From contig NZ_JAKWJU010000002.1 in the NCBI RefSeq assembly GCF_022524345.1, forward strand, positions 186,001-250,000: 64,000 bases of DNA, given 5' to 3'. Shown here piece by piece: positions 1-64,000 of the stretch (the stretch's first letter is position 1; every line of letters starts with the position of its first letter). The notes below the pieces were generated by a model, which had not been told where the DNA came from, ran no database searches, and saw nothing but the letters and a program-made list of their open reading frames with translations. This DNA is from Streptomyces marispadix (GTDB lineage Bacteria; Actinomycetota; Actinomycetes; Streptomycetales; Streptomycetaceae). A program made the position numbers and the translations under genes.

Positions 1-2008
1 GCTGCCGCGGCGTCGCCGAGGCGGCTCCGGGGCCGCGTGTGAGGGCGTCGAGCCGGGTGCCGGTCACGCCGGTGCCGGACGCCGGTTCCCGCTCCAGGCG
101 GTCCTCGTCCTGTCCTGAGGTCTCGGTGAGAATCCTGCCGGGGACGAGTACGACGGCCGTGGTGCCGCCGTACGGGGAGGGCTGGAGGGAGACGCGCACG
201 CCCTGGCGCTGGGCGAGCCGGGAGACCACGAACAGGCCGAGGCGGTCGGTGTCGGAGAGTTCGAACTCGGGGGTCTCCGCGAGCCGCAGGTTCGCCTCCA
301 GCAGCGCGTCGGCGGCCATGCCGAGTCCGCGGTCGTGGATCTCCAGGGTGTAGCCGTTCGCCACGCGTTCACCGAGTACCTGGACTGCGGTGTGCGGCGG
401 GGAGAACACGGTGGCGTTCTCCAGCAGTTCGGCGATGAGGTGTGTGAGGTCGGCGACGGAACCGCCGTCGACGGCGAGCCGCGGCAGGCGGCGCACCTCG
501 ATCCGCTCGTAGTCCTCGACCTCGGAGACGGCGGCCCGTACGACGTCCATGAGCTGCACGGGCTTGCGCCACTGGCGGGAGGGTGCCGCGCCGGAGAGGA
601 TGACCAGGCCCTCGGCGTGGCGCCGCATGCGGGTCGTGAGGTGGTCGAGGCGGAAGAGGTCGGCGAGTTCGTCGGAGTCCTCGGTGCGGCGCTCCATGTG
701 GTCCAGGAGGCTCAACTGCCGGTGCAGCAGCACCTGGTTGCGGCGGGCGAGGTTGACGAACACCTCGGAGACCCCGCGCCGCATGCCTGCCTGCTTGACG
801 GCGGCCTCGACGGCCGCGCGCTGAAGGGTGTTGACCGCCTGCCCGACCTGTCCGGCCTCGTCCTGCGGGTAGTCGAGCCTGGGCGCCTCGGTCTCGATGT
901 CGACGGTCTCGCCCGCCGCGAGACGGCGCATCACACTCGGCAGGCGTACGCCCGCTGCCTCCTGGGCCTCTCTGCGCAGCGTGCGCAGATCGCGCACGAG
1001 GCCGCGGCCGACGCGGAAGGAGATGACGATCGAGGCGATGACGGCGGCGGCTCCGAGCACCGCGGCGATACCGGCCTGGGTGAGCACCTTCGTGGCGTCG
1101 GGCTGCACGCGCTGCTCGTAGCGGTCGCGGGCCTCGAAGTTCATGCGCTCCAGGTCGGTGAGGACGGTGGAGGTGGCCGACTGCCAGCGCTCGGCGTTGA
1201 CGACGCCCTGGGTGCCGCGGCTGCCGGCGGCGATGATGGCGTCCTCGTAGCTGCGCAGCGTGCGGCCGTCGGTGCCGTTCCAGTACGAGTCGTAGAACTG
1301 CCGTTCCTCGGCGGGCAGTTCGGCGAGGGTCGTCTCGTAGGTGAGGTTGCGTTCGGCCACGCGGTCGGAGAACGCGCGCCGGTCGCCCTTGGTCATCTCC
1401 CCGGAGGCGAGTGCCGCCGCCATCAGCGCGTCCTCGCGGGCGAGATACTCGCGGGCGCGTACGAGACCGACGAGGGCGCGGCCCTGCTTGTCGAGGTCGA
1501 CGTCGTCGATGCCGCCGAGCGCGCTGAGGAACGTGTAGCAGGGGTCGATGAGTTCGTTGTACGCCTGGAAGGCGCCGCCGCGGGTGAGGGTGCTCTCCTC
1601 CGCCTTGCGGATCTTCTTCAGGCCCGCCAGCTTGTCCAGCATCACGTCGAGGCGCTGCTGTGTGCTGCCGGTGAGCTGCGAACGCAGCCCGGGGGTACGG
1701 GCGTTGGCGCGCAGCTTGGCTATCTGGGCGTCCGTGTCCCTCTGTTGCTTCTTGAGCTGGGACATCGCCTCGGACCCGCGGGGGTCGGCGAGGTAGACCA
1801 TGACCTGCCGGCGCTCACGCTGGAGGGCTTGCGCCGCGTCCTGCGCAGGGTCGCCCACCTTGTCGACGGTGCTGACCACGTCGAGCAGTTCGCGGGCCTC
1901 ACGGCCCGTCACATACGTGGCGAGGGCCCACAGGGACACCAGCGACAGCAGCGGCACCAGGAGCAGCGCCACGATCTTCCGGCGGATCGACCTACCGCGC
2001 AAGCGCAT
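1..2008 (-). CDS. NIT-domain sensor histidine kinase (3' end outside window)
   Basis: Membrane sensor kinase of the large Streptomyces family that opens conservon-type operons. The ATG follows an excellent GGGGAGG ribosome site. About 669 residues are visible and the frame is still open at the window edge. A first membrane segment lies at about residues 12-31. A long extracytoplasmic helical region follows and resembles the nitrate/nitrite-sensing NIT domain. A second membrane segment lies at about 309-328, then a HAMP-like linker. The H-box-like helix region contains LARRNQVLLHRQLSLLDHME. The ATPase N-box LLENATVFSPP is near residue 529 and a G-box (RGLGMA) near 563. In conservons the next genes encode roadblock and GTPase proteins, but those would lie beyond base 1 and cannot be checked. 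The ligand is unknown. Confidence 0.88.
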   Translation of the reverse strand, partial: MRLRGRSIRRKIVALLLVPLLSLVSLWALATYVTGREARELLDVVSTVDKVGDPAQDAAQALQRERRQVMVYLADPRGSEAMSQLKKQQRDTDAQIAKLRANARTPGLRSQLTGSTQQRLDVMLDKLAGLKKIRKAEESTLTRGGAFQAYNELIDPCYTFLSALGGIDDVDLDKQGRALVGLVRAREYLAREDALMAAALASGEMTKGDRRAFSDRVAERNLTYETTLAELPAEERQFYDSYWNGTDGRTLRSYEDAIIAAGSRGTQGVVNAERWQSATSTVLTDLERMNFEARDRYEQRVQPDATKVLTQAGIAAVLGAAAVIASIVISFRVGRGLVRDLRTLRREAQEAAGVRLPSVMRRLAAGETVDIETEAPRLDYPQDEAGQVGQAVNTLQRAAVEAAVKQAGMRRGVSEVFVNLARRNQVLLHRQLSLLDHMERRTEDSDELADLFRLDHLTTRMRRHAEGLVILSGAAPSRQWRKPVQLMDVVRAAVSEVEDYERIEVRRLPRLAVDGGSVADLTHLIAELLENATVFSPPHTAVQVLGERVANGYTLEIHDRGLGMAADALLEANLRLAETPEFELSDTDRLGLFVVSRLAQRQGVRVSLQPSPYGGTTAVVLVPGRILTETSGQDEDRLEREPASGTGVTGTRLDALTRGPGAASATPRQ

Positions 2009-2242
2009 GGCCTCCCCTAGTCAACCCCGTCCGCCCGGGGCGAGTTCCGACAGCAAACGGCGTGAGCCTACTACTGACGCAGTACCGAGTCGTAGATGTG
2101 TCCGAGCGGGAAACCGGACGTCCAGGGTGCCTCATCCTGAGATGTCCTCCGATGCCCTACACGCGTTCCTGAATTGTGGCGCAGGCCACGGACGTGGAAA
2201 CGTGTGACCTGTGGGGGAACGTGAGGGGGGAGTGAAAGGATC

Positions 2243-2554
2243 ATGTACACGAGGTCCAGACTGCCGGATCCCGTACGTTCGGCGGCAGTTCGGGCGTTGG
2301 TCATAGTCGCGGTGACGCTGGTTCAGTTGATGATCGCCGTGCTGTGCTCGCTGGCGCAGGTGTGGCTGGCCTTTCCCATGGTGATCTCCACGGTGGTCAG
2401 CACCGTGGTGGCGACGTGGGCCGTGCTGGACGTATGGGTGACCCGCCAGGTGTGGCGGCAGCGGCACGGGGTGCTGTCGGAGCCCAGCAGCGCGGCGCGC
2501 CAGCGGGCCATGGAGAAGGCCAGGAGGAGGGCGCGGCACGGCCCGGACCGGTGA
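2243..2554 (+). CDS. small two-helix membrane protein, function unknown
   Basis: A 103-residue protein with two adjacent hydrophobic segments (about residues 19-38 and 41-66) and a strongly basic tail ending RRRARHGPDR. The topology suggests an integral membrane protein with a cytoplasmic positive tail. The start is an ATG preceded by a purine-rich GGGGGGAGTG stretch. Codon use has strong G/C at third positions, which supports real coding. It is divergent from the sensor kinase, whose start lies 234 bases away, and convergent with the SMC-like gene. I do not recognise a named family. Confidence 0.68.
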   Translation: MYTRSRLPDPVRSAAVRALVIVAVTLVQLMIAVLCSLAQVWLAFPMVISTVVSTVVATWAVLDVWVTRQVWRQRHGVLSEPSSAARQRAMEKARRRARHGPDR

Positions 2555-2722
2555 CGGCGGAACACCACGGGCCTGGGACGGCGGGGACCGGCCAGGGCGC
2601 CTTCCGCGTGGGTCAACCGGCCGTGTACGGACGGGAGTTGCGGCGCGAGAGCCGGACAGCGGCGCCCCGGCCAGGCGACCCGGGCAGAGTGATCGGCTCC
2701 CGCCGCTTCCCTGCCGCCCGTA

Positions 2723-5700
2723 TCACGACTCCCCGCGCTGACCGTCCGCCTGAGCCGGTACGCGGGGCTCCTGCGCGTGCTGTTCGGGCCTGCGGAACAT
2801 CCGTGTCGCGGTGATCTCGCCGTGCACGGGCTCCTCTTCGGGGTCCTGCTGCGGCAGTCCGGGCCGCAGATGCTCCTCGACGCTGATGTACTTCAGCCCG
2901 GCCCGCAGGTCCGCGTCGTTGCGCAGCCGGATGACGAGGGGGAACTCCGCGAGCGCCGTCGTGTCGAACAGCCCGGTGGTGTACAGCAGTTGGACGCCGA
3001 GCGCATCGGCGACGGCCCGTTGCAGCTCCAGAAGATACGTGGCGTTGGCGCGGCCGATGGGATTGTCGAGGAAGAGCGTCCCGGCGTGCCGGTCCCTCTC
3101 ATGGCCGCGGTCGTTGCCGCGCAGCGCCGCCATCGTGCAGTAGAGGGCGATGGCCGCGGTGAGCAGCTGGCCGCCGGAGAAGACGTCGCCCATCTGACCG
3201 ACCGGCACCCGCTCGGCACGCAGCACCGCGTCCGGCTTGAGGATCTCCACGGACACCCCGCGCGGTTGCAGCGCGGCGTGAACTCCCCGCAGCAGCAAGG
3301 ACATTCCGTCCCTGCGCAGGTCGGAGTTCTTCGCCACGGCGGTACGGGTGGCCTCGTCGACGACCTCTCCGAGGCGTTCGCTGAGGACCGCCTGGTCGGG
3401 ATCGTCGAAGCGGATGCGCAGGAACTCCTGGCCCGACCACTCCCCCAGGCCCTCCGGGAGCCGCGAGAGGCGCTGCGCTGAACGCAGCGTCGCCAGTGCC
3501 GACTCCACCAGGCCCCGCAGGCGGTCGACGATGCTGTCGCGGTTGCGCTCCAACTGCTCCAGCTCGTCGGTGAGTACGCGAAGACGCGGCGCGAACGCCT
3601 CGGCCCAGGCGGCGGCGTGGTCGGGCAGCGCCGCGGCGGGCAGTTCGCGGATCTGCTGCCGTGCGGGGGTGCGTACCTGTTCGTAGCGGGAGGAGTTGGC
3701 GTGGCGTACGAGCACGTCGGACGCCTCACGCACGGCCTGCTCGGCGGAGGAGAGGTCGGCGGCGCAGCCGCGCAGCGAACGGCGGGCCTCGGCGGCGGCC
3801 TGCCGGGCGTCGGCGGTGCTCCCGGGGTAGGGCTCGGGGCTCTCGCCCGGCTCCTCGGCGGCGGGCTGCTGGGGGTCGCGCAGCAGATCACGCAGCAGCG
3901 CGGCGGTCTCGTCGAACGCCTCCGCGGACTCCTCGGCGGCGCGGTGTGCACGCAGCAGGGCGGCGTGCTCCGTACGGGCTTCCTCCAACTGGTCGCTGTG
4001 AGCGGCCAGTTCGGCATTGGCCGTACGCAGCAGCCGCTGGGCCTCCTCCGCGTCGGCGGGCTCCATGCCCTCGGGGAGGCTCGTATGGCGGTCGCCCTCG
4101 GGCGGGGCCAGCCGCTCCGCCTCGCCGCGCAGCCTGCCGAGCTGTTCACTGGCGGCGGCGGCACGGGACTCCAGCATCTGCACCCGGGACTCGGCGCGTG
4201 CTGCGGCGGCCTGGCGGGCGGGGCCGTCCGCGCCGTCGGGGCCGTCCAGCAACTGCGCCGCGCGGGTGCGGACCTTGTTGGTGAGCCGGTCGAGGGCGGC
4301 GCGGGCGGCGGACTCGTCGCTCTCGGCGTGTGCCTGCTCGGCGCGGAGGTCGGCGCCGACACCCACCTTCTCGTACAGCCGGGAGGCCGAGCGGTACGCC
4401 TCACGGAGGGCGGGCAGCGAGGTGCCCTCGGGCGGCGGCAGTGTCTCGTCGATGTCGTCGGGGACGCCTGCGATCTGGGCGCGTTCGGCACGCAGTGCCC
4501 GTGCGGTGCGATGGGCGTCGTCGGCGGCCCGCTGCGCGGAACGCCTGTCCTCGTCGGCCGAGCGTGCCCTGGTCAGACATGTCGCGGCGCGCTCCTCGGC
4601 CTCGGCCGTCTCCTCGGCCAGTGTGCGCAGCCGGGTCTGCCATCCGCTGCGTTCGCGCAGGCGTGAGGCCAGGCCGGCGAGGGCGTCGGCGGAGCGGCGG
4701 GCGCGCTGTGCCTGTTCCTGGCGTTCGTCGCGCACGCGGGCGGCGTCCGCCGCGGCGGCCTTCGCGTCGTCATGTGCCGTACGGGCCTGTGCGAGAAGGG
4801 CGCCGGCGGCTTCCGCGGCTTCGCGGGCGGACTCGGCCGCCGCCGCCAGTTCCGCGAGGCGTCCCGGTGGGCAGCCCGTACGCCACGAGGCGAGCCGCGC
4901 CGCGAGCGTGCGGTCGGCGGCGAGCCGGGCGGCGAGGGCGCGGATCTCCTCGTCGCGGGCGAGGGCGCGGGCACGCAGCTCACGGCGCTCCTCGTCGGCG
5001 GCCTGCTCGTCGTGCATGGCCGGATTCGGCGGTACGAGGAAGACGTCGTCACGACGGGCGTCGCCGCCGCGCGGTACGGGTGCGAGCAGGGCCGCGGCGG
5101 TGCCGACCGCCACGGCGGAGCGGGGCAGCAACGCGGCGCCCGCCAGGGCCTCTTGGGCACGCCGATGGCTGGCGGGGTCGGTGATGACGACGCCGTCCAC
5201 CAGCTCGGGGCGGGCGGCGAGCACGTCGGCGTGGTCGGCCGGGTCGACGGCCTGGGCGAGATAGCGCCAGCCGGGAAGGGCCGGAACGCCGTGCTCGCCG
5301 AGGAATTCGACGGTCGCCGTGACGTCGGGTGCGGGCGGCAGCAGGCCGCCGTCGCCGAGGGCGCCGAGCATCCGGGAGTCCTCGGCGGCTGCGGTACGCA
5401 GTTCGAAGAGGTGCCGTTCGCAGCCGGTGACCGCGTCGTCGAGCAGTTCGGCGAGGGAGTCGCCTGCGGCGTCCAACTCCTCGGCGGTGAGGGCGCCGTG
5501 GGCCGAGCCGCCGCCGGTGAGGGCGCCGTCGGTCCCGTGCCGCCGTGCCGTGCGGGGCGGCGGCACGGAAGGGGCGCCCGCTGCGGCGGGCGGGGCCTCC
5601 TCGCCCCGCTCGTTCTGGCGGCGAGCCTGTCGGGGCAGCCCGAGGAGTTCCGCGAGGCGTTCCTCGGTGCCCAGGTCCTGCGCCGTACGGACCTCGGCGT

Positions 5701-7480
5701 GGTGGGCGGCGGAGGCCGCCTCGGCGGCGTCCTCGGCGCGGGCGGCGGCGAGTTCGGCGCGGGACAGCTCCGAACTCGCCTCCTGTGCACGTTCGTTGGC
5801 GCGGCGTGCGACCTCGCGTGCCTCCTCCCAGGCAGCGGCGGCGGCACGTTCGGCGTCCCCGGCCGCGAGCGCGGCGGCGGCGGGATCGGTGTCGCCGCCG
5901 TCCTCGGGCGTCTCGATCCAGCCTGCTCTTACGGCCTCCGCGGTCTCCCGTTCGACCTCGGCGAGGCGCTGGCGCAGATGGCCGGTCTCGCTGCGGGCAC
6001 GCTGGGCGTCGGTGGCGGCCGCGGTCGCGCCCCGGTGCGCCTCCTCCGAGGCGGTCTGGAGGGTGGCCGAACGCTCCTCTTCCTCGGCGGCGGTGCGCTC
6101 TGCCTCCTCGGCGGCGGCGTGCAGGGCCCGTACGAGGTCGGCGGCCGCGGTGGCCCGTGCGGCGAGGGCGGGCGCCGCGTCCCGCTCGGCCTCACGGATG
6201 GCGTCGGAGAGACGCGCGGCACGGTCGGCCGCGGTGCGGTGGGCGAGCACCGTCTCGGCGGCCTGCCACGCCGAGTGCAGCGTACGGGCGTCGGTCAGTT
6301 CACGGCGCTGCGCGGAGGCGGCCTTCTCCGCTCCTTCCAGTGCCAACGAGGCGTGCCGGTAGGCGAGTTCGGCGGCGATCAGGGACGAGCGCTCGCGGGT
6401 GGTACCGGTCTGTGCGACGGCCTCCTCCGCGTCCGCGACCTGACCGGCGAGTTCCTCGCTGTGCCCGCGTTCGGCGCTGCCCCGGGCCGACAGCCGGCGT
6501 ACGAGCGCGCGGGCGCGCCCCTCGGCCGCGGTGTGGATGTCGCGGGCGCGACCGCGCTGCTGAGCGGCCTCGGCGATGCGGCGCAGCAGATCCAGGGAAC
6601 CGGCGGTGAAGTCGCGTTCCGCGGTGAGTTCGGCACGGCGGCCCAGTTTGTGTGCGAAGCCGTGGACGAGATCGGCGAGGCCGTCGGTGTCGCGGGTGTC
6701 GGTGACGGCGCGCAGCAGCAGATCCGTGAAGTCGGAGTCGTTCTTCACGGCGAAGAGACCCGCGGCTTCGCCCTCGTCTGCGTTCATCTCCCGCTGGTAG
6801 CGGAAGAGTTCGGGGTCGAGGCCGAGGCCGGTGAGGCGTTCCGTCCAGCGTTCGTGCACCTCCTCCCAGGCGACGTCGAGATTCGGGTACGCCTTTCCCG
6901 TCTCGGTCAGCACGTCGCGGAAGCCCTTCATGGTCCGGCGGCGGCCACGCGCGGACGAGGCGCCCTCGGACGAGGGCCGCAGCGCGGCGGACTCGGCGAC
7001 GGGAAGCGAGTCGAGGCTCATGCCGGGGCCCGGCCGGAAGGAGTACCACGCTTCGGCGAACTTCCGTGGGTCGCTGGAGACTTGGCGTCCGCGCCACTCG
7101 CTGACCTTGCCGACGACGACGGTCTCGCCCGTACGGGTGTGCTGCCACTCCAGGGCCACGTGACCGCAGTCGTCGGCGAGCAGGAACTTGCGCAGCACCC
7201 CCGAGCTGGCGCCGCCGAGGGTGTTGCGGTGGCCGGGCAGCATCACGGAGAAGATCAGCTTCAGCAGGACGGACTTGCCGCCGCCGTTCTCCAGGAACAG
7301 CACCCCGGCGGGAGCGGGTCGGCGCGGCGGCTCACGGGGCTCGTCCTCGAAGAAGTCGGCCTGGGCGGGTGCCGGGCTGGGCACCGGGCCACCTACTCCG
7401 CGCAGATCCAGAACGGTGTCGGCGTAGCGCGCACCGGCCGGGCCGATGGAGTAGAGACGGATCCGGGACAGCTCGTACAT
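2723..7480 (-). CDS. SMC-like (MukB/JetC-type) coiled-coil ATPase
   Basis: A 1585-residue P-loop ATPase with split ABC head halves and long Ala/Glu/Arg-rich coiled coils, the layout of SMC, MukB, MksB and Wadjet JetC proteins. The first strand IRLYSIGPAG leads to the Walker A VLFLENGGGKSVLL (GGGKS at residues 66-70). Two long coiled-coil arms flank a globular hinge-like region around residues 750-900. The C-terminal head carries the signature FSGGQ (about 1434-1438) and a Walker B LFLDNPIG (about 1469-1476). The residue after the Walker B Asp is Asn where SMC proteins have Glu, so ATP hydrolysis may differ. The ATG at 7480 begins the conserved head strand; the frame stays open further upstream but that stretch is low-complexity and overlaps the neighbouring gene. 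Two candidate partners lie upstream on the same strand. I cannot distinguish chromosome organisation from plasmid or phage defence. Confidence 0.85.
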   Translation of the reverse strand: MYELSRIRLYSIGPAGARYADTVLDLRGVGGPVPSPAPAQADFFEDEPREPPRRPAPAGVLFLENGGGKSVLLKLIFSVMLPGHRNTLGGASSGVLRKFLLADDCGHVALEWQHTRTGETVVVGKVSEWRGRQVSSDPRKFAEAWYSFRPGPGMSLDSLPVAESAALRPSSEGASSARGRRRTMKGFRDVLTETGKAYPNLDVAWEEVHERWTERLTGLGLDPELFRYQREMNADEGEAAGLFAVKNDSDFTDLLLRAVTDTRDTDGLADLVHGFAHKLGRRAELTAERDFTAGSLDLLRRIAEAAQQRGRARDIHTAAEGRARALVRRLSARGSAERGHSEELAGQVADAEEAVAQTGTTRERSSLIAAELAYRHASLALEGAEKAASAQRRELTDARTLHSAWQAAETVLAHRTAADRAARLSDAIREAERDAAPALAARATAAADLVRALHAAAEEAERTAAEEEERSATLQTASEEAHRGATAAATDAQRARSETGHLRQRLAEVERETAEAVRAGWIETPEDGGDTDPAAAALAAGDAERAAAAAWEEAREVARRANERAQEASSELSRAELAAARAEDAAEAASAAHHAEVRTAQDLGTEERLAELLGLPRQARRQNERGEEAPPAAAGAPSVPPPRTARRHGTDGALTGGGSAHGALTAEELDAAGDSLAELLDDAVTGCERHLFELRTAAAEDSRMLGALGDGGLLPPAPDVTATVEFLGEHGVPALPGWRYLAQAVDPADHADVLAARPELVDGVVITDPASHRRAQEALAGAALLPRSAVAVGTAAALLAPVPRGGDARRDDVFLVPPNPAMHDEQAADEERRELRARALARDEEIRALAARLAADRTLAARLASWRTGCPPGRLAELAAAAESAREAAEAAGALLAQARTAHDDAKAAAADAARVRDERQEQAQRARRSADALAGLASRLRERSGWQTRLRTLAEETAEAEERAATCLTRARSADEDRRSAQRAADDAHRTARALRAERAQIAGVPDDIDETLPPPEGTSLPALREAYRSASRLYEKVGVGADLRAEQAHAESDESAARAALDRLTNKVRTRAAQLLDGPDGADGPARQAAAARAESRVQMLESRAAAASEQLGRLRGEAERLAPPEGDRHTSLPEGMEPADAEEAQRLLRTANAELAAHSDQLEEARTEHAALLRAHRAAEESAEAFDETAALLRDLLRDPQQPAAEEPGESPEPYPGSTADARQAAAEARRSLRGCAADLSSAEQAVREASDVLVRHANSSRYEQVRTPARQQIRELPAAALPDHAAAWAEAFAPRLRVLTDELEQLERNRDSIVDRLRGLVESALATLRSAQRLSRLPEGLGEWSGQEFLRIRFDDPDQAVLSERLGEVVDEATRTAVAKNSDLRRDGMSLLLRGVHAALQPRGVSVEILKPDAVLRAERVPVGQMGDVFSGGQLLTAAIALYCTMAALRGNDRGHERDRHAGTLFLDNPIGRANATYLLELQRAVADALGVQLLYTTGLFDTTALAEFPLVIRLRNDADLRAGLKYISVEEHLRPGLPQQDPEEEPVHGEITATRMFRRPEQHAQEPRVPAQADGQRGES

Positions 7481-7545
7481 GGCGGCGGGGCTCTCGGTGG
7501 TCAGGGGTCGGTCGGGGCGGCCTGTGCTGTGGTCGGGGTGGTCGG

Positions 7546-8478
7546 TCAGGTGTGGAACGGGAGGCCCGCGTCGGCCGCGACCTCCAAGTCGTCGCCGTCC
7601 GTGGGCGGTACGAGCGTCGCCGTGCCGTCGCTGACGGGGACGACGCCCAGCTCGAGCAGCTCGGACATGGCCGCGCTGCCCGCCATGTCGCGGACCTGGA
7701 GCTGGTACCGGGCCGTGGTGCGGTAGGTGCCTCCGGCGTCGTCGCCCGTGCGCTGGAGGAACCCGGAGTCGACGAGGAAGGCGACGGCCTTGCCGATGAT
7801 GCCGGTCGTCGAACCGGCAAGCCTGCGGGCGTCCTTGGTGGCCCCGGTGGCGCTGCGCCGTGCGTAGACCCGCCAGGCGGCCTCCAGCCCTGGAGCGTCC
7901 GTGGCCGGGTCGGCGTTCTCCCCCGCCTCCTCGGCGCGCTCCGCCAGCCGCCTGCACGCCTGACGGACGAAGGAGTCCACTCCGTTGACCGTGATACGGC
8001 CGATGTAGGCGTCGTCGGCGAGGTCTTCGGGGCGGGGGAAGGCCATGGCGGCGACGGCCAGATGAGCCAGTCCGTGCAGGAAGCGGTCCGCGGAGTCGGC
8101 GTTGGCGCGGCGAGCGTAGTCGCCCATGCGGACGGCGAAGACGGAGTCCTCGTCCGCGGCGAGCGCCATTCCGGCGCGGGTGGAGACCTCCAGGACGACC
8201 AGGCCGAGGCCGGTGGCGACCGCGTCGGCGAGGCGGGCGAAGGCAGGCTCGTCGCGGTAGCGCCGCAGCAGGCCCGCGTATTCGGCGTCGCGGGCGGGGA
8301 GCAGCTTGGGATGCAGCCCGAAGGAGACCAGGCGTGCGGCGTCCGCGGTGTCGGCGGGAGTGACCGGCGACTGGGGCGCGCGGGAGGCGGAGGCATCGCC
8401 CTGCGCGGTCTCCTGAGCGGTCGGGGTCACGGAGCCCGTGGAGGGGAGGGCGGCGTCCTCGTCGGGGTGGTCGGTCAC
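7546..8478 (-). CDS. probable MukE/JetB-like subunit of the SMC complex
   Basis: A 310-residue protein starting with GTG behind an AGGAG motif about ten bases away; its stop lies 65 bases before the SMC-like start. The first 40 residues are acidic and disordered. The rest is helical, with a basic segment (RRSATGATKDARRLAG) and a short helix-turn-helix-like stretch GIIGKAVAFLVDSGFLQRTGD near residues 225-250. A beta-rich segment follows, resembling the winged-helix folds of MukE/MksE/JetB. The assignment rests on size, position between a larger partner gene and the SMC gene, and this winged-helix-like segment, not on a recognised signature. An independent conserved hypothetical is the alternative. 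Joint transcription with the SMC gene is likely given the short gap. Confidence 0.7.
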   Translation of the reverse strand: MTDHPDEDAALPSTGSVTPTAQETAQGDASASRAPQSPVTPADTADAARLVSFGLHPKLLPARDAEYAGLLRRYRDEPAFARLADAVATGLGLVVLEVSTRAGMALAADEDSVFAVRMGDYARRANADSADRFLHGLAHLAVAAMAFPRPEDLADDAYIGRITVNGVDSFVRQACRRLAERAEEAGENADPATDAPGLEAAWRVYARRSATGATKDARRLAGSTTGIIGKAVAFLVDSGFLQRTGDDAGGTYRTTARYQLQVRDMAGSAAMSELLELGVVPVSDGTATLVPPTDGDDLEVAADAGLPFHT

Positions 8479-8632
8479 TGGTGCGTCGCTCCTGCGCCTC
8501 GGGGCATCGTCGTGCCGGTGTCGGGGTGCCGGTCGTGGGGCCGGTCGTCGTGGTGCCGGTCGCCGTCGTCGTGCCGGTCATGGCCGTGGCCGGTCACCGT
8601 GGTGCCCGCCGTGGCCGTCGCCGTCCGGTGCC
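8479..8632. repeat. low-complexity spacer of GTC/GGT-like runs
   Basis: This gap between the two SMC-partner genes consists largely of degenerate repeats of GTCGTGGTGCCGGTCGCC-like sequence. On the minus strand it reads as runs of Thr and Gly, which explains why a frame stays open through it, but it does not look like a protein. I see no promoter in it. Confidence 0.5.
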
Positions 8633-10243
8633 TCATGCCGCCCCCTCTCGGGTGTCCCGTGCCTCGTAGCCCTCGTGGCTCTCGTAGCCCTCGTGGCTCT
8701 CGTAGCCCTCGTGGCTCCCGCGCTCCTCGTGGTCGTCCCGGCCGTCGTGGCCCGGCGGCGCACCCCCCACGTCCAGTTCGGCCGTGCCGACGATCAGGTC
8801 GGCTCCTCCGAACTCCTCGTCCTCCAGCTCCGCGCCGTCGTCCACGGCGAACAGCAGCCGCCGCTCGCCCTGACGGTGCGCCGTGCCCACCGGCGGGCTC
8901 GCCGCATGAACCGCCAACAGGCTGACGAGGTACGGCAGTTCGGGATCGAGGCGCCTGGCGTCGGCGAGCAGCCCCGAGAGCCTGCGCGGTGCGTCGGCGG
9001 GCAGGTCCAGCAGCTCCATCGCCGTGTCGAGCTGCTCTTCGCTGAACCGGCTGTCGTCGGGGGTCGCGATCAGATCCGGCTCCGGCATCTCCGCGCCCAG
9101 GTGCTCGCGGGGAGCGGGCGGCGTGAGCAGGATCTCCGTGAGGTCGCCCAGCCGTACGGCACCGGGGGTGCGCAGGCCCGCGCCCCGCACGAAGAAGGCG
9201 TCGGTGACCGCTACGGCACGCTCCACGGGCAACGGCAGTACGGGCGCGAGGAGTTGGCCGTAGAGGTCGATGCCCGCGCGGGCGGCGGGCGGTGCGAACG
9301 CCTGGCGGTCCTGCTCGGCGCGGAAGAGCGGCCCGGCCGCCAGCAGCCGCGACTGGAGCTGGGTGTGGCGGCGGATGCAGTCCTTGACGATGTCGACGAG
9401 TTCGGCCGCGCGGCGCCTGTGGTCGGGGCCGCGCTCGGTGGCGGCCTCGTCGCGGGCGCGGCGGATGTTGGTGAGGATCGCGTTCTCATGGCGGTAGCGC
9501 TCGGCGACGTGGTCCAGGGCCTCGCCGATCATGTCGGGGACGCCGCGCAGCCAGTCGACGGCGCGCACGTCCCGGCGGGTGGCCTCCAGGGTGCGGCGCA
9601 GCGTCTCGGCGTACTGCACAGTGCGGTAGCGGGCCTGTTCGGCCGCGAGTTGGGCGTCGGCGAGGCGCCCGCGGCTGACGAGGACCTCCAGTTTGACCTC
9701 GGCCGCGATCTGGGCGCTGGTGACGTCTGTGTCGAGCGCGCCCACGAGGACGTTGACCGCTTCGTCGGTGGTACGCAGATACACGCTGCCGCCGGGCCCT
9801 GGGACCTCCTCGATGAGCTTGAAGTCGTAGTCGCGGCGCACATAGGAGCCCTCAGGCCCGAACGTGCCGTAGACGGCGCGGAATCCGCGGTCGACGCTGC
9901 CCACGTTCAGCAGGTTCTCCAGCACCCAGCGGGCCACGCGCTCGTGTTCGGCCGCGGGCCTGGAGGGCGCCTGGGCGGCGACGCGGGGCAGCAGCCTCGC
10001 CACGACGTCCTCGTGGTCGGCACCGGTGTCGAAGTCCATCTGGAGGGTGACGAGGTCGATGGCGCTGAGGGCGACCTCCGCCATGGCGTAAGTGCTGTAC
10101 TCCCCCGCGAGGTTGGCCTTGCGGACGTCCAGGTCGTGCAGCGGAGCCGTGCAGGCCAGGGCGCGAAGCCGCCGCGCGAGCCCCTCGTCGGCCGCGGGGC
10201 CGGGGGCCGGGGACGGGAGGATCGGCGGGGCGTGCTCAGTCAC
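8633..10243 (-). CDS. probable kleisin-like (MukF/JetA-type) subunit of the SMC complex
   Basis: A 536-residue mostly helical protein placed first in the three-gene SMC run, as MukF, MksF and JetA often are. The N-terminal 200 residues are compact and include the segment YDFKLIEEVPGPGGSVYLRT. A long helical middle (about 200-330) is rich in Arg and Glu, including RYRTVQYAETLRRTLEATRR. The C-terminal 60 residues are acidic and end in three copies of SHEGYE. I chose the GTG at 10243 (MTEHAPP); GTG at 10252 or TTG at 10273 would add 3 or 10 residues, and none has a clear ribosome site, so a leaderless transcript is possible. The kleisin assignment is inferred from size, gene order and helical architecture. 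No nuclease partner (JetD) is visible in this window. Confidence 0.68.
   Translation of the reverse strand: MTEHAPPILPSPAPGPAADEGLARRLRALACTAPLHDLDVRKANLAGEYSTYAMAEVALSAIDLVTLQMDFDTGADHEDVVARLLPRVAAQAPSRPAAEHERVARWVLENLLNVGSVDRGFRAVYGTFGPEGSYVRRDYDFKLIEEVPGPGGSVYLRTTDEAVNVLVGALDTDVTSAQIAAEVKLEVLVSRGRLADAQLAAEQARYRTVQYAETLRRTLEATRRDVRAVDWLRGVPDMIGEALDHVAERYRHENAILTNIRRARDEAATERGPDHRRRAAELVDIVKDCIRRHTQLQSRLLAAGPLFRAEQDRQAFAPPAARAGIDLYGQLLAPVLPLPVERAVAVTDAFFVRGAGLRTPGAVRLGDLTEILLTPPAPREHLGAEMPEPDLIATPDDSRFSEEQLDTAMELLDLPADAPRRLSGLLADARRLDPELPYLVSLLAVHAASPPVGTAHRQGERRLLFAVDDGAELEDEEFGGADLIVGTAELDVGGAPPGHDGRDDHEERGSHEGYESHEGYESHEGYEARDTREGAA
8664..8717. repeat. three perfect 18-bp tandem repeats in the kleisin-like gene
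   Basis: The 18-bp unit TCGTAGCCCTCGTGGCTC occurs three times head to tail. On the coding (minus) strand it encodes three copies of the hexapeptide SHEGYE near the C-terminus of the kleisin-like protein. Because the unit is a multiple of three, copy-number change would lengthen or shorten the tail without breaking the frame. Confidence 0.9.
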
Positions 10244-10341
10244 GACGGACACACTATGCGCTGGCACCGACAACGCCCGGAACGGGCCCTGATGTCGCTT
10301 ACATGACCAGCGCGCGGCTCCGACTGCACGCCCCGCTACGG

Positions 10342-10442
10342 CAGTTCACGTCGGACGACGGCAAGTCCCTCGCGGCCGGGGCGAGTCACGTGCGGGGCGT
10401 CGTCGTCCGGCGGGGAAGGGTCCGGCGGCGACAGTTCACGTC
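10342..10442. promoter_or_regulatory. direct repeats CAGTTCACGTC spaced exactly 90 bp
   Basis: The 11-mer CAGTTCACGTC occurs at 10342-10352 and again at 10432-10442, between the HEAT-type gene and the kleisin-like gene. The copies share further flanking similarity. This gap of roughly 230 bp is where a promoter for the SMC operon would sit, so the repeats may be operator sites. They could also be remnants of a duplication. Confidence 0.35.
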
Positions 10443-10473
10443 CGCGGCGGCGCCGCCGCGGGCCCGCAGGTCC

Positions 10474-11946
10474 TCAACGTCCGCTCTCCGGGCTGAGCCT
10501 GCCTCGCACCGCGCTCTGCACACCGGCCTCCTCGGCCGGATCGGAGGCGAGCCTGCGCAGCCGTTCGACGACCCGTTCGTCTCCCGTAGCCGCGTACTCC
10601 GCCGCGAGGGCACGGGTGGTCTCCTCACAGTCCCACAGGCACTCCACGGCGAAGCCCGCCGGGAACGAGGGATCGGTGAGGGCGAGCGCACCGGCCGCGC
10701 GACCGCGCAACTGCGAGGAGGACGTCTCCCGGTAGATGTGCCGCAGCACGGGAGCCGCGCTGTCGACGCCGAGCCGTCCCACGCCGTCGACCAGCGGCCA
10801 CAGGGCGTCGCTGTCGGGTCCCTCCTTGCGTACGGTGCGGCGCAGCGCGCCCAGTACGGCACCGGCGTCCTGTGCCCCTCCGCAGCACGCCAGCATCTCG
10901 GCGGCCACGGCCGTCAGGGACTCGGGCAGCGACCCCTCGGGCGCGGCGGCCCACTGGCGGGCGCGGACGATCGCGGCCGTGCTCCGCATGCGTGCGAACG
11001 CGCACAGCGCGGCACCGGAGACGGTCTCGCACGGGTCGGCGGCGGCCAGTTCGACGAGGTCGAGTGCTTCGGGGTCGCCCCGGTCGGCGAGGTGGCGCAG
11101 CGCCGCGGCGCGGGCGGCCTCGTAGGGGCCGCGGGCGGCGGCGAGCAGTTCCTCGCGGTCCTCCGGTCCCGCCACCGCGGAGAGGCACCGGGCGGCGGCG
11201 CCCTCGCGCGGTACGCGTGGATGCTGCTCGTATCCGTCCTGGGCCCAGGCGAGGACCTCGCGCACGCTCCAGCCGGGGCGGGGGCCCTCGGAGTGCAGCT
11301 GGCGCTGCCAGCGGTCGAAACAGCTTCGTTCGCGCACCCGTCGCAGCCGTTCGGCCTGTTCCGGGCGGTCCGGGTCCTCGGCCCACAGCCGCCATGGGCG
11401 GGGCTCGAAGGCGTCCCGTGCCGCCGCGGCGAGTTCGGCGTCGCCCTCCGGCGTCTGCGGGAACCGGGCGAGCACGGCGGGTCCGAGCAGTCGCAGCCCG
11501 GAGTCCTCGTCGCGGACGGCGAGTTCGTCCAGCGCCCACTGCCAGTTGGCGCCGGATGTGGCGTAGCGGCGCAGCAGTTCCATGGCCGCCGCGTTCTCAT
11601 ACGAGGCGAGGTGGCCGAGCACGGACAGGGCCAGGCCGGTGCGCGCCTCGCACTCGTCTGCCGAGGACAGGCCGTCCTCGGGTGCGAAGAGATGTTCCTC
11701 GATGTCGTCGAGCGAGGCGTCCAGTTCCATGTGGAGCCGTGCGTAGTAAAGGGAACGGTGCTCGATCTGCCAGTCCCGCCGCGGGTCGTGGAGCACACAG
11801 TGCCGCAGCGCGGCGAGCGCCTCGGCGCGCGGCGCCGCCAGCGCGTGCAGCGTGCCGTCGCCGCGGCCCCTCTGGAGGAGGCCGAGCAGCGTACCGCTGG
11901 GCGCTATGTCTGAATCGACGGAATCGGCGAACATAAGGGTCAGCAT
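10474..11946 (-). CDS. HEAT-repeat-like helical protein upstream of the SMC operon
   Basis: A 490-residue protein made almost entirely of short paired helices with Ala/Leu/Arg periodicity. Examples are AARAAALRHLADRGDPEALD, ETVSGAALCAFARM and TRALAAEYAATGDERVVERL, the pattern of HEAT or PBS-lyase repeats, over about residues 150-480. The first 70 residues are different and may form a cap. The start is the ATG at 11946; an in-frame ATG at 11934 is possible and neither has a strong ribosome site. The gene lies upstream of the SMC-like operon on the same strand, about 230 bases before the kleisin-like start. HEAT proteins are regulatory subunits of condensin and cohesin in eukaryotes, so an association here is tempting but is inference only. 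Confidence 0.72.
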   Translation of the reverse strand: MLTLMFADSVDSDIAPSGTLLGLLQRGRGDGTLHALAAPRAEALAALRHCVLHDPRRDWQIEHRSLYYARLHMELDASLDDIEEHLFAPEDGLSSADECEARTGLALSVLGHLASYENAAAMELLRRYATSGANWQWALDELAVRDEDSGLRLLGPAVLARFPQTPEGDAELAAAARDAFEPRPWRLWAEDPDRPEQAERLRRVRERSCFDRWQRQLHSEGPRPGWSVREVLAWAQDGYEQHPRVPREGAAARCLSAVAGPEDREELLAAARGPYEAARAAALRHLADRGDPEALDLVELAAADPCETVSGAALCAFARMRSTAAIVRARQWAAAPEGSLPESLTAVAAEMLACCGGAQDAGAVLGALRRTVRKEGPDSDALWPLVDGVGRLGVDSAAPVLRHIYRETSSSQLRGRAAGALALTDPSFPAGFAVECLWDCEETTRALAAEYAATGDERVVERLRRLASDPAEEAGVQSAVRGRLSPESGR

Positions 11947-12309
11947 CCGGTGCGGGGTGTTCGACTGGCAACGGGATTTCCGTTGACCAGCATCCTTGCC
12001 GGTGAGCTTCGTTCTACTCCTGGGTGCGCGGCGGCATACGGTGCCCGGCGGCGTAAAAGCGGAATGCCGGTACGGGGGGTACGGAGCGGGAGCCTACCGT
12101 CAGTCACCGCCCGTGCCACCCGCCCCCGCGGCGGACGGCTCCCGGCGGACGCCGGGAGCGCAGGCCCGCAGGGGCCCGGACCTGCCCCGGCATGCGGCGA
12201 CATATGTCCCCAGCACCACCGGAACGGGTATCGGGAAACCACTTACGGCCCGTCGCAGGCTGTGCAACAGTCGTAACCGAGCCCTCACTTCGCGTATCCG
12301 GAGATCTCG
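11947..12309. other. divergent intergenic region with a hairpin
   Basis: This region separates the minus-strand HEAT-type gene from the plus-strand phosphatase and probably carries both promoters. It contains a perfect hairpin (annotated separately) and, near 12223, the hexamer GGGTAT, which resembles the -10 of Streptomyces sigma-B-type promoters. I cannot find a convincing matching -35. No coding frame in it looks real. Confidence 0.4.
12138..12159. other. perfect 9-bp stem hairpin in divergent promoter region
   Basis: The arms GCTCCCGGC and GCCGGGAGC flank a 4-base loop. It lies about 150 bases upstream of the phosphatase start. It could attenuate one transcript, insulate the two divergent genes or act as a protein-binding dyad; position alone does not decide. 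Confidence 0.5.
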
Positions 12310-13899
12310 ATGCCCTCCCACACCGATGCGGACCGCCCGGTGTCCCCACCTCCACCGCGAGGCGTGCTGGACGACCTCATCACACAGGCGCGGCAGCTTC
12401 GCGGCAGCATCGACGCCGTGCGTCCGAGAGCGTCGGACGAGGACGGGCACGAGGCAGAGGAGCCCGCCCGGCGCTGGCAGCGCGCGCTGTGCGATCTCGC
12501 CGCCCACCAGCTCGACGACCTCGGCGAACACCTCGGCCAGTTACGAGAGGCAGGGCTCGGCCCTTGCGGTCCTTACGACGCGGAGACGGCCGCGTACGGC
12601 GCCGGCACCGAAGCCCGCACGGGGAACGCGGACCGCGCAGACGGCGCTGAGGACGCCGGGAGCGCGGGCGACTGCGTATATGCGTCCGGCACGGCCACCG
12701 GCACGCTCACCAGCAGGGCGGGCAGCGCCGAGTGGAATCTGCTGACCGACGAGGTGTCCTGGTCGCAGGAGCTGTACGCGATCTTCGGGCGGACCGCCGA
12801 CGACGGCCCACTCTCCCTCGACGAGCTGCCCTCCTGGGTGCTCCCCGACGACCAGCCGCCGCTGGCCGCCGCCGTGACGGACTGCCTGGTGGACGGCAGG
12901 CCCATCGACCAGGAGTTCCGGATAATGCGTCCGGACGGCGCCGTGCGCAGCCTCCATCTGCTGGGCGAGCCGGTGCTCGACGGCCAGGGCGGTACGGCGT
13001 CGATGTGGGCGGTCGTCCGCGACGTCAGCGAGCTGCGCCGCAGCGAACTCGCCGTGCGCGAGATGGGCCGGAGCGTGCCCCGGAGGCGCGACCGGCGCCA
13101 CCCGTACGAGCGCGACGAAGGCGCGGACGTACAGGCCGAGCGCCGTCTCGCGGCCGAGCTCCAGGAGTCGGTGCTCCCGCCCTGGCAAGGCACCCGGCGG
13201 GTTCCGTACGACGGTCACGGCCGCGCAGGCGGCGAGGGCGCCCTCGACATCGCCTCGCACTATCTGCCGTCCGCCGCGAGCACCCTGATCGGCGGCGACT
13301 GGTACGACGCGCTCGACCTGCCCGACGGCGCCACTCTGCTGTCCGCGGGAGACCTCACGGGGCACGGCGTGGCCGCGGCCTCCGGAATGGCGATGCTGCT
13401 GGGGGCGGTGCGCGGCATGGCGTTCGCAGGGGTCGGTCCCGGCGCCCTGATGGGGCATCTGAACCGGCTGCTGGACGCCTCCGCTCAGCCCGCTCTCGGC
13501 AGCGCGGTGTGCTGCCGTTACGACCCTCGTGAGCGCACCCTCGTCTGGTCGCAGGCGGGCCATCCGGCGCCGCTGGTCTTCCGTGGCCGTACGGGCCGGG
13601 CGCTGAGCCCGCCGAGGGGCGTGCTGCTGGGCGCCGCGTGCGGAGCGGCGTACGGCGAGAGCACCGAAGTGCTGTGTCCGGGCGATGTGTTGGTGCTCTA
13701 CACCGACGGACTGGAGCCGCTGGCAGGGCAGTCGGGCTCTCCCGGCGGACCGCGCACCGCACCGGAGCGGCTGCTGCGTCTGGGGCCGCGCTTCGCGCAG
13801 GCCCGCTCGGCGCAGGAGTGCCTGCGTACCGTCGTCGAGGAGTTCGGCGGGGAACGCGAGAGCGACGCCTGTGTGCTGGTCGCCAGGGTGAGCGGCTGA
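12310..13899 (+). CDS. PAS-domain SpoIIE/RsbU-type PP2C phosphatase with a TTA codon
   Basis: A 529-residue cytoplasmic serine phosphatase. Residues 1-135 are a low-complexity helical leader. A PAS-like sensor follows (about 140-250, including WSQELYAIFG and EFRIMRPDGAVR). The C-terminal SpoIIE phosphatase domain (about 285-529) contains GGDWYDALDLPDG near 328, DLTGHGVAAASGMA near 348, QAGHPAPL near 415, LYTDGLEP near 463 and a final ESDACVLVAR. Metal-binding Asp residues are in place. Such enzymes usually dephosphorylate anti-anti-sigma factors. Residue 78 is Leu encoded by TTA, so translation should depend on the bldA tRNA and therefore on development. No cognate anti-sigma or antagonist gene is adjacent; the RsbW-like ATPase at 62.6 kb is distant. 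Confidence 0.92.
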   Translation: MPSHTDADRPVSPPPPRGVLDDLITQARQLRGSIDAVRPRASDEDGHEAEEPARRWQRALCDLAAHQLDDLGEHLGQLREAGLGPCGPYDAETAAYGAGTEARTGNADRADGAEDAGSAGDCVYASGTATGTLTSRAGSAEWNLLTDEVSWSQELYAIFGRTADDGPLSLDELPSWVLPDDQPPLAAAVTDCLVDGRPIDQEFRIMRPDGAVRSLHLLGEPVLDGQGGTASMWAVVRDVSELRRSELAVREMGRSVPRRRDRRHPYERDEGADVQAERRLAAELQESVLPPWQGTRRVPYDGHGRAGGEGALDIASHYLPSAASTLIGGDWYDALDLPDGATLLSAGDLTGHGVAAASGMAMLLGAVRGMAFAGVGPGALMGHLNRLLDASAQPALGSAVCCRYDPRERTLVWSQAGHPAPLVFRGRTGRALSPPRGVLLGAACGAAYGESTEVLCPGDVLVLYTDGLEPLAGQSGSPGGPRTAPERLLRLGPRFAQARSAQECLRTVVEEFGGERESDACVLVARVSG

Positions 13900-14249
13900 C
13901 GGGGCCTTCGGCGGCTGCGGCACGAAGACCCTCGGCTGGGATCGGGATGGGGGCCGGGATCGGGGTCGGGGTCGGGGTCGTCAACTCACCTCAACTTCCC
14001 CTGCGTCAGGGGAGGTTCGGGCTCGCGGTGCTACCGCCACATGTGGGGCGGCGCAGAAGAAAACGCCCGTGTGCGTTCATTTCTTGGAGTCGAATCACTC
14101 GCTCTTGACGTCACGTTGCTCCACCGCAAAGCTTTCGCACACCCGAAGCCCGGCCGTCCGGCCTGACGGCTTCATGCGGTGAACTCATCGGTGAATCAAG
14201 GGCGCGAGCCTGTGTGGACCGCCCGTTGCTCTCCTCAATTGGAGGACCC
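13900..14249. other. intergenic region with a G-run tract, no gene
   Basis: This stretch after the phosphatase gene holds a dense G-run tract (annotated separately) and then A/T-richer sequence before the GH15 signal peptide. A TTGACG hexamer at about 14105 could be a -35, but no -10 lies at the right distance. I see no coding frame with convincing codon use. Confidence 0.4.
13938..13979 (+). repeat. G-run tract with quadruplex potential
   Basis: Seven runs of three to five G are separated by loops of two or three bases, built from degenerate GGGATC and GGGGTC units. The tract starts 39 bases after the phosphatase stop and lies on the mRNA-sense strand. It satisfies the usual G-quadruplex pattern (four or more G3 runs with loops under seven). 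Confidence 0.7.
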
Positions 14250-16474
14250 GTGCCTACGAACTCCCGTCGGAACTTCCTGCGAGCCGCGCTCGTCGGCGCG
14301 TCGGCGATCGCCGCGCCCGTGCCGCTCGCCGCGGCGTGGCCGGGGCGGCCGAGGACGGCGCCCGCACGGGAGGCGCCAAGCCCTCCGGGGAGGCACCCGG
14401 AGGGCCGGGCGACGACGCGGGCTTCGCACCGGCCGACAAGACGGGATTCGGCACCTCCCGCACCAAGGAGAGCCACGTGTGGTTCACCTTGCAGGGCGGC
14501 CGGATGAGCGAGACGTACTACCCGGATCTCAGCACCCCCGCCAGCCGTCAGACGCAGCTTGTGATCACCGACGGGAAGAGCTTCGTAGAGCGTCTCAGCG
14601 ACGCCGAGACCCGCACTGAACTCTGCGGGCAGAGCGGTGCGCCCGCCTACCGGCTCACCAGCAGGGGCACCGGCTGGTGCGCGGTGACGCGCTACGTCAC
14701 CGACCCCGGCCGCTCCGCCGTCCTCGTCGACGTCGAGGTGCGCTCCGAGACGGGCGCCCCGCTCCAGGTGTTCGTGCTGCACGACCCTTCGCTCTCCGGC
14801 GAGGGCAACGACGACAGCGCCTTCCCGCGGGACGGGATGCTGGTGGCCGAGGACAGGCACGCGGCGAGTGCGCTGGCCGCGCGGGACGGCTTCGCCGAGT
14901 CCACCGTCGGCTACCTCGGCGTGAACGACGGCTGGAGCGAACTGTCCGAGAACAACGGCAAGTTGAAGCACCACTACGCCACCGCCGGCCCCGGCAACGT
15001 GGTGCAGGCCGGACGGCTGCGCATGGACGGTCTGACGCGCACCCGGCAGACCGTGGTGCTCGGCTTCGGCGAGAAGCCCGCGGAGGCGGTGCGGAACGCG
15101 CGGCGCTCGCTGCGTAAGGGCTTCGAGGCGGCGGCGAGCGCCTACGAACGCGGCTGGTGCGACTATCTCGCCGGGCTGCGTGAAACTCCCGGAAGTCTGC
15201 GCGCGCCCGGGGACCGTGCCCTGTACACCGCTTCCGTCGTGACGCTGGCGGCCAGCGAGGACAAGCTCAACCCCGGCGCGTTCATCGCCTCGCCTTCGAT
15301 GCCGTGGGCCTTCGGCACCGACCGCCACATCGCGCCCGAGACCGGCTCGTACCACCTGGTGTGGGCGCGCGACCTCTACCACATCGGTACGGGGCTGCTC
15401 GCGGCAGGCGACCACGACGCCGCCGACCGTGCGATGGACCATCTGCTGCGCAGCCAGATGGACGACGGGCACTGGTCGCAGAACCACAAGGTGGACGGCA
15501 CGCCGTTCTGGACGAACATCCAGCTCGACGAGACGACCGCGCCGATGCTGCTCGCCTGGATGCTCGACCGGCACGACGCGAAGACGCTGAAGCATCTGCG
15601 CCGCGGCGCGGACTTCGTGCTGAAGTTCAAGAGCGAGGAGGGCTACAAGGCGCCCTTCAGCCCGCAGGAGAGGTGGGAGGAGCAGAGCGGATACTCCCCG
15701 TCGACCATCGCCTCCGCCATAGCCGGCCTGGTCTGTCTCGCGGACCTGATGCAGCGCGGCGGCCAAGCGGCCGACGCCGCCCGGTACTTGGAGGCCGCCG
15801 ACGAGTGGCGCGAGTCGCTGGACGGCTGGACGGTCAGCACCAACGGCCCGCACTCCTCGAAGCCCTACTATCTGCGGCTCACCAAGGACGGCAAGCCCGA
15901 CTCCGGTACCGAGTACGAACTCGGCAACAACAACGAGGGCAAGGCCGACCAGCGCACCGTCGTCGACGCCGGGTTCCTCGAACTGGTGCGGCTGGGCATC
16001 AAGCCCGCCGACGACCCGGTGATCCGCAACTCGCTCACCGTCGTGGACCGTGAGCTCGCCGTGGACACCCCCTCGGGCAGGCACTGGCACCGCTACAGCG
16101 GGGACGGCTACGGCGAACAGCCCGACGGGCAGCCGTGGATCGTCGACCGGCCCGAGGTGAAGACGACGTACGGGCGTGTGTGGCCCATCTTCTCCGGCGA
16201 GCGCGGCGAGTACGAACTCCTCTGCGGCGACCGGCAGTCGGCGGCCGGACGGCTGCGCGACATCGCACGCACGGCGGGCGAGACGCTGATGCTGCCCGAA
16301 CAGGTCTGGGACGACCGGCCGCCGGTGCCGCGCGAGAAGTCCGGCAAGGGCACCAGGTCGGCGACGCCGCTGGCGTGGACGCACGCCCAGTACATACGGC
16401 TCGCGTGGTCCGTGGAGAGCGGAACGCCCGTGGAATATCCGACAGTTGTGGCGGAGCGCTATCTGCACCGCTGA
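14250..16474 (+). CDS. GH15 glucoamylase/glucodextranase-like enzyme; signal peptide out of frame
   Basis: A family-15 glycoside hydrolase that would release glucose from alpha-glucans. GTG at 14250 follows GGAGGA and begins a twin-arginine leader (SRRNFLRAALVGASAIAAP, then PLAAA). The enzyme body lies in another frame, open from GTG at 14336 for 712 residues. Restoring one missing G in the GCGGCGTGGCC stretch near 14334 would join them as PLAAAVAGAAEDG, a natural cleavage site. Counted from 14336, there is an N-terminal beta-sandwich, the barrel motif VWARDLYHIGTGLL, a putative catalytic acid in IQLDET (Glu about 399) and a base in LPEQVWDD (Glu about 655). If the shift is real, only a leaderless cytoplasmic protein could be made. 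Export is inferred for the intact ancestor. Confidence 0.85.
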
Positions 16475-16646
16475 CCCGGGGGCGCCTGCCGCGCGGGGCA
16501 CGGGTCGGGCCTGACCGGCCCCGGCCTGCGCGTGGTCCTACGCGCCGCCGCCTCTCGCCCGTGGGCCGTCCGCCGCCGACGGTGCCGTGGCAGCACGTAA
16601 CACCCGGTCCCCCAACCGGCCCGGCCCGCCCGGGGATTGCTGACGC

Positions 16647-18189
16647 TCACACCGAGCGCAGCCCCCTGCCCCCGGGCAGCCGGGCCGGCTTGGGTTCGCC
16701 CGAGAGCTTCGGAGGCCTGGGCTGCCTGGGCAGCGCGTGGTGGATCTCCTCACGCAGATCCTCCACGAGGCCGTGCCCGGCGTACTGGCCGGTGAGCCGG
16801 TACATCTCGCGCAGCCTGTCCCAGGTGCGGTGGGAGGAGTTCTCGCCGATGCTGACGAGAGCGAGCCGGGCGTAGCGGTCGGCTTCCTCCGGCTCGTCCG
16901 CGATGAAGCAGGCCGACGCCAGGGAGATCCAGTCGAAGATCTTGGAACGCTGGCGCTCGTCGGCCCGCAGCTCCAGTGCGCGCTTCGCATGCACCTCGGC
17001 GGGGCCCGCCGCCGACGGCTCGTGCTCCGCGAGCGTACGGAAGGCCAGGGCCTGCATGCCGTGCAGATCGGCCTCGTCGAACATCTGCATCCAACTCGGC
17101 GGCGGCACATCGCCCTTGTCGGACGCGAAGAGTTCCTCCGCCTCGCCGAGAGTGCGCCGCATCTCCTGTCCCCGGCCCATCGACGCCTGGGCCCACGCCT
17201 CGATGGTGTGCAGCATCGCCCGCGTACGCGGCAGGGTCTCCTCGCCCGATCCCGTACGGGCCAGTTTCATCAGGTCGAGCGCGTCGTCGGGGCGGCCGAG
17301 GTGCACCATCTGGCGGGCCGCCCGGGAGAGGGCCTCGCCCGCACGTGGCCTGTCGCCGCCTTCGCGTGCGGCGTGCGCGGCGATGACGAAGTACTTCTGC
17401 GCCGTGGGCTCCAGGCCGACGTCGTGCGACATCCATCCCGCGAGCACCGCGAGGTTCGCCGCCACGCCCCACAACCGCCGCTGAAGGCGGTCGGGATGGC
17501 GGTAGGCGAGCATGCCGCCGACCTCGTTGAGCTGGCCGACGACCGCCTTGCGCTGGAGTCCGCCGCCGCGTGCGGCGTCCCAGGCCCGGAAGACCTTCGA
17601 CGGAGTGTTCGAGGGCCTCGATCTCCTGCGCTCCCACGGGTGCGGCGTCGTACCTGTCGACGGCCGCCAGGTCCGCGTGGTGAGGAGGGCCCGGGCGGGC
17701 GGTGTGGCCGGGGTGGAGGACACCGGCGGCGGAGCCCGGGTCGCCGCGGAGCCAGTCGTACATGGCACTGCTGAGTGCCGATCCTGCTGTGAGCGCGGCG
17801 CCCGCGCCCACCAAGCCGCGTCGGTTGAGCATGAGGTCCATTCCCGTGAATTCGGTGAGGACCTCGGCTGTGCGCTCGGGCGCCCACGGCAGCCCGTCAA
17901 GTCCGGACTGCTGGCGTCTGGCCGACTGCCCTGGCTTGCTGAACCCGAGGTCCTCGATGGTAACGACACGGCCGAGTCGCTCGGTGAAAAGAGCCGCCAG
18001 CACCTTCGGCACGGGATCGCGCGGGGTCTCCCCCATGTCGATCCAACGCCGCACGCGCGAGGTGTCGGTCGACAGTTGCGCGTGGCCCATGGCCACGGAC
18101 TGCCGGTTGACGAGCCGCGCGAGTTCGCCCTTGGACCATCCGGCGAGGCCGAACAGGTCCGCGAGACGGGTGTTGGGTCCCTTGGTCAC
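16647..18189 (-). pseudogene. NsdA-family helical-repeat regulator split by a +1 frameshift
   Basis: Member of the Streptomyces NsdA/NsdB-like family of about 500-residue regulators of development and antibiotic production. GTG at 18189 follows GGGGGC. The N-terminal half contains RLADLFGLAGWSKGELARLV, a helix-turn-helix-like segment, and RRWIDMGETPRDPVPKVLAA. The C-terminal half is TPR-like (VFRAWDAARGGGLQRKAVVG, SRAARQMVHLGRPDDALDLM). The halves lie in different frames. The junction near 17594 reads HSVE-GLPGL in one frame and VFRAW in the other; removing one base from the CC pair on the plus strand restores HSVEVFRAW. The repaired product would be about 513 residues. Both halves keep normal codon use, so the lesion is recent or a sequencing error. 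It is divergent from the phosphotransferase. Confidence 0.85.
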
Positions 18190-18250
18190 GTCAAGCCCCC
18201 AGGTTCTCGGCTGAGTTGACAGTAACCCCCGCCCAACTGCCCTGCGAGGA

Positions 18251-18280
18251 TTCGCCAGGGTTCGCCAGGGTCCGCCAGAT
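18251..18280. repeat. 10-bp tandem repeat in divergent promoter region
   Basis: TTCGCCAGGG occurs twice exactly and a third, diverged copy (TCCGCCAGAT) follows. With a 10-bp period each copy faces the same side of the helix. It lies 62 bases upstream of the NsdA-family start, a plausible place for cooperative regulator binding. Confidence 0.5.
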
Positions 18281-18287
18281 GGTGTGC

Positions 18288-18303
18288 CACCCGCACGCGG
18301 GTG
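18288..18303. promoter_or_regulatory. perfect palindrome CACCCGC-N2-GCGGGTG
   Basis: A 16-bp inverted repeat with 7-bp arms sits between the NsdA-family gene and the phosphotransferase, next to the 10-bp direct repeats. A loop of two bases is too small for an RNA hairpin, so a dimeric protein site is more likely. No regulator is identified. Confidence 0.4.
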
Positions 18304-18435
18304 TCCTGTAGGAACGCGCCACCCACTCGGTCCCGTCCGGGGCCGGCCCGCACTCCCCAGGGTGCGGACAGCCGTCCCGGGCGGGGCCGCCAGGGGGGGC
18401 GCGACCCGCCGGCGTACGAAGGGATTCCGCTCACC

Positions 18436-19626
18436 ATGCATCCAGCGACGTCCGCCGTGTCAGCACCGCCCCGGCCGTTCGGCGCCCCGTCATACGGAGG
18501 CGGTACGGGCGCAGCCGGCACCGCGGCGCCTTCCGTGCCGCGGACGTCCGTCCCCAGGGGCGGGGGCGGCACCGTGCAGAAGCGGCTCACGGCAGGCGCC
18601 GGTTCCCAATCCGTCAGCGGGAGACTGGACTTGTCCGGCCCACACGGTGCGCAGCTTCGCGCGGCCATCGCCTCAGTCCACCGGATCTGCCCGGAGTTCC
18701 ATCCGGTGCAGGTGCTGCGCCGGGCGGGCCGTTCCGTACTGGTGTCGGGGACGGCCGGGCGCAACGCGGTCGTCGCCAAGTGCCTCGTGGACAAGGCGAC
18801 TTCGTCCATCGAGCGCTTCCGGCACGAAATAGCGTCCTATCGCGCCTTCGTACGGCACCGTCCCCCGGTGCGCGTGCCGAGGCTGGTGGCCGCCGATCCC
18901 GACGAGTGCGTGCTGGTGATCGAGCGCATGCCGGGCCGGGTGGCGGCGTTACGGCGGCATCTGCTGGACTCCCCGCCGCGTGCCGATCTGCGTGCCGCGC
19001 TGGCCACGCTGTGCAAGGTCAATCTCTGGCAGCCTCCGGCCTCCGCCTTCACGCGACCGATCGACTATCCCTCGCGCCTCACCCGCTGCCACGAGCAGGG
19101 CCTGCTGACGGACCGTGACCTCGGGGACCTCCAGACGCTGCTGCACGGCATCGCCAAGGCGCACGGCGCCGCGCAGTCCCAAGGTCCGGGCGGCCACTGG
19201 CAGTTCTGCCACGGCGACGCGCTGCTGACCAATGTGCTGCTGGCGCCCGCCGGTCCGGCCCTGGTCGACTGGGAGCACGCGGGCTGGTATCTGCCCGGGT
19301 ACGACCTGGCGACGCTGTGGGTGGTGCTCGGCGACGCTCCGATCGCCCGGCGTCACATCAGTCAGCTCGCCCAGTCGCAGGGCGCCGCGGCGCGCGACGC
19401 GTTCCTGGTGAATCTGATGCTCGTGCTGACGCGTGAGATCCGGATGTACGAGACCGCGATCCAGCGCACGATAAAGGACCCCGCCCCTGTCGCTCCTCCG
19501 GGCGGCGGCCAGGAGCGGCCGGGCGCCATGGCCACCGGCGAACAGCAGCGGCTGCTGCTGCGGCGGCTCCACGACGACTGCGGCCTCGCGCGGCGCGCGG
19601 TGCGTGCGGCGGTGGGCACGCGGTAG
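18436..19626 (+). CDS. aminoglycoside phosphotransferase-fold kinase with a TTA codon
   Basis: A 396-residue protein of the choline kinase/aminoglycoside phosphotransferase fold. The catalytic loop [13 protein letters not shown] has its HGD near residue 260, and the metal-binding loop is LVDWEHAGW near 278 (DWE in place of DFG). The first 85 residues are Pro/Gly/Ala-rich and probably disordered. I start at the ATG at 18436; the frame extends 45 codons upstream but that part is less protein-like. Leu-172 (in [10 protein letters not shown]) is encoded by TTA, predicting bldA-dependent translation. The substrate is unknown; the family includes sugar, choline and antibiotic kinases. It is divergent from the NsdA-family gene, sharing a region with repeats and a palindrome. 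Confidence 0.85.
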
Positions 19627-19638
19627 GCGACGGCCGGG

Positions 19639-19667
19639 CGAGCGGTTCCAGGGGTGGTGACCGCTCG
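19639..19667 (+). terminator. probable terminator of the phosphotransferase gene
   Basis: An 8-bp perfect stem CGAGCGGT/ACCGCTCG with a 13-base loop begins 12 bases after the stop. No T-run follows, which is usual for actinobacteria. Confidence 0.45.
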
Positions 19668-19906
19668 TCACCTGCGGGGCGTCACCGGTCTGTACAGGTG
19701 GCGCCCCGCGGTCGTGCCCGCGTACGGTCGCCGCTTCGGCGGCGCACGACGGCACGACGGCGGCGCCCCTGTTCGCCGTCCCTCAACGCACCACGCTGAC
19801 GTGCGAATTCTCCTCGCTGCACGGTCATTGACGGACGGTCGGGCAACCGATACCTCTGAGGCCAGCTCGCACCCGTATGCGACGAGCCCAGACCGAGGAG
19901 GCCGCA

Positions 19907-22051
19907 TTGCCCGGATCACCCGGATCTTCAGGTTCGGTTCATGACGCTCCGGACCCGCACAGACAGCCCGCACGGGGCACGCCGGCACGGCCCGGCCTGC
20001 CACGTGGTCTTCGCTCCCGTGCCCTGTGGGCCGCCGGCACCGGCGTCGCCGCGGCGGCGCTGCTGGTTCCGCTGGTGGCCGCCGGCCCCTATGCGAACGC
20101 CGAACAGCGCGGCACCTCGCGTCTCCAGCAGCAGTTCGCCGACGCCGCCGACAAGTACGGCGTGCCGGAGAGCGTGCTGCTCGGGGTGTCGTATCTCCAG
20201 TCCCGCTGGGACTCCCACGGCGGGGCTCCCAGCGTCTCCGGCGGCTACGGGCCGATGCATCTGACCGATGCCCGTACCGCTCTGGCGCGTTCGGACTCCG
20301 GGGCCGCCGCTCCGCTCTCGCACCCGGAGGCGTCCGGTTCCGCGAAGCCGGAGGACGCCCGCGGTGACACGGCACGCCCCGCCCTCAAGCCTCACAAGTC
20401 CGCGTCGCACGGCGGCCGTTCGGCGAAGCCGGAGAGCGGGCGTCTGCCGGGGCGGCTGCGCACGGCGGACCGGGCGGCGAAGCTGACGGGCCTGCCGAAG
20501 AAGGAGCTGCGCGAGTCGCAGGCGGCGAATCTGCGCGGCGGCGCGGCGCTGCTGGCGGCGGCGCAGAAGAAGCTGGGCCGTCCGCTCGGCTCCGACCCGG
20601 CCGACTGGTACGGCGCGGTGGCCGCCTTCCCTGCCGCATCCGAGCGCGGGAGCGCCAAGGCGTTCGCGGACGATGTGTTCGACGTGATGCGCGAGGGCGA
20701 GCAGCGCACGACCGACTCGGGTCAGCGGGTGCGGCTCGCGGCCGATCCGTCGCTGCGTGCTGACGCCTCACAGGTGGACGAGGTGAAGCAGTCGGGGCTG
20801 CGCTCGTCGGCGAAGTCCGCGGAGGGGGCTGAGAAGCCCGAGTGCCCGAGCAGCGTCTCCTGCGAGTGGCTGCCCGCGCCCTACGAGGAGTACACCGACG
20901 ACGACGGCAACCCGACCTACGGCAACCACGACAAGACCCGGCGGCCCTCCTCCGCGTCGATCGACTACATCGTCGTGCACGACACCGAGGGCGACTGGGA
21001 CACCGTGATGGACCTGATCCAGGACCCGACGTATGTGTCCTGGAACTACTCGCTGCGCTCCTCCGACGGCCACATCGCCCAGCACGTACGGGCCAAGGAC
21101 GCCGCCTGGCACGCGGGGAACTGGTACGTCAACGCCAAGTCCGTGGGCCTTGAGCACGAGGGCTTCCTCACCGACCCGGACGCCTGGTTCACGGAGGCGA
21201 TGTACCGCTCGTCGGCACGGCTGGTGCGTTATCTGGCCGCGAAGTACGACATCCCGCTGGACCGGCAGCACATCCTCGGGCACGACAACGTGCCGGGTGT
21301 GACCACCGCCAACATCCCCGGCATGCACACCGATCCGGGCCCGTACTTCGACTGGCGGCACTACTTCGCGCTGCTGGGCCGCCCGTTCGCGGGCGACGGA
21401 GCGGACGGCAAGCTGGTGACCATCCGGCCCGACTACGACAAGAACCGGCCCACGTACACCAAGTGCGACGACTCGGGCAAGCCGTGCCCGTCGCACGGTT
21501 CGGGGGCGGTCCGGCTGCACACCGAGCCCGACGCGGACTCCGCGCTGGTCGAGGACGTGGGGCTGCACCCCGGTGGTGAGAAGTCCACCACCGGCGTCAA
21601 CGACACGGGCGCACGCGCCAGTACGGGCCAGCAGTACGCGCTCGCGGGCCGCAAGGGCGACTGGACCGCCATCTGGTATCTCGGCCAGAAGGCCTGGTTC
21701 CACAACCCGAAGAAGCAGCCCACCGCCGTGCCCTCACGGGGGAAGGTGGTCGTTCCCAAGGCGGGCGAGGACGAGGTCCCCGTCTACGGGCGGGCCTACC
21801 CGGAGAAGGAGGCCTATCCGGAGGGCGTGCCGGCGCAGGAGCTCTCGCCGCTGCCGTACAAGATCAAGGCGGGGCAGGCGTACGCCGCGGGTCTCAAGAC
21901 GAGGGGCGAGTACCTCTACGCCAAGGAGTTCGACCCGGACGCCGAGAAGTTCAAGGTGGTGCGCGGCGATCTCACGTACTACCAGATCCAGCTCGGGCAC
22001 CGGGTGGCGTTCGTCAAGGCGGACGATGTGCGGGTGACCGGCTCGTCGTAG
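19907..22051 (+). CDS. secreted N-acetylmuramoyl-L-alanine amidase with lysozyme-like N-domain
   Basis: A 714-residue exported cell-wall hydrolase. I choose TTG at 19907 because GAGGAGG lies five bases before it; an ATG at 19877 adds ten residues without such a site. A hydrophobic segment (about 37-58, AAALLVPLVAAGP) acts as signal or anchor. Residues about 70-270 resemble a transglycosylase-like domain (VLLGVSYLQSRWDSHGG, YGPMHL). The amidase domain contains VVHDTEGD near 356, VGLEHEGF, HILGHDNVPG and HTDPGPYFDW near 474, giving the His/His/His-Asp zinc site of Amidase_2/PGRP enzymes. The remaining 240 residues contain SH3-like segments that may bind the wall. It is followed by a large perfect terminator. 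Confidence 0.9.
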   Translation: MPGSPGSSGSVHDAPDPHRQPARGTPARPGLPRGLRSRALWAAGTGVAAAALLVPLVAAGPYANAEQRGTSRLQQQFADAADKYGVPESVLLGVSYLQSRWDSHGGAPSVSGGYGPMHLTDARTALARSDSGAAAPLSHPEASGSAKPEDARGDTARPALKPHKSASHGGRSAKPESGRLPGRLRTADRAAKLTGLPKKELRESQAANLRGGAALLAAAQKKLGRPLGSDPADWYGAVAAFPAASERGSAKAFADDVFDVMREGEQRTTDSGQRVRLAADPSLRADASQVDEVKQSGLRSSAKSAEGAEKPECPSSVSCEWLPAPYEEYTDDDGNPTYGNHDKTRRPSSASIDYIVVHDTEGDWDTVMDLIQDPTYVSWNYSLRSSDGHIAQHVRAKDAAWHAGNWYVNAKSVGLEHEGFLTDPDAWFTEAMYRSSARLVRYLAAKYDIPLDRQHILGHDNVPGVTTANIPGMHTDPGPYFDWRHYFALLGRPFAGDGADGKLVTIRPDYDKNRPTYTKCDDSGKPCPSHGSGAVRLHTEPDADSALVEDVGLHPGGEKSTTGVNDTGARASTGQQYALAGRKGDWTAIWYLGQKAWFHNPKKQPTAVPSRGKVVVPKAGEDEVPVYGRAYPEKEAYPEGVPAQELSPLPYKIKAGQAYAAGLKTRGEYLYAKEFDPDAEKFKVVRGDLTYYQIQLGHRVAFVKADDVRVTGSS

Positions 22052-22078
22052 CGGGGACCGGCCCGCAGGAGCCACGGG

Positions 22079-22140
22079 GAGAGGGCCCGGCACCGCGTTC
22101 GGCGCTTCATGGCGCCGGACGCGGGCGGCCGGGCCCTCTC
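22079..22140. terminator. large bidirectional terminator between convergent genes
   Basis: The outer arms GAGAGGGCCCGG and CCGGGCCCTCTC (12 bp, perfect) enclose an inner near-perfect stem around the loop TTCAT. It lies between the amidase stop and the convergent minus-strand gene ending at 22167, so it can serve both. This is the strongest hairpin I see in the window. Confidence 0.85.
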
Positions 22141-22166
22141 GCCTGTACGTACGCGGGCGCGGGGTG

Positions 22167-22664
22167 TCAGTGCTGGAACATCTCCGCGGGCAGCGGCTTC
22201 AGCAGCGCGTAGAGATCGTTGGTGATGGGGCGGTCCCAGCTCGCGATGGTGACGAGCACGCCGTCGCTGCGGTCGAACTGGACGCAGGAGATGCGTTCCT
22301 CGGAGCACTTCACACGGCGCACGATCAGCAGGTTGTCCTCGTGCATCACCGGGTCGTCCTCGACGCCGGTGACCTCGACCGGTTCGTCGTTCTCCAGCGC
22401 CGCCATGAGCTGGGCGACCTCGAAGGGCACCTGGCTGCCGGTCACCTCGCGGGCCGGGGAGCCCTCCGGCAGATTGCCGATGATCATGGCCGGGCCGCGC
22501 CCGCCGAAGAGGTCGTAGCGCAGGAAGACGCCCTGGCAGGTGCCGTCGGGGGCGGGCAGCAGGCCCGCTCCGAGGTTGCCGGGCCAGTCGGTCGGGTCCA
22601 TGGCCAGGACGTCGAAGTCCGGACCGGCGGGGACGGACGCGCTGCGACGGCGGAGGAACGACAT
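22167..22664 (-). CDS. conserved-type hypothetical protein (165 aa)
   Basis: A soluble, acidic 165-residue protein of unknown function. The start MSFLRRRS at 22664 leaves a short basic leader before the folded part (FDVLAMDPTDWPGNLGAGLL). Features include CQGVFLRYDLFGGRGPAMI and a closing ITNDLYALLKPLPAEMFQH. There is no signal peptide, membrane segment or recognised catalytic motif. No strong ribosome site precedes the ATG, so the start is moderately sure. It is convergent with the amidase and upstream of no obvious operon partner. Confidence 0.72.
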   Translation of the reverse strand: MSFLRRRSASVPAGPDFDVLAMDPTDWPGNLGAGLLPAPDGTCQGVFLRYDLFGGRGPAMIIGNLPEGSPAREVTGSQVPFEVAQLMAALENDEPVEVTGVEDDPVMHEDNLLIVRRVKCSEERISCVQFDRSDGVLVTIASWDRPITNDLYALLKPLPAEMFQH

Positions 22665-22848
22665 GCCGACATGGTACGTCCCGTGGCACAGGGCTCCTCC
22701 GGGGCGCCTCAGCATGGTTACGTTCCCATCACGCGGCTCGGGCCGGGCAGGGCGCCCGGCTTCGTCCGCCGCTGTGTCCCAGGTCCCGGCGCCGCCGCCT
22801 CCGTACGGCCCGTCCCCGCCCCGTACCGCCCAGATCAGGTCAGTCAGC

Positions 22849-22878
22849 CAGGTCAGGTCAGGTCAGGTCAGGTCAGGT
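22849..22878. repeat. six tandem copies of the pentamer CAGGT overlapping a stop codon
   Basis: CAGGT is repeated six times without error. The array covers the last codons and the TGA of the DUF397 gene. A change in copy number would shift the frame just before the end and alter only the C-terminus. Confidence 0.9.
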
Positions 22879-23098
22879 CGAAGCGACCGTTGCGAGCGCC
22901 GAGCACGAAAGCGTTCCACTCCCCCGGCGAGAAGATGACCGCCGGGATCTCCGGAGTGCGGCCGTTGCGCATCGCGATCCACCCTTCGACGAAGGCGATC
23001 TCCACTCCGCCCATCTCCTGGGTGCCCGACTGCCAGCGGGCGTTGGTGAGATCGAGGTCCGGCCTCGTCACGGTGCTGGTGGTGGTGCGCTCGGCCAC
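22868..23098 (-). CDS. DUF397 domain protein
   Basis: A 76-residue protein with the DUF397 pattern: LTNARWQSGTQ, VEIAFVEGWIAMRN and PAVIFSPGEWNAFVLGARNGRFD. The GTG start follows a strong AGGAGGAG site. In Streptomyces these proteins usually accompany a Xre-type regulator of the WhiJ family and sometimes an AbaA-like ATPase, acting in developmental control. Here neither partner is adjacent, so it is an orphan. Its stop codon lies inside the CAGGT repeat array. Confidence 0.88.
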   Translation of the reverse strand: MAERTTTSTVTRPDLDLTNARWQSGTQEMGGVEIAFVEGWIAMRNGRTPEIPAVIFSPGEWNAFVLGARNGRFDLT

Positions 23099-23279
23099 GT
23101 GCGCTCCTCCTGTCTGTCTTCGGAAGGGAGTTCAGCGTAACGACCGCGCGAGGGCGGCCGACAGGGCTTCGGCGCCGCAGATTGCGCCCCGGATCGCAAC
23201 GGTGATCGCACCCGGGATCGCATCGGCGGACCGTGCCCTGCCCGGGTCTCTGCCCGGCACACGGCCCGCCGACGCCCCG

Positions 23280-23795
23280 TCAGATGATCTCGCGGCCGTT
23301 GAAGACCCCGAGACGCTCCCGGTACAGCTCGACGGGAACGCCGTTGGGGTCGCGCAGATACAGGCTCTCGTCCACGCCTCGGTCGGGTCCGGCGTACTCG
23401 ATGCCTGCCGCGTCGAGCGCGCTGCGGGCCGCCGAGTGGGTCTCGTCGTCCATGGAGAGCGCGAGGTGCTGCACGCCGCCGACGGTCTCCGCGAACGGCG
23501 GGTGGTCGTGGCCGGGGAAGTCGAAGAAGCCGAGCAGGTTGCCGTGGCCGATGTCGAAGAAGAAGTGGGTCGAGCCTCGGTAGTCGCGGTTCTCCACCAC
23601 CTCGACGAGGGGGAAGCCGAGCAGCTCCTGGTAGAAGCGGATGGTCTCCTCAACGTCGCGGCAGATGAACGCGACATGGTGGACGCCGCGTGCTGTGGTG
23701 GCCGGCCGGTCGGGAACCTCGACCAGGTAGCGGGCGCGCAACGACTCCCGCCGGGTGCGCAGTTCCTCCAATGCCGTTCCCTCGGGCTCAGCCAT
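23280..23795 (-). CDS. VOC (glyoxalase/dioxygenase-fold) protein
   Basis: A 171-residue protein of the vicinal oxygen chelate superfamily. ATG at 23795 follows GGAGGA eight bases away. Two beta-alpha-beta modules are visible: VHHVAFICRDVEETIRFYQE (metal His in HHVAF) and VQHLALSMDD, then a final RDPNGVPVELYRE with the third ligand Glu. A conserved FFFDIGHGNLLGFFDFPG loop lies between them. The substrate is unknown; members include extradiol dioxygenases, glyoxalases and resistance proteins. A dyad operator-like site overlaps its predicted transcription start, so expression is probably repressor-controlled. Confidence 0.88.
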   Translation of the reverse strand: MAEPEGTALEELRTRRESLRARYLVEVPDRPATTARGVHHVAFICRDVEETIRFYQELLGFPLVEVVENRDYRGSTHFFFDIGHGNLLGFFDFPGHDHPPFAETVGGVQHLALSMDDETHSAARSALDAAGIEYAGPDRGVDESLYLRDPNGVPVELYRERLGVFNGREII

Positions 23796-23815
23796 CGCGG
23801 ATCGTCCTCCAGAAG

Positions 23816-23842
23816 TGATTGGTCGTTCAACCATTCACTCTA
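23816..23842 (-). promoter_or_regulatory. promoter with 22-bp dyad operator for the VOC gene
   Basis: The dyad at 23816-23837 has the form TGA-N-TGGT-N6-ACCA-N-TCA (16 of 22 positions symmetric). It lies immediately downstream of a TAGAGT -10 box on the minus strand (23837-23842) and 20 bases before the ATG. This placement fits a TetR- or MarR-type repressor. The -35 is weak and no regulator gene is adjacent. Confidence 0.45.
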
Positions 23843-23927
23843 GGGTGCTTTTGCGGTGCCGTGCGACGTACGTCATCGGAGGCGGGCAGGTCACCGGCTG
23901 CGCCCGGTCCCGCGTCCGCCGACGGCG

Positions 23928-24269
23928 TCAGCCCGCACCGCCGCCGAGGCTGATCTCGTTGCCGTCCGCGTCCCGGTAGATCACCTTGGTCACGCCGCCC
24001 TCGTACGTCTCCTGCCTTGCGGGCTCGATGCCCCGCCCGGCCACCTCGGCGACCCGGCTGTCCAGGTCGTCGACGAAGGTCAACGCCAGGGCGTTCCCTG
24101 CCCGTTCGCGGTCCTCCACGATGTAGACGTAACGGTGCTCGGCCACCTCCCACACCGCCTCGACGTCGTTCGGCAGGAACGACGGCTCCCTGCCGAAGAA
24201 CCGCTCGTACCAAGGGAATGCCGCGGCGTAGTCGGCGACGGGAACGCCGACGAAGAGATCCAGGGCCAT
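23928..24269 (-). CDS. VOC family protein (glyoxalase-like)
   Basis: A 113-residue single-module VOC protein starting MALDLFVGVPVADYAAAFPW at an ATG behind GGAGGA. The order is a first strand with FVGVPV, a helix with WYERFFG, an EHRYVYIVED strand, and the closing YRDADGNEISLGG typical of glyoxalase-like folds. The usual first-strand metal His is replaced (FVGVPVADY), so it may be a binding protein and not an enzyme. It lies upstream of the other VOC gene on the same strand with a gap of about 130 bases, but that gene has its own promoter. Confidence 0.84.
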   Translation of the reverse strand: MALDLFVGVPVADYAAAFPWYERFFGREPSFLPNDVEAVWEVAEHRYVYIVEDRERAGNALALTFVDDLDSRVAEVAGRGIEPARQETYEGGVTKVIYRDADGNEISLGGGAG

Positions 24270-24564
24270 GCCGTCCTCCGTGTGCAGTCGATGGGTCGGT
24301 GTCCATGCCGACCCCGGCGGCGTCGAGAACTCATCGGTGGGCACCGCGGCGACGGCGGTACACGAGGGGTACACGGCACGCGAGGCGGACATGTGCCTGC
24401 GGATACGGGCGTGATGGGCCGGGGCACGTCAACTCGACGGCACAGCAGCGGAGTTCGAAGACCGCGACCGGAGACGCGTCAGCGCGGGGAGGCGCCGGCC
24501 TCTCCGGCTTCTCCGGCCTCTCCGGTCGCTTCGTCCTTCCCCGGCCAGCTCCCCTCGTTTCGCC

Positions 24565-25269
24565 CTACCCCGCGAGGAAGCCCAGCACGGCGGAGGCGAA
24601 CTCCTTCGGCCGCTGCTCGTGCACCAGATGCCCGCCGTCCTCGATGGTGACGAAGGTGCCGTTCGGCAGCAGTTCGGCGATGGCCGCCATGTCGCTCTGC
24701 GGCAGATGGCTGCCCGGTCCACCGCCGACGACGAGAGCGGGCGCGGTGACGCGGGCCAGCCGCTCGTACCAGCGCGGGTCGGGCTCGTTGCGCTGCCGGT
24801 TCCACTGCCTTCGGACCTCGAAGTCGAACGACTGCGGCCCCGGCGGCACTTCGGGGATCTCTCGGGGCGGGTCGAGCGGCAGCAGCGCCGCGGTCTCCTC
24901 CAATACGAGCCGCTCCACCCGCGCCGGATGGTGCCCCGCGAAGACGCCCGCGACGACGGAGCCGAGGGAGTGGCCGATCAAGATGACGCGCTCCAGGCCG
25001 AGTTCGTCCAGCAGGCAGCGGACGTCCTCGCTCATATCGTCGAGCCCGTACTCCCCCGGCCGGTCGCTTCGGCCGTGCCCGCGCAGATCCGGGGCGTAGA
25101 CCGGGTGCGCGGCGGCGAGCTGGGCGATCAGCGGGCCGCGCCAGTCCTCGCCGTCCTCGCCCAGGCAGTGCAGCAGCACGACGGGGGTGCCGCCGGAACT
25201 CTCCGTGCCCCAGGTGCGGTAGGCGATGCGGATGCCGTTGGCCCTTACCGTTCGGACTTCATCGCTCAT
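24565..25269 (-). CDS. alpha/beta hydrolase
   Basis: A 234-residue soluble hydrolase. The oxyanion-loop strand VVLLHCLGEDGEDW is followed by DLRGHGRSDRPG and the nucleophile elbow GHSLGS (Ser-101). The catalytic His is in EDGGHLVHEQRP (about residue 214). A short cap lies at about 130-175. It starts ten bases after the stop of the upstream APC permease gene, so the two are probably co-transcribed. The substrate is unknown; a small ester, lactone or haloalkane are all possible for this family. Confidence 0.88.
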   Translation of the reverse strand: MSDEVRTVRANGIRIAYRTWGTESSGGTPVVLLHCLGEDGEDWRGPLIAQLAAAHPVYAPDLRGHGRSDRPGEYGLDDMSEDVRCLLDELGLERVILIGHSLGSVVAGVFAGHHPARVERLVLEETAALLPLDPPREIPEVPPGPQSFDFEVRRQWNRQRNEPDPRWYERLARVTAPALVVGGGPGSHLPQSDMAAIAELLPNGTFVTIEDGGHLVHEQRPKEFASAVLGFLAG

Positions 25270-25279
25270 ACGGGCGACG

Positions 25280-26722
25280 CTACTGCACGTCCTTCACAGG
25301 CCCCGGCGGCTGCTGCCTGGCCAGTTCGGAACGGCGGTAGGAGTAGCCGAAGTAGACGACCAGCCCGAGCAGGAACCACACGGCGAAGCGCACCCACGTC
25401 TGCCACGCCAGGAAGGTCGTCAGCCACAGCGAGAACACCACGCCTATCGCGGGCACGAACGGCATGCCGGGAGTGCGGAAGGTGCGCGGCAGATCGGGGC
25501 GGCGGTAGCGGAGCACGATCACCGCGACGCACACCACGACGAACGCCAGCAGGATGCCGATGTTGGTGAGTTCGGCCGCCTCCTCGATGGGCAGGAACCC
25601 GGCGATCACCGCGGAGGCCACGCCCACGATCCAGGTGACGCGCGTGGGCACGTGCCGCGTGGGATGGGTCTTCGCGAACCACTTCGGCAGCAGCCCGTCG
25701 CGGCTCATGGCGAACCACACCCGGGTCACGCCCAGCATGAAGGTGAACATCACGGTGAGGATGCCGATGATCGCGCCTACCGCGATGACGTCGGCGATCG
25801 CCCCGAGACCGACCGACTGGAAGGCCGAGGACAGGCCGCTCTCCTTGTCGATGTCGGAGAACTTCTGCATGCCCGTCAGCACCAGGCACACCAGTACGTA
25901 CAGGGTCATCGCGATGGCCAGCGAGTAGACGATCGCCTTGGGCATGTGCCGCTGTGAGTCCTTGGACTCCTCGGCCGCGGTGCTCATCGCGTCGTACCCG
26001 AAGACGGCGAAGAAGACGGTGGCCGCGCCGGTGAAGGCGCCCGAGACGCCGTAGGGGAAGAACGGGTCGTAGTTGGCTGTGTCGACGTGGAAGAAGCCCA
26101 CCACGATGACGAGCAGCACCACCAGGACCTTCAGTGCGACCACCACCGTCTCGAAGCGGGCGGCGCTGCGCATGCCCCGGTTGAGGAGGTAGGCGATGAG
26201 CAGGCACAGCAGCGCCGCGAACAGGTCGACGCGGTGCCCGGGGCCCGTGCCCGGCGCTCCCAGCATCCAGGCGGGCAGTTCGGCACCGGCCGACTCCACG
26301 AGGAAGGAGAAGTAGCCGGAGATGCCGATGCCGACGACGGCGACGATCGCCGTGTACTCCAGCAGCAGGTCCCAGCCGATGAACCAGCCGCCGATCTCGC
26401 CCAGCACCGCGTAGCCGTAGGTGTAGGCGGAGCCCGCCTTCGGGATGAGGCCCGCGAACTCGGCGTACGACAGGGCCGCGGCGGCGCTGGCGACACCGGC
26501 GATGAGGAAGGAGACCAGCACCGCCGGCCCGGCCTTGCCGTTGGCGACCGTGCCCGCGAGGGCGAAGATTCCGGCGCCGATGATGCCTCCGACACCGATG
26601 GCCGTGAGCTGCCAGAGGCTAAGCACCCGGGTGAGCTGTTCCCCGGAGCCTCCCTCGGCCTCCGTGATGTGCTCGATGGGTTTGCGTCGCAGTACGCCTT
26701 GAGTGCTCCAGAGCCCGCTCAT
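25280..26722 (-). CDS. APC-superfamily amino acid permease
   Basis: A 480-residue integral membrane transporter with about 12 to 14 hydrophobic segments. The first membrane helix has the APC signature TAIGVGGIIGAGIFALAG, and EFAGLIPKAGSAYTYGYAVLGE follows. The loop GYDAMSTAAEESKDSQRHMP matches the cationic amino acid transporter branch. ATG at 26722 follows GAGGAGG. It is probably an amino acid/proton symporter or exchanger; substrate specificity cannot be read. The hydrolase gene lies ten bases downstream. Confidence 0.9.
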   Translation of the reverse strand: MSGLWSTQGVLRRKPIEHITEAEGGSGEQLTRVLSLWQLTAIGVGGIIGAGIFALAGTVANGKAGPAVLVSFLIAGVASAAAALSYAEFAGLIPKAGSAYTYGYAVLGEIGGWFIGWDLLLEYTAIVAVVGIGISGYFSFLVESAGAELPAWMLGAPGTGPGHRVDLFAALLCLLIAYLLNRGMRSAARFETVVVALKVLVVLLVIVVGFFHVDTANYDPFFPYGVSGAFTGAATVFFAVFGYDAMSTAAEESKDSQRHMPKAIVYSLAIAMTLYVLVCLVLTGMQKFSDIDKESGLSSAFQSVGLGAIADVIAVGAIIGILTVMFTFMLGVTRVWFAMSRDGLLPKWFAKTHPTRHVPTRVTWIVGVASAVIAGFLPIEEAAELTNIGILLAFVVVCVAVIVLRYRRPDLPRTFRTPGMPFVPAIGVVFSLWLTTFLAWQTWVRFAVWFLLGLVVYFGYSYRRSELARQQPPGPVKDVQ

Positions 26723-26971
26723 CGAGGTCCTCCTCAGCCGACGGTGCTGCTGTCGTCGCCGGTACGCGGCCGGCGCCGACGGCAGCATCTCGCGGCCCCG
26801 GCACAACCGGAAGGACCGTGCAGCCGGTCGCGGCGGACGGGACGGGCGGCAGAAGTCGTGACGGGATACGGGGGTTGCGGGAGGGACGGGAGAGCACGCG
26901 GGGGTCGGTGATGCGCGGCCCGGTGCGGCGACGGTGATGTACGGCCGCTCGGTGAACCCGTCGGTCCGCTC

Positions 26972-28756
26972 TCAGCGCGCCGGTCCGCCCGCGCTGCCGC
27001 CCGACGCCTCCAGCACGGCCATCGCCGCGTTGTGCCCGCCGATTCCGCTGACGCCTCCGCCGCGTACCGAACCGGCGCCGCACAGAAGCACGTTGGCGTG
27101 TGCGGTCTCCACGCCCCAGCGTCCGGCGTGCCCTTCGGCGGCCCACGGGAAGGAGAGGTCGCCGTGGAAGATGTGACCGCCCGGCAGATTCAGCTCCCCT
27201 TCGAGGTCGCGCGGCGTCTTGGCCTCGATGCACGGCTTGCCGTCGGCGTCGACGGCGAGGCAGTCGGCGACGGGCTCTTCCAGATGGCGGTCGAGTTCGG
27301 CGAGGGTGCGTGCCAGGGCCTCGTCGCGCAGCGCGTCGCGCTCGGCGGCACTCCCGGCGTCGAAGCACTCGGCGGGGGTGAGCAGCCCGAAGAGGGTGAG
27401 CGTCTGATAGCCCTCGGCGGCGAGTTCGGCGCCGAGGATCGTGGGGTCGGTCAGCGAGTGGCAGTACAGCTCCGACGGAGGCACGCGGGGCAGTCCGCCC
27501 GCCGCCGCCTGGCGGTGGGCCTCGGCCAACTGCTCGTATCCCTCGGCGACATGGAAGGTCCCGGCGAACGCCTCGCGTGCGTCGACGGCGGTGTCCTTCA
27601 GCCGGGGAAGGCGACGCAGCAGCATGTTGACCTTGAGCTGCGATCCCGAGACCGCGCCGGGGCGGGAATCGGCGGCGGAGCCGATCGCCGTTCCGGGCCC
27701 GGCAGTCGAGGGCCCGGACTCGGTTTCGGACGAGGGCCCCGAGGCGGTTGCGGGCTGCTCGCCGAGCATCTCGGACAGGGCACGCGGCGAGGCGTTCACC
27801 AGCACGCGGCGTGCGGGGACGGTGCCTTCGCCGCCTTCGCTCGTGCGGTAGTGGACCTCGGCCTCGGTGCCGTCGGTGTCGATGCGGTGCACGGTACGGC
27901 CCGTACGGATCTCGGCGCCGGCGGCGCGGGCGGCCTCGGCGAGAGCGCCGGTCAGTGCGCCCATGCCTCCGACGGGCACGTCCCAGTCGCCGGTGCCGCC
28001 GCCGATGACGTGGTAGAGGAAGCAGCGGTTCTGAAGCAGCGAAGTGTCGTGCGCGTGGCTGAAGGTGCCGATGAGGCCGTCGGTGAGCACCACTCCCCGC
28101 ACCAGGTCGTCGGCGAAGTACTCCTCGACCGTCTCGCCGAGGGGCCGCTCGAACAGCGCCTCCCACGCGGCCTCGTCGCCGATGCGTGCCCTCAACTCCT
28201 CGCGGCCGGGCAGCGGTTCGGTGAGAGTGGGGAAGACCCGCTGGGCGACGCGCTGCGTCATCCCGTAGAAGCGCTCCCAGGCCGCGAACTCCTTGTCGCC
28301 TCCGGTCAGCCGGGCGAAGGAGTCACGGGTGCGTGCCGTGCCGTCGCCGACGAACAGACCGGTGGCGCGCCCGTCGCGCACGGCCGGCGTATAGGAGGAG
28401 ACCCCGCGCTTGCGCACCGCGAAGCGCACCCCCAGATCGTCGACGATCCGCTGCGGCAGCAGGCTCACCAGGTACGAGTAGCGCGAGAGGCGGGCGTCGA
28501 CGCCGCTGAAGGTCCGCTCGGAGACGGCGGCGCCGCCGGTGCGGTCCAGGCGTTCCAGCACCAGTACGCGCTGTCCGGCGCGGGCGAGGTAGGCGGCGGC
28601 CACGAGGCCGTTGTGTCCGCCGCCCACGACGACGGCGTCATAGGCGGATTCGCCGCCGGAGGCAGTGGACGCGGCGGCAGGGACGGCGTCGGCGGCATCG
28701 GCGGCGTGAGGATCGCGTGAAGAATCACGGGAGGCGTCTTGGGAGGCGGCAGGCAT
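26972..28756 (-). CDS. FAD-dependent oxidoreductase of the phytoene desaturase-like family
   Basis: A 594-residue flavoprotein. After about 45 low-complexity residues comes the dinucleotide fold YDAVVVGGGHNGLVAAAYLARAG with a following VLVLERLDRTGGAAVSE. A substrate-domain segment is SYLVSLLPQRIVDDLGV. The C-terminal FAD motif is GAGSVRGGGVSGIGGHNAA. This arrangement matches CrtI/CrtN-like and animal pyridine-disulphide-like oxidoreductases (the COG1233 group). The start MPAASQDAS at 28756 is uncertain because the leader is repetitive. No carotenoid genes are adjacent, so a carotenoid role is not supported. Confidence 0.87.
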   Translation of the reverse strand: MPAASQDASRDSSRDPHAADAADAVPAAASTASGGESAYDAVVVGGGHNGLVAAAYLARAGQRVLVLERLDRTGGAAVSERTFSGVDARLSRYSYLVSLLPQRIVDDLGVRFAVRKRGVSSYTPAVRDGRATGLFVGDGTARTRDSFARLTGGDKEFAAWERFYGMTQRVAQRVFPTLTEPLPGREELRARIGDEAAWEALFERPLGETVEEYFADDLVRGVVLTDGLIGTFSHAHDTSLLQNRCFLYHVIGGGTGDWDVPVGGMGALTGALAEAARAAGAEIRTGRTVHRIDTDGTEAEVHYRTSEGGEGTVPARRVLVNASPRALSEMLGEQPATASGPSSETESGPSTAGPGTAIGSAADSRPGAVSGSQLKVNMLLRRLPRLKDTAVDAREAFAGTFHVAEGYEQLAEAHRQAAAGGLPRVPPSELYCHSLTDPTILGAELAAEGYQTLTLFGLLTPAECFDAGSAAERDALRDEALARTLAELDRHLEEPVADCLAVDADGKPCIEAKTPRDLEGELNLPGGHIFHGDLSFPWAAEGHAGRWGVETAHANVLLCGAGSVRGGGVSGIGGHNAAMAVLEASGGSAGGPAR

Positions 28757-28984
28757 GCCTCTTGTTAGCACGTAACGGGCCCGCGGCACACGGCCATCCG
28801 TCCGGTTCGGCAGGCGACGGGAGGACCGGGTCGCCGTCCGGTCGCCGCACGCGGGTCCGCTCCCGGGAGCCGGGGCGCACGCGGAAACGGACGGGAAGGT
28901 TCTGCAACCGCACTCCCCGCGCAGTGGAAGGATTCAGCCAGAGGCACTCCCGCAACCGCCCCGCCGCTGTTCAACGATTCCCAA

Positions 28985-29026
28985 CTGCCGACTGAATCAG
29001 AACAGTTCAGGATTCAAGTGCGGCAG
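28985..29026. promoter_or_regulatory. nested three-level inverted repeat
   Basis: Three concentric inverted repeats share one centre: outer CTGCCG/CGGCAG, middle TGAATC/GATTCA and inner GAAC/GTTC. The 42-nt element could fold as RNA on either strand or bind a dimeric regulator. It lies in the 662-base gap, about 390 bases before the next gene. Confidence 0.5.
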
Positions 29027-29350
29027 ATTCCGGGACGCGTTCTCGAACAGACCCTCCGGACTTGGGCAGTTGCACCACGCACGGATCTACTCTCGGGAGC
29101 AGCCCTACGAGCATGAACACACCCGCTCCGGGTTCGCCCGCGAGGCCCCCGAGGCGCCAAGCGAATAGCGCCCGCAGGAAGCTGACATATGCTCAGCACA
29201 TACTCGACCGCCACCTCCGTCCGAAAACGGGGGGCGGAAGCCGGGGAAAAACAGACCCTTGGGACGGAGCGATCGGGATTGGTGGTTCCGGTCGGTCATG
29301 ACGCTGAGTAGGGTGTGCGTTGCTGCCGGGCACCGGACGGCTTCCGGTGG

Positions 29351-29369
29351 AATTCGGGTTGCCCGAATT
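29351..29369. promoter_or_regulatory. perfect palindrome AATTCGGGTTGCCCGAATT
   Basis: 8-bp arms flank a 3-base centre, about 50 bases upstream of the ATG at 29419. The position suits an operator or a short 5'-leader hairpin for the downstream gene. Confidence 0.5.
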
Positions 29370-29418
29370 GTGCACATTGGGGCGGCATCGGCAGACACAG
29401 CAGATTCGGCAGGAGAGC

Positions 29419-30375
29419 ATGACCGCTGGCTTTTTCGAGGGGCAGTACGTGTGGCACCCGGCGGCCGATGACCGTCAGCTGGCACGAGCATGCGTCGACG
29501 TGCGGGCGGGCCGCTACCTCAGCGCCCACGAGGTACTGAAGGACGCACGCAGGGACCACGGCCTGCGCGCCCACCGTTCACTCGTCCTCGCCTCCGAGGC
29601 GTGCGACTCCGACCTGGCGGAACGCTGGCTGGCCGAGGAACCCAGCAAGGAGGCCACGCTGCTGTGGGCCCGGGTCTCCTCGCTCCGCGCGCTGCGCGCG
29701 GCCGACAGCGACGACCGCCGCGCCGGCGACCTCGGCCGCATCGCCTTCGCCGCCTGCCAGCGTGCCGCGCTGATGGCCCCGCGCGACCCGACACCGTGGG
29801 TCACGCAGCTCTCCCTGGCACGCCTCCAGCGTCCCCGGGACCCCGCGCCCCAGGGGCTGTTGACCTCGCCGCCGGGTCCCTGGTCCCTTCTCTCGCACAT
29901 CCTCCGGCTCGACCCCTGGCACCGGGAGGCCCATCACCGGTTCCTGTCCTTCTTCTTCGCACGGCACGGCGGTTCGGCCAACGCCGCGTGGGACGTCGCC
30001 GCCTTCCTCGGCCAACGGGCGCCCGCCACCTCCCCGTTGAGGCTGCTGCCGCTCGTGGCGCTGATCGAGGAGCACGACCCCACCTCACTGCTCGCCGACC
30101 GCACGTGGGAGCAACCCCAGTGGAAGGCGACGGCGTTGGGCGCGTACCAGCACTGGCTGCCGGAGGTCGCCGACTACGAGTTCACGCCCGTGCTCGACCT
30201 GGCGTACCTGGCGCACGCACTGATCATGGCGCAGTGCGAGTTCGAGGCGCGGCCGGTGTTCGCCGCCATGGGCCCGTACGCGTCACGGATGCCGTGGAGC
30301 GCGCTGGGCGACCCCGAGGAGGAGCTGAGCAAGGCGCGGCTGGCGTGCGGGCTGCCCGTGCCGGGTTCGCGCTGA
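29419..30375 (+). CDS. helical (TPR-like) protein, function unknown
   Basis: A 318-residue soluble protein beginning MTAGFFEGQYVWHPAADDRQ at an ATG behind AGGAG. It is built of paired helices with Ala/Leu/Trp spacing (RLDPWHREAHHRFLSFFFAR, SEACDSDLAERWLAEE), consistent with a TPR-like solenoid. There is no signal or membrane segment. Proteins of this appearance are found in Streptomyces, but I know no assigned function. The upstream region contains the palindrome and nested repeat, and a permease gene follows 136 bases downstream. Confidence 0.8.
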   Translation: MTAGFFEGQYVWHPAADDRQLARACVDVRAGRYLSAHEVLKDARRDHGLRAHRSLVLASEACDSDLAERWLAEEPSKEATLLWARVSSLRALRAADSDDRRAGDLGRIAFAACQRAALMAPRDPTPWVTQLSLARLQRPRDPAPQGLLTSPPGPWSLLSHILRLDPWHREAHHRFLSFFFARHGGSANAAWDVAAFLGQRAPATSPLRLLPLVALIEEHDPTSLLADRTWEQPQWKATALGAYQHWLPEVADYEFTPVLDLAYLAHALIMAQCEFEARPVFAAMGPYASRMPWSALGDPEEELSKARLACGLPVPGSR

Positions 30376-30511
30376 GCGTGCCGAACTCCGCGCCCGTTAC
30401 GGCGAGTTGAGCAACCGCCAGGAACCGGCCGGGCCGCCACGCTCCGCCGCCGACCGCGGACTCCTGCCGCGGACCACGCTTTCCGGATGTCAACCCAAGA
30501 AAGGTCCGACC

Positions 30512-32050
30512 GTGTCCGACACCGATTTCTCAGCCCGTACGAGAATACGGCAGCGCGAAGCGCCTGTCGCTCTCGACGATGATGCGACGCTCCATGCGAT
30601 GGGGTATCCGCGAAAACTGACGCGCAGATTCAGGGCGTTCGACAATTTCGCGATCTCCTTCACCATCATCAACATCATCTCCGGGATCTTCTCCTCATTC
30701 GGTTTCGGAATGAACGCGGGCGGGCCGCTGGTTCTCACCTTCGGCTGGATCAGCGTGTCAGTGATGGTGCTCTTCATCGGCGCATCGATGGCCGAGATCG
30801 CCTCCGCCTATCCCACCAGCGGCGCGCTCTATTTCTCCGCGGGAAAACTCGCCAAGTCGCACAAGGGCGCGTGGTCCTGGTACACGGGATGGCTGAACTT
30901 CGTCGGCCAGGTGGGAGGCACTGCCGCGACGGGATACGCCGCCGCCACCTTCATCCAGGCGTTCATCGCGATGCAGTGGCCGTCGTATGAGGTCACAGGC
31001 CAGCACACGGTGCTCATCACCGCGGTCATCCTGCTGCTCCAGGGCCTGGCCAACACCTACACGGTGCAGCTCGTCGCCCTCCTCAACCGCATCTCGGTGT
31101 GGTGGCTGCTGATCGGCATGGTGGTAATCGTCGCCTCGCTCACGGTGCTGCCCGACCAGCACCAGTCGGCGTCCTTCGTCACCCACTTCGCCAACAACAC
31201 CGGCTTCGAGAGCGCCATTTACGGCGGGATGCTGGGCCTGCTCGTCACGAGCTGGACCTTTACCGGCTTCGACGGAAGTTTCCACATGTCCGAGGAGACG
31301 GTTCAGGCCACGGTGAACGCACCGCGTGGCATCATGCGTGCGATCGGTTACTCCGCGATCACAGGTCTGATCCTCATGCTCGCCCTCGTGTACTCGATCC
31401 GCGACTACGGCAAGGAAGCCGCAGCGGACGCCCCGCCGGTACAGATTCTCGTGGACGCACTTGGCATGAGCACCGCGAAACTTCTCCTGCTCATCGTGAT
31501 CGGCGCGATGCTCTTTTGCGGCCTGGCGAACATGACCAGCAACACCCGCCAGATCTTCGCCTTTTCACGAGACGGCGCCATGCCCGGATCGCGGTGGTGG
31601 CATTCCGTCTCGCCGCGAACCCGTACGCCCGTCAAGGCCGTCTGGCTCGCGGCGGCCTGCTCCCTGGTACTGGTCGTCCCCGGCTGGTGGTCGGAGACCG
31701 CGTTCACGGCCATCGTCAGCGTCAACGTCGTCGGTCTCTTCCTCGCCTACGCGGTGCCCATCTACCTCCGTCTGCGGCTGAACGACTTCCAGCCCGGCCC
31801 GTGGCACCTGGGGCGCTGGGGCAAGCCGATCGGTGTCGTCGCCGTGACGTGGATCCTCGTCAGCAACGTGCTCTTCATGCTTCCGCACGCTTCGCCGATG
31901 ACCCCGTCGACGTTCAACTACGCGCCTGTCGCCCTGGCAGTGGTCCTGATCATCGCCACGGTGTGGTGGTTCGCCACCGCACGGCGGCGCTTCCAGGGCC
32001 CGGTCAGCTACGGGCGCCCCGACGAAGTGGCGGCGATGGACCTGATCTGA
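30512..32050 (+). CDS. APC-family amino acid/amine permease
   Basis: A 512-residue transporter with 12 predicted membrane helices. The N-terminus has the LTRRFRAFDNFAISFTIINI pattern of the GABA/choline permease branch. MSEETVQATVNAPRGIMRAI is the conserved loop after helix 6. FCGLANMTSNTRQIFAFSRD is the matching helix 8 motif. GTG at 30512 follows AGAAAGG. Predicted substrates are GABA, ethanolamine or another amine. A perfect 10-bp-stem terminator lies nine bases after the stop, so it is probably a single-gene unit. Confidence 0.9.
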   Translation: MSDTDFSARTRIRQREAPVALDDDATLHAMGYPRKLTRRFRAFDNFAISFTIINIISGIFSSFGFGMNAGGPLVLTFGWISVSVMVLFIGASMAEIASAYPTSGALYFSAGKLAKSHKGAWSWYTGWLNFVGQVGGTAATGYAAATFIQAFIAMQWPSYEVTGQHTVLITAVILLLQGLANTYTVQLVALLNRISVWWLLIGMVVIVASLTVLPDQHQSASFVTHFANNTGFESAIYGGMLGLLVTSWTFTGFDGSFHMSEETVQATVNAPRGIMRAIGYSAITGLILMLALVYSIRDYGKEAAADAPPVQILVDALGMSTAKLLLLIVIGAMLFCGLANMTSNTRQIFAFSRDGAMPGSRWWHSVSPRTRTPVKAVWLAAACSLVLVVPGWWSETAFTAIVSVNVVGLFLAYAVPIYLRLRLNDFQPGPWHLGRWGKPIGVVAVTWILVSNVLFMLPHASPMTPSTFNYAPVALAVVLIIATVWWFATARRRFQGPVSYGRPDEVAAMDLI

Positions 32051-32059
32051 CGCAGCGGC

Positions 32060-32085
32060 GGCGGCCGGCCCGGGTGCCGGCCGCC
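32060..32085 (+). terminator. terminator of the amine permease gene
   Basis: A perfect 10-bp stem GGCGGCCGGC/GCCGGCCGCC with loop CCGGGT starts nine bases after the stop. No U-run follows. Confidence 0.75.
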
Positions 32086-32143
32086 GGCCGCCGGCCGCCC
32101 TCCCCGGCCACCGCCCGCGCCGACGGCCTCCAGGGCCCGTTCT

Positions 32144-32197
32144 CCGAGACCCCGCCATCCGAGACCCCGCCACCAAGACCCGCCATCCAAGACCACG
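32144..32197. repeat. degenerate 15-bp tandem repeat upstream of the GNAT gene
   Basis: Two near-identical copies of CCGAGACCCCGCCAT are followed by two diverged copies. The array ends about 27 bases before the GNAT start, so it is probably in the 5' leader. Confidence 0.55.
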
Positions 32198-32224
32198 TTC
32201 TCCGAAGAAAGGACGACACTCGGC

Positions 32225-33154
32225 ATGGAACCCCTCGGCGACGACGCCAGGTACCAGCCCTCCCCCGCCGGACCCGGCTCTGCCGCGGCCCCGCAGGACG
32301 GCGGCAGCACGGACGGACTCCGCGTCGCCCCCGCCACCGCTCAGGAGTGGCTCGAGGTCGAGCAGTGGGCGGCGGAGGAGCAGTGGAACCCGGGCCTGGA
32401 GGACACCGGCTGCTTCCACCCCACCGACCCCGGCGGCTTCTTCCTGGGACGCCTCGACGGCGAGCCCGTCTCCGCGGTCTCCGTCGTCGAATACTCCGAC
32501 TCGTACGCCTTCCTCGGCTACTACCTCGTCCGCCCCCAAGTGCGCGGCAAGGGACTGGGGATGGCGACCTGGCAGGAGGCAGTGCCGCACGCCGGCGAGC
32601 GGACGATCGGCCTGGACGCGGTGCCCGCGCAGGAGCAGACGTACGCACGCTCCGGCTTCGCCCCCGCCTACCGCACCCGCCGCTACGGCGGCCGTCCCGG
32701 CTCCCCCGGACCCCTCTCGCCGTCCGTCGTACCCGTGACCGGGGAACATCTCGACGCCCTGGCCGAGTACGACGAGCAGTGCTTCCCCGCGCCCCGCAGG
32801 GACTTCCTCGTCCGCTGGCTCGGCGCTCCCGGGCATCGCGCGCACATGTTCCTGAGCGACGGCAGGCCCGCCGGGTACGGCGTGATCCGCAAGGCACGAA
32901 GCGGCCACCGCATCGGCCCGCTCTTCGCCGACACCCCCGAGGCCGCAGAGGCTCTCTTCGACGCACTGATCGCACCTCTCAGCCCGGACGGCGAGGTCTA
33001 TGTCGACATCCCGGAGCCCAATCAGGCGGCCGTCTCCCTCGCCACGAGCCGCGGCATGGAGGTCGGCTTCGAGACCGTACGCATGTACAAGGGCACGCCG
33101 CCCGAGCTGCCCCTGGACCGGGTCTTCGGTGTCACCAGCCTCGAATTGGGCTGA
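32225..33154 (+). CDS. double GNAT-fold N-acetyltransferase
   Basis: A 309-residue protein with two acetyltransferase-like halves. The first (about 32-150) contains the acetyl-CoA-binding loop VRPQVRGKGLGMATWQEAV and a final YARSGFAPAYR. The second (about 165-309) resembles the GNAT_like C-domain (PAGYGVIRKARSGHRIGPLF, YVDIPEPNQAAVSLATSRGM). Only the first half has the canonical R-x-x-G-x-G/A loop, so the second may bind substrate. The start is ATG at 32225 with a distant GAAAGGA. The substrate is unknown. A perfect terminator follows. Confidence 0.87.
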   Translation: MEPLGDDARYQPSPAGPGSAAAPQDGGSTDGLRVAPATAQEWLEVEQWAAEEQWNPGLEDTGCFHPTDPGGFFLGRLDGEPVSAVSVVEYSDSYAFLGYYLVRPQVRGKGLGMATWQEAVPHAGERTIGLDAVPAQEQTYARSGFAPAYRTRRYGGRPGSPGPLSPSVVPVTGEHLDALAEYDEQCFPAPRRDFLVRWLGAPGHRAHMFLSDGRPAGYGVIRKARSGHRIGPLFADTPEAAEALFDALIAPLSPDGEVYVDIPEPNQAAVSLATSRGMEVGFETVRMYKGTPPELPLDRVFGVTSLELG

Positions 33155-33173
33155 CGCCGACGCCGTGACGGGC

Positions 33174-33202
33174 GGGCCCGGCGCCACGGCGGCGCCGGGC
33201 CC
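33174..33202 (+). terminator. terminator of the GNAT gene
   Basis: A perfect 12-bp stem GGGCCCGGCGCC/GGCGCCGGGCCC with a five-base loop starts about 20 bases after the stop. Confidence 0.8.
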
Positions 33203-33405
33203 GGCGGCCCTTCCGGGCACGGGGCCTGACGCGAGGTCAGTGGAGCCTCGCGGCACGGCTCATGACGTATCCGCAACCGCGCGGCGCCTTCGCGCCAGGG
33301 CTGTCGCGCACCGCCGGGGCAGCAGGCTCACCAGCCCGCGATTTCGGTCCTGACCTGTAGTAATACTGGCAACTGGGACAGTGCTACGCTCACTCGGAGG
33401 TATCA

Positions 33406-34398
33406 ATGAAGATGCTGATCAATGTGCCGGAGACCGTCGTCGCGGACGCCCTGAGAGGGATCGCCGCCGCGCACCCCGAGCTGACCGTCGACGTGGACAA
33501 CCGCGTCGTCGTACGCCGTGACGCTCCCGTGGCGAACAAGGTGGGCCTGGTCTCCGGCGGTGGCTCCGGGCACGAGCCGCTGCACGGCGGCTTCGTCGGC
33601 CGCGGAATGCTGGACGCCGCCTGCCCCGGAGCGATCTTCACCTCTCCCGTGCCGGACCAGATGACGCGTGCCGCGGCGGCGGTCGACAGCGGCAACGGCG
33701 TCCTGTTCGTCGTGAAGAACTACACGGGGGACGTGCTCAACTTCGACATGGCCGCGGAGCTGGCCGAGGACGAGGGCATCCAGGTGGGCAAGGTCCTCGT
33801 GCAGGACGATGTCGCCGTCACCGACAGCGAGTTCACCGCCGGTCGGCGCGGCACCGGGGCGACGCTGTTCGTCGAGAAGATCGCCGGAGCGCTCGCCGAG
33901 GAGGGCGCGCCCCTGGAGCGCGTCGAGGCGATCGCGCGTCAGGTCGCCGACTCCTCCCGCAGCTTCGGAGTGGCGCTGGGCGCCTGCACCACGCCCTCCA
34001 AGGGGAGCCCCACCTTCGACCTGCCCCCCGGCGAACTGGAACTGGGCATCGGCATCCACGGAGAGTCGGGCCGTGAGCGGCGCCCCATGATGACCTCCGG
34101 TGAGATCGCCGACTTCGCGGTGGACGCCGTCCTCACCGACCTCGAACCGGACGGTCCCGTGCTGGCGCTCGTCAACGGCATGGGCGCCACCCCCCTGATC
34201 GAGCTGTACGGATTCTGCGCCGAGGTGCAGCGCGTCCTGGACGAGCGTCGCGTACCGGTCGCCCGTACCCTCGTCGGCAACTACGTCACCTCGCTGGACA
34301 TGGCCGGAGCCTCCGTGACCCTGTGCCGGGCCGACGAGGAGATGCTGCGCCTGTATGACGCACCGGTGAGCACGCCGGCGCTTCGCTGGGGTTGCTGA
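33406..34398 (+). CDS. dhaK: dihydroxyacetone kinase, substrate-binding subunit DhaK
   Basis: A 330-residue DhaK that binds dihydroxyacetone covalently through a His hemiaminal. The motifs are VGLVSGGGSGHEPLHGGFVG, NYTGDVLNFDMA, and GIGIHGESG with the binding His at residue 218. The length is that of the family. ATG at 33406 follows GGAGG. It is the first gene of a dhaK-dhaL-dhaM operon. Upstream a TACGCT hexamer (33385) could be a -10 but lacks a good -35. Together with DhaL and DhaM it phosphorylates dihydroxyacetone at the expense of phosphoenolpyruvate, giving dihydroxyacetone phosphate. Confidence 0.95.
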   Translation: MKMLINVPETVVADALRGIAAAHPELTVDVDNRVVVRRDAPVANKVGLVSGGGSGHEPLHGGFVGRGMLDAACPGAIFTSPVPDQMTRAAAAVDSGNGVLFVVKNYTGDVLNFDMAAELAEDEGIQVGKVLVQDDVAVTDSEFTAGRRGTGATLFVEKIAGALAEEGAPLERVEAIARQVADSSRSFGVALGACTTPSKGSPTFDLPPGELELGIGIHGESGRERRPMMTSGEIADFAVDAVLTDLEPDGPVLALVNGMGATPLIELYGFCAEVQRVLDERRVPVARTLVGNYVTSLDMAGASVTLCRADEEMLRLYDAPVSTPALRWGC

Positions 34399-34476
34399 AA
34401 TGAGCCATGAGCACCGGGCCGGGCAGCGGCTGCCGTTCCGCGAACGGCCCTCGGCCCTAGTGGAGAGGGAGTTGTC

Positions 34477-35109
34477 TTGACCGACCTGACCGATGAGCTG
34501 GACGCCGATGTCATCTTCCGCTGGCTCACCGCAGCAGCCGCGTCCGTGGAGCGGGAGGCGGACGTGCTCACCGAACTCGACTCGGCCATCGGCGACGCGG
34601 ACCACGGCAGCAACCTGCAACGCGGCTTCGCCGCCGTCGTGACGGCGCTGGGCAAGGAGTCGCCCTCGGCGCCGGGACCCGTACTGATCCTCGCGGGGCG
34701 GCAGTTGGTCTCCAGCGTCGGCGGCGCTTCCGGTCCGCTGTACGGGACGTTGCTGCGCCGTACGGGCAAGGCCCTCGGCGACGCCGAGCGCGTCACCGGC
34801 GCTCAGCTCGCCGAGGCGATGCGCATCGGCGTGGACGCCGTGGCCCAGCTCGGCGGTGCGGCACTGGGCGACAAGACGATGCTGGACGCCCTCTATCCGG
34901 GCGTCGAGGCGCTGGCGGCGGGCGGGCCCCATCCGTACGGAGCGGCGCGTACAGCCGCGGACGAGGGCGCGCTGGCCACCGTGCCGATGCGTGCGCGCAA
35001 GGGCCGCGCCAGCTATCTCGGCGAGAGAAGCGTCGGGCACAAGGACCCGGGCGCGACGTCGTCGGCTCTGCTCTTCACAGCCCTGGCCGGGGCGGTCGCC
35101 GATGAGTGA
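34477..35109 (+). CDS. dhaL: dihydroxyacetone kinase, ADP-binding subunit DhaL
   Basis: A 210-residue DhaL. It carries the Mg-ADP-binding loop SAIGDADHGSNLQRG, then SVGGASGPLYGTLLRR and LGDKTMLDAL, all family hallmarks. It starts with TTG at 34477 behind GGAGAGGGA, 78 bases after dhaK. In the PTS-dependent system the bound ADP is a cofactor, rephosphorylated by DhaM, and is not exchanged for ATP. Its stop overlaps the dhaM start by eight bases (ATGAGTGA), which indicates translational coupling. Confidence 0.95.
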   Translation: MTDLTDELDADVIFRWLTAAAASVEREADVLTELDSAIGDADHGSNLQRGFAAVVTALGKESPSAPGPVLILAGRQLVSSVGGASGPLYGTLLRRTGKALGDAERVTGAQLAEAMRIGVDAVAQLGGAALGDKTMLDALYPGVEALAAGGPHPYGAARTAADEGALATVPMRARKGRASYLGERSVGHKDPGATSSALLFTALAGAVADE

Positions 35110-35524
35110 GCAGCAGGACACCCCACCGAGGGTCGGGATCGTGCTGGTCTCCCACAGCAAGGAGGTCGCCGACTCGGTGGCGCGTCTCGCCGTGGGGCTC
35201 GCCGCCGGAAGAGACAGCGCGCCCGTGGAGGGCGCGGGCGGCGGGCCTGACGGCGGCCTGGGTACGAGTGCGGAGCTGATCAGTGCCGCCGCGCACAAGG
35301 TCGACACGGGTGCGGGTGTGGCCGTCCTCGTCGACCTCGGCAGCGCGGTGCTGACGGTGAAGGTGCTGCTGGCCGAGGGGGACGAACTGCCGGAGAACGC
35401 ACAGCTCGTGGACGCCCCGCTCGTGGAGGGCGCGATCGCCGCGGTGGTCGCGTCGGCGGGCGGTGCGGACCTCGCCGAGGTCGCGGCGGCGGCCGAGGAG
35501 GCGTACCACTTCCGGAAGGTGTGA
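35102..35524 (+). CDS. dhaM: dihydroxyacetone kinase phosphotransfer subunit DhaM
   Basis: A 140-residue single-domain DhaM of the EIIA-mannose fold. The strand VGIVLVSHSKEVADSVARLA contains the phosphoryl-accepting His-18. VAVLVDLGSAVLTVKVL and LVDAPLVEGAIAAVVASAGG follow as in other DhaM proteins. It lacks the HPr and EI-like extensions found in enterobacterial DhaM, so it must receive phosphate from general PTS proteins encoded elsewhere. The ATG overlaps the dhaL stop. Confidence 0.94.
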   Translation: MSEQQDTPPRVGIVLVSHSKEVADSVARLAVGLAAGRDSAPVEGAGGGPDGGLGTSAELISAAAHKVDTGAGVAVLVDLGSAVLTVKVLLAEGDELPENAQLVDAPLVEGAIAAVVASAGGADLAEVAAAAEEAYHFRKV

Positions 35525-35656
35525 ACGCACCGGCGAGGTGAGCGCCCGGATCGGTGGTGGGCGCCGCTGCGCCGCACACCGCCCGGTCGCGCAGGCTTCC
35601 CCGGTCTGTCTGCCCGTAGCCCGGCGTCCGGCCCGCCGCGAAGGCGAAGGGGCCGC

Positions 35657-36343
35657 TCAGCCGGTGGCGCGGAGCCTCGGGGCCGCGGGCCTTTCGGCCG
35701 CCTCTCCGGACGCCTTCCGCCGCCGCGGCCGGTCCTCCCTCTCCGCTTCCTCCGCGTCCTGCACGCTGCCGGCCTTCGAACGCGCCCAGTCCGCGAGTCC
35801 CGCGACGTCGATGCCGTGGGGCGCTTCGCCGCGGTACGCATCGATGCCCCCGGCTCCACGCAGCAGCAGGCGTGCTCCGCCCTTCGTATTGCCGCGTGCG
35901 AGGTGGGTGATCCCCACCGCGAGCTGTGCGAGTCCCTTCCAGAGCGGGGCTTCCGCTTCCGGCGCCGACTTCCATGCGTCCTCCAGCACCTCGTGGGCGT
36001 GGAAGGGCATCCCATCGTCGAGCAGCCGCTGTGCTTCCGTCAGGGTCGCCTCAGGGGTCCGGACGACGCCCTCGGGCTGACGGGCGACGCCCTGTCGTCC
36101 GTAGGGCAGCGGCCTTCCCAACCCGTCGCGGGGGCGGGCGTTGCGTGCCTTACCGTCGGGGTCGCGGTCGCGCCGCCGTACGGCACCGGCGACCGGGAGG
36201 GACGGTGCGGAGCCCCGCGGATCGTGGCCGCAGAACTCGCACTCGGGGCGCGAACGGTCCTCGCGCACCCTGCCGCACTCCTCACAGACCTGGTCGAGCC
36301 AGCACGCCGCTTCCCCGCCCTGCTGTTCATGGCTCTCCTGCAC
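35657..36343 (-). CDS. DUF309 protein with N-terminal zinc-ribbon-like motif
   Basis: A 228-residue protein. The N-terminus has CEECGRVREDRSRPECEFCG, two CxxC pairs that probably bind zinc. The DUF309 core follows: RNARPRDGLGRPLPYG, FHAHEVLEDAWKSAPEAE and LWKGLAQLAVGITHLARGN, with the conserved HEVLE helix. The C-terminal 50 residues are charged and disordered. I use GTG at 36343 behind a purine-rich GAGGGAGAGGG; an ATG at 36367 would add eight residues. Function is unknown. It is convergent with dhaM. Confidence 0.84.
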   Translation of the reverse strand: MQESHEQQGGEAACWLDQVCEECGRVREDRSRPECEFCGHDPRGSAPSLPVAGAVRRRDRDPDGKARNARPRDGLGRPLPYGRQGVARQPEGVVRTPEATLTEAQRLLDDGMPFHAHEVLEDAWKSAPEAEAPLWKGLAQLAVGITHLARGNTKGGARLLLRGAGGIDAYRGEAPHGIDVAGLADWARSKAGSVQDAEEAEREDRPRRRKASGEAAERPAAPRLRATG

Positions 36344-36454
36344 GTGTCCCTCTCCCTCGCCGCACAACTCCCGGGCGGCAGCGGCACGTTCGCCGCCCGC
36401 CCGTCTCCGCGTCCCGCCGTCTCCCCGCCCCGCAGTATCGCCGCCCCCGCCGTC

Positions 36455-37693
36455 TCAGCCTTCCGCGTGGACCTCGGTCAGGGGCACGCCCACATCGCCG
36501 AGTTTCGCCTCGTCGACCGGCAGACCGGAAGTGACGAGGGTGCGGAGGGGTCCGGTGACGTCCCATACGTTGACGTTCATGCCGGCCAGCACCCGGCGGC
36601 GCCGGAGCCAGAACGCCACGAACTCCCGGGCCTCGGTGCTGCCGCGGAAGACGACCCGGTCGTAGCCGTCGCGCCCCACGTGGCCCGTGTACTCCATGCC
36701 CAGGTCGTACTGGTCGGTGAAGAAGTACGGAAGCCTGTCGTAGCGCACCTCGCCGCCGAGCATCGATCTGGCCGCCGCCGCGGGCTGGTTGAGGGCGTTC
36801 GCCCAGTGCTCGACGCGGATGTGCCTTCCCAGCAGCGGATGGAACGCACCGGCCACGTCGCCCGCCGCCCAGATGTCCGGATGGGAGGTGCGCAGCGCGG
36901 CGTCCACGCGGATGCCGTCCTCGACGTCGAGTCCGGCCGCGGCGGCGAGCCCCGTGTTGGGTGTGACGCCTACACCGACGACGACGGCGTCGGCCTCGAT
37001 GCGTTCGCCGCCGTGGAGCAGCACGCCGTCGGCGCGCCCGTGCCGGCCGGTGATCTCCGTGACGTGCGCGCCGCAGCGCAGATCCACGCCGTGCGCGGTG
37101 TGCAGATCGGCGAAGACCTGTGCGGCCTCGCGGCCAAGAAGTCCCAGCAGCGGCAGTTCCCCGGCCTCCAGCAGGGTCACCTCCACGCCTGCCGCGCGGG
37201 CGGCTGCCGTGGTCTCCAGCCCGATCCATCCGGCGCCGATGACGACGATCCGGGAGGCTGTGCTGAAGGTCGCCTTGAGGGTGTCGCTGTCCGAGAGGCG
37301 GCGCAGATAGTGCACGCGGTCGAGGTTCTCGCCCGCGACCGGCAGCCGCCGCGGGGAGGAGCCGGTGGCCAGCAGCAGTTTCGCGTAAGGGAGCCGGGCG
37401 CCGTCCGCGAGCGACACCGTGCGGCCGCCTGGGTCGATTTCCGTGACGGGTGCGCCGAGCCGCAGTTCCACGTCGTTGTCGACGTACCAGTCGCGGGGGT
37501 GTACGTAGGCGTCCTCGCGTGGGGAGGTGCCCTGTAGGTAGCCCTTCGACAGCGGGGGGCGCTCGTACGGGCGCTCCTTCTCGTCGCCGACCAGGATGAG
37601 GGGGCCGTCGAAGCCCCCTTCGCGCAGTGCCTCGGCGGCCTTGGCTCCGGCGAGCCCGGCGCCGGCGATCACGAAGGGGCTGTCAGCGGCCAT
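36455..37693 (-). CDS. ferredoxin/rubredoxin-reductase-type FAD oxidoreductase
   Basis: A 412-residue flavoprotein. The FAD fold FVIAGAGLAGAKAAEALREGG begins at the N-terminus. ERPYERPPLSKGYLQG is the characteristic loop of ferredoxin reductases of P450 and dioxygenase systems. The second nucleotide fold IVVIGAGWIGLETTAAARAAG binds NAD(P)H. The FAD-proximal TSHPDIWAAGDVA follows, and the C-terminal reductase domain ends ...GVPLTEVHAEG. No ferredoxin or P450 gene is adjacent, so the electron acceptor is unknown. The transaldolase gene lies upstream, separated by a strong hairpin. Confidence 0.92.
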   Translation of the reverse strand: MAADSPFVIAGAGLAGAKAAEALREGGFDGPLILVGDEKERPYERPPLSKGYLQGTSPREDAYVHPRDWYVDNDVELRLGAPVTEIDPGGRTVSLADGARLPYAKLLLATGSSPRRLPVAGENLDRVHYLRRLSDSDTLKATFSTASRIVVIGAGWIGLETTAAARAAGVEVTLLEAGELPLLGLLGREAAQVFADLHTAHGVDLRCGAHVTEITGRHGRADGVLLHGGERIEADAVVVGVGVTPNTGLAAAAGLDVEDGIRVDAALRTSHPDIWAAGDVAGAFHPLLGRHIRVEHWANALNQPAAAARSMLGGEVRYDRLPYFFTDQYDLGMEYTGHVGRDGYDRVVFRGSTEAREFVAFWLRRRRVLAGMNVNVWDVTGPLRTLVTSGLPVDEAKLGDVGVPLTEVHAEG

Positions 37694-37730
37694 CTCTGCT
37701 CCTCAGCCTTGCTCCTGCCCTCTGCCACGA

Positions 37731-37755
37731 GGCCCGGACCGCGCACGTCCGGGCC
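37731..37755 (-). terminator. terminator of transaldolase gene
   Basis: Perfect 9-bp arms GGCCCGGAC/GTCCGGGCC with a 7-base loop lie 42 bases downstream of the tal stop and upstream of the flavoprotein start. It should separate the two transcripts. Confidence 0.7.
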
Positions 37756-37796
37756 CCCGGGGCCCGCTGCCGCCGGACGGAGGCGTCCTCTGCCGC

Positions 37797-38903
37797 TCAG
37801 GCTCCGGTGCGAAGTTCCTTCTCCAGTGTCCCGAACATCTCGCTCCAGGAGGCGGCGAACTTATCGACGCCCTCCTCCTCCAGCGTCGTCACCACGTCGT
37901 GGTAGGAGACGCCTGCCACTTCGAGATCGTCGAGGATCTGCTGCGACTCGGCGTATCTGCTGTGCACCGTGTCACCTCGTATCTCGCCGTGGTCCTCGAC
38001 GGCACGCAGGGTCGCCTCGGGCATGGTGTTGACGACGTCGGGTGCGACCAGTTCGACGACATAGCGGGTGTCGTCGTACGACGGGTCCTTCACGCCGGTG
38101 GACGCCCACAGCGGACGCTGCGGCCGCATTCCCGCCCGCTCCAGCGACCGCCAGCGCTCGCCGGACCTCGCCTTCTCGAAGTGCTCATATGCGAGGCGGG
38201 CGTTGGCGATGGCTGCTCGGCCGCGCAGGGCCTGCGCCTGAGAACTGCCCAGCTTGTCCAGCCGGTTGTCGGTCTCGGTGTCCACGCGGCTGACGAAGAA
38301 GGACGCCACGGACGCCATGGACGACAGATCGTGTCCCGCGGAGCGCGCCTCCTCCATGCCTGCGAGGAACGCGTCGACGACCTGGTCGTAGCGGTCGAGG
38401 GAGAAGATCAGCGTCACATTGACGCTGATGCCCTCGGCGAGGGCCGCGCTGATGGCTCCCAGTCCCTCGCGGGTGGCGGGGATCTTCACATAGAGGTTGG
38501 GCCGGTCCACCAGCCACCACAGCGCACGGGCCTCGGCGAGGGTCGCCTCCGTGTCGCGGGCGAGACGCGGATCGACCTCGATGGAGACACGTCCGTCCTT
38601 GCCTCCGGTGGCCTCGTATACGCCGTGCAGTACGTCGCAGGCCCAGCGCACGTCGTAGGCGGTGACGAGCCGCGCCGCCTCGGGGACGCCCACGCCCCGG
38701 CGGGCGAGCCCCGCGAGCTGGGCGTCGTAGCGCCGGCCGGACCCGATCGCCTTGTCGAAGATCGTCGGATTGCTGGTGATGCCCACGACGCCCTGCTCGC
38801 TCACGAGCCGGGAGAGCCCGCCTCCGGCGAGCCGCTCTCGGCTCAGATCGTCCAGCCAGGGAGCCACGCCTTCCGCCGTGAGCCTTTCCAGGGTGGCGGT
38901 CAT
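37797..38903 (-). CDS. tal: transaldolase
   Basis: A 368-residue transaldolase of the pentose phosphate pathway, transferring a dihydroxyacetone unit between sugar phosphates. ATG at 38903 follows GAGGAGTGGACAC. The TIM-barrel strands include [26 protein letters not shown] and NLYVKIPAT with the Schiff-base Lys-140, then [20 protein letters not shown]. Length and motifs match the actinobacterial Tal. The frame is open upstream of the ATG but that part is low-complexity. Transketolase and glucose-6-phosphate dehydrogenase, which often adjoin tal, are not in this window. Confidence 0.95.
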
Positions 38904-39072
38904 GTGTCCACTCCTCGGGTCGTCTCCCCCGAGAGTCCATGACTCCAACGTAACGCCGCGCGGAGCGGGGCCGTGACCTGGGCGTACGGGCCCGCTGATC
39001 TGCGCGTACGGGGCCCCGGAGGCCCGCGCGTACGGACCCCGCGGCCCGGGCACGCGGCCACGGCGGGCGGCG

Positions 39073-39555
39073 TCAGGCCCGGTCGATGCCCTCGAACCAG
39101 GTCGGACCGTCGACGGACGCCTGCTTGATGCGGGCCACCGCGAACTCCTCCAGCGGCGGCAGGGCGTCCAGCCCGAACCAGCCGACCTCCAGGGACTCGT
39201 CGTCGTTCACCCGGGCCTCGCCCCCGACGGCGCGGCAGCGGAAGCAGACGTCCATGAACTGGCATACGTCGCCGTTGGGGAAGGTCACCGGCTCCTCCAA
39301 CGCCTCTACGCAGACGACGCGTTCGGCGACGCAGAGGACGGCCGTCTCCTCCTCCACCTCGCGCTGCGCCGCCGCCGCGGGCTGCTCGCCCGGCTCGGGG
39401 ATGCCGCCGATGATCGACCAGCGCCCGGTGTCGGAGCGCCTGCCCAGCAGCACGCGTCCCTCGTCGTCGAAGACGATCGCGCTCACGCCCGGCAGATACA
39501 GCAGTTGGTGGCCCGCGGTGGCTCGGATGCGTCGGATGAATTCGGGTGTCGCCAT
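39073..39555 (-). CDS. NUDIX hydrolase
   Basis: A 160-residue NUDIX-fold protein starting [20 protein letters not shown]. The Nudix box reads [14 protein letters not shown] then REVEEETAV; the Gly near the end of the consensus is Ala here, while the metal-binding REVEEE is intact. It probably hydrolyses a nucleoside diphosphate-linked compound. The substrate is unknown. It is divergent from the O-antigen-ligase-like gene, with 190 bases of shared promoter space. Confidence 0.87.
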
Positions 39556-39745
39556 GATCCAGAGCGTACGCCGTGGGCGGCGCGCCTCCCCGCACTGCTG
39601 TTCACAGCGGGCACATGACTTCGGTACGGGATATCCACAATCCGCCTTTCACGCACTACGGTTGACGCGCGTAGCCGCAGTCCGCACTGCTTCCGGGGCA
39701 GGGGAGGAGGGTGCGGGTTGCGCGGGTCTCGGGGGGTCGCAGGGG

Positions 39746-40885
39746 ATGACGTCACCGGTGCTCCGGCCGTCCGCGGTCGGTGAACGGAACAACGGCGCCG
39801 CCGACTTCACGGGTGTGCTCGTGCTCGGTGCGTGCGCGGCCTGGGCGCTGATCACCGCCGCGGGCCGGGACGCCAGGCCGGAGGGTCTGCTTCTCGCGGT
39901 GCTCGCGGTGGGCGCCGGATACGCCACGGGCCGCATCGCGGGTGCGGTGCTGCCGGTCGGTGCGGCGGCGGGTGCCGGGGTGGCGGGGGTCTTCCTCGCG
40001 TTCTTCGGGCCTTCCTCCGCCCATGTGATCCCCGGCGGCATCGAGTTCGCGGGGCCGGAGGGGCGTTCCGGGGTGACCGCGGCGCTGCTCACGCTCGCGG
40101 TGGGCGCGTTCTGCTGTGCCGCGTGGGCGGCACCGGCGCGCTCGGTGCGGCGTACGGTTCTGCGGCTGACGGCGGCGGGGACGGTGGTCTGCGCGCTGCT
40201 CGTCGGCACGCCGGTGGGCTCGGCGGCGGGCCTGGCCGTACTGGTGTGCTCGCTCGCGCTGGGGCGGGTGCGCAGACGCCCGGTGTTCCTCGCGGCGCTG
40301 ACGCTCGCCGCGGGGGCCGTGACCGGTGTCGCCTTCGCCGTGGCGCAGGGCGGTCTGCCGCACGGCGCCACCGTCGCACTGCACAAGCAGCTCACCGGTC
40401 ACCGCGTGGAGCTGTGGCGCGACGCCCTGGCCATCACCCGGGACCATCCGGTGCTCGGCACGGGGCCCGACAGCTTCGGGGAGCTGAGCGCGACCGCACG
40501 CGCTGCGGGCGCGCGGGCCACCGTGGCCGACGAGGGGACGTTCGCGGAGGAGACGGCGGCCGAGACGGCGGGGCAGGCGGCGACCGGAAGCGGGCCTGCG
40601 GCCGTCGATGCGGCGTCCGCCTCGGACGGCAAGCCGCACTCCGCGCCGCTACAGGTCGCCGCCGAACAGGGCCTGCCGGGGCTGGCGTTGCTCGCGTCGG
40701 CGTTCGGCTGGCTGCTGCTGGCACTGCGGGCGTCGCCCCGGCCGACGCCGGTCGCGCTCACAGCGGCGGCGGCGCTCTCCGCGCTTGCGGCACTCGCGGC
40801 GATAGGCAACGCGCTGAGCTTCACGCAGGTGACCGCGGGCGCGGGTCTGCTGGCGGGCATCGCCTGTGCGAGGCGGCTGAGTTGA
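39746..40885 (+). CDS. O-antigen ligase/polymerase-like membrane protein
   Basis: A 379-residue polytopic membrane protein with about nine hydrophobic segments. The central loop LTGHRVELWRDALAITRDHPVLGTGPDSFGE is the Wzy_C signature of O-antigen ligases and polymerases (about residues 218-248). After a disordered Ala/Thr/Glu loop, HSAPLQVAAEQGLPGLALL gives the second conserved His motif. I take the ATG at 39746. It probably handles a lipid-linked glycan, but no glycan gene cluster adjoins it. A 13-bp tandem repeat overlaps its stop. Confidence 0.83.
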   Translation: MTSPVLRPSAVGERNNGAADFTGVLVLGACAAWALITAAGRDARPEGLLLAVLAVGAGYATGRIAGAVLPVGAAAGAGVAGVFLAFFGPSSAHVIPGGIEFAGPEGRSGVTAALLTLAVGAFCCAAWAAPARSVRRTVLRLTAAGTVVCALLVGTPVGSAAGLAVLVCSLALGRVRRRPVFLAALTLAAGAVTGVAFAVAQGGLPHGATVALHKQLTGHRVELWRDALAITRDHPVLGTGPDSFGELSATARAAGARATVADEGTFAEETAAETAGQAATGSGPAAVDAASASDGKPHSAPLQVAAEQGLPGLALLASAFGWLLLALRASPRPTPVALTAAAALSALAALAAIGNALSFTQVTAGAGLLAGIACARRLS

Positions 40886-40915
40886 GGAGCTGAGTTGAGG
40901 AGGCTCAGCTGAGGA
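40876..40915. repeat. 13-bp tandem repeat overlapping the gene end
   Basis: GCTGAGTTGAGGA occurs twice head to tail and a partial copy (GCTCAGCTGAGGA) follows. The first copy includes the TGA of the ligase-like gene. Because 13 is not a multiple of three, expansion changes only the untranslated end. Confidence 0.7.
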
Positions 40916-40976
40916 GAACGACCGGGCTTGGCCGGGGTGATCGGCCGAACTGATCGGTCGACATGAGGGGCGCTGT

Positions 40977-41522
40977 TCAGCCGCCGGGGGCGTCCGGGTC
41001 CGTGCTGAGGTGGCGGCGGATCGCCTCCACCGCGGACTCCGCGTCGTCGACGGTGAAGGTGAAGCTGTGCCCGCCCTCCAGGCGCAGCAGTACGCCGTCG
41101 CCGTGGCGCACCACCAGGGCCGTGCCCTTGCCCGGAAGCCATCGGTAGCCCCAGCCGCCCCACTGGCGCGGGGAGACGCCCCGTACCACCTCGGCCGACA
41201 GGACGTCGCCGTGCGGGATGCGGCGCCGTGGGAACCCCGCGTGCCCGCAGCGCAGTTCGATCGCCTCACCGTCGACGGTCACCCGTACGTGTACGAACGC
41301 GAGGGTGCCGAAGAGGCCCAGCAGCCCCACCGCGAAGCAGCCCACGACGGACATCGCGAGCGGAGGGCTCTCGAACTGCCAGGACGCCCGCGCGCCCAGC
41401 ACCACGCCGAGGGCCACGCATGCGACGCCGAGGAGTGCCAGCAGCCACTGGACGCGGTTGGCGGCGCCGCCGGTCCAGGCCACGGCGGGCTCGGGTGAGA
41501 CTCCCGGGTGCGGCTCGCTCAT
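40977..41522 (-). CDS. membrane protein with PH-like domain
   Basis: A 181-residue protein. Two membrane helices (about 24-45 and 57-80) are followed by a soluble beta-rich domain (about 80-180) with VHVRVTVDGEAIELRC, SPRQWGGWGYRWLPGKGTAL and FTVDDAESAVEAIRRHL. The WGGWGYR motif is typical of bacterial PH-like domains of Streptomyces membrane proteins of unknown function. It ends convergently with the ligase-like gene. Confidence 0.8.
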   Translation of the reverse strand: MSEPHPGVSPEPAVAWTGGAANRVQWLLALLGVACVALGVVLGARASWQFESPPLAMSVVGCFAVGLLGLFGTLAFVHVRVTVDGEAIELRCGHAGFPRRRIPHGDVLSAEVVRGVSPRQWGGWGYRWLPGKGTALVVRHGDGVLLRLEGGHSFTFTVDDAESAVEAIRRHLSTDPDAPGG

Positions 41523-41633
41523 GCAGCGCAGATTACGCCGGGCCCCTGCGGCGGCCCCGGATCAGAGCCGAGGCCGGACCGGAACCGAGGGCCGGATCGG
41601 AACCGAGGCCCGGACCGGGAGCAGAGTCTCGTT

Positions 41634-41675
41634 CAGAAGGCCCGGATCAGAAGGCCCGGATCAGAAGGCCCGGCT
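41634..41675. repeat. three 14-bp tandem repeats between two minus-strand genes
   Basis: CAGAAGGCCCGGAT occurs twice exactly and a third time with one change (ending CT). A weaker array of GGAACCGAGG-like units precedes it at about 41560-41620. Together they fill most of the gap between the racemase-like stop and the PH-like gene start. Confidence 0.85.
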
Positions 41676-41699
41676 CTGCGGGCCCGCTCAGGACCCGGG

Positions 41700-42584
41700 T
41701 CAGGGGGTGACCGCGGCACCCGCGAGGAGTCGGCCTTCCGCGTAGGTGCCCGCGGCCTCGGGCAGCCGGGCCGTACGGCCGCTGAGCAGCACCGTCAGCC
41801 CGCCGGTCGGGGCGGCTGCCGGGTCCGGGCGGGCGCCGGTACGGCGCAGGGCCTGAGCGGCGACGGCCTCGGCGGAGCCGTAGAGCACAGGCCGGGCGGG
41901 GCCCCGGTCGGCGCTCGCGTCCGGGACCTCCCGTTCCCCCGGCCCCTCGGTCCCGGCAGGAGCGACAGGAGCGTCCGGACCGGCCGGAGCGGCAGAACGG
42001 GCGGGCCCGGCGACGGCGGCGCGAATGCGTTCCCCGACGAGCTCGTAGTGGGTGCATCCGAGCACGACGGCACGCACACCGCGCGGCGTCAGCCCCGCCG
42101 CCGCCGCGACGGCCACGTCGATGGCGTGCTCCTGTGCGCTCTCCACCGCGTCGGCGAGACCGTGGCAGGGCACCTCCGTGAACTGGGCGTCGTGCCCGAA
42201 CTCCGCGATGAGACGCCGCTGGTAGGGACTGCCCGTGGTGGCCGGGGTGGCCCAGATCGCCACGGGGCCGCCGCCCTGTGCGGCCGGTTTGACGGCGGGC
42301 ACCGTGCCGATCACCGGCAGCTCCGGCTCCAGTTCGGCCCGCAGCGCGGAAAGGGCGTGCACGGAGGCGGTGTTGCACGCGACGACCAGCGCGTCCGGCT
42401 CGTGCGCGGCGGCGGCCTTCGCGCAGGCCAGAGCGTGCGCGGTGATGTCGTCGGCGCTGCGCGGGCCCCAGGGCATCCCGTCGGGGTCGCTGGAGAGCAC
42501 GAGATCGGCGTCGGGGCGGGCCCTGCGTACTGCCGCCGCTGCCGCGAGGAGGCCGATACCCGAGTCCACGAACGCGATCTTCAC
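41700..42584 (-). CDS. aspartate/glutamate racemase-family protein
   Basis: A 294-residue protein of the glutamate racemase fold. The first strand VKIAFVDSGIGLLAAAAAVR carries the acidic D-S-G loop. VVACNTAS contains the first catalytic Cys and VVLGCTHYELV the second. A low-complexity Pro/Ala/Gly insert (about 195-245) is unusual for MurI. The start is GTG at 42584 with a poor ribosome site. It may be the MurI that makes D-glutamate for peptidoglycan or a paralogue; context does not decide. Confidence 0.84.
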   Translation of the reverse strand: MKIAFVDSGIGLLAAAAAVRRARPDADLVLSSDPDGMPWGPRSADDITAHALACAKAAAAHEPDALVVACNTASVHALSALRAELEPELPVIGTVPAVKPAAQGGGPVAIWATPATTGSPYQRRLIAEFGHDAQFTEVPCHGLADAVESAQEHAIDVAVAAAAGLTPRGVRAVVLGCTHYELVGERIRAAVAGPARSAAPAGPDAPVAPAGTEGPGEREVPDASADRGPARPVLYGSAEAVAAQALRRTGARPDPAAAPTGGLTVLLSGRTARLPEAAGTYAEGRLLAGAAVTP

Positions 42585-42715
42585 GGCAGGCAACTGTAGT
42601 CGATGAGCCGTACGGGCCATCGCGCTCGTCCCCTTCCGCCGCCGGTGCGGGCGAGTGTCCGTGCACCGGCCACGGCGTACGGCCCGTGCGCCCCGCGTGC
42701 GGCAGACTGCGGCGG

Positions 42716-43900
42716 ATGAGCGCGCTGACCTGGATCGCTTCGGCATCCCTTGCCGCGTGGGTGTGGCTGCTGGTGGGCCAGGCCCGCTTCTGGCGCACGG
42801 ACATCCGCCTGCCGCCCGGAGCGGCGCCGGGCGGGCAGACGCCGGGCGGGACGCGGGACGCGGCACCGGGTGGCGTGGACGGCAGGTGGCCGACGGTGGC
42901 GGTGATCGTGCCCGCCAGGGACGAGGCCGAGGTGCTGCCGCTGAGCCTGCCCGGACTGCTGGCCCAGGAGTATCCGGGCCGGGCCGAGGTCTTCCTCGTG
43001 GACGACGGCTCCAGCGACGGCACGGGCGCGCTGGCCCGGCGGCTCGCCGCCCAACAGGCCCGGGGCGGCCTGCCGTTGACGGTCACCTCCCCCGGGGAGC
43101 CGGAACCGGGATGGACGGGCAAACTGTGGGCCCTGCGCCATGGGATGGCCCTTGCACGTGAACGCACCGGCGCCGAATTCCTGTTGCTCACCGACGCCGA
43201 CATCGCGCACTCGCCCGGCTCGCTGCGGGACCTGGTCGCCGCCGCGTCCGGAGCCCGTCTGGACCTTCTGTCGCAGATGGCCAGGCTGCGTGCGGACAGC
43301 GCCTGGGAGCGGCTCATCGTCCCCGCGTTCGTCTACTTCTTCGCCCAGCTCTACCCCTTCGGCAGGGTCAACCGGCACTCCTCCCGTACCGCTGCCGCCG
43401 CCGGCGGCTGTGTGCTGCTGCGTACCGAGGCGGCGCTGCGTGCCCGCATCCCGGAGAGCATCAGTCGCGCCGTCATCGACGACGTGACGCTCGCCCGCGC
43501 GGTCAAGCGCGCGGGCGGACGGATCTGGCTGGGCCTCGCGGACGGGGTGGAGAGCGTGCGGCCCTACGAACGGCTGACGCAGCTCTGGCGGATGGTGGCC
43601 CGCAGCGCCTACGCGCAGCTCGGGAACAATCCGCTGGTGCTGCTGGGCACCGTGGCCGGTCTGACCCTGGTGTATCTGGTGCCGCCGCTGACGGCGCTGG
43701 CCGGGTCGCCGGTGGGCGCGGCGGCGTGGGCGGTGATGGCACTGACGTATGTGCCGATGCTGCGCTACTACCGTCAGCCGCCGTGGCGGGCGCTCGCGCT
43801 GCCCGTCACGGCCGCCCTGTATCTGCTGATGACGCTGCACTCCGCGGTGCGCCACCACCGCGGACGGGGTGCGGCCTGGAAGGGCCGCACCTACGCCTGA
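42716..43900 (+). CDS. family-2 glycosyltransferase, HpnB-like membrane protein
   Basis: A 394-residue membrane-bound glycosyltransferase. One membrane helix at the N-terminus is followed by the GT-A domain: VAVIVPARDEAEVLPLSLPG, VFLVDDGSSDGTG, LLLTDADIAHSPGSL (DxD) and VIDDVTLARAVKRAGGRI. Three membrane helices lie at the C-terminus. The order and the WTGKLWALRHGM segment match hopanoid-associated HpnB-like enzymes. No other hopanoid gene is in the window, so the pathway is uncertain. It is divergent from the racemase-like gene. Confidence 0.86.
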   Translation: MSALTWIASASLAAWVWLLVGQARFWRTDIRLPPGAAPGGQTPGGTRDAAPGGVDGRWPTVAVIVPARDEAEVLPLSLPGLLAQEYPGRAEVFLVDDGSSDGTGALARRLAAQQARGGLPLTVTSPGEPEPGWTGKLWALRHGMALARERTGAEFLLLTDADIAHSPGSLRDLVAAASGARLDLLSQMARLRADSAWERLIVPAFVYFFAQLYPFGRVNRHSSRTAAAAGGCVLLRTEAALRARIPESISRAVIDDVTLARAVKRAGGRIWLGLADGVESVRPYERLTQLWRMVARSAYAQLGNNPLVLLGTVAGLTLVYLVPPLTALAGSPVGAAAWAVMALTYVPMLRYYRQPPWRALALPVTAALYLLMTLHSAVRHHRGRGAAWKGRTYA

Positions 43901-43911
43901 GCGCACCCGCA

Positions 43912-43927
43912 CGCGGGCGGACCCGCG
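43912..43927 (+). terminator. possible terminator after the glycosyltransferase
   Basis: A 6-bp stem CGCGGG/CCCGCG with loop CGGA begins 11 bases after the stop. It is short, so confidence is limited. Diverged CCTTGAACTGGC repeats follow. Confidence 0.4.
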
Positions 43928-44042
43928 CCGGTGCACAGCAGGTCGCGCCGACGGTCTTCAACTCGAAGTGCCTTGAACTGGCCTTGAACTGGCCGTGCCT
44001 TGCACCGACCGTGCCCTCGACTGACCGTGACGGGGCGGCAGT

Positions 44043-45356
44043 TCACTTCCGGCCCGGTGTCCACTTCATCCCCCAGCCGTATGCGCCGTCCACCGTGCGC
44101 TGCGGGCTGCTGCCGCGCTGGGTGACCAGATAGCGGGCCTCGCGGCGCACCGTGAGTTCGCCGCCTTCGTTGGTGATGAGCGCGAGCGCGCAGACGTCGG
44201 AGGCGACGGTGCACTCGTCGAGCGAGAACTCCACGGGTGCGCCGTGCTGCGGCTGAAGGGTGACGGTGCCGTCGACTCCCTCGAAACTGCGCGCTCCCTG
44301 GTAGATCGTGACGAAGACGAGAATCCGCCGCAGTTCGGCGGCGTGGTCGAGATTGACGGTCAGGTTCTCGCCGGAGGCGGCGGCGCCGGTGCGGTCGTCG
44401 CCGTCGAGGTGTATGTACGGCGGCTGGTGCAGCGATCCGAAGGCGTTGCCGAGGGCCTGTACGACGCCCTTGCGTCCGTCGGCGAGTTCGAAGAGGGCGC
44501 ACAGGTCCAGGTCGAGGCCTGACCCGCCGAGGGTCTTGGCGAGCCTGCTGCTCCAGCCGCCGCGTGAAGGCTGCTGATTCATGCGCCAGTTGAGGTTGAC
44601 CCGCAGCACTCCCCGGGTGCCGCCCTGCTTGGTGAGGGAGACGGCCGGTGCCTGCTTGGTCAGCGTGACCTTGGTCAGTCGTACGGGCGGGGGCGATGCT
44701 GCGGGTGCCGTCGGCGCGGACGGCGCGGGGGCGGCGGCCGGCTGGGCCGGCGCGGCAGCCGGAGGTGCGGCGGCCTGACCCGTCGGCGGCGCCGGGGTCC
44801 GACCGGTCGACGGCGCGGCGCCGCCCGCCGGTTCGTCGACGCTGATCCCGAAGTCCGTCGCCAGACCGGCCAGTCCGCTCCCGTAGCCCTGGCCGACCGC
44901 GCGGAACTTCCAGCCGCCCTGCCTGCGGTACAGCTCACCGAGCACGAACGCGGTCTCCACCGTCGCGTCCGCGCTGTCGAAGCGTGCGATCTCCGTACCG
45001 TCCGAGGCGTCCACGAGCCGTACGTACAGGCCCTCGACCTGGCCGAAGGTGCCGCCGTCGGCGGACGCGACGAGGACGATCCGGTCGACGGCCGCCTCGG
45101 TGCGGGCGAGGTCGGCGCTCAACTCGTCGACGGCGACGGCCCCTTCGGAGCGCCGGCCTTGATGCGTGACGGCCCCGGAGGGGTGCCGCGGCTGGTTGTA
45201 GAAGACGAAGTCGTCGTCGGAGCGCACCTTTCCGGACGCCTGAAGCAGCAGCGCGGACGCGTCCACCTCCACCGGGCCCGCTCCGGACCTCCGGCCGATC
45301 TCGATACGGACCGCGGCTGCCCCGACCGCCACGTTGGCGCCCTTGCGCATCGTCAT
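44043..45356 (-). CDS. two-domain TerD-family protein
   Basis: A 437-residue cytoplasmic protein with two TerD-type calcium-binding domains. The first (about 1-200) has MRKGANVAVGAAAVRIEI, SDDDFVFYNQPRHPSGAVTH and RFDSADATVETAFVLGELYR. A Pro/Ala linker (about 200-250) follows. The second (about 255-437) has LRVNLNWRM, LDLDLCALFELADGRKGVVQ and IHLDGDDRTG. TerD proteins act in stress and development, not only tellurite resistance; no terZABC genes are adjacent. ATG at 45356 follows GGGGGAG. It is divergent from the proline-rich gene. Confidence 0.88.
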   Translation of the reverse strand: MTMRKGANVAVGAAAVRIEIGRRSGAGPVEVDASALLLQASGKVRSDDDFVFYNQPRHPSGAVTHQGRRSEGAVAVDELSADLARTEAAVDRIVLVASADGGTFGQVEGLYVRLVDASDGTEIARFDSADATVETAFVLGELYRRQGGWKFRAVGQGYGSGLAGLATDFGISVDEPAGGAAPSTGRTPAPPTGQAAAPPAAAPAQPAAAPAPSAPTAPAASPPPVRLTKVTLTKQAPAVSLTKQGGTRGVLRVNLNWRMNQQPSRGGWSSRLAKTLGGSGLDLDLCALFELADGRKGVVQALGNAFGSLHQPPYIHLDGDDRTGAAASGENLTVNLDHAAELRRILVFVTIYQGARSFEGVDGTVTLQPQHGAPVEFSLDECTVASDVCALALITNEGGELTVRREARYLVTQRGSSPQRTVDGAYGWGMKWTPGRK

Positions 45357-45663
45357 CGCGCTCCACTCCCCCTCGTCGTTCTCGTAGTCCGGTCCCGCGG
45401 CAAGCCCGCGGCCCGGTCTCGCAGTAAGGTCCCGCAGTCCCGCCGCATCGCCGTCCGTGCTCCGGTCCGGGCAGTCAGGCGCCGCCACGAGCCGGGCGCC
45501 GCCTGCGAAGTGCCTGTGTCTGACGCGTCCCGTTACAACATCTCGACACGACCGCGCGACCGATTTTCCCTGGTTCGCTGTGATTGGTGATGGGGAGTCA
45601 CGGCAAGCACGAGAAACCGCTCCTTGACCGGGGTCCCCAACGGCCACAATTTGGGCTTACCTT
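45357..45663. other. divergent intergenic region of the TerD and proline-rich genes
   Basis: This 307-base region carries no convincing gene. Its right half is A/T-richer than the surroundings and contains a promoter candidate for the plus-strand gene. Repeated GGTCCCGC segments occur near the TerD start. Confidence 0.4.
45624..45652 (+). promoter_or_regulatory. candidate sigma-70 promoter for the proline-rich gene
   Basis: TTGACC (45624-45629) is a good -35. After 17 bases CAATTT (45647-45652) is a weak -10. The predicted start of transcription would be about five bases before the ATG at 45664, which has no ribosome site, so a leaderless mRNA is plausible. Confidence 0.35.
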
Positions 45664-46203
45664 ATGGGCATGACCTCCCCCCGCTACTCCCCTGGCGGCT
45701 ACTACGCTGGCCCTTCCTACCCCGACACACCGATCTACGACATGCTCGTCAACGAGCGTGGCACACCGCAGATCGCTCCCATCCGGGTCCCGTCGGCGTA
45801 TGAACCCCTGCCTTCGCTCGCCGCACTGCCACCCGCTCTTCCGGCGCTGCCCGCAGGACCGAGCCACCAGCAGCCCGCTCCTCCGCAGGGCTACCCGGGC
45901 ACGATGGGCAATCAGCCCCCGCCGCCCGGCATGGCGCAGCCCGCGCCCCTCCAGTCGGCTCCGCTTCAGCAGACGCCGCCGCCGCACATTCCTCAGCAGG
46001 GGCCGCCGCAGCGGGGGTTCCCCGATCCGCGTCAGCAGCCACAGCCCCAACAGCCCCAGCAGCAGCCGCAGATGAGGCCGGTGGCTCCGCCGCGTCCCGC
46101 GGCGCCCCGACCGGCCGCACCGCGTCCGGCGGCGCCCCGGCAGATGCCGAACCAGTACGACGACCCGTACGGCGGCCACCAGTACCCGGGCCGGGGCTAC
46201 TGA
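45664..46203 (+). CDS. proline/glutamine-rich conserved Streptomyces-type protein
   Basis: A 179-residue protein with an ordered-looking N-terminus (PRYSPGGYYAGPSYPDTPIY, MLVNERGTPQIAPIRVP) and a long disordered tail of Pro, Gln and Ala with repeats such as RPAAP. The N-terminal pattern is one I associate with short proteins found next to TerD-like and MOSC genes in Streptomyces. No enzyme motif is visible. An alternative ATG at 45670 (MTSPRYS) is possible. It may be a substrate or adaptor of the neighbouring TerD protein, which is inference from position only. Confidence 0.78.
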   Translation: MGMTSPRYSPGGYYAGPSYPDTPIYDMLVNERGTPQIAPIRVPSAYEPLPSLAALPPALPALPAGPSHQQPAPPQGYPGTMGNQPPPPGMAQPAPLQSAPLQQTPPPHIPQQGPPQRGFPDPRQQPQPQQPQQQPQMRPVAPPRPAAPRPAAPRPAAPRQMPNQYDDPYGGHQYPGRGY

Positions 46204-46246
46204 CCTCGGGCCGTCCCGCCGCCCGGTCCGGTGGCAGGATGGCGGT

Positions 46247-47101
46247 ATGACGTCCGCGACGCTGGCCTCGCTCCATCTCTATCCGGTGAAGTCGCTGGCG
46301 GGGATCGCCTGTGGGGAGTTGACGGTCGAGCCGTGGGGCCCGGCCGCGGACAGACGCTGGATGCTGACGACCCCCGACGGCGACCAGCTCACTCAGCGCG
46401 AGCATCCACGCCTCGCGCTGGCGCGTGCGGAGCCGCTGCCCGAGGGCTGCCTGGACGGAGGCGCGGGGAGCCGGGGAGTGCGGGTGACGGCTCCGGGGAG
46501 GGAGCCGCTGGAGGTCCCGGTACCGCCGAAGAGCATGGCCACGGTGCCGGTGCGGCTGTTCGGGAAGAAGCTCGAAGTGGCCCCGGCGGACGCGGAGTCG
46601 AGCGAGTGGTTCTCGGCGTATCTCGGCACGCGGGTGCGCCTCGTGCATCTGGACGCGCCTGAGCGTCGGCGGCGTATCGACCCCGGCTTCGCCTTCGACG
46701 GGGAGACGGTCTCACTCGCGGACGGTTTTCCCCTGCTGGCCACGGCGGTCTCCTCACTGGACGCGCTCAACTCGCTCATCGCGCAAGGCGATCACGCCGG
46801 CGAGGGCCCGCTTCCGATGGACCGCTTCAGGCCGAACCTGGTGGTCGCGGGAAGCGACCCGTGGGCCGAGGACGGATGGCGGCGGCTCCGCATCGGCGAC
46901 GTGGTCTTCCGTGTGGCGAAGCCGTGCGGCCGGTGCGTGGTGACCACCACCGACCAGGCGAGCGGCCTGCGCGGTAAGGAGCCGTTGCGCACCCTGGCCC
47001 GCCACCGTCGCTTCGGTGACCGGCTCGTCTTCGGTCAGAACCTGGTCCCGGAGCAAACGGGCAGGGTGCGCAACGGCGACTCGGTGGAGGTGCTCGCCTA
47101 G
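46247..47101 (+). CDS. MOSC-domain protein
   Basis: A 284-residue protein with an N-terminal MOSC_N beta-barrel (LHLYPVKSLAGIACGELTVE, RRWMLTTPDGDQLTQREHP) and a C-terminal MOSC domain (MDRFRPNLVVAG, FRVAKPCGRCVVTTTDQ). The Cys in KPCGRC is the conserved residue that carries sulfur or ligates molybdenum in this family. Members include amidoxime-reducing components and molybdenum-cofactor sulfurases. No redox partner gene is adjacent. Confidence 0.9.
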   Translation: MTSATLASLHLYPVKSLAGIACGELTVEPWGPAADRRWMLTTPDGDQLTQREHPRLALARAEPLPEGCLDGGAGSRGVRVTAPGREPLEVPVPPKSMATVPVRLFGKKLEVAPADAESSEWFSAYLGTRVRLVHLDAPERRRRIDPGFAFDGETVSLADGFPLLATAVSSLDALNSLIAQGDHAGEGPLPMDRFRPNLVVAGSDPWAEDGWRRLRIGDVVFRVAKPCGRCVVTTTDQASGLRGKEPLRTLARHRRFGDRLVFGQNLVPEQTGRVRNGDSVEVLA

Positions 47102-47103
47102 GC

Positions 47104-47132
47104 GACGCCCGGGTGCGGGCCCCTGGGGCGTC
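47104..47132 (+). terminator. possible terminator of the MOSC gene
   Basis: 7-bp arms GACGCCC/GGGCGTC flank a 15-base loop that can itself pair, just after the stop. The next gene is convergent. Confidence 0.4.
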
Positions 47133-47171
47133 CAGGAGGTGCCTCGGCGAGCGCCCCCCTACGGCGGCCGG

Positions 47172-47575
47172 TCAGCCGCCGTCGTCCATCAGCCGTGAAC
47201 GGATCAGGAAACGGACGCCTTCCGGGGCCTCAAGCGAGAATCCGCTGCCGCGTCCCGGCACCACGTCCACCGTGAGATGGGTGTGGCTCCAGTACGCGAA
47301 CTGGCTGGCCGACATCCAGAACGGCACCGGCTCGTCCACGCCGTCCACCTCCAGCCGTCCGAGCAGTACGTCGGAGTCGCCGGTGCGCAGCTCCCCGAGC
47401 TGATAGCACATCGGTGAACTGCCGTCGCAGCAGCCGCCGGACTGGTGGAACATCAGCGGGCCGTGCTGCTCCGTCAGCCGCCGGACCACCGCCTCGGCCT
47501 CGGCGGTGAGTGCGACGCGCTCCGGCGCGTCCGTGGCCTCGGAAGGCTTCGAGGTCTGCTGTGGTGCCGCGTCCA

Positions 47576-47576
<1 letters not shown>
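47172..47576 (-). CDS. DUF779 protein, aldehyde dehydrogenase partner
   Basis: A 134-residue DUF779 protein. Its motifs are GPLMFHQSGGCCDGSSPMCY, PFWMSASQFAYWSHTHLTVD and GSGFSLEAPEGVRFLIRSRL. The Cys pair and the His residues may bind metal. The ATG overlaps the stop of the aldehyde dehydrogenase gene by one base (TGATG), so the two are translationally coupled. DUF779 genes commonly accompany acetaldehyde-type dehydrogenases in actinobacteria and pseudomonads. Its biochemical role is not known to me. Confidence 0.92.
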
Positions 47577-49099
<1,523 letters not shown>

Positions 49100-49125
49100 C
49101 TCTGCCTCCCCCTTTGTACGGGTGA

Positions 49126-49145
49126 CCCGCCTCGCTGACGGCGGG
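49126..49145 (-). other. hairpin in the leader of the aldehyde dehydrogenase gene
   Basis: Arms CCCGCC/GGCGGG flank an 8-base loop, 27 bases upstream of the ATG. It may end transcription from the regulator gene or form a leader structure. Confidence 0.4.
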
Positions 49146-49160
49146 CTCGTTCTGCGGCAG

Positions 49161-49193
49161 AGACTAGGGACGGGAACGTTGCCGATACGTTGC
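49161..49193 (-). promoter_or_regulatory. activator-type promoter: direct repeats GCAACGT with 11-bp period
   Basis: On the minus strand GCAACGT occurs twice with starts 11 bases apart (49176-49182 and 49187-49193). A TAGTCT -10 box lies at 49161-49166 with no good -35. Direct repeats on one helix face over the -35 position suggest activation, most simply by the upstream GAF regulator. Confidence 0.45.
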
Positions 49194-49298
49194 GTGCCGC
49201 TTCCTGTCCGCTGCGTATTCCCGGGGCTCACGCCGGGCGGTCCCTGCGTATCGCCAGGGTCCGTCCCTTCACGGGAGCGGCTCGCAGCGCCGGCGGTG

Positions 49299-50582
49299 TC
49301 AGTGCTCCGCGGGCGTCTCCAGGCCGTAGGCGCGCCGCAGTTCGCGCACCCGCCCGGCGAGGGCGGTCGCACCCGCGGTGCCGCCGGGACGGCGCGAGAG
49401 CAGCACCTCCCAGACCTCCAGGTCGTCCTCGCCCCAGGGCGTGCGCACCCACTCCTCCAGCAGCGCCGGTTCGCGGGAGGCCAGCAGGGCGCGGCGCAGC
49501 CGGTCCTCCAGCAGCCTGCGCATCCGTACGACGCCGGGCGCCTCGGAAAGGGGCAGCAGCGGACCGCGGTACGCCGCCAGCGCTCCGGGGAGGTCGCCCG
49601 CGGCCAGCGCCTCGCCGACGGCGTCGTGGTCGGTGTGCGGGACGGTGCGCAGCCGGTACGGGCGCGATTCGAGCAGGGGGCCCAACAGGCCGCGCAGCCG
49701 GGAGAGTTCGGCGCGCAGCGTGACGGGCGTGACCGACCGCTCGCCGTACAGCTCCAGGGCGAGCCGTTCGCCGGTGAGGCCCTCGGGGTGCGCGGCGAGC
49801 AGCACCGCGATCTCGCTGTGGCGGCGGCCGAGCCGCAGGGGGGCGCCGCCTCCGGTGTCGAGCAGCGCCTCGTCGCAGCCGAGGGCGTTGAGTACGGGTG
49901 TGCCCGCGGATGTGCCGTCGGCGGCGTGCAGTTCGGCGAGGTACGCCTCCGCGGCGCGTGCCGTCGCCTGTACGAGGGCCAGGCTCTGCGGGGCCGCGAG
50001 ATGGTCGCCGCCGGTGATGTCGACGGCGCCGATGAGGCGGTGGGTGCGCGGGTCGTGCACGGGTGCGGCGGCGCACGTCCATGCCTGCACGGGGCGGCAG
50101 TAGTGCTCGGCGGTGAAGATCTGCACCGCGTGGTCGACGGCGAGTGCGGTGCCCGGGGCGTTGGTGCCGATGTAGCGCTCGGACCAGCGGGCCCCGGGGA
50201 CGAAGTTCATCCGCTCTGCGTGGCGCTGGACTTGGGAGTGGCCCTCGACCCACAGCATGCGGCCGTTCTCGTCGCACACCGACAGCAGATGGGCTCCGTC
50301 GTCGGCGATCGTGCCGAGCAACTCCCGGAAGAGCGGCATGACGCGGGCCAGGGGGTGCGAGGAACGGTAGGCGTCGAGATCGGCGTCGGCGAGGTCGATC
50401 CCGGCCACGCTCTCCGGCTCGACGGAGGCACCGGCGCAGCGCTGCCAGGACTCGGCCACCACGTCCCGAACGTGCGAGCCGATGGCGCCCCGGGTCACGA
50501 ACTGCTCGTGCGCACGGCGTACCTGGCCGGTCCGTTCGGCCGCGTCGGCCCCTGTCTCCAGCGCCAGCCATGGATTAAGCAC
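49299..50582 (-). CDS. GAF-domain transcriptional regulator of the aldehyde dehydrogenase
   Basis: A 427-residue regulator resembling AcoR-type activators without the sigma-54 AAA domain. The N-terminus ([26 protein letters not shown]) is the usual start of this family. The GAF sensor spans about 90-230 ([43 protein letters not shown]). A C-terminal winged-helix segment follows ([35 protein letters not shown]). The start GTG at 50582 lacks a clear ribosome site. It is immediately upstream of the aldehyde dehydrogenase gene, which it probably activates. Confidence 0.86.
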
Positions 50583-50880
50583 ACCGTCATCGTGCCGCGC
50601 GTCACAGCGCCAGGCAACGCCGTGGACCGGACCGGGACAATCCGCCACACAATCCGCCACCTTCGGGAACACTTCCCGGGCTTCCCCGGAATTTCCGGAG
50701 TCCGTGCACAAGGCGGGAACAGTCCGCGCACGGGGCGGGGCCGGGGGGCCCTTCGGCGGCGGGACCATGGGCGCTACGGGTTCCGTGGTCAGGTCCCGTA
50801 GACGGGGCCCGTAGGCGACAGGCGTGGACGGGGCGGGATCGGGCGGTGTCAGCGGGCGCGCTCCCTGGTACCCGGCCGCC

Positions 50881-53349
50881 ATGGAACTCCCGGCCACGCT
50901 CTCCGACGCGGAGACCGCACAGCTCGACGCCCACTGGCGTGCGCTGAACTACCTCTCCGCCTGCCAGCTCTATCTGCGGGACAACCCGCTGCTACGCGAG
51001 CCGCTGCGCGCGGAGCACATCAAACCGAGGCTGCTGGGGCACTGGGGGTCGGCCCCGGGGCTCGGACTGATCTACACCCATCTCAACAGGGCCGTACGCC
51101 GGCACGATCTGGAGGCCATGTGCGTATGGGGCCCGGGCCACGGCGCGCCCGCGGTGCTCGCGGGCGCGTGGCTGGAGGGCACGTACGGGGAGCTGGAGCC
51201 CGGCCGCAGCCGTGACGCGGAGGGCATGCTCGGGCTGTTCCGCGACTTCTCCCAGCCGGGCGGGCTGCCCAGCCATACGGCACCCGATGTGCCGGGCTCC
51301 ATCCAGGAGGGCGGCGAGCTGGGCTATTCGCTGGCGCACGCCTACGGGGCTGCCTTCGACAATCCGCGCCTGCTGGTGTGCGCCGTCGTCGGCGACGGCG
51401 AGGCCGAGACGGGGCCGCTGGCGGCGGCCTGGCACTCCGGCAAGTTCCTCGACCCGGCGCACGACGGCGCGGTGCTGCCCGTGCTCCATCTCAACGGCTA
51501 CAAGATCGCCAACCCGACGCTGCTCGCCCGGGTTCCGGAGGACGAACTGGACGCCCTGCTGCGGGGATACGGCTACGACCCGCTGCACGTCACCGCACGC
51601 CCGGACACCCCGCACGAGGAGACCCACCGTGCGCTGGCCGCGGCGTTCGACGTGGCGGTGGAGCGCATCCGGCGTGCGCAGCGGGAGGCGCGGGCCCGTA
51701 CCACGGAGCCCGGCCCCTCAGGGGCCCGGCCCGGAGCGGCCCCGGAGACGGACCCGGAAGCGGACCCGTACGCGGAGCCGGGACCGGCCCATCGCCCGCG
51801 CTGGCCGCTGCTCGTGCTGCGTACTCCCAAGGGCTGGACGGGCCCCGCCCAGGTGGACGGCGTGCCCGTCGAGAACACCTGGCGCTCCCACCAGGTCCCG
51901 CTCTCCGGCGTACGCGAAGACCCGGAACATCTGCGGCAGTTGGAGGAGTGGCTGCGCTCGTACCGCCCGGACGAACTCTTCGACGCCGAAGGCAGGCCCA
52001 CCGGGCAGGCGCTGGCGTGCGTCCCCGAGGGCGGACGCAGGCTCGGCGCGGTGCCGCACGCCAACGGCGGCCGTCTGCTGCGCGAACTGCCGCTCCCCGA
52101 GCTGGAACCGCACGCCGTGAAGACCGACGGACACGGCCAGACCATGCACGAACCCACTCGGGTTCTCGGGGAGATGCTGACCGAGCTGTTCCGGGCGACC
52201 CGACGGCGGCGCGACTTCCGCCTCTTCGGGCCGGACGAGACGGCGTCCAACCATCTCGACGGCACGTTCGACGCCACGCCGCGCGGCTGGCAGGCCCACA
52301 TCCTGGACACCGACGAGCATCTCGGCCGCCACGGCCGGGTCCTGGAAGTGCTCTCGGAGCACATGTGCCAGGGCTGGCTGGAGGGCTACGTCCTCACGGG
52401 ACGGCACGGGCTCTTCGCCTCGTACGAGGCGTTCGCGCACATCGTGGCCAGCATGGCCGGACAGCATGTGAAGTGGCTCCAGAGTTCCCGCGAGGTGGCG
52501 TGGCGCAGGCCGCTGGCCTCCCTCAACTACCTGCTCACATCGCACGCCTGGCGGCAGGACCACAACGGTTTCTCCCACCAGGACCCGGGCTTCATCGACC
52601 ACATCATGAACAAGAGCCCGCAGGTCGTACGGGTCTATCTGCCGCCGGACGCCAACACGCTGCTGTGCGTGGCGGATCACGCGCTGCGCACCAGGGACAC
52701 CGTCAACGTGGTCGTGGCGGGCAAGCAGCCCTGCTTCGACTGGCTCTCGCTCGACGAGGCGCGCGGCCACTGCGCTCGCGGCCTGGGCGTCTGGGAGTGG
52801 GCGGGCACCGAGGAGCGCGGCGGCGAACCGGACGTGGTGCTCGCGTGCGCGGGCGACGTGCCCACGCAGGAGACGCTGGCGGCGGCGGCGCTGCTGCGTG
52901 AGCATCTGCCGGGGCTGGCGGTCCGTGTGGTCAACGTGGTCGACATCGCACGGCTCATGCCGCGCTCGGAGCATCCGCACGGGCTGCCGGACGCGGAGTT
53001 CGACGCGGTCTTCACCCGCGACAAGCCGGTGATCTTCGCCTACCACGGCTATCCCTGGCTGGTTCACCGGCTGACGTACCGGCGGGCGGTGCACGGCTCG
53101 CTCCATGTGCGCGGCTACAAGGAGATGGGCTCGACGACGACGCCGTTCGACATGGTGGTGCGCAACGACATGGACCGCTACCGGCTCGTCATGGACGTCA
53201 TCGACCGCACCCCCGGGCTGTCGGTACGGGCCACGGGTGTGCGTCAGGCGATGGAGGACGTCCGCACGCGGCACCACTCTTGGGTACGCGAGCACGGCAC
53301 CGACCTGCCGGAGGTCGCCGAGTGGAGCTGGTCGGCCACTTCGCGTTGA
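50881..53349 (+). CDS. phosphoketolase
   Basis: An 822-residue thiamine-diphosphate enzyme that splits xylulose 5-phosphate (and perhaps fructose 6-phosphate) into acetyl phosphate and an aldose phosphate. The N-terminal signature is HIKPRLLGHWGSAPGLGLIY, then EGGELGYSLAHAYGAAFDNP. The thiamine motif runs from VVGDGEAETGP to HLNGYKI. A Pro/Glu-rich insert lies near 270-300. The central part has ETASNHLDGTFDATPRGW and the C-terminus has YRRAVHGSLHVRGYKEMGST. Start at ATG 50881. It provides a bypass to acetyl phosphate; acetate kinase is not adjacent. Confidence 0.94.
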   Translation: MELPATLSDAETAQLDAHWRALNYLSACQLYLRDNPLLREPLRAEHIKPRLLGHWGSAPGLGLIYTHLNRAVRRHDLEAMCVWGPGHGAPAVLAGAWLEGTYGELEPGRSRDAEGMLGLFRDFSQPGGLPSHTAPDVPGSIQEGGELGYSLAHAYGAAFDNPRLLVCAVVGDGEAETGPLAAAWHSGKFLDPAHDGAVLPVLHLNGYKIANPTLLARVPEDELDALLRGYGYDPLHVTARPDTPHEETHRALAAAFDVAVERIRRAQREARARTTEPGPSGARPGAAPETDPEADPYAEPGPAHRPRWPLLVLRTPKGWTGPAQVDGVPVENTWRSHQVPLSGVREDPEHLRQLEEWLRSYRPDELFDAEGRPTGQALACVPEGGRRLGAVPHANGGRLLRELPLPELEPHAVKTDGHGQTMHEPTRVLGEMLTELFRATRRRRDFRLFGPDETASNHLDGTFDATPRGWQAHILDTDEHLGRHGRVLEVLSEHMCQGWLEGYVLTGRHGLFASYEAFAHIVASMAGQHVKWLQSSREVAWRRPLASLNYLLTSHAWRQDHNGFSHQDPGFIDHIMNKSPQVVRVYLPPDANTLLCVADHALRTRDTVNVVVAGKQPCFDWLSLDEARGHCARGLGVWEWAGTEERGGEPDVVLACAGDVPTQETLAAAALLREHLPGLAVRVVNVVDIARLMPRSEHPHGLPDAEFDAVFTRDKPVIFAYHGYPWLVHRLTYRRAVHGSLHVRGYKEMGSTTTPFDMVVRNDMDRYRLVMDVIDRTPGLSVRATGVRQAMEDVRTRHHSWVREHGTDLPEVAEWSWSATSR

Positions 53350-53580
53350 GATCCGTCCATGTCCCGATCCGGTCGAAGTGGCACCGGGTGCAGCCCATTT
53401 TCGGCACCCCGCCCCGTGTGATCCATGTGCTGGGAGTAAGGTCTGAGTTCCACGAGGGGGTGGGTCACGGGGTCCGGAATCTTGACCATGTTCCGGTGAT
53501 TTGAGTCTCTTTGGGCCGCTTCCGCGCATGTATCTCCTGCCATGAGGTACTCACGCACGTGGAGAAGGGGGTGAGAAGTT

Positions 53581-54183
53581 ATGCGCGCGATCGTCGGTCT
53601 GTGGCGCTGGCGCGGCAATCCGCTGTGCCGCCGCAGCGACCGCCGTGAAGCATGGCTGGCACTAGGTGCCATGATCCTTGTGGTGGTCTTGGCACCGCTC
53701 GCCGGGTGGCTCGGAGCCTCCGCGGCACATCAGGCGCTCATGAAGAACGTCGAGGAGCAGAAGCGGGTCCGTCACCAGGTCTGGGCGGTGGCGGAGTCGG
53801 TGCAGGACCGGGCTCCGCTGGACAGCGACCCCGAGTCGGCCGCGCAGCAGCCCGACCGCCGTCATGTGGTCGCCCACTGGGCCGGGCCCGACGGCAGCAG
53901 CCACAAGAACACCGTGACCACGCGGCACGGAGTCCAGCCCGGAGAGCGCTTCCGTATCTGGACCGACGACGACGGCATGGTCATGCCCCGTCCGATGAGC
54001 CCGCAGACCGCGTCCTCGTACGCCGCTCTCGCCGGACTGGCCATCGGGGCGGGCGCCGCAGGCGCCATGGAGGCCGGACGGCGCCTGACGATGCGGCAGT
54101 TGCTGCGCCGCCGGTACGCGGTGTGGGACGCGGAGTGGGCCCGCATCGGCCCCGACTGGGGACGTACCGGCTCCAACAACTGA
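53581..54183 (+). CDS. Rv1733c-like membrane protein
   Basis: A 200-residue protein with a basic N-terminus (LWRWRGNPLCRRSDRREAWL), a first membrane helix (about 27-47), an extracellular domain (about 50-140) containing VVAHWAGPDGSSHKNTV and GERFRIWTDDDGMVMPRP, and a second helix (about 145-163). This is the layout of the Rv1733c family of mycobacteria and Streptomyces. Function is unknown. The start ATG follows a GAGAAGGGGGTGAG purine stretch. The beta-helix/AAA gene lies 310 bases downstream. Confidence 0.85.
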   Translation: MRAIVGLWRWRGNPLCRRSDRREAWLALGAMILVVVLAPLAGWLGASAAHQALMKNVEEQKRVRHQVWAVAESVQDRAPLDSDPESAAQQPDRRHVVAHWAGPDGSSHKNTVTTRHGVQPGERFRIWTDDDGMVMPRPMSPQTASSYAALAGLAIGAGAAGAMEAGRRLTMRQLLRRRYAVWDAEWARIGPDWGRTGSNN

Positions 54184-54493
54184 ACGGCGGGGCACGGCAC
54201 TTGGGCCTTCCCCAACGGGCGGTGACGCGGTCTCCGCCGTGCCCGGAGGCGACCGCTGCCTACCCGTTCTCTGACAGCCGCCGTGCCCGCTTGTGCCCAC
54301 CTTCGGCAGGCGGTTCCGCACACCTGTGCCAACTCCCGCCCGCTGGACGCGCGTAGCAGCGTACGGAGCGTGTCCGTAGTGCGCCCGAAGTGCGGACACG
54401 TGGCCGGACCGATCCCGGCGCACGCTACGGTGGTGCGACTCGGCGCATGTATCAACGCGCCACAGGAACTTCGAGGTTGGGGCACGTCTGTCC
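54184..54493. other. intergenic region with inverted repeat, no gene
   Basis: This 310-base region between the Rv1733c-like gene and the beta-helix/AAA gene contains an 8-bp inverted repeat (annotated separately). TACGGT near 54423 could be a -10 for the downstream gene but lacks a matching -35. No frame looks coding. Confidence 0.4.
54369..54400. other. 8-bp inverted repeat upstream of the beta-helix/AAA gene
   Basis: Arms CGTGTCCG and CGGACACG are separated by 16 bases, about 95 bases upstream of the start. The long loop favours a protein-binding dyad over a terminator. Confidence 0.45.
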
Positions 54494-56971
54494 ATGGCAC
54501 AGGGCTCGGTGCAGGTGACGCAGGCCGGTACGTCGCGCTGGCGGCGCCGCACAGGAGATTACGGCTCGCTCTCGGCCGCCCTGGAGGCCGCCACCGACGG
54601 CGACGTGATCACCGTCTCGCCCGGCACGTACCGCGAGAACCTCGTGCTGGAGCGCACCGTCACCCTGCGCGGCCCCGAGCGTGCCGCCGCGGGCTCCGTA
54701 CGCATCGCCCCCACCGAGGGCGTGGCCCTCACCGTGCGGTCCTCCGCCGTCGTACAGCATCTCCAGATCGAGGCACAGGACGCGGCGTCGCCCGCCGTGC
54801 TCGTCGAGGACGGCGCGGCGGAACTCAACGGGCTGCGGGTGATGGCCCGTTCGGCCTCGGGCATCGAGGTGCGCGGCGGCGCACGGCCCACGGTCCGCCG
54901 CTGCACCGTCGACAATCCGGCCGGCACGGGCGTCACCGTCACCGGGGGCGCGGGCGGCGTCTACGAGGAGTGCGAGGTCGTCTCGGCGGGCCAGTCGGGC
55001 GTATCGGTGCGCGACGGCGCCCATCCGCGGCTGGAGCGCTGCACCGTGCACCACGCCACCGGCGCCGGTCTCTCCCTGCACGGCGAGGGCAGCGCTGCGG
55101 AGGCGGTCGGCTGCGAGGTGTACGAGATCAAGGGCAGCGGCGTGCAGGTCGTCTCGCGTGCCACGGGCCATCTCACCGACTGCCGTGTGCACCGCACCTC
55201 CGCCGACGGTGTCACCCTGGACACCGACGCCGTGCTCACGCTCGCCGACTGCGACATCCACGACGTACCCGAGAACGCCCTCGATCTGCGCTCCCGTTCG
55301 GTGCTGACGCTGACCCGGTCCACGGTGCGGCGCTTCGGCCGCAACGGACTGTCGGTGTGGGACCCGGGCACCCGCGTCGACGCCAACTCCTGCGAGATCC
55401 ACGAGAGTACGGGCGACTATCCGGCGGTGTGGATCAGCGACGGGGCGAGCGCCGTGCTCGACTCGTGCCGCGTGCACACGGTGCCGGACGCCCTGTTCAT
55501 CCTCGACCGCGGTTCGCGTGCCGACGTCATCGACAGCGATCTCTCCCAGGTCCGCGGTACGGCCGTGTCGGTCAGCGACGGTGCCACGGTGGCGCTGGAC
55601 GACTGCCGCATCAGGGACGCCGCGACGGGCGCCTGGTTCCGTGACCACGGCAGCGGGGGCACCCTCGCCAACTGCACGGTCGACGGCGCCGCGACGGGCT
55701 TCATCGTCACCAAGGGAGCCGACCCGGAGATCGACAGGTGCACCGTCACCTCCCCCAGCGAGGCCGGTTTCTACGTCTCGGCGGAGGGCCGCGGCACCTT
55801 CCACGGCTGCCGGGTGAGCGGGTCCCAGGGCTATGGATTCCATGTGATCGACGGCTGCCGTACGACGCTGCGGCGCTGCCGTACCGAGCGATGCACCCGC
55901 GGCGGCTTCGAGTTCGCCGAGAAGGGCCCGGTGGTCGAGGACTGCCGCAGCGACGACACCGCCACCGTCGCGGCGCCGGGCGACTCGGCGGTCACGAAGG
56001 ACGCGGCGGCCGACTCGCAGGCGGGGCAGGGCACTTCGGACGGCAAGGGCACGCCCGGCGCGCTGCTGCCCGCGAAGGCGCCCGCCGCGCAGAAGACCGC
56101 CAAGGCCAAGCAGACCCCGGCGGACGGCGACGGCGGCGCCCAGCCCCCGGCCGAACCGGCACGTCCCGCCAAGGAGGTCCTCGGCGAACTCGACGCGCTG
56201 GTCGGCCTGGAGAGCGTGAAGCGCGAGGTGCGGGCGCTCACCGACATGATCGAGGTGGGGCGCCGCAGGCAGCAGGCGGGGCTCAAGGCGGCGTCGGTGC
56301 GGCGGCATCTCGTCTTCACCGGCTCGCCGGGCACGGGCAAGACCACCGTGGCGCGACTGTACGGCGAGATCCTCCATTCCCTGGGGGTCCTGGAACGCGG
56401 CCACCTGGTGGAGGTCTCCCGCGTCGACCTCGTGGGCGAGCACATCGGCTCGACGGCGATCCGTACGCAGGAGGCCTTCGACCGGGCGCGCGGCGGTGTG
56501 CTCTTCATCGACGAGGCGTACGCCCTCTCCCCCGAGGACGGCGGGCGCGACTTCGGACGTGAGGCCATCGACACGCTGGTGAAGCTCATGGAGGACCACC
56601 GCGAGGAGGTCGTGGTGATCGCCGCCGGCTACACCACGGAGATGCAGCGCTTCCTCGCCGTCAACCCCGGTGTGGCGTCCCGCTTTTCACGCACCATCAC
56701 CTTCGGCGACTACTCGCCGCGCGAACTGCTGCGGATCGTGGAGCAGCAGGCCGAGGAGCACGAGTACCAGCTCGGCGAGGAGGCGACGGAGGCGCTGCTG
56801 AAGCACTTCACCGAGCTGCCCAAGGGGCCCTCGTTCGGCAACGGCCGTACTGCGCGGCAGACGTTCGAGTCCATGGTCGAGCGGCACGCGGGCCGGGTGG
56901 CGCAGCTTCCCGAGCCGAGCACCGAGGACCTCACCCTCCTCTACGCGGACGACCTGCCGGGGCCCGTCTAG
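54494..56971 (+). CDS. parallel beta-helix protein fused to CbxX/EccA-type AAA ATPase
   Basis: An 825-residue fusion. Residues about 15-490 form a right-handed parallel beta-helix with many roughly 23-residue rungs (ISDGASAVLDSCRVHTVPDA, VSDGATVALDDCRIRDAATG), rich in Cys at equivalent places. A Lys/Ala/Pro linker (about 495-570) follows. The C-terminal AAA domain carries ELDALVGLESVKREVRAL, Walker A GSPGTGKTT (610-618), Walker B VLFIDEAYALSPEDGG (near 668), and VASRFSRTITF as arginine-finger region. AAA domains of this kind occur in rubisco activase CbxX and ESX EccA. No ESX genes are adjacent. No signal peptide is visible, so it probably acts in the cytoplasm. Confidence 0.9.
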   Translation: MAQGSVQVTQAGTSRWRRRTGDYGSLSAALEAATDGDVITVSPGTYRENLVLERTVTLRGPERAAAGSVRIAPTEGVALTVRSSAVVQHLQIEAQDAASPAVLVEDGAAELNGLRVMARSASGIEVRGGARPTVRRCTVDNPAGTGVTVTGGAGGVYEECEVVSAGQSGVSVRDGAHPRLERCTVHHATGAGLSLHGEGSAAEAVGCEVYEIKGSGVQVVSRATGHLTDCRVHRTSADGVTLDTDAVLTLADCDIHDVPENALDLRSRSVLTLTRSTVRRFGRNGLSVWDPGTRVDANSCEIHESTGDYPAVWISDGASAVLDSCRVHTVPDALFILDRGSRADVIDSDLSQVRGTAVSVSDGATVALDDCRIRDAATGAWFRDHGSGGTLANCTVDGAATGFIVTKGADPEIDRCTVTSPSEAGFYVSAEGRGTFHGCRVSGSQGYGFHVIDGCRTTLRRCRTERCTRGGFEFAEKGPVVEDCRSDDTATVAAPGDSAVTKDAAADSQAGQGTSDGKGTPGALLPAKAPAAQKTAKAKQTPADGDGGAQPPAEPARPAKEVLGELDALVGLESVKREVRALTDMIEVGRRRQQAGLKAASVRRHLVFTGSPGTGKTTVARLYGEILHSLGVLERGHLVEVSRVDLVGEHIGSTAIRTQEAFDRARGGVLFIDEAYALSPEDGGRDFGREAIDTLVKLMEDHREEVVVIAAGYTTEMQRFLAVNPGVASRFSRTITFGDYSPRELLRIVEQQAEEHEYQLGEEATEALLKHFTELPKGPSFGNGRTARQTFESMVERHAGRVAQLPEPSTEDLTLLYADDLPGPV

Positions 56972-57062
56972 CCCGGACCGGTCTCGGGCCGTCCAGTCCA
57001 GACCGGTCTCGGGCCCTCCAGCCCGGACCGGGTGCGTCAAGCCAAGACCGATCTCGGGTCCG
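56972..57062. repeat. degenerate tandem repeat between convergent genes
   Basis: Four diverged copies of a unit of about 20-27 bases (core GACCGGTCTCGGGCC then TCCAG) fill the whole gap between the beta-helix/AAA stop and the membrane hydrolase stop. Each unit is itself partly self-complementary and may act as a weak terminator. Confidence 0.65.
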
Positions 57063-59674
57063 TCAGGTCTCCGCGCCCTCGTCGGCGGCGTCCGAAGTCC
57101 TCGCGGAGTCCCCGGAGTCGGCGGTGTTCGCGGCACCTTCTTCGCCGCCCGCACTCTCGCCCGCCGCCTGCGGAGGGACGACCGGCCGCGGGCCGGGCCG
57201 CAGCTCCAAGTCGGCGTCCGCGGACGCGGATGCGCCCGGTGAGTCGTCCCGTGCGGTGCCCTCCTCCGGTGGCGTGCCGTCCCCAGTGCCGCCCGTCCCC
57301 GGCTCCCGCCGCGGCGGCGCAGCCTGATCAGCAGCCGGTCCCGCTCCTCGTCGAAGACGGGGTCGGCCTGGTACTCGCCGTGCCCCAGAATCGGCGCGGG
57401 CAGGGGGTGTCGGAGGGTGCGGCCGTATTCGAGGGGGTCGATCAGCGGTCCCCGGTCGACGTCGGTGCCGCAGTCGATGCGCACCGGCCCGCCGATGGGA
57501 TCGGTCAGACGCCACAGATTGCGCCAGCAGTCCACCTGACGGTGGAGGTCGTGGAGCTGGCGAGGGCCGAAGTAGGCGGGGAACCAGCGCCCGTAGAGGC
57601 GTTCCAGCGGAGAGCCGTACGTCAGCAGCGCGACCTGTCCGCGGGTGCGGCGGTCGAGGTGCCATACGGCCGCGGCGGCCAGCACACTGCCCTGGGAGTG
57701 CCCGGAGATCACCAGGCGCCCATGGGTCTGCTCGGTCCAAGTGGCCATCCGCCAGGCCAGATCGGGCACCGCGCGTTCCGCGTAGCAGGGCGGGGAGAAG
57801 GGGTGTGCGGCGCGGGGCCAGAAGGTGCCGACGTCCCAGAGAATCCCTATGGTGCGCCGAGCCGACGGGTCGCGGTAGGCACGTCGTCCCCATGTGATGA
57901 ACAGGACGAACGCGAGGCCCACCAGCCAGGAGCCCAGCACCTGGACGGTGTCCGCGAAACCGTCGACCACGGCGGGCTGTCCGTCGGCGGCACGCCCCGG
58001 CACCTCGCCCGTGAGCCATGTGCCCACCAGCACGGCTCCGCCGAGGAGGAGCGTTATCGCGGCGACGGCGCCCACCAGCCACGGCGCGGCGTCGGTGAGG
58101 GCGGCACGCCCTATGACGCCGGCGATGCGGCGCGAGCGCGACGGATCGGGAAGGGCCCCGGGGTAGCCGCGTTCCACGTCGTCCGTCAACGACCGGCTGC
58201 GGCGGGAGACTTGGAGCAGGAACCAGGCCGTCAGCGCCAGCAGCGTCCCCAGCAGTACGGGTACGGCCGAGGACTGCCAGGTCAGCAGCGTCGGCGGGCC
58301 CTTGATCAGCCCGTTGCCCATGCCGGGTGTGCCGGGACCGTCGAGCCAGTCGCCGACGCGCTGCGTCACACCGCCGGACATCACGCCGCCCAGCGCGCAC
58401 GCCAGCATCGCCACCGACGCCGAGCCCAGGCCCTTGAGCGCCGTACGGGCCGCGGGCCGCCGTCGGTGGAGGACGGTGCCCACCATGCCCATCGCCGCCA
58501 CCAGCACGCCCTGCCCGACGGCGAGCACACCGAACGTCTCGTCACCTGGCAGCTCGCCGCCGTGGGAGACCCAGCCGGGGCGCGACCAGGCGGCGTGCAC
58601 GACGGCCAGCAGCAGCACGCCGACGGAGACGCCTGGCAGCGCGCGCACCGTGAACTCGTCGACCACGTCGTCCGGTTCGCGCTCCTTGCGGCCCCGGCGG
58701 CACACCACGTAGAGCACCCACACCGCACACGCCACGAGCGCGATCTCGGTCGCCCAGCCCACGGCGTCGAGCACCGCGCTGCCGCCGGGCTTGCGGTCGT
58801 AGCGGGTGGTGGCGGCGGCCACGGCGGCCGCGACGGTGAGAAACCCGGCGGCGGTGTGGGCGGCACGCAGCCGTGCCACGAGCCGCTTGCCGTACCAGAA
58901 GCCCGGCAGGCACAGCGCCGGGCGATTGCGCGCCTCGCGGTCGTACTCGTCGACGGGGCGCCGCAGCGGCGGCTGTGACTCATACGCCGCCCATGTGCGG
59001 TGTGAGAGCCACCACAGCAGCAGCGTCAGCGCGGCGGGCACCACCGCGGCGAGCGCCAGCCTCCGGCCGGGCTGGCTCCACCAGCCGCCCCCGCCGGAGG
59101 GGCCCTGGGCCATGAACGACAGCCACGAGTGCTCGGCGGCGCAGCCCGCCGATCCGGCGCACTGCCAGGCCACGAGGTCCAGGGCGACCTCGCATGCGGC
59201 GGCGACCAGCAGCACCGTGAGGCTGAGCGCGACGAGACGCACCAGCACGCCGTGCAGGCGGGCCGACATCAGCCGGGGCCCGTGGTCGGCGGGACGCATC
59301 CAGTGCGCGAGGTTGGCGACCATGAACGGCAGCAGGATCAGCCACAGCGCGCGGGCGCCGTTGCCGGAGGTCAGGTTGGACCAGGAGTACGCCTCGGCGA
59401 CCGGCTTGTCGGTGTAGTCCTGCGGCCGTGCCTCGGCGTCGACGTCCTCGGTGCGCCGGTAGACGGCGGCGGTGTCGTCGCCGGTGACGCGTTCGATGCG
59501 CGGATCGCCCAGCATCTCCTGCGGTGTCGTGCCGCCGACGCCGTGCACGAGGAGTTCGAGATTGAGACCTGGCGGGGGCTCAACTCCCGACTCGCCCGGG
59601 GTCGTTCGGGCGACCTCCAGCGCCTCGGCCCCGTCCGTTCCCTGCTGCCCCGCGCCGTACTCGGCCTTCTGCAA
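57063..59674 (-). CDS. polytopic membrane protein with serine hydrolase domain; 3' frameshift
   Basis: An integral membrane protein of about 870 residues. The N-terminal LNLELLVHGVGGTTPQEMLG resembles a lipase start. About ten hydrophobic segments follow to residue 640. A hydrolase elbow GRLVISGHSQGSVLA (Ser about 657) sits in a C-terminal alpha/beta domain ending HGEYQADPVFDEERDRLLIR. Near 57312 the frame changes: the 5' frame has no stop until inside the neighbouring gene, whereas the next frame gives an acidic tail (ADADLELRPGPRPVVPPQAA) ending in TGA at 57063 with normal codon use. A missing base or two extra in the GCGGCGG run explains this. TTG at 59674 follows GGGGGAGCGGAG. Substrate unknown. 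Confidence 0.78.
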
Positions 59675-59949
59675 TTCTCCGCTCCCCCGAAGTGTTGCGT
59701 GCTTCTGCCGCCGTTGCCGCCGTCCATCCAGCATCCTGCCCGCGGGCGGCGGGCACAGCCCGTCCACACACAAGCCACGCGAAATCGTGACGTGCGCTGC
59801 CACCCTTTACGGATGGGAGGATGAACCGACAATGAGGCGGCGACGCGCTTGCGCGGCCGGCGCAGGCCGAAGCAGTACGGGCCGAGGACGTACGGGCCGA
59901 AGCGCGCACGGCGCGGTCATACGCACGGGACGAAAGGACGGCGGCCACG

Positions 59950-60816
59950 GTGAACATGCCGGGCGACAACCAGAATCTGCTCGCGGAGCAGCGCCGGGCG
60001 CTCATCCTGGAGGAGCTGCGCGAACGCGGCGGTGTCCGCGTCAACGAACTGACGCGCAAGCTCCTCGTCTCCGATATGACGGTGCGCCGCGATCTCGACG
60101 TGCTGTCCCGCCGGGGCGCCCTGGAGAAGGTCCACGGCGGTGCGGTGCCCCTCGCGGACGCCAGCACTCACGAACCGGGTTTCGAGGCGAAGTCGTCGCT
60201 GGAGCGGTCCGCGAAGGAGGAGATCGCCCGTGCCGCGGCCGCGATGGCGAAGCCGGGCAGCGCCATCGCGCTGTCGGGCGGTACGACGACCTACGCGCTG
60301 GCCCAGCATCTCACCGAGGTGCCGGACCTCACGGTGGTCACCAACTCGGTGCGGGTCGCCGACGTCTTCCACGCCGCGAGCCGCCGCGCGGGCAACGGCA
60401 CGCACGCCGGGACGGCGACCGTCGTCCTCACCGGCGGCGTCCGCACACCGTCGGACTCGCTGGTCGGCCCCGTCGCCGACGCGGCGATCCGCACGCTCCA
60501 CTTCGACGTGCTCTTCCTCGGCGTACACGGCATATCGACGGAGGCGGGGCTCTCGACGCCCAACCTGGCGGAAGCGGAGACGAACCGGCACTTCGTCGGC
60601 TCCGCGCGGCGCGTGGTCGTCGTCGCGGACCACACCAAGTGGGGGACGGTCGGGCTCAGTTCGTTCGCGTCGCTGGAGGACGTCGGCACGCTCGTCACCG
60701 ACGGCGGACTCCCGCAGGGCGCCCGCGAGCGGATCCGCGAGCACATCAGGGAGCTGGTGGTCGCGGGCGGGCCGGAGGAGGCGGCCCCCGACGGAAGGGC
60801 CGCGGACGGCGCCTAG
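59950..60816 (+). CDS. DeoR/GlpR-family transcriptional regulator
   Basis: A 288-residue sugar-metabolism repressor. The N-terminal winged helix contains RRALILEELRERGGVRVNEL and VSDMTVRRDLDVLSRRGALE followed by KVHGGAV, the DeoR signature. The effector domain (about 90-260) is of the ribose-isomerase-like fold (AIALSGGTTTYALAQHL, VLTGGVRTPSDSLVGP, VVVADHTKWG). The effector would be a sugar phosphate. No sugar operon is adjacent on this strand, so the target is unknown. GTG at 59950 and ATG at 59956 are both possible starts. Confidence 0.92.
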   Translation: MNMPGDNQNLLAEQRRALILEELRERGGVRVNELTRKLLVSDMTVRRDLDVLSRRGALEKVHGGAVPLADASTHEPGFEAKSSLERSAKEEIARAAAAMAKPGSAIALSGGTTTYALAQHLTEVPDLTVVTNSVRVADVFHAASRRAGNGTHAGTATVVLTGGVRTPSDSLVGPVADAAIRTLHFDVLFLGVHGISTEAGLSTPNLAEAETNRHFVGSARRVVVVADHTKWGTVGLSSFASLEDVGTLVTDGGLPQGARERIREHIRELVVAGGPEEAAPDGRAADGA

Positions 60817-60835
60817 GCCGCCGGGGCGGAGGCCG

Positions 60836-60861
60836 GGGCCGGACGGGAGCCCGGTCGGCCC
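60836..60861. terminator. terminator between convergent deoR-type and PLP-enzyme genes
   Basis: Outer arms GGGCCG/CGGCCC and inner CGGG/CCCG are separated by a small symmetric internal loop. The hairpin lies just after the DeoR stop and before the convergent stop at 60864, so it may serve both. Confidence 0.6.
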
Positions 60862-60863
60862 GG

Positions 60864-62054
60864 TCAGCCCGTCCAGTCGCCCGTCGCGAGGAACGTGCTC
60901 AGGGTCAGGCTGTACGGCTCGATGTCCAGGCCCTGCGCGGCGAGCCAGTCGTCGGAGTAGTACTTGTCCAGATAGCGCTCGCCCGGGTCGCACAGCAGCG
61001 TGACCACGCTGCCCGTACGCCCCTGTGCGTACATCTCGGAGACGATCTTCATCGCGCTCCACAGCCCGGTCCCGGTGGAGCCGCCCGCGCGCCGCCCGGT
61101 GGCACGCTCCAGCGCCCGCACCGCGGCGACCGCGGCGGCGTCGGGGACCTTCATCATCCGGTCCACGGCCGACGGCAGGAAGCTGGGCTCCATGCGGGGG
61201 CGGCCGATGCCCTCGATGCGTGAACTGCCGTCGCTGGAGGCGTCGTTGTCGCCGCTGAGCCAGCCGTCGAAGAAACAGGAGTTCTCGGGGTCGGGCACGC
61301 ATACGCGGGTGTCGTACTGCATGTAGTGCACGTAGCGGGCGATGGTCGCGGAGGTGCCGCCGGTGCCCGCGGTGGCCACGATCCACGCCGGTTCCGGGAA
61401 GCGTTCGAGCCTCATCTGCTCGTAGACGGACTCGGCGATGTTGTTGTTGCCGCGCCAGTCGGTCGCGCGCTCTGCGTAGGTGAACTGGTCCATGTAGTGG
61501 CCCCCGGACTCGGCCGCGAGTGCGGCCGAGACCTCGTACACCGTGCGCGGATCGTCGACGAGATGGCACCGGCCGCCGTGGAACTCGATGAGCCTGGTCT
61601 TCTCCCGGCTCGTCGTGCGCGGCATCACCGCGATGAAGGGCACCCCGATCAGCTTTGCGAAGTACGCCTCGCTCACGGCGGTGGAACCGGAGGACGCCTC
61701 GATGACGGGCTTGCCGGGGCGGACCCAGCCGTTGCACAGACCGTAGAGGAACAGCGAGCGGGCGAGGCGGTGCTTGAGGCTGCCCGTGGGGTGCGTGGAC
61801 TCGTCCTTGAGATACAGGTCGACGCCCCACTGCTCGGGCAGCGGAAACGACAGCAGATGGGTGTCGGCGCTCCGGTTGCTATCGGCCTGCACCTTGCGTA
61901 CGGCTTCCTTCAGCCACGCCCGGTATTCCGGATCGCTGCGGTCGACGTCGAGGGTGGCCGTGCCGTGCGGCGGGGCGGCAAGGGGGGTGCCGGCGACGGC
62001 GCCGCCCGGGGGCTCCTGGGCCGGTTGTCCGGTTGTGCTCACACGACCGATCAT
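60864..62054 (-). CDS. PLP-dependent cysteine synthase/desulfhydrase (Cds1-like)
   Basis: A 396-residue fold-type II PLP enzyme. [20 protein letters not shown] has the PLP Lys-94, [20 protein letters not shown] is the substrate loop, [20 protein letters not shown] and [20 protein letters not shown] follow (phosphate loop), and [16 protein letters not shown]. These match the Cds1-type proteins known from mycobacteria as cysteine desulfhydrases, annotated elsewhere as cysteine synthase family. It probably releases sulfide, pyruvate and ammonia from L-cysteine. ATG at 62054 is preceded by AGAGGG, which can pair with an upstream CCCTCT. Confidence 0.88.
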
Positions 62055-62061
62055 AAAAGGG

Positions 62062-62105
62062 CCCTCTGGTGGAGCCCGCGGGTTGCGGGCACACTTCCAA
62101 GAGGG
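62062..62105 (-). promoter_or_regulatory. hairpin that sequesters the ribosome site of the cysteine enzyme gene
   Basis: On the minus strand CCCTCT (62100-62105) is complementary to the AGAGGG ribosome site (62062-62067), and TTGGA/TCCACCA and GCCCGC/GCGGGC (62074-62090) pair inside. The stem would hide the ribosome site seven bases before the ATG, provided that transcription starts upstream of 62105. Translation control by sulfur status is inference. Confidence 0.5.
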
Positions 62106-62161
62106 TATGGGGCGGCCGGCCCGGGGGCACCCGGGGCCGCGAGGACTGGTGGGAGGCAATC

Positions 62162-62473
62162 GTGGCGGAGCCGGAGTACGACGCGGGCGGGGTCCGAATA
62201 CGGCGGATGCTCCGTTCACTCACACGTGCGGGTCATGTCCTTGTGCGGGACGGGCAGTTGGTGCTGATGACCAGCTACGGCAGCGAGATCGACAGCGCTC
62301 CGGTCGACAAGGTCCGCATCAGCGGCTACGGCATGCCGGACAGCGCGCTGGCGACCCTCGGCGGTACGCGCTATGTGCTCCAGTTCGGCCTGGGCCGCCG
62401 TGCGGGCCTGCTGAACGCGGTACGCACGGCGCGTGCCAAGGCCGCCGCCGAGCGGGGAGTGCTCGGCACCTGA
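62162..62473 (+). CDS. small conserved-type protein, function unknown
   Basis: A 103-residue protein starting [20 protein letters not shown] with GTG behind GGGAGGC. It contains a compact beta-rich part ([30 protein letters not shown]) and a helical basic end ([17 protein letters not shown]). There is no signal or membrane segment. It is divergent from the PLP enzyme with only 107 bases between. Confidence 0.78.
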
Positions 62474-62632
62474 GGGCCGGTGGCCGGGCGACGGCCGGTC
62501 GCGCGTACCTGCTCGCGTTGCGGGACATCAGGCACCGTTTCATCCTGAGCGTGTGTCTTTCCTCACATATGTCTCGCAGGTTGCGCAGGTACCGGTCCGC
62601 TCCCTGATCGCACGAGCCGGGGAGCCGCTGCC

Positions 62633-63334
62633 ATGACCGCCCGTACCACGGGGAGGTCGCGCACCCACTGCGCGGTCGAGTTCCAGGCGCTGCCCTCACG
62701 GATCGGGCAGGTGCGCCGGATCGTCGCCGCGCAGCTGCGCTACTGGCGGCTGGAGCCGCTCATCGACGCGGCCGCGCTCGGTGTGACCGAGCTGCTCACC
62801 AACGTCCACAGGCACACCGGCTCCGACAAGCACTGCACCGTGGAGATCGTCTTCCGCAGGGACCATCTGACGGTGTCCGTACGGGATCACGACCCGCGTC
62901 TGCCACGGGTGCGCTCCGCCGAGCCGTCCGCGACCAACGGGCGCGGGCTCGCGCTCATCGCAGCCGTCAGCGCGAGCTGGGGCATGCGGGCGCAGAACGA
63001 CGGCTCCGGGAAGGTCGTCTGGTTCACGCTGCCCGTCGCGCTGGGCACGCCCCCGCCGCGTGCGGGGGGAGGTGCGTCGGCGGCGTCCGGCGAGGCCGGG
63101 GTGCCCGCGCTCGCGGGCGCGGCCGGTACGGCGACGAGCGCGGGCACGGGCACGAGCGCGGGCACGGGTACGGGCTCTGGTCCCGGGTCTGGTCCCGGGG
63201 CTGGTCCCGGCGGCGGCGCGATGGACTTCACGGCCGAAGGGGTGCCCGGCACGGTGTCCCAGGGCCAGGTCGTCACAGGGCCGGGTGTGGCCGGGCCAGG
63301 CATGACCGGACCCGGCATCACGGGTCTGGCGTAA
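62633..63334 (+). CDS. RsbW-like ATP-binding (anti-sigma type) protein
   Basis: A 233-residue protein of the HATPase_c_2 group. The ATPase domain spans about 10-140: RIVAAQLRYWRLEPLIDAAA, VTELLTNVHRHTG (N-box), VSVRDHDPRLPRV (G1), and TNGRGLALIAAVSASWG (G2). A long Gly/Ala/Thr/Pro tail (about 145-233) is low-complexity and unlike the typical short RsbW. Such proteins control sigma factors or anti-anti-sigma proteins by kinase activity. No sigma or antagonist gene is adjacent. Its stop codon lies in a 14-bp tandem repeat. Confidence 0.87.
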   Translation: MTARTTGRSRTHCAVEFQALPSRIGQVRRIVAAQLRYWRLEPLIDAAALGVTELLTNVHRHTGSDKHCTVEIVFRRDHLTVSVRDHDPRLPRVRSAEPSATNGRGLALIAAVSASWGMRAQNDGSGKVVWFTLPVALGTPPPRAGGGASAASGEAGVPALAGAAGTATSAGTGTSAGTGTGSGPGSGPGAGPGGGAMDFTAEGVPGTVSQGQVVTGPGVAGPGMTGPGITGLA

Positions 63335-63376
63335 CGGGTCTGGCATCACGGGTCTGGCGTAGCGGGTCTGGCGTAA
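63321..63376. repeat. four 14-bp tandem repeats overlapping a stop codon
   Basis: CGGGTCTGGCGTAA is repeated four times (two copies differ at the end: CATCA and GTAG). The TAA ending the anti-sigma-type gene is in the first copy. The unit of 14 shifts the frame in each copy. Confidence 0.85.
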
Positions 63377-63570
63377 CGGGGCCGCGCTCTCGCCGATGCC
63401 GGGTCCATGCCGCCGAGCCCACTCGGCCGCAGCGAACTCGCCCCGTCCGCCTGCGAGTTGGAGAGCGGACGGCCCAGGACGTGCGAGGACGGCGCACGGG
63501 CGGCTGCCGTACCCGCCCACGCACGGCAGCCCGCTCACACGCCGTCCCCACCGCCTCGCACGGACCGCGC

Positions 63571-64000
63571 TCACTCGGAGGCCACGGCACGCAGCACATT
63601 CAGCCGTGCCGCCCGCCGCGCGGGCCGCAGCCCCGCGACCAGTCCGGCCGCGACACCCACGAGGGCCACCAACGCCAGCCGCCCCGGCGGCAGTTCGAAC
63701 GCGGCCGTCCCGGCGCTGTCGGCGGCACGCACCAGCGCCCAGCCGAGGAAGCCGCCCAGCAGCAGTCCGCCGAGGGTGCCGAACGCCGCCGTCAGCAGCG
63801 ACTCCCAGCGCACCATGGCCCGCAGTTGCGCCCGTGTCTGCCCGACGGCACGCAACAGGCCCAGTTCACGGGTGCGTTCGTGCAGCGCCAGGGTGAGGGT
63901 GTTGGCGATGCCCAGCAGCGCGATGAGGACCGCCAGGGCGAGAAGGGCGTAGACGAGCGTGAGCATCATGTCGATGCCGGCCGCCGAACTCTCCGCGTAC
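63571..64000 (-). CDS. ABC transporter FtsX-type permease, C-terminal part (5' end outside window)
   Basis: About 143 residues are visible and the frame continues past base 64000. Three hydrophobic segments are visible: YALLALAVLIALLGIANTL, LLTAAFGTLGGLLLGGFLGW and LALVALVGVAAGLVAGLRPA. HERTRELGLLRAVGQTRAQL is the cytoplasmic loop of FtsX/MacB permeases, and PARRAARLNVLRAVASE is the typical C-terminal end. The partner ATPase is not in the window. Confidence 0.9.
   Translation of the reverse strand, partial: YAESSAAGIDMMLTLVYALLALAVLIALLGIANTLTLALHERTRELGLLRAVGQTRAQLRAMVRWESLLTAAFGTLGGLLLGGFLGWALVRAADSAGTAAFELPPGRLALVALVGVAAGLVAGLRPARRAARLNVLRAVASE

Follow-up and report, generated by a model that had tools for sequence, protein, structure and literature searches.

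A JetABC operon of Wadjet type III without JetD in Streptomyces marispadix and its relatives: a candidate second SMC complex

In Wadjet systems a loop-extruding, shape-sensing JetABC motor activates the nuclease JetD on small DNA circles, and MksBEF of Pseudomonas aeruginosa is regarded as probably JetABCD minus JetD, contributing to chromosome organisation (accessible part of PMC10586767). A DefenseFinder survey reported Wadjet in 42% of Actinobacteria, with enrichment near the ends of Streptomyces chromosomes; JetD was not found mentioned in the available part of that survey (PMC10482375). For Streptomyces itself, SMC is treated as the condensin and a second SMC complex goes unmentioned in the available parts of PMC13121528 and PMC8410768, and the 2021 paper, one of these two, calls the loss of smc mild. 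In the open-access literature (bioRxiv excluded), as far as its texts were available, no account was found of a family-wide JetABC without JetD in Streptomyces. Here, an operon of this kind was analysed in the window, i.e. the whole stretch of 64,000 nucleotides of S. marispadix DNA. The operon is interpreted, with a probability of roughly 0.6, as the motor half (JetA, JetB and JetC) of a Wadjet type III system that lost JetD and today functions as an additional SMC complex of the housekeeping kind. This reading is based on the analogy to MksBEF together with near-universal presence and purifying selection.

Organization of the locus and identity of the motor proteins

Four consecutive genes on the minus strand (2723..11946) encode a HEAT protein, JetA, JetB and JetC, and the gene order, strand and sizes given in the initial annotation were confirmed (Table 1). 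For JetA, either a GTG at 10243 (536 aa) or a TTG at 10273 (546 aa) may serve as start codon, and the N-termini of relatives favour 10243. An open reading frame of 1952 aa at 2723-8581 represents the jetC frame extended too far upstream. The intergenic gaps are about 200 bp between the HEAT gene and jetA, 154 bp between jetA and jetB and about 65 bp between jetB and jetC. A consensus scan of 2000-12400, a weak guide in Streptomyces, revealed no promoter or terminator. On its 6.68 Mb contig the locus lies some 195 kb from the end, and in the single-chromosome genomes compared it lies off-centre, at 2.9-20% from the contig end.

Table 1. Features of the JetABC locus and its neighbours (window coordinates).
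Feature	Position	Strand	Size and basis
jetC-like SMC ATPase, Wadjet type III JetC3, DUF3584-type	2723..7480	-	1585 aa, ATG; PADLOC JetC3, 1415.5 bits
Walker A of JetC, NGGGKS, residues 65-70	7271..7288	-	
ABC signature of JetC, SGGQ, residues 1435-1438	3167..3178	-	
Walker B of JetC, LFLDNPIG, residues 1469-1476	3053..3076	-	
jetB-like gene, presumed KITE/MukE-type subunit	7546..8478	-	310 aa, GTG; position and homology to JetB of JetD-bearing Wadjet III
jetA-like kleisin (predicted)	8633..10243	-	536 aa; PADLOC JetA3, 614.4 bits
HEAT-repeat protein, syntenic neighbour	10474..11946	-	490 aa; Pfam HEAT_2, linkage counts
Small gene, conserved neighbour just downstream of jetC	2243..2554	+	103 aa; in 44/68 core loci with enough downstream sequence (approximate)

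With the PADLOC models JetC and JetA were assigned to JetC3 and JetA3 of Wadjet type III (scores in Table 1). The proposal of a MukBEF- or Wadjet-like SMC operon without JetD was therewith borne out and made more precise. A Pfam family search of JetA, JetB and JetC gave no match. Walker A was present in all 89 core loci with JetC, and the three motifs occurred together in 75 of them, most of the others being apparently cut by contig ends. SMC proteins usually carry a catalytic glutamate in Walker B (DE); JetC has asparagine at this position (DNP). Since DNP was also found in 29 of 32 JetD-bearing relatives, it is considered a trait of type III and not a sign of decay. Residues 631-661 of JetC (5498-5590) form a low-complexity insert, which is missing from three aligned relatives, one of them JetD-less. 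A canonical SMC is additionally encoded in the same genome (937.5 bits).

The kleisin fold expected for the 536-residue protein was recovered in its predicted structure: MukEF and MukBEF entries made up seven of the first eight fold matches of the JetA model, which points to a MukF-like kleisin fold. The predicted structure of JetB, presumed to be a winged-helix (KITE) protein, reached a pLDDT of just 44, too low for judging its fold. JetB of the window had no match among the PADLOC models, and neither had JetB of the JetD-bearing locus L188; the JetB3 models were weakly matched by 7 of 26 aligned JetB relatives (best value over these models 4.5e-6). JetB of the window is nevertheless a homologue of the JetB proteins from Wadjet III loci that carry JetD. 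Sequence searches against solved structures with JetC, JetA and JetA/JetB profiles gave no match, the JetB rows being at chance level, and a Pfam search of the JetA and JetB relatives returned nothing informative. Among the matches listed, these relatives were nearly always annotated as hypothetical proteins. By eye, no IFDR-like JetD-contact motif was seen in JetB. The N-terminal tail of JetB (8373-8478) is apparently longer in the core and f18 copies than in most JetD-bearing copies, start codons being taken as predicted.

Occurrence of jetABC and absence of JetD

Of 295 Streptomyces genomes, 289 contained JetA (E <= 1e-10), among them 286 of the 288 good ones, with a single match in 266 of the 289; the best matches of G081, G121 and G171 were weaker. 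Within the Streptomycetaceae it was present in 148 of 150 genomes and in all 17 genera. The core type was found in 16 of the 17 genera; in genus g123, represented by the single genome G582, JetA occurs solely as a distant copy accompanied by JetD. Outside the family, JetA was found in 15 of 296 genomes of the class, all belonging to one other family (f18) and showing about 60-62% identity. A second query extended the same type to a third family (f46), where 31 of 100 genomes had it, spread over 14 of 46 genera; f46 is probably the Pseudonocardiaceae, given that P0292, listed under Amycolatopsis, is identical to the copy of the f46 genome G809. JetD-less JetABC is present in both of these further actinobacterial families.

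For ten pairs of Streptomycetaceae the dN/dS values were 0.02-0.23 for JetA, 0.07-0.26 for JetB and 0.10-0.24 for JetC, and values up to 0.33 were obtained in two f18 pairs; jetABC is under purifying selection. The missing JetD might suggest the remains of a degenerating defence system, but reading frames are open, motifs are intact and dN/dS is well below 1 in the family-wide sample, so that hardly any credence is left to this explanation. Likewise, the near-universal occurrence (289/295 and 148/150 genomes) speaks against the core copy being a mobile or patchy defence island.

JetD was not found at the window locus. The genome of S. marispadix gave no match to JetD_C (PF09983) and none to a 13-row profile of type III JetD (A1) in a loose first pass with 13 candidates scored. 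Named Streptomyces genomes supplied 80 core loci, some of which end inside or soon after JetC, and no JetD match was obtained in any of them. Twelve further core loci of the family (L247-L258) mostly end inside JetC and are uninformative in this respect, except for L247, which is the window's own. In f18, JetD was found in none of the 11 of 19 loci with at least 2.4 kb past JetC, the other eight ending too early; in f46 it was missing in 18 of 21 loci and kept in three. As far as the JetD family is concerned, the nuclease partner is absent.

JetD occurs beside divergent JetABC copies, where it adjoined JetC in 32 of 32 cases; almost every one of these copies came from a genome in which JetA had more than one match. 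As a positive control, JetD of L188 scored as PADLOC JetD3 with 392.8 bits. The divergent copy L183 is truncated where its contig stops, and in the same genome the end of a JetC together with JetD was found at the end of another contig (L265). Three single observations concern such loci. In G455, a second, broken JetC in several frames together with a partial JetD (L264) and the copy without JetD are located on different contigs. In G090 and G151, JetD-bearing Wadjet III loci with equal scores lie near both ends of one chromosome (L239 and L241), as if in terminal inverted repeats. Two loci with closely related JetA from one genus (L298 and L299; G832 and G864) differ in that only one carries JetD, apparently due to a recent loss or gain.

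An ordinary Wadjet system whose nuclease gene lies at a distant site of the genome has to be considered here. Of 295 Streptomyces genomes, 35 contain PF09983 genes unlinked to the core locus (those at L111-L131 were counted without typing), and a nuclease of another family would be invisible to the JetD profiles used. Against this, the genome of S. marispadix was negative with both JetD models, and A1 matched just 14 of 150 Streptomyces genomes, compared with a core locus in nearly all. Eleven of these matches were strong, all in genomes belonging to the 23 with more than one JetA match, and three were weak and partial. In 20 other genomes of the family A1 found a full JetD in G582, a weak partial match in G577 and none in 18; the weak partial matches include G577 (E 3e-5) and G446 (E 3e-4). 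A separately encoded nuclease is accordingly judged highly improbable.

The history of JetD was followed in three trees, all calculated from JetA alone with thinned rows. In the first tree (72 rows) the JetD-less Streptomycetaceae and f18 formed one clade (support 99/98) nested in JetD-bearing rows. This clade was no longer resolved in the second tree (78 rows), to which f46 rows had been added. In topology tests it was not rejected (p 0.34), and a grouping of Streptomycetaceae, f18 and the f46 type was rejected (p 0.001), with 13 of the 14 f46 rows being of unexamined JetD state. The last tree (62 rows), for which the JetD state was examined, gave the branch of Streptomycetaceae and f18 a support of 84/71 and needed five changes of JetD state, four of them forced by starred branches, which argues against one JetD loss for all JetD-less copies. 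As judged from these JetA sequences, at least four losses or regains of JetD would be needed; JetD thus probably disappeared on several occasions or came back after a loss, two courses that look the same in these trees. The Streptomycetaceae rows formed one clade in all three trees (72, 78 and 62 rows), which is consistent with inheritance within the family.

The HEAT gene and the surrounding genes

The upstream protein matched Pfam HEAT_2 with 29.4 bits (cut-off 27.7). Of 96 core loci, 65 had a HEAT gene in the roughly 10 kb upstream; it was not found in 20 loci in spite of at least 9 kb of upstream sequence, and 11 were too short to tell. The initial annotation had regarded this protein as a HEAT regulator of the complex and linkage of the genes across Streptomyces as a test. 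The jetABC genes are conserved and near-universal (JetA in 289/295 genomes), but the HEAT gene is mostly not adjacent to them, and the regulator is unsupported as stated: of the 65 loci, 13 have the gene adjacent (at most 600 bp away), whereas in 52 other genes fill a distance of 2.4-9.8 kb. By eye, the intervening genes resemble those of metabolism or regulation, for instance GntR- and LamB/YcsF-like ones.

A condensin-like SMC complex with the HEAT protein as its own fourth subunit is an improbable alternative. In the window the gene is located directly upstream on the same strand, the strand is shared in 65 of 65 loci, and the loci with adjacency include L250, L251 and L252, which are deep branches of the family, so that adjacency of HEAT gene and jetA may be ancestral. 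On the other hand, the two genes are apart in the majority of loci or the HEAT gene was not found at all (counts above), it was not found near the f18 copies, and it evolves faster than jetA, with identities in most loci of about 60-65% for HEAT versus about 84% for JetA. With adjacency in just 13 of 65 loci, it is regarded as a syntenic neighbour and at most a putative subunit.

Downstream of jetC, the small gene listed in Table 1 is followed by a histidine kinase gene, which was found in 42 of the 68 core loci that extend far enough downstream (approximate count). In this region (1-2008 of the window and 6661-11008 of L247) a sensor-kinase gene precedes a pair of short genes, of which one looks GTPase-like by eye; the arrangement resembles a Streptomyces conservon. 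No extra gene was conserved in both JetD-less families, and no defence or mobile genes linked to the core neighbourhood were seen.

Proposed function and comparison with known systems

By analogy with MukBEF and Wadjet, JetC dimers closed by JetA, with the help of JetB, would bind DNA and extrude loops, and with no nuclease the outcome would be folding of DNA and not cutting. We infer a chromosomal role for JetABC, which may act as a general chromosome organiser alongside canonical SMC, as MksBEF does in P. aeruginosa. As nearly all Streptomyces examined carry the JetD-less motor, the data suggest that a defence machine was converted into a standard chromosome-handling machine. The initial annotation had offered an actinobacterial chromosome organiser or an uncharacterised defence complex, and the former is the better of the two because jetABC is near-universal, conserved and mostly single copy.

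Near-universality and purifying selection would also be compatible with a conserved function in immunity or silencing. Further points that weigh against the chromosomal reading are the DNP of JetC (shared with JetD-bearing copies), the low-confidence model of JetB, the off-centre position of the locus and the unlinked JetD_C genes of 35 Streptomyces genomes. The main competing explanation is that JetABC still restricts foreign circular DNA, by loop extrusion with compaction or silencing instead of cutting, as proposed for Smc5/6 on viral circles. The family originates from an anti-plasmid system, and Streptomyces harbour many circular conjugative elements. Moreover, JetABC is a sensor of DNA shape and size and Smc5/6 compacts circular DNA, according to the accessible part of PMC10586767. 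Defence genes are usually patchy, however, which contrasts with JetA in 289 of 295 genomes, and no linked defence or mobile genes were seen in the neighbourhood; a silencing role is therefore considered unlikely.

A second housekeeping complex, the reading preferred here, could readily be redundant with smc, being present in nearly all species examined. More tentatively, and somewhat less likely than not, Wadjet III may have repeatedly shed its nuclease in actinobacteria to yield standing SMC motors; that of the Streptomycetaceae would be a second condensin of the whole family, perhaps including the HEAT protein as a subunit, which helps to fold the chromosome of these sporulating bacteria. 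If true, this would be a clear case of a transition from defence to housekeeping, in which nuclease-bearing and nuclease-free relatives can be compared, sometimes within one genome.

With Wadjet III (JetABCD) the operon shares the JetA3 and JetC3 profiles, the order jetA-jetB-jetC and the SMC ATPase motifs; it differs in the missing JetD, the low-complexity inserts of JetC and its near-universal, mostly single-copy occurrence, whereas Wadjet III is accessory. Unlike MukBEF, its proteins have no sequence match to solved structures, and canonical SMC is retained in this genome. The Corynebacterium glutamicum MksBEFG complex (Wadjet type I) is likewise an actinobacterial Muk-like SMC complex, but it carries the nuclease MksG and defends against plasmids (available part of PMC10123090). 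P. aeruginosa MksBEF is an SMC-kleisin-KITE complex without a nuclease beside canonical SMC, a composition that the Streptomyces complex, with JetB as presumed KITE subunit, probably shares; the Streptomyces complex differs from it in being actinobacterial and of the type III lineage.
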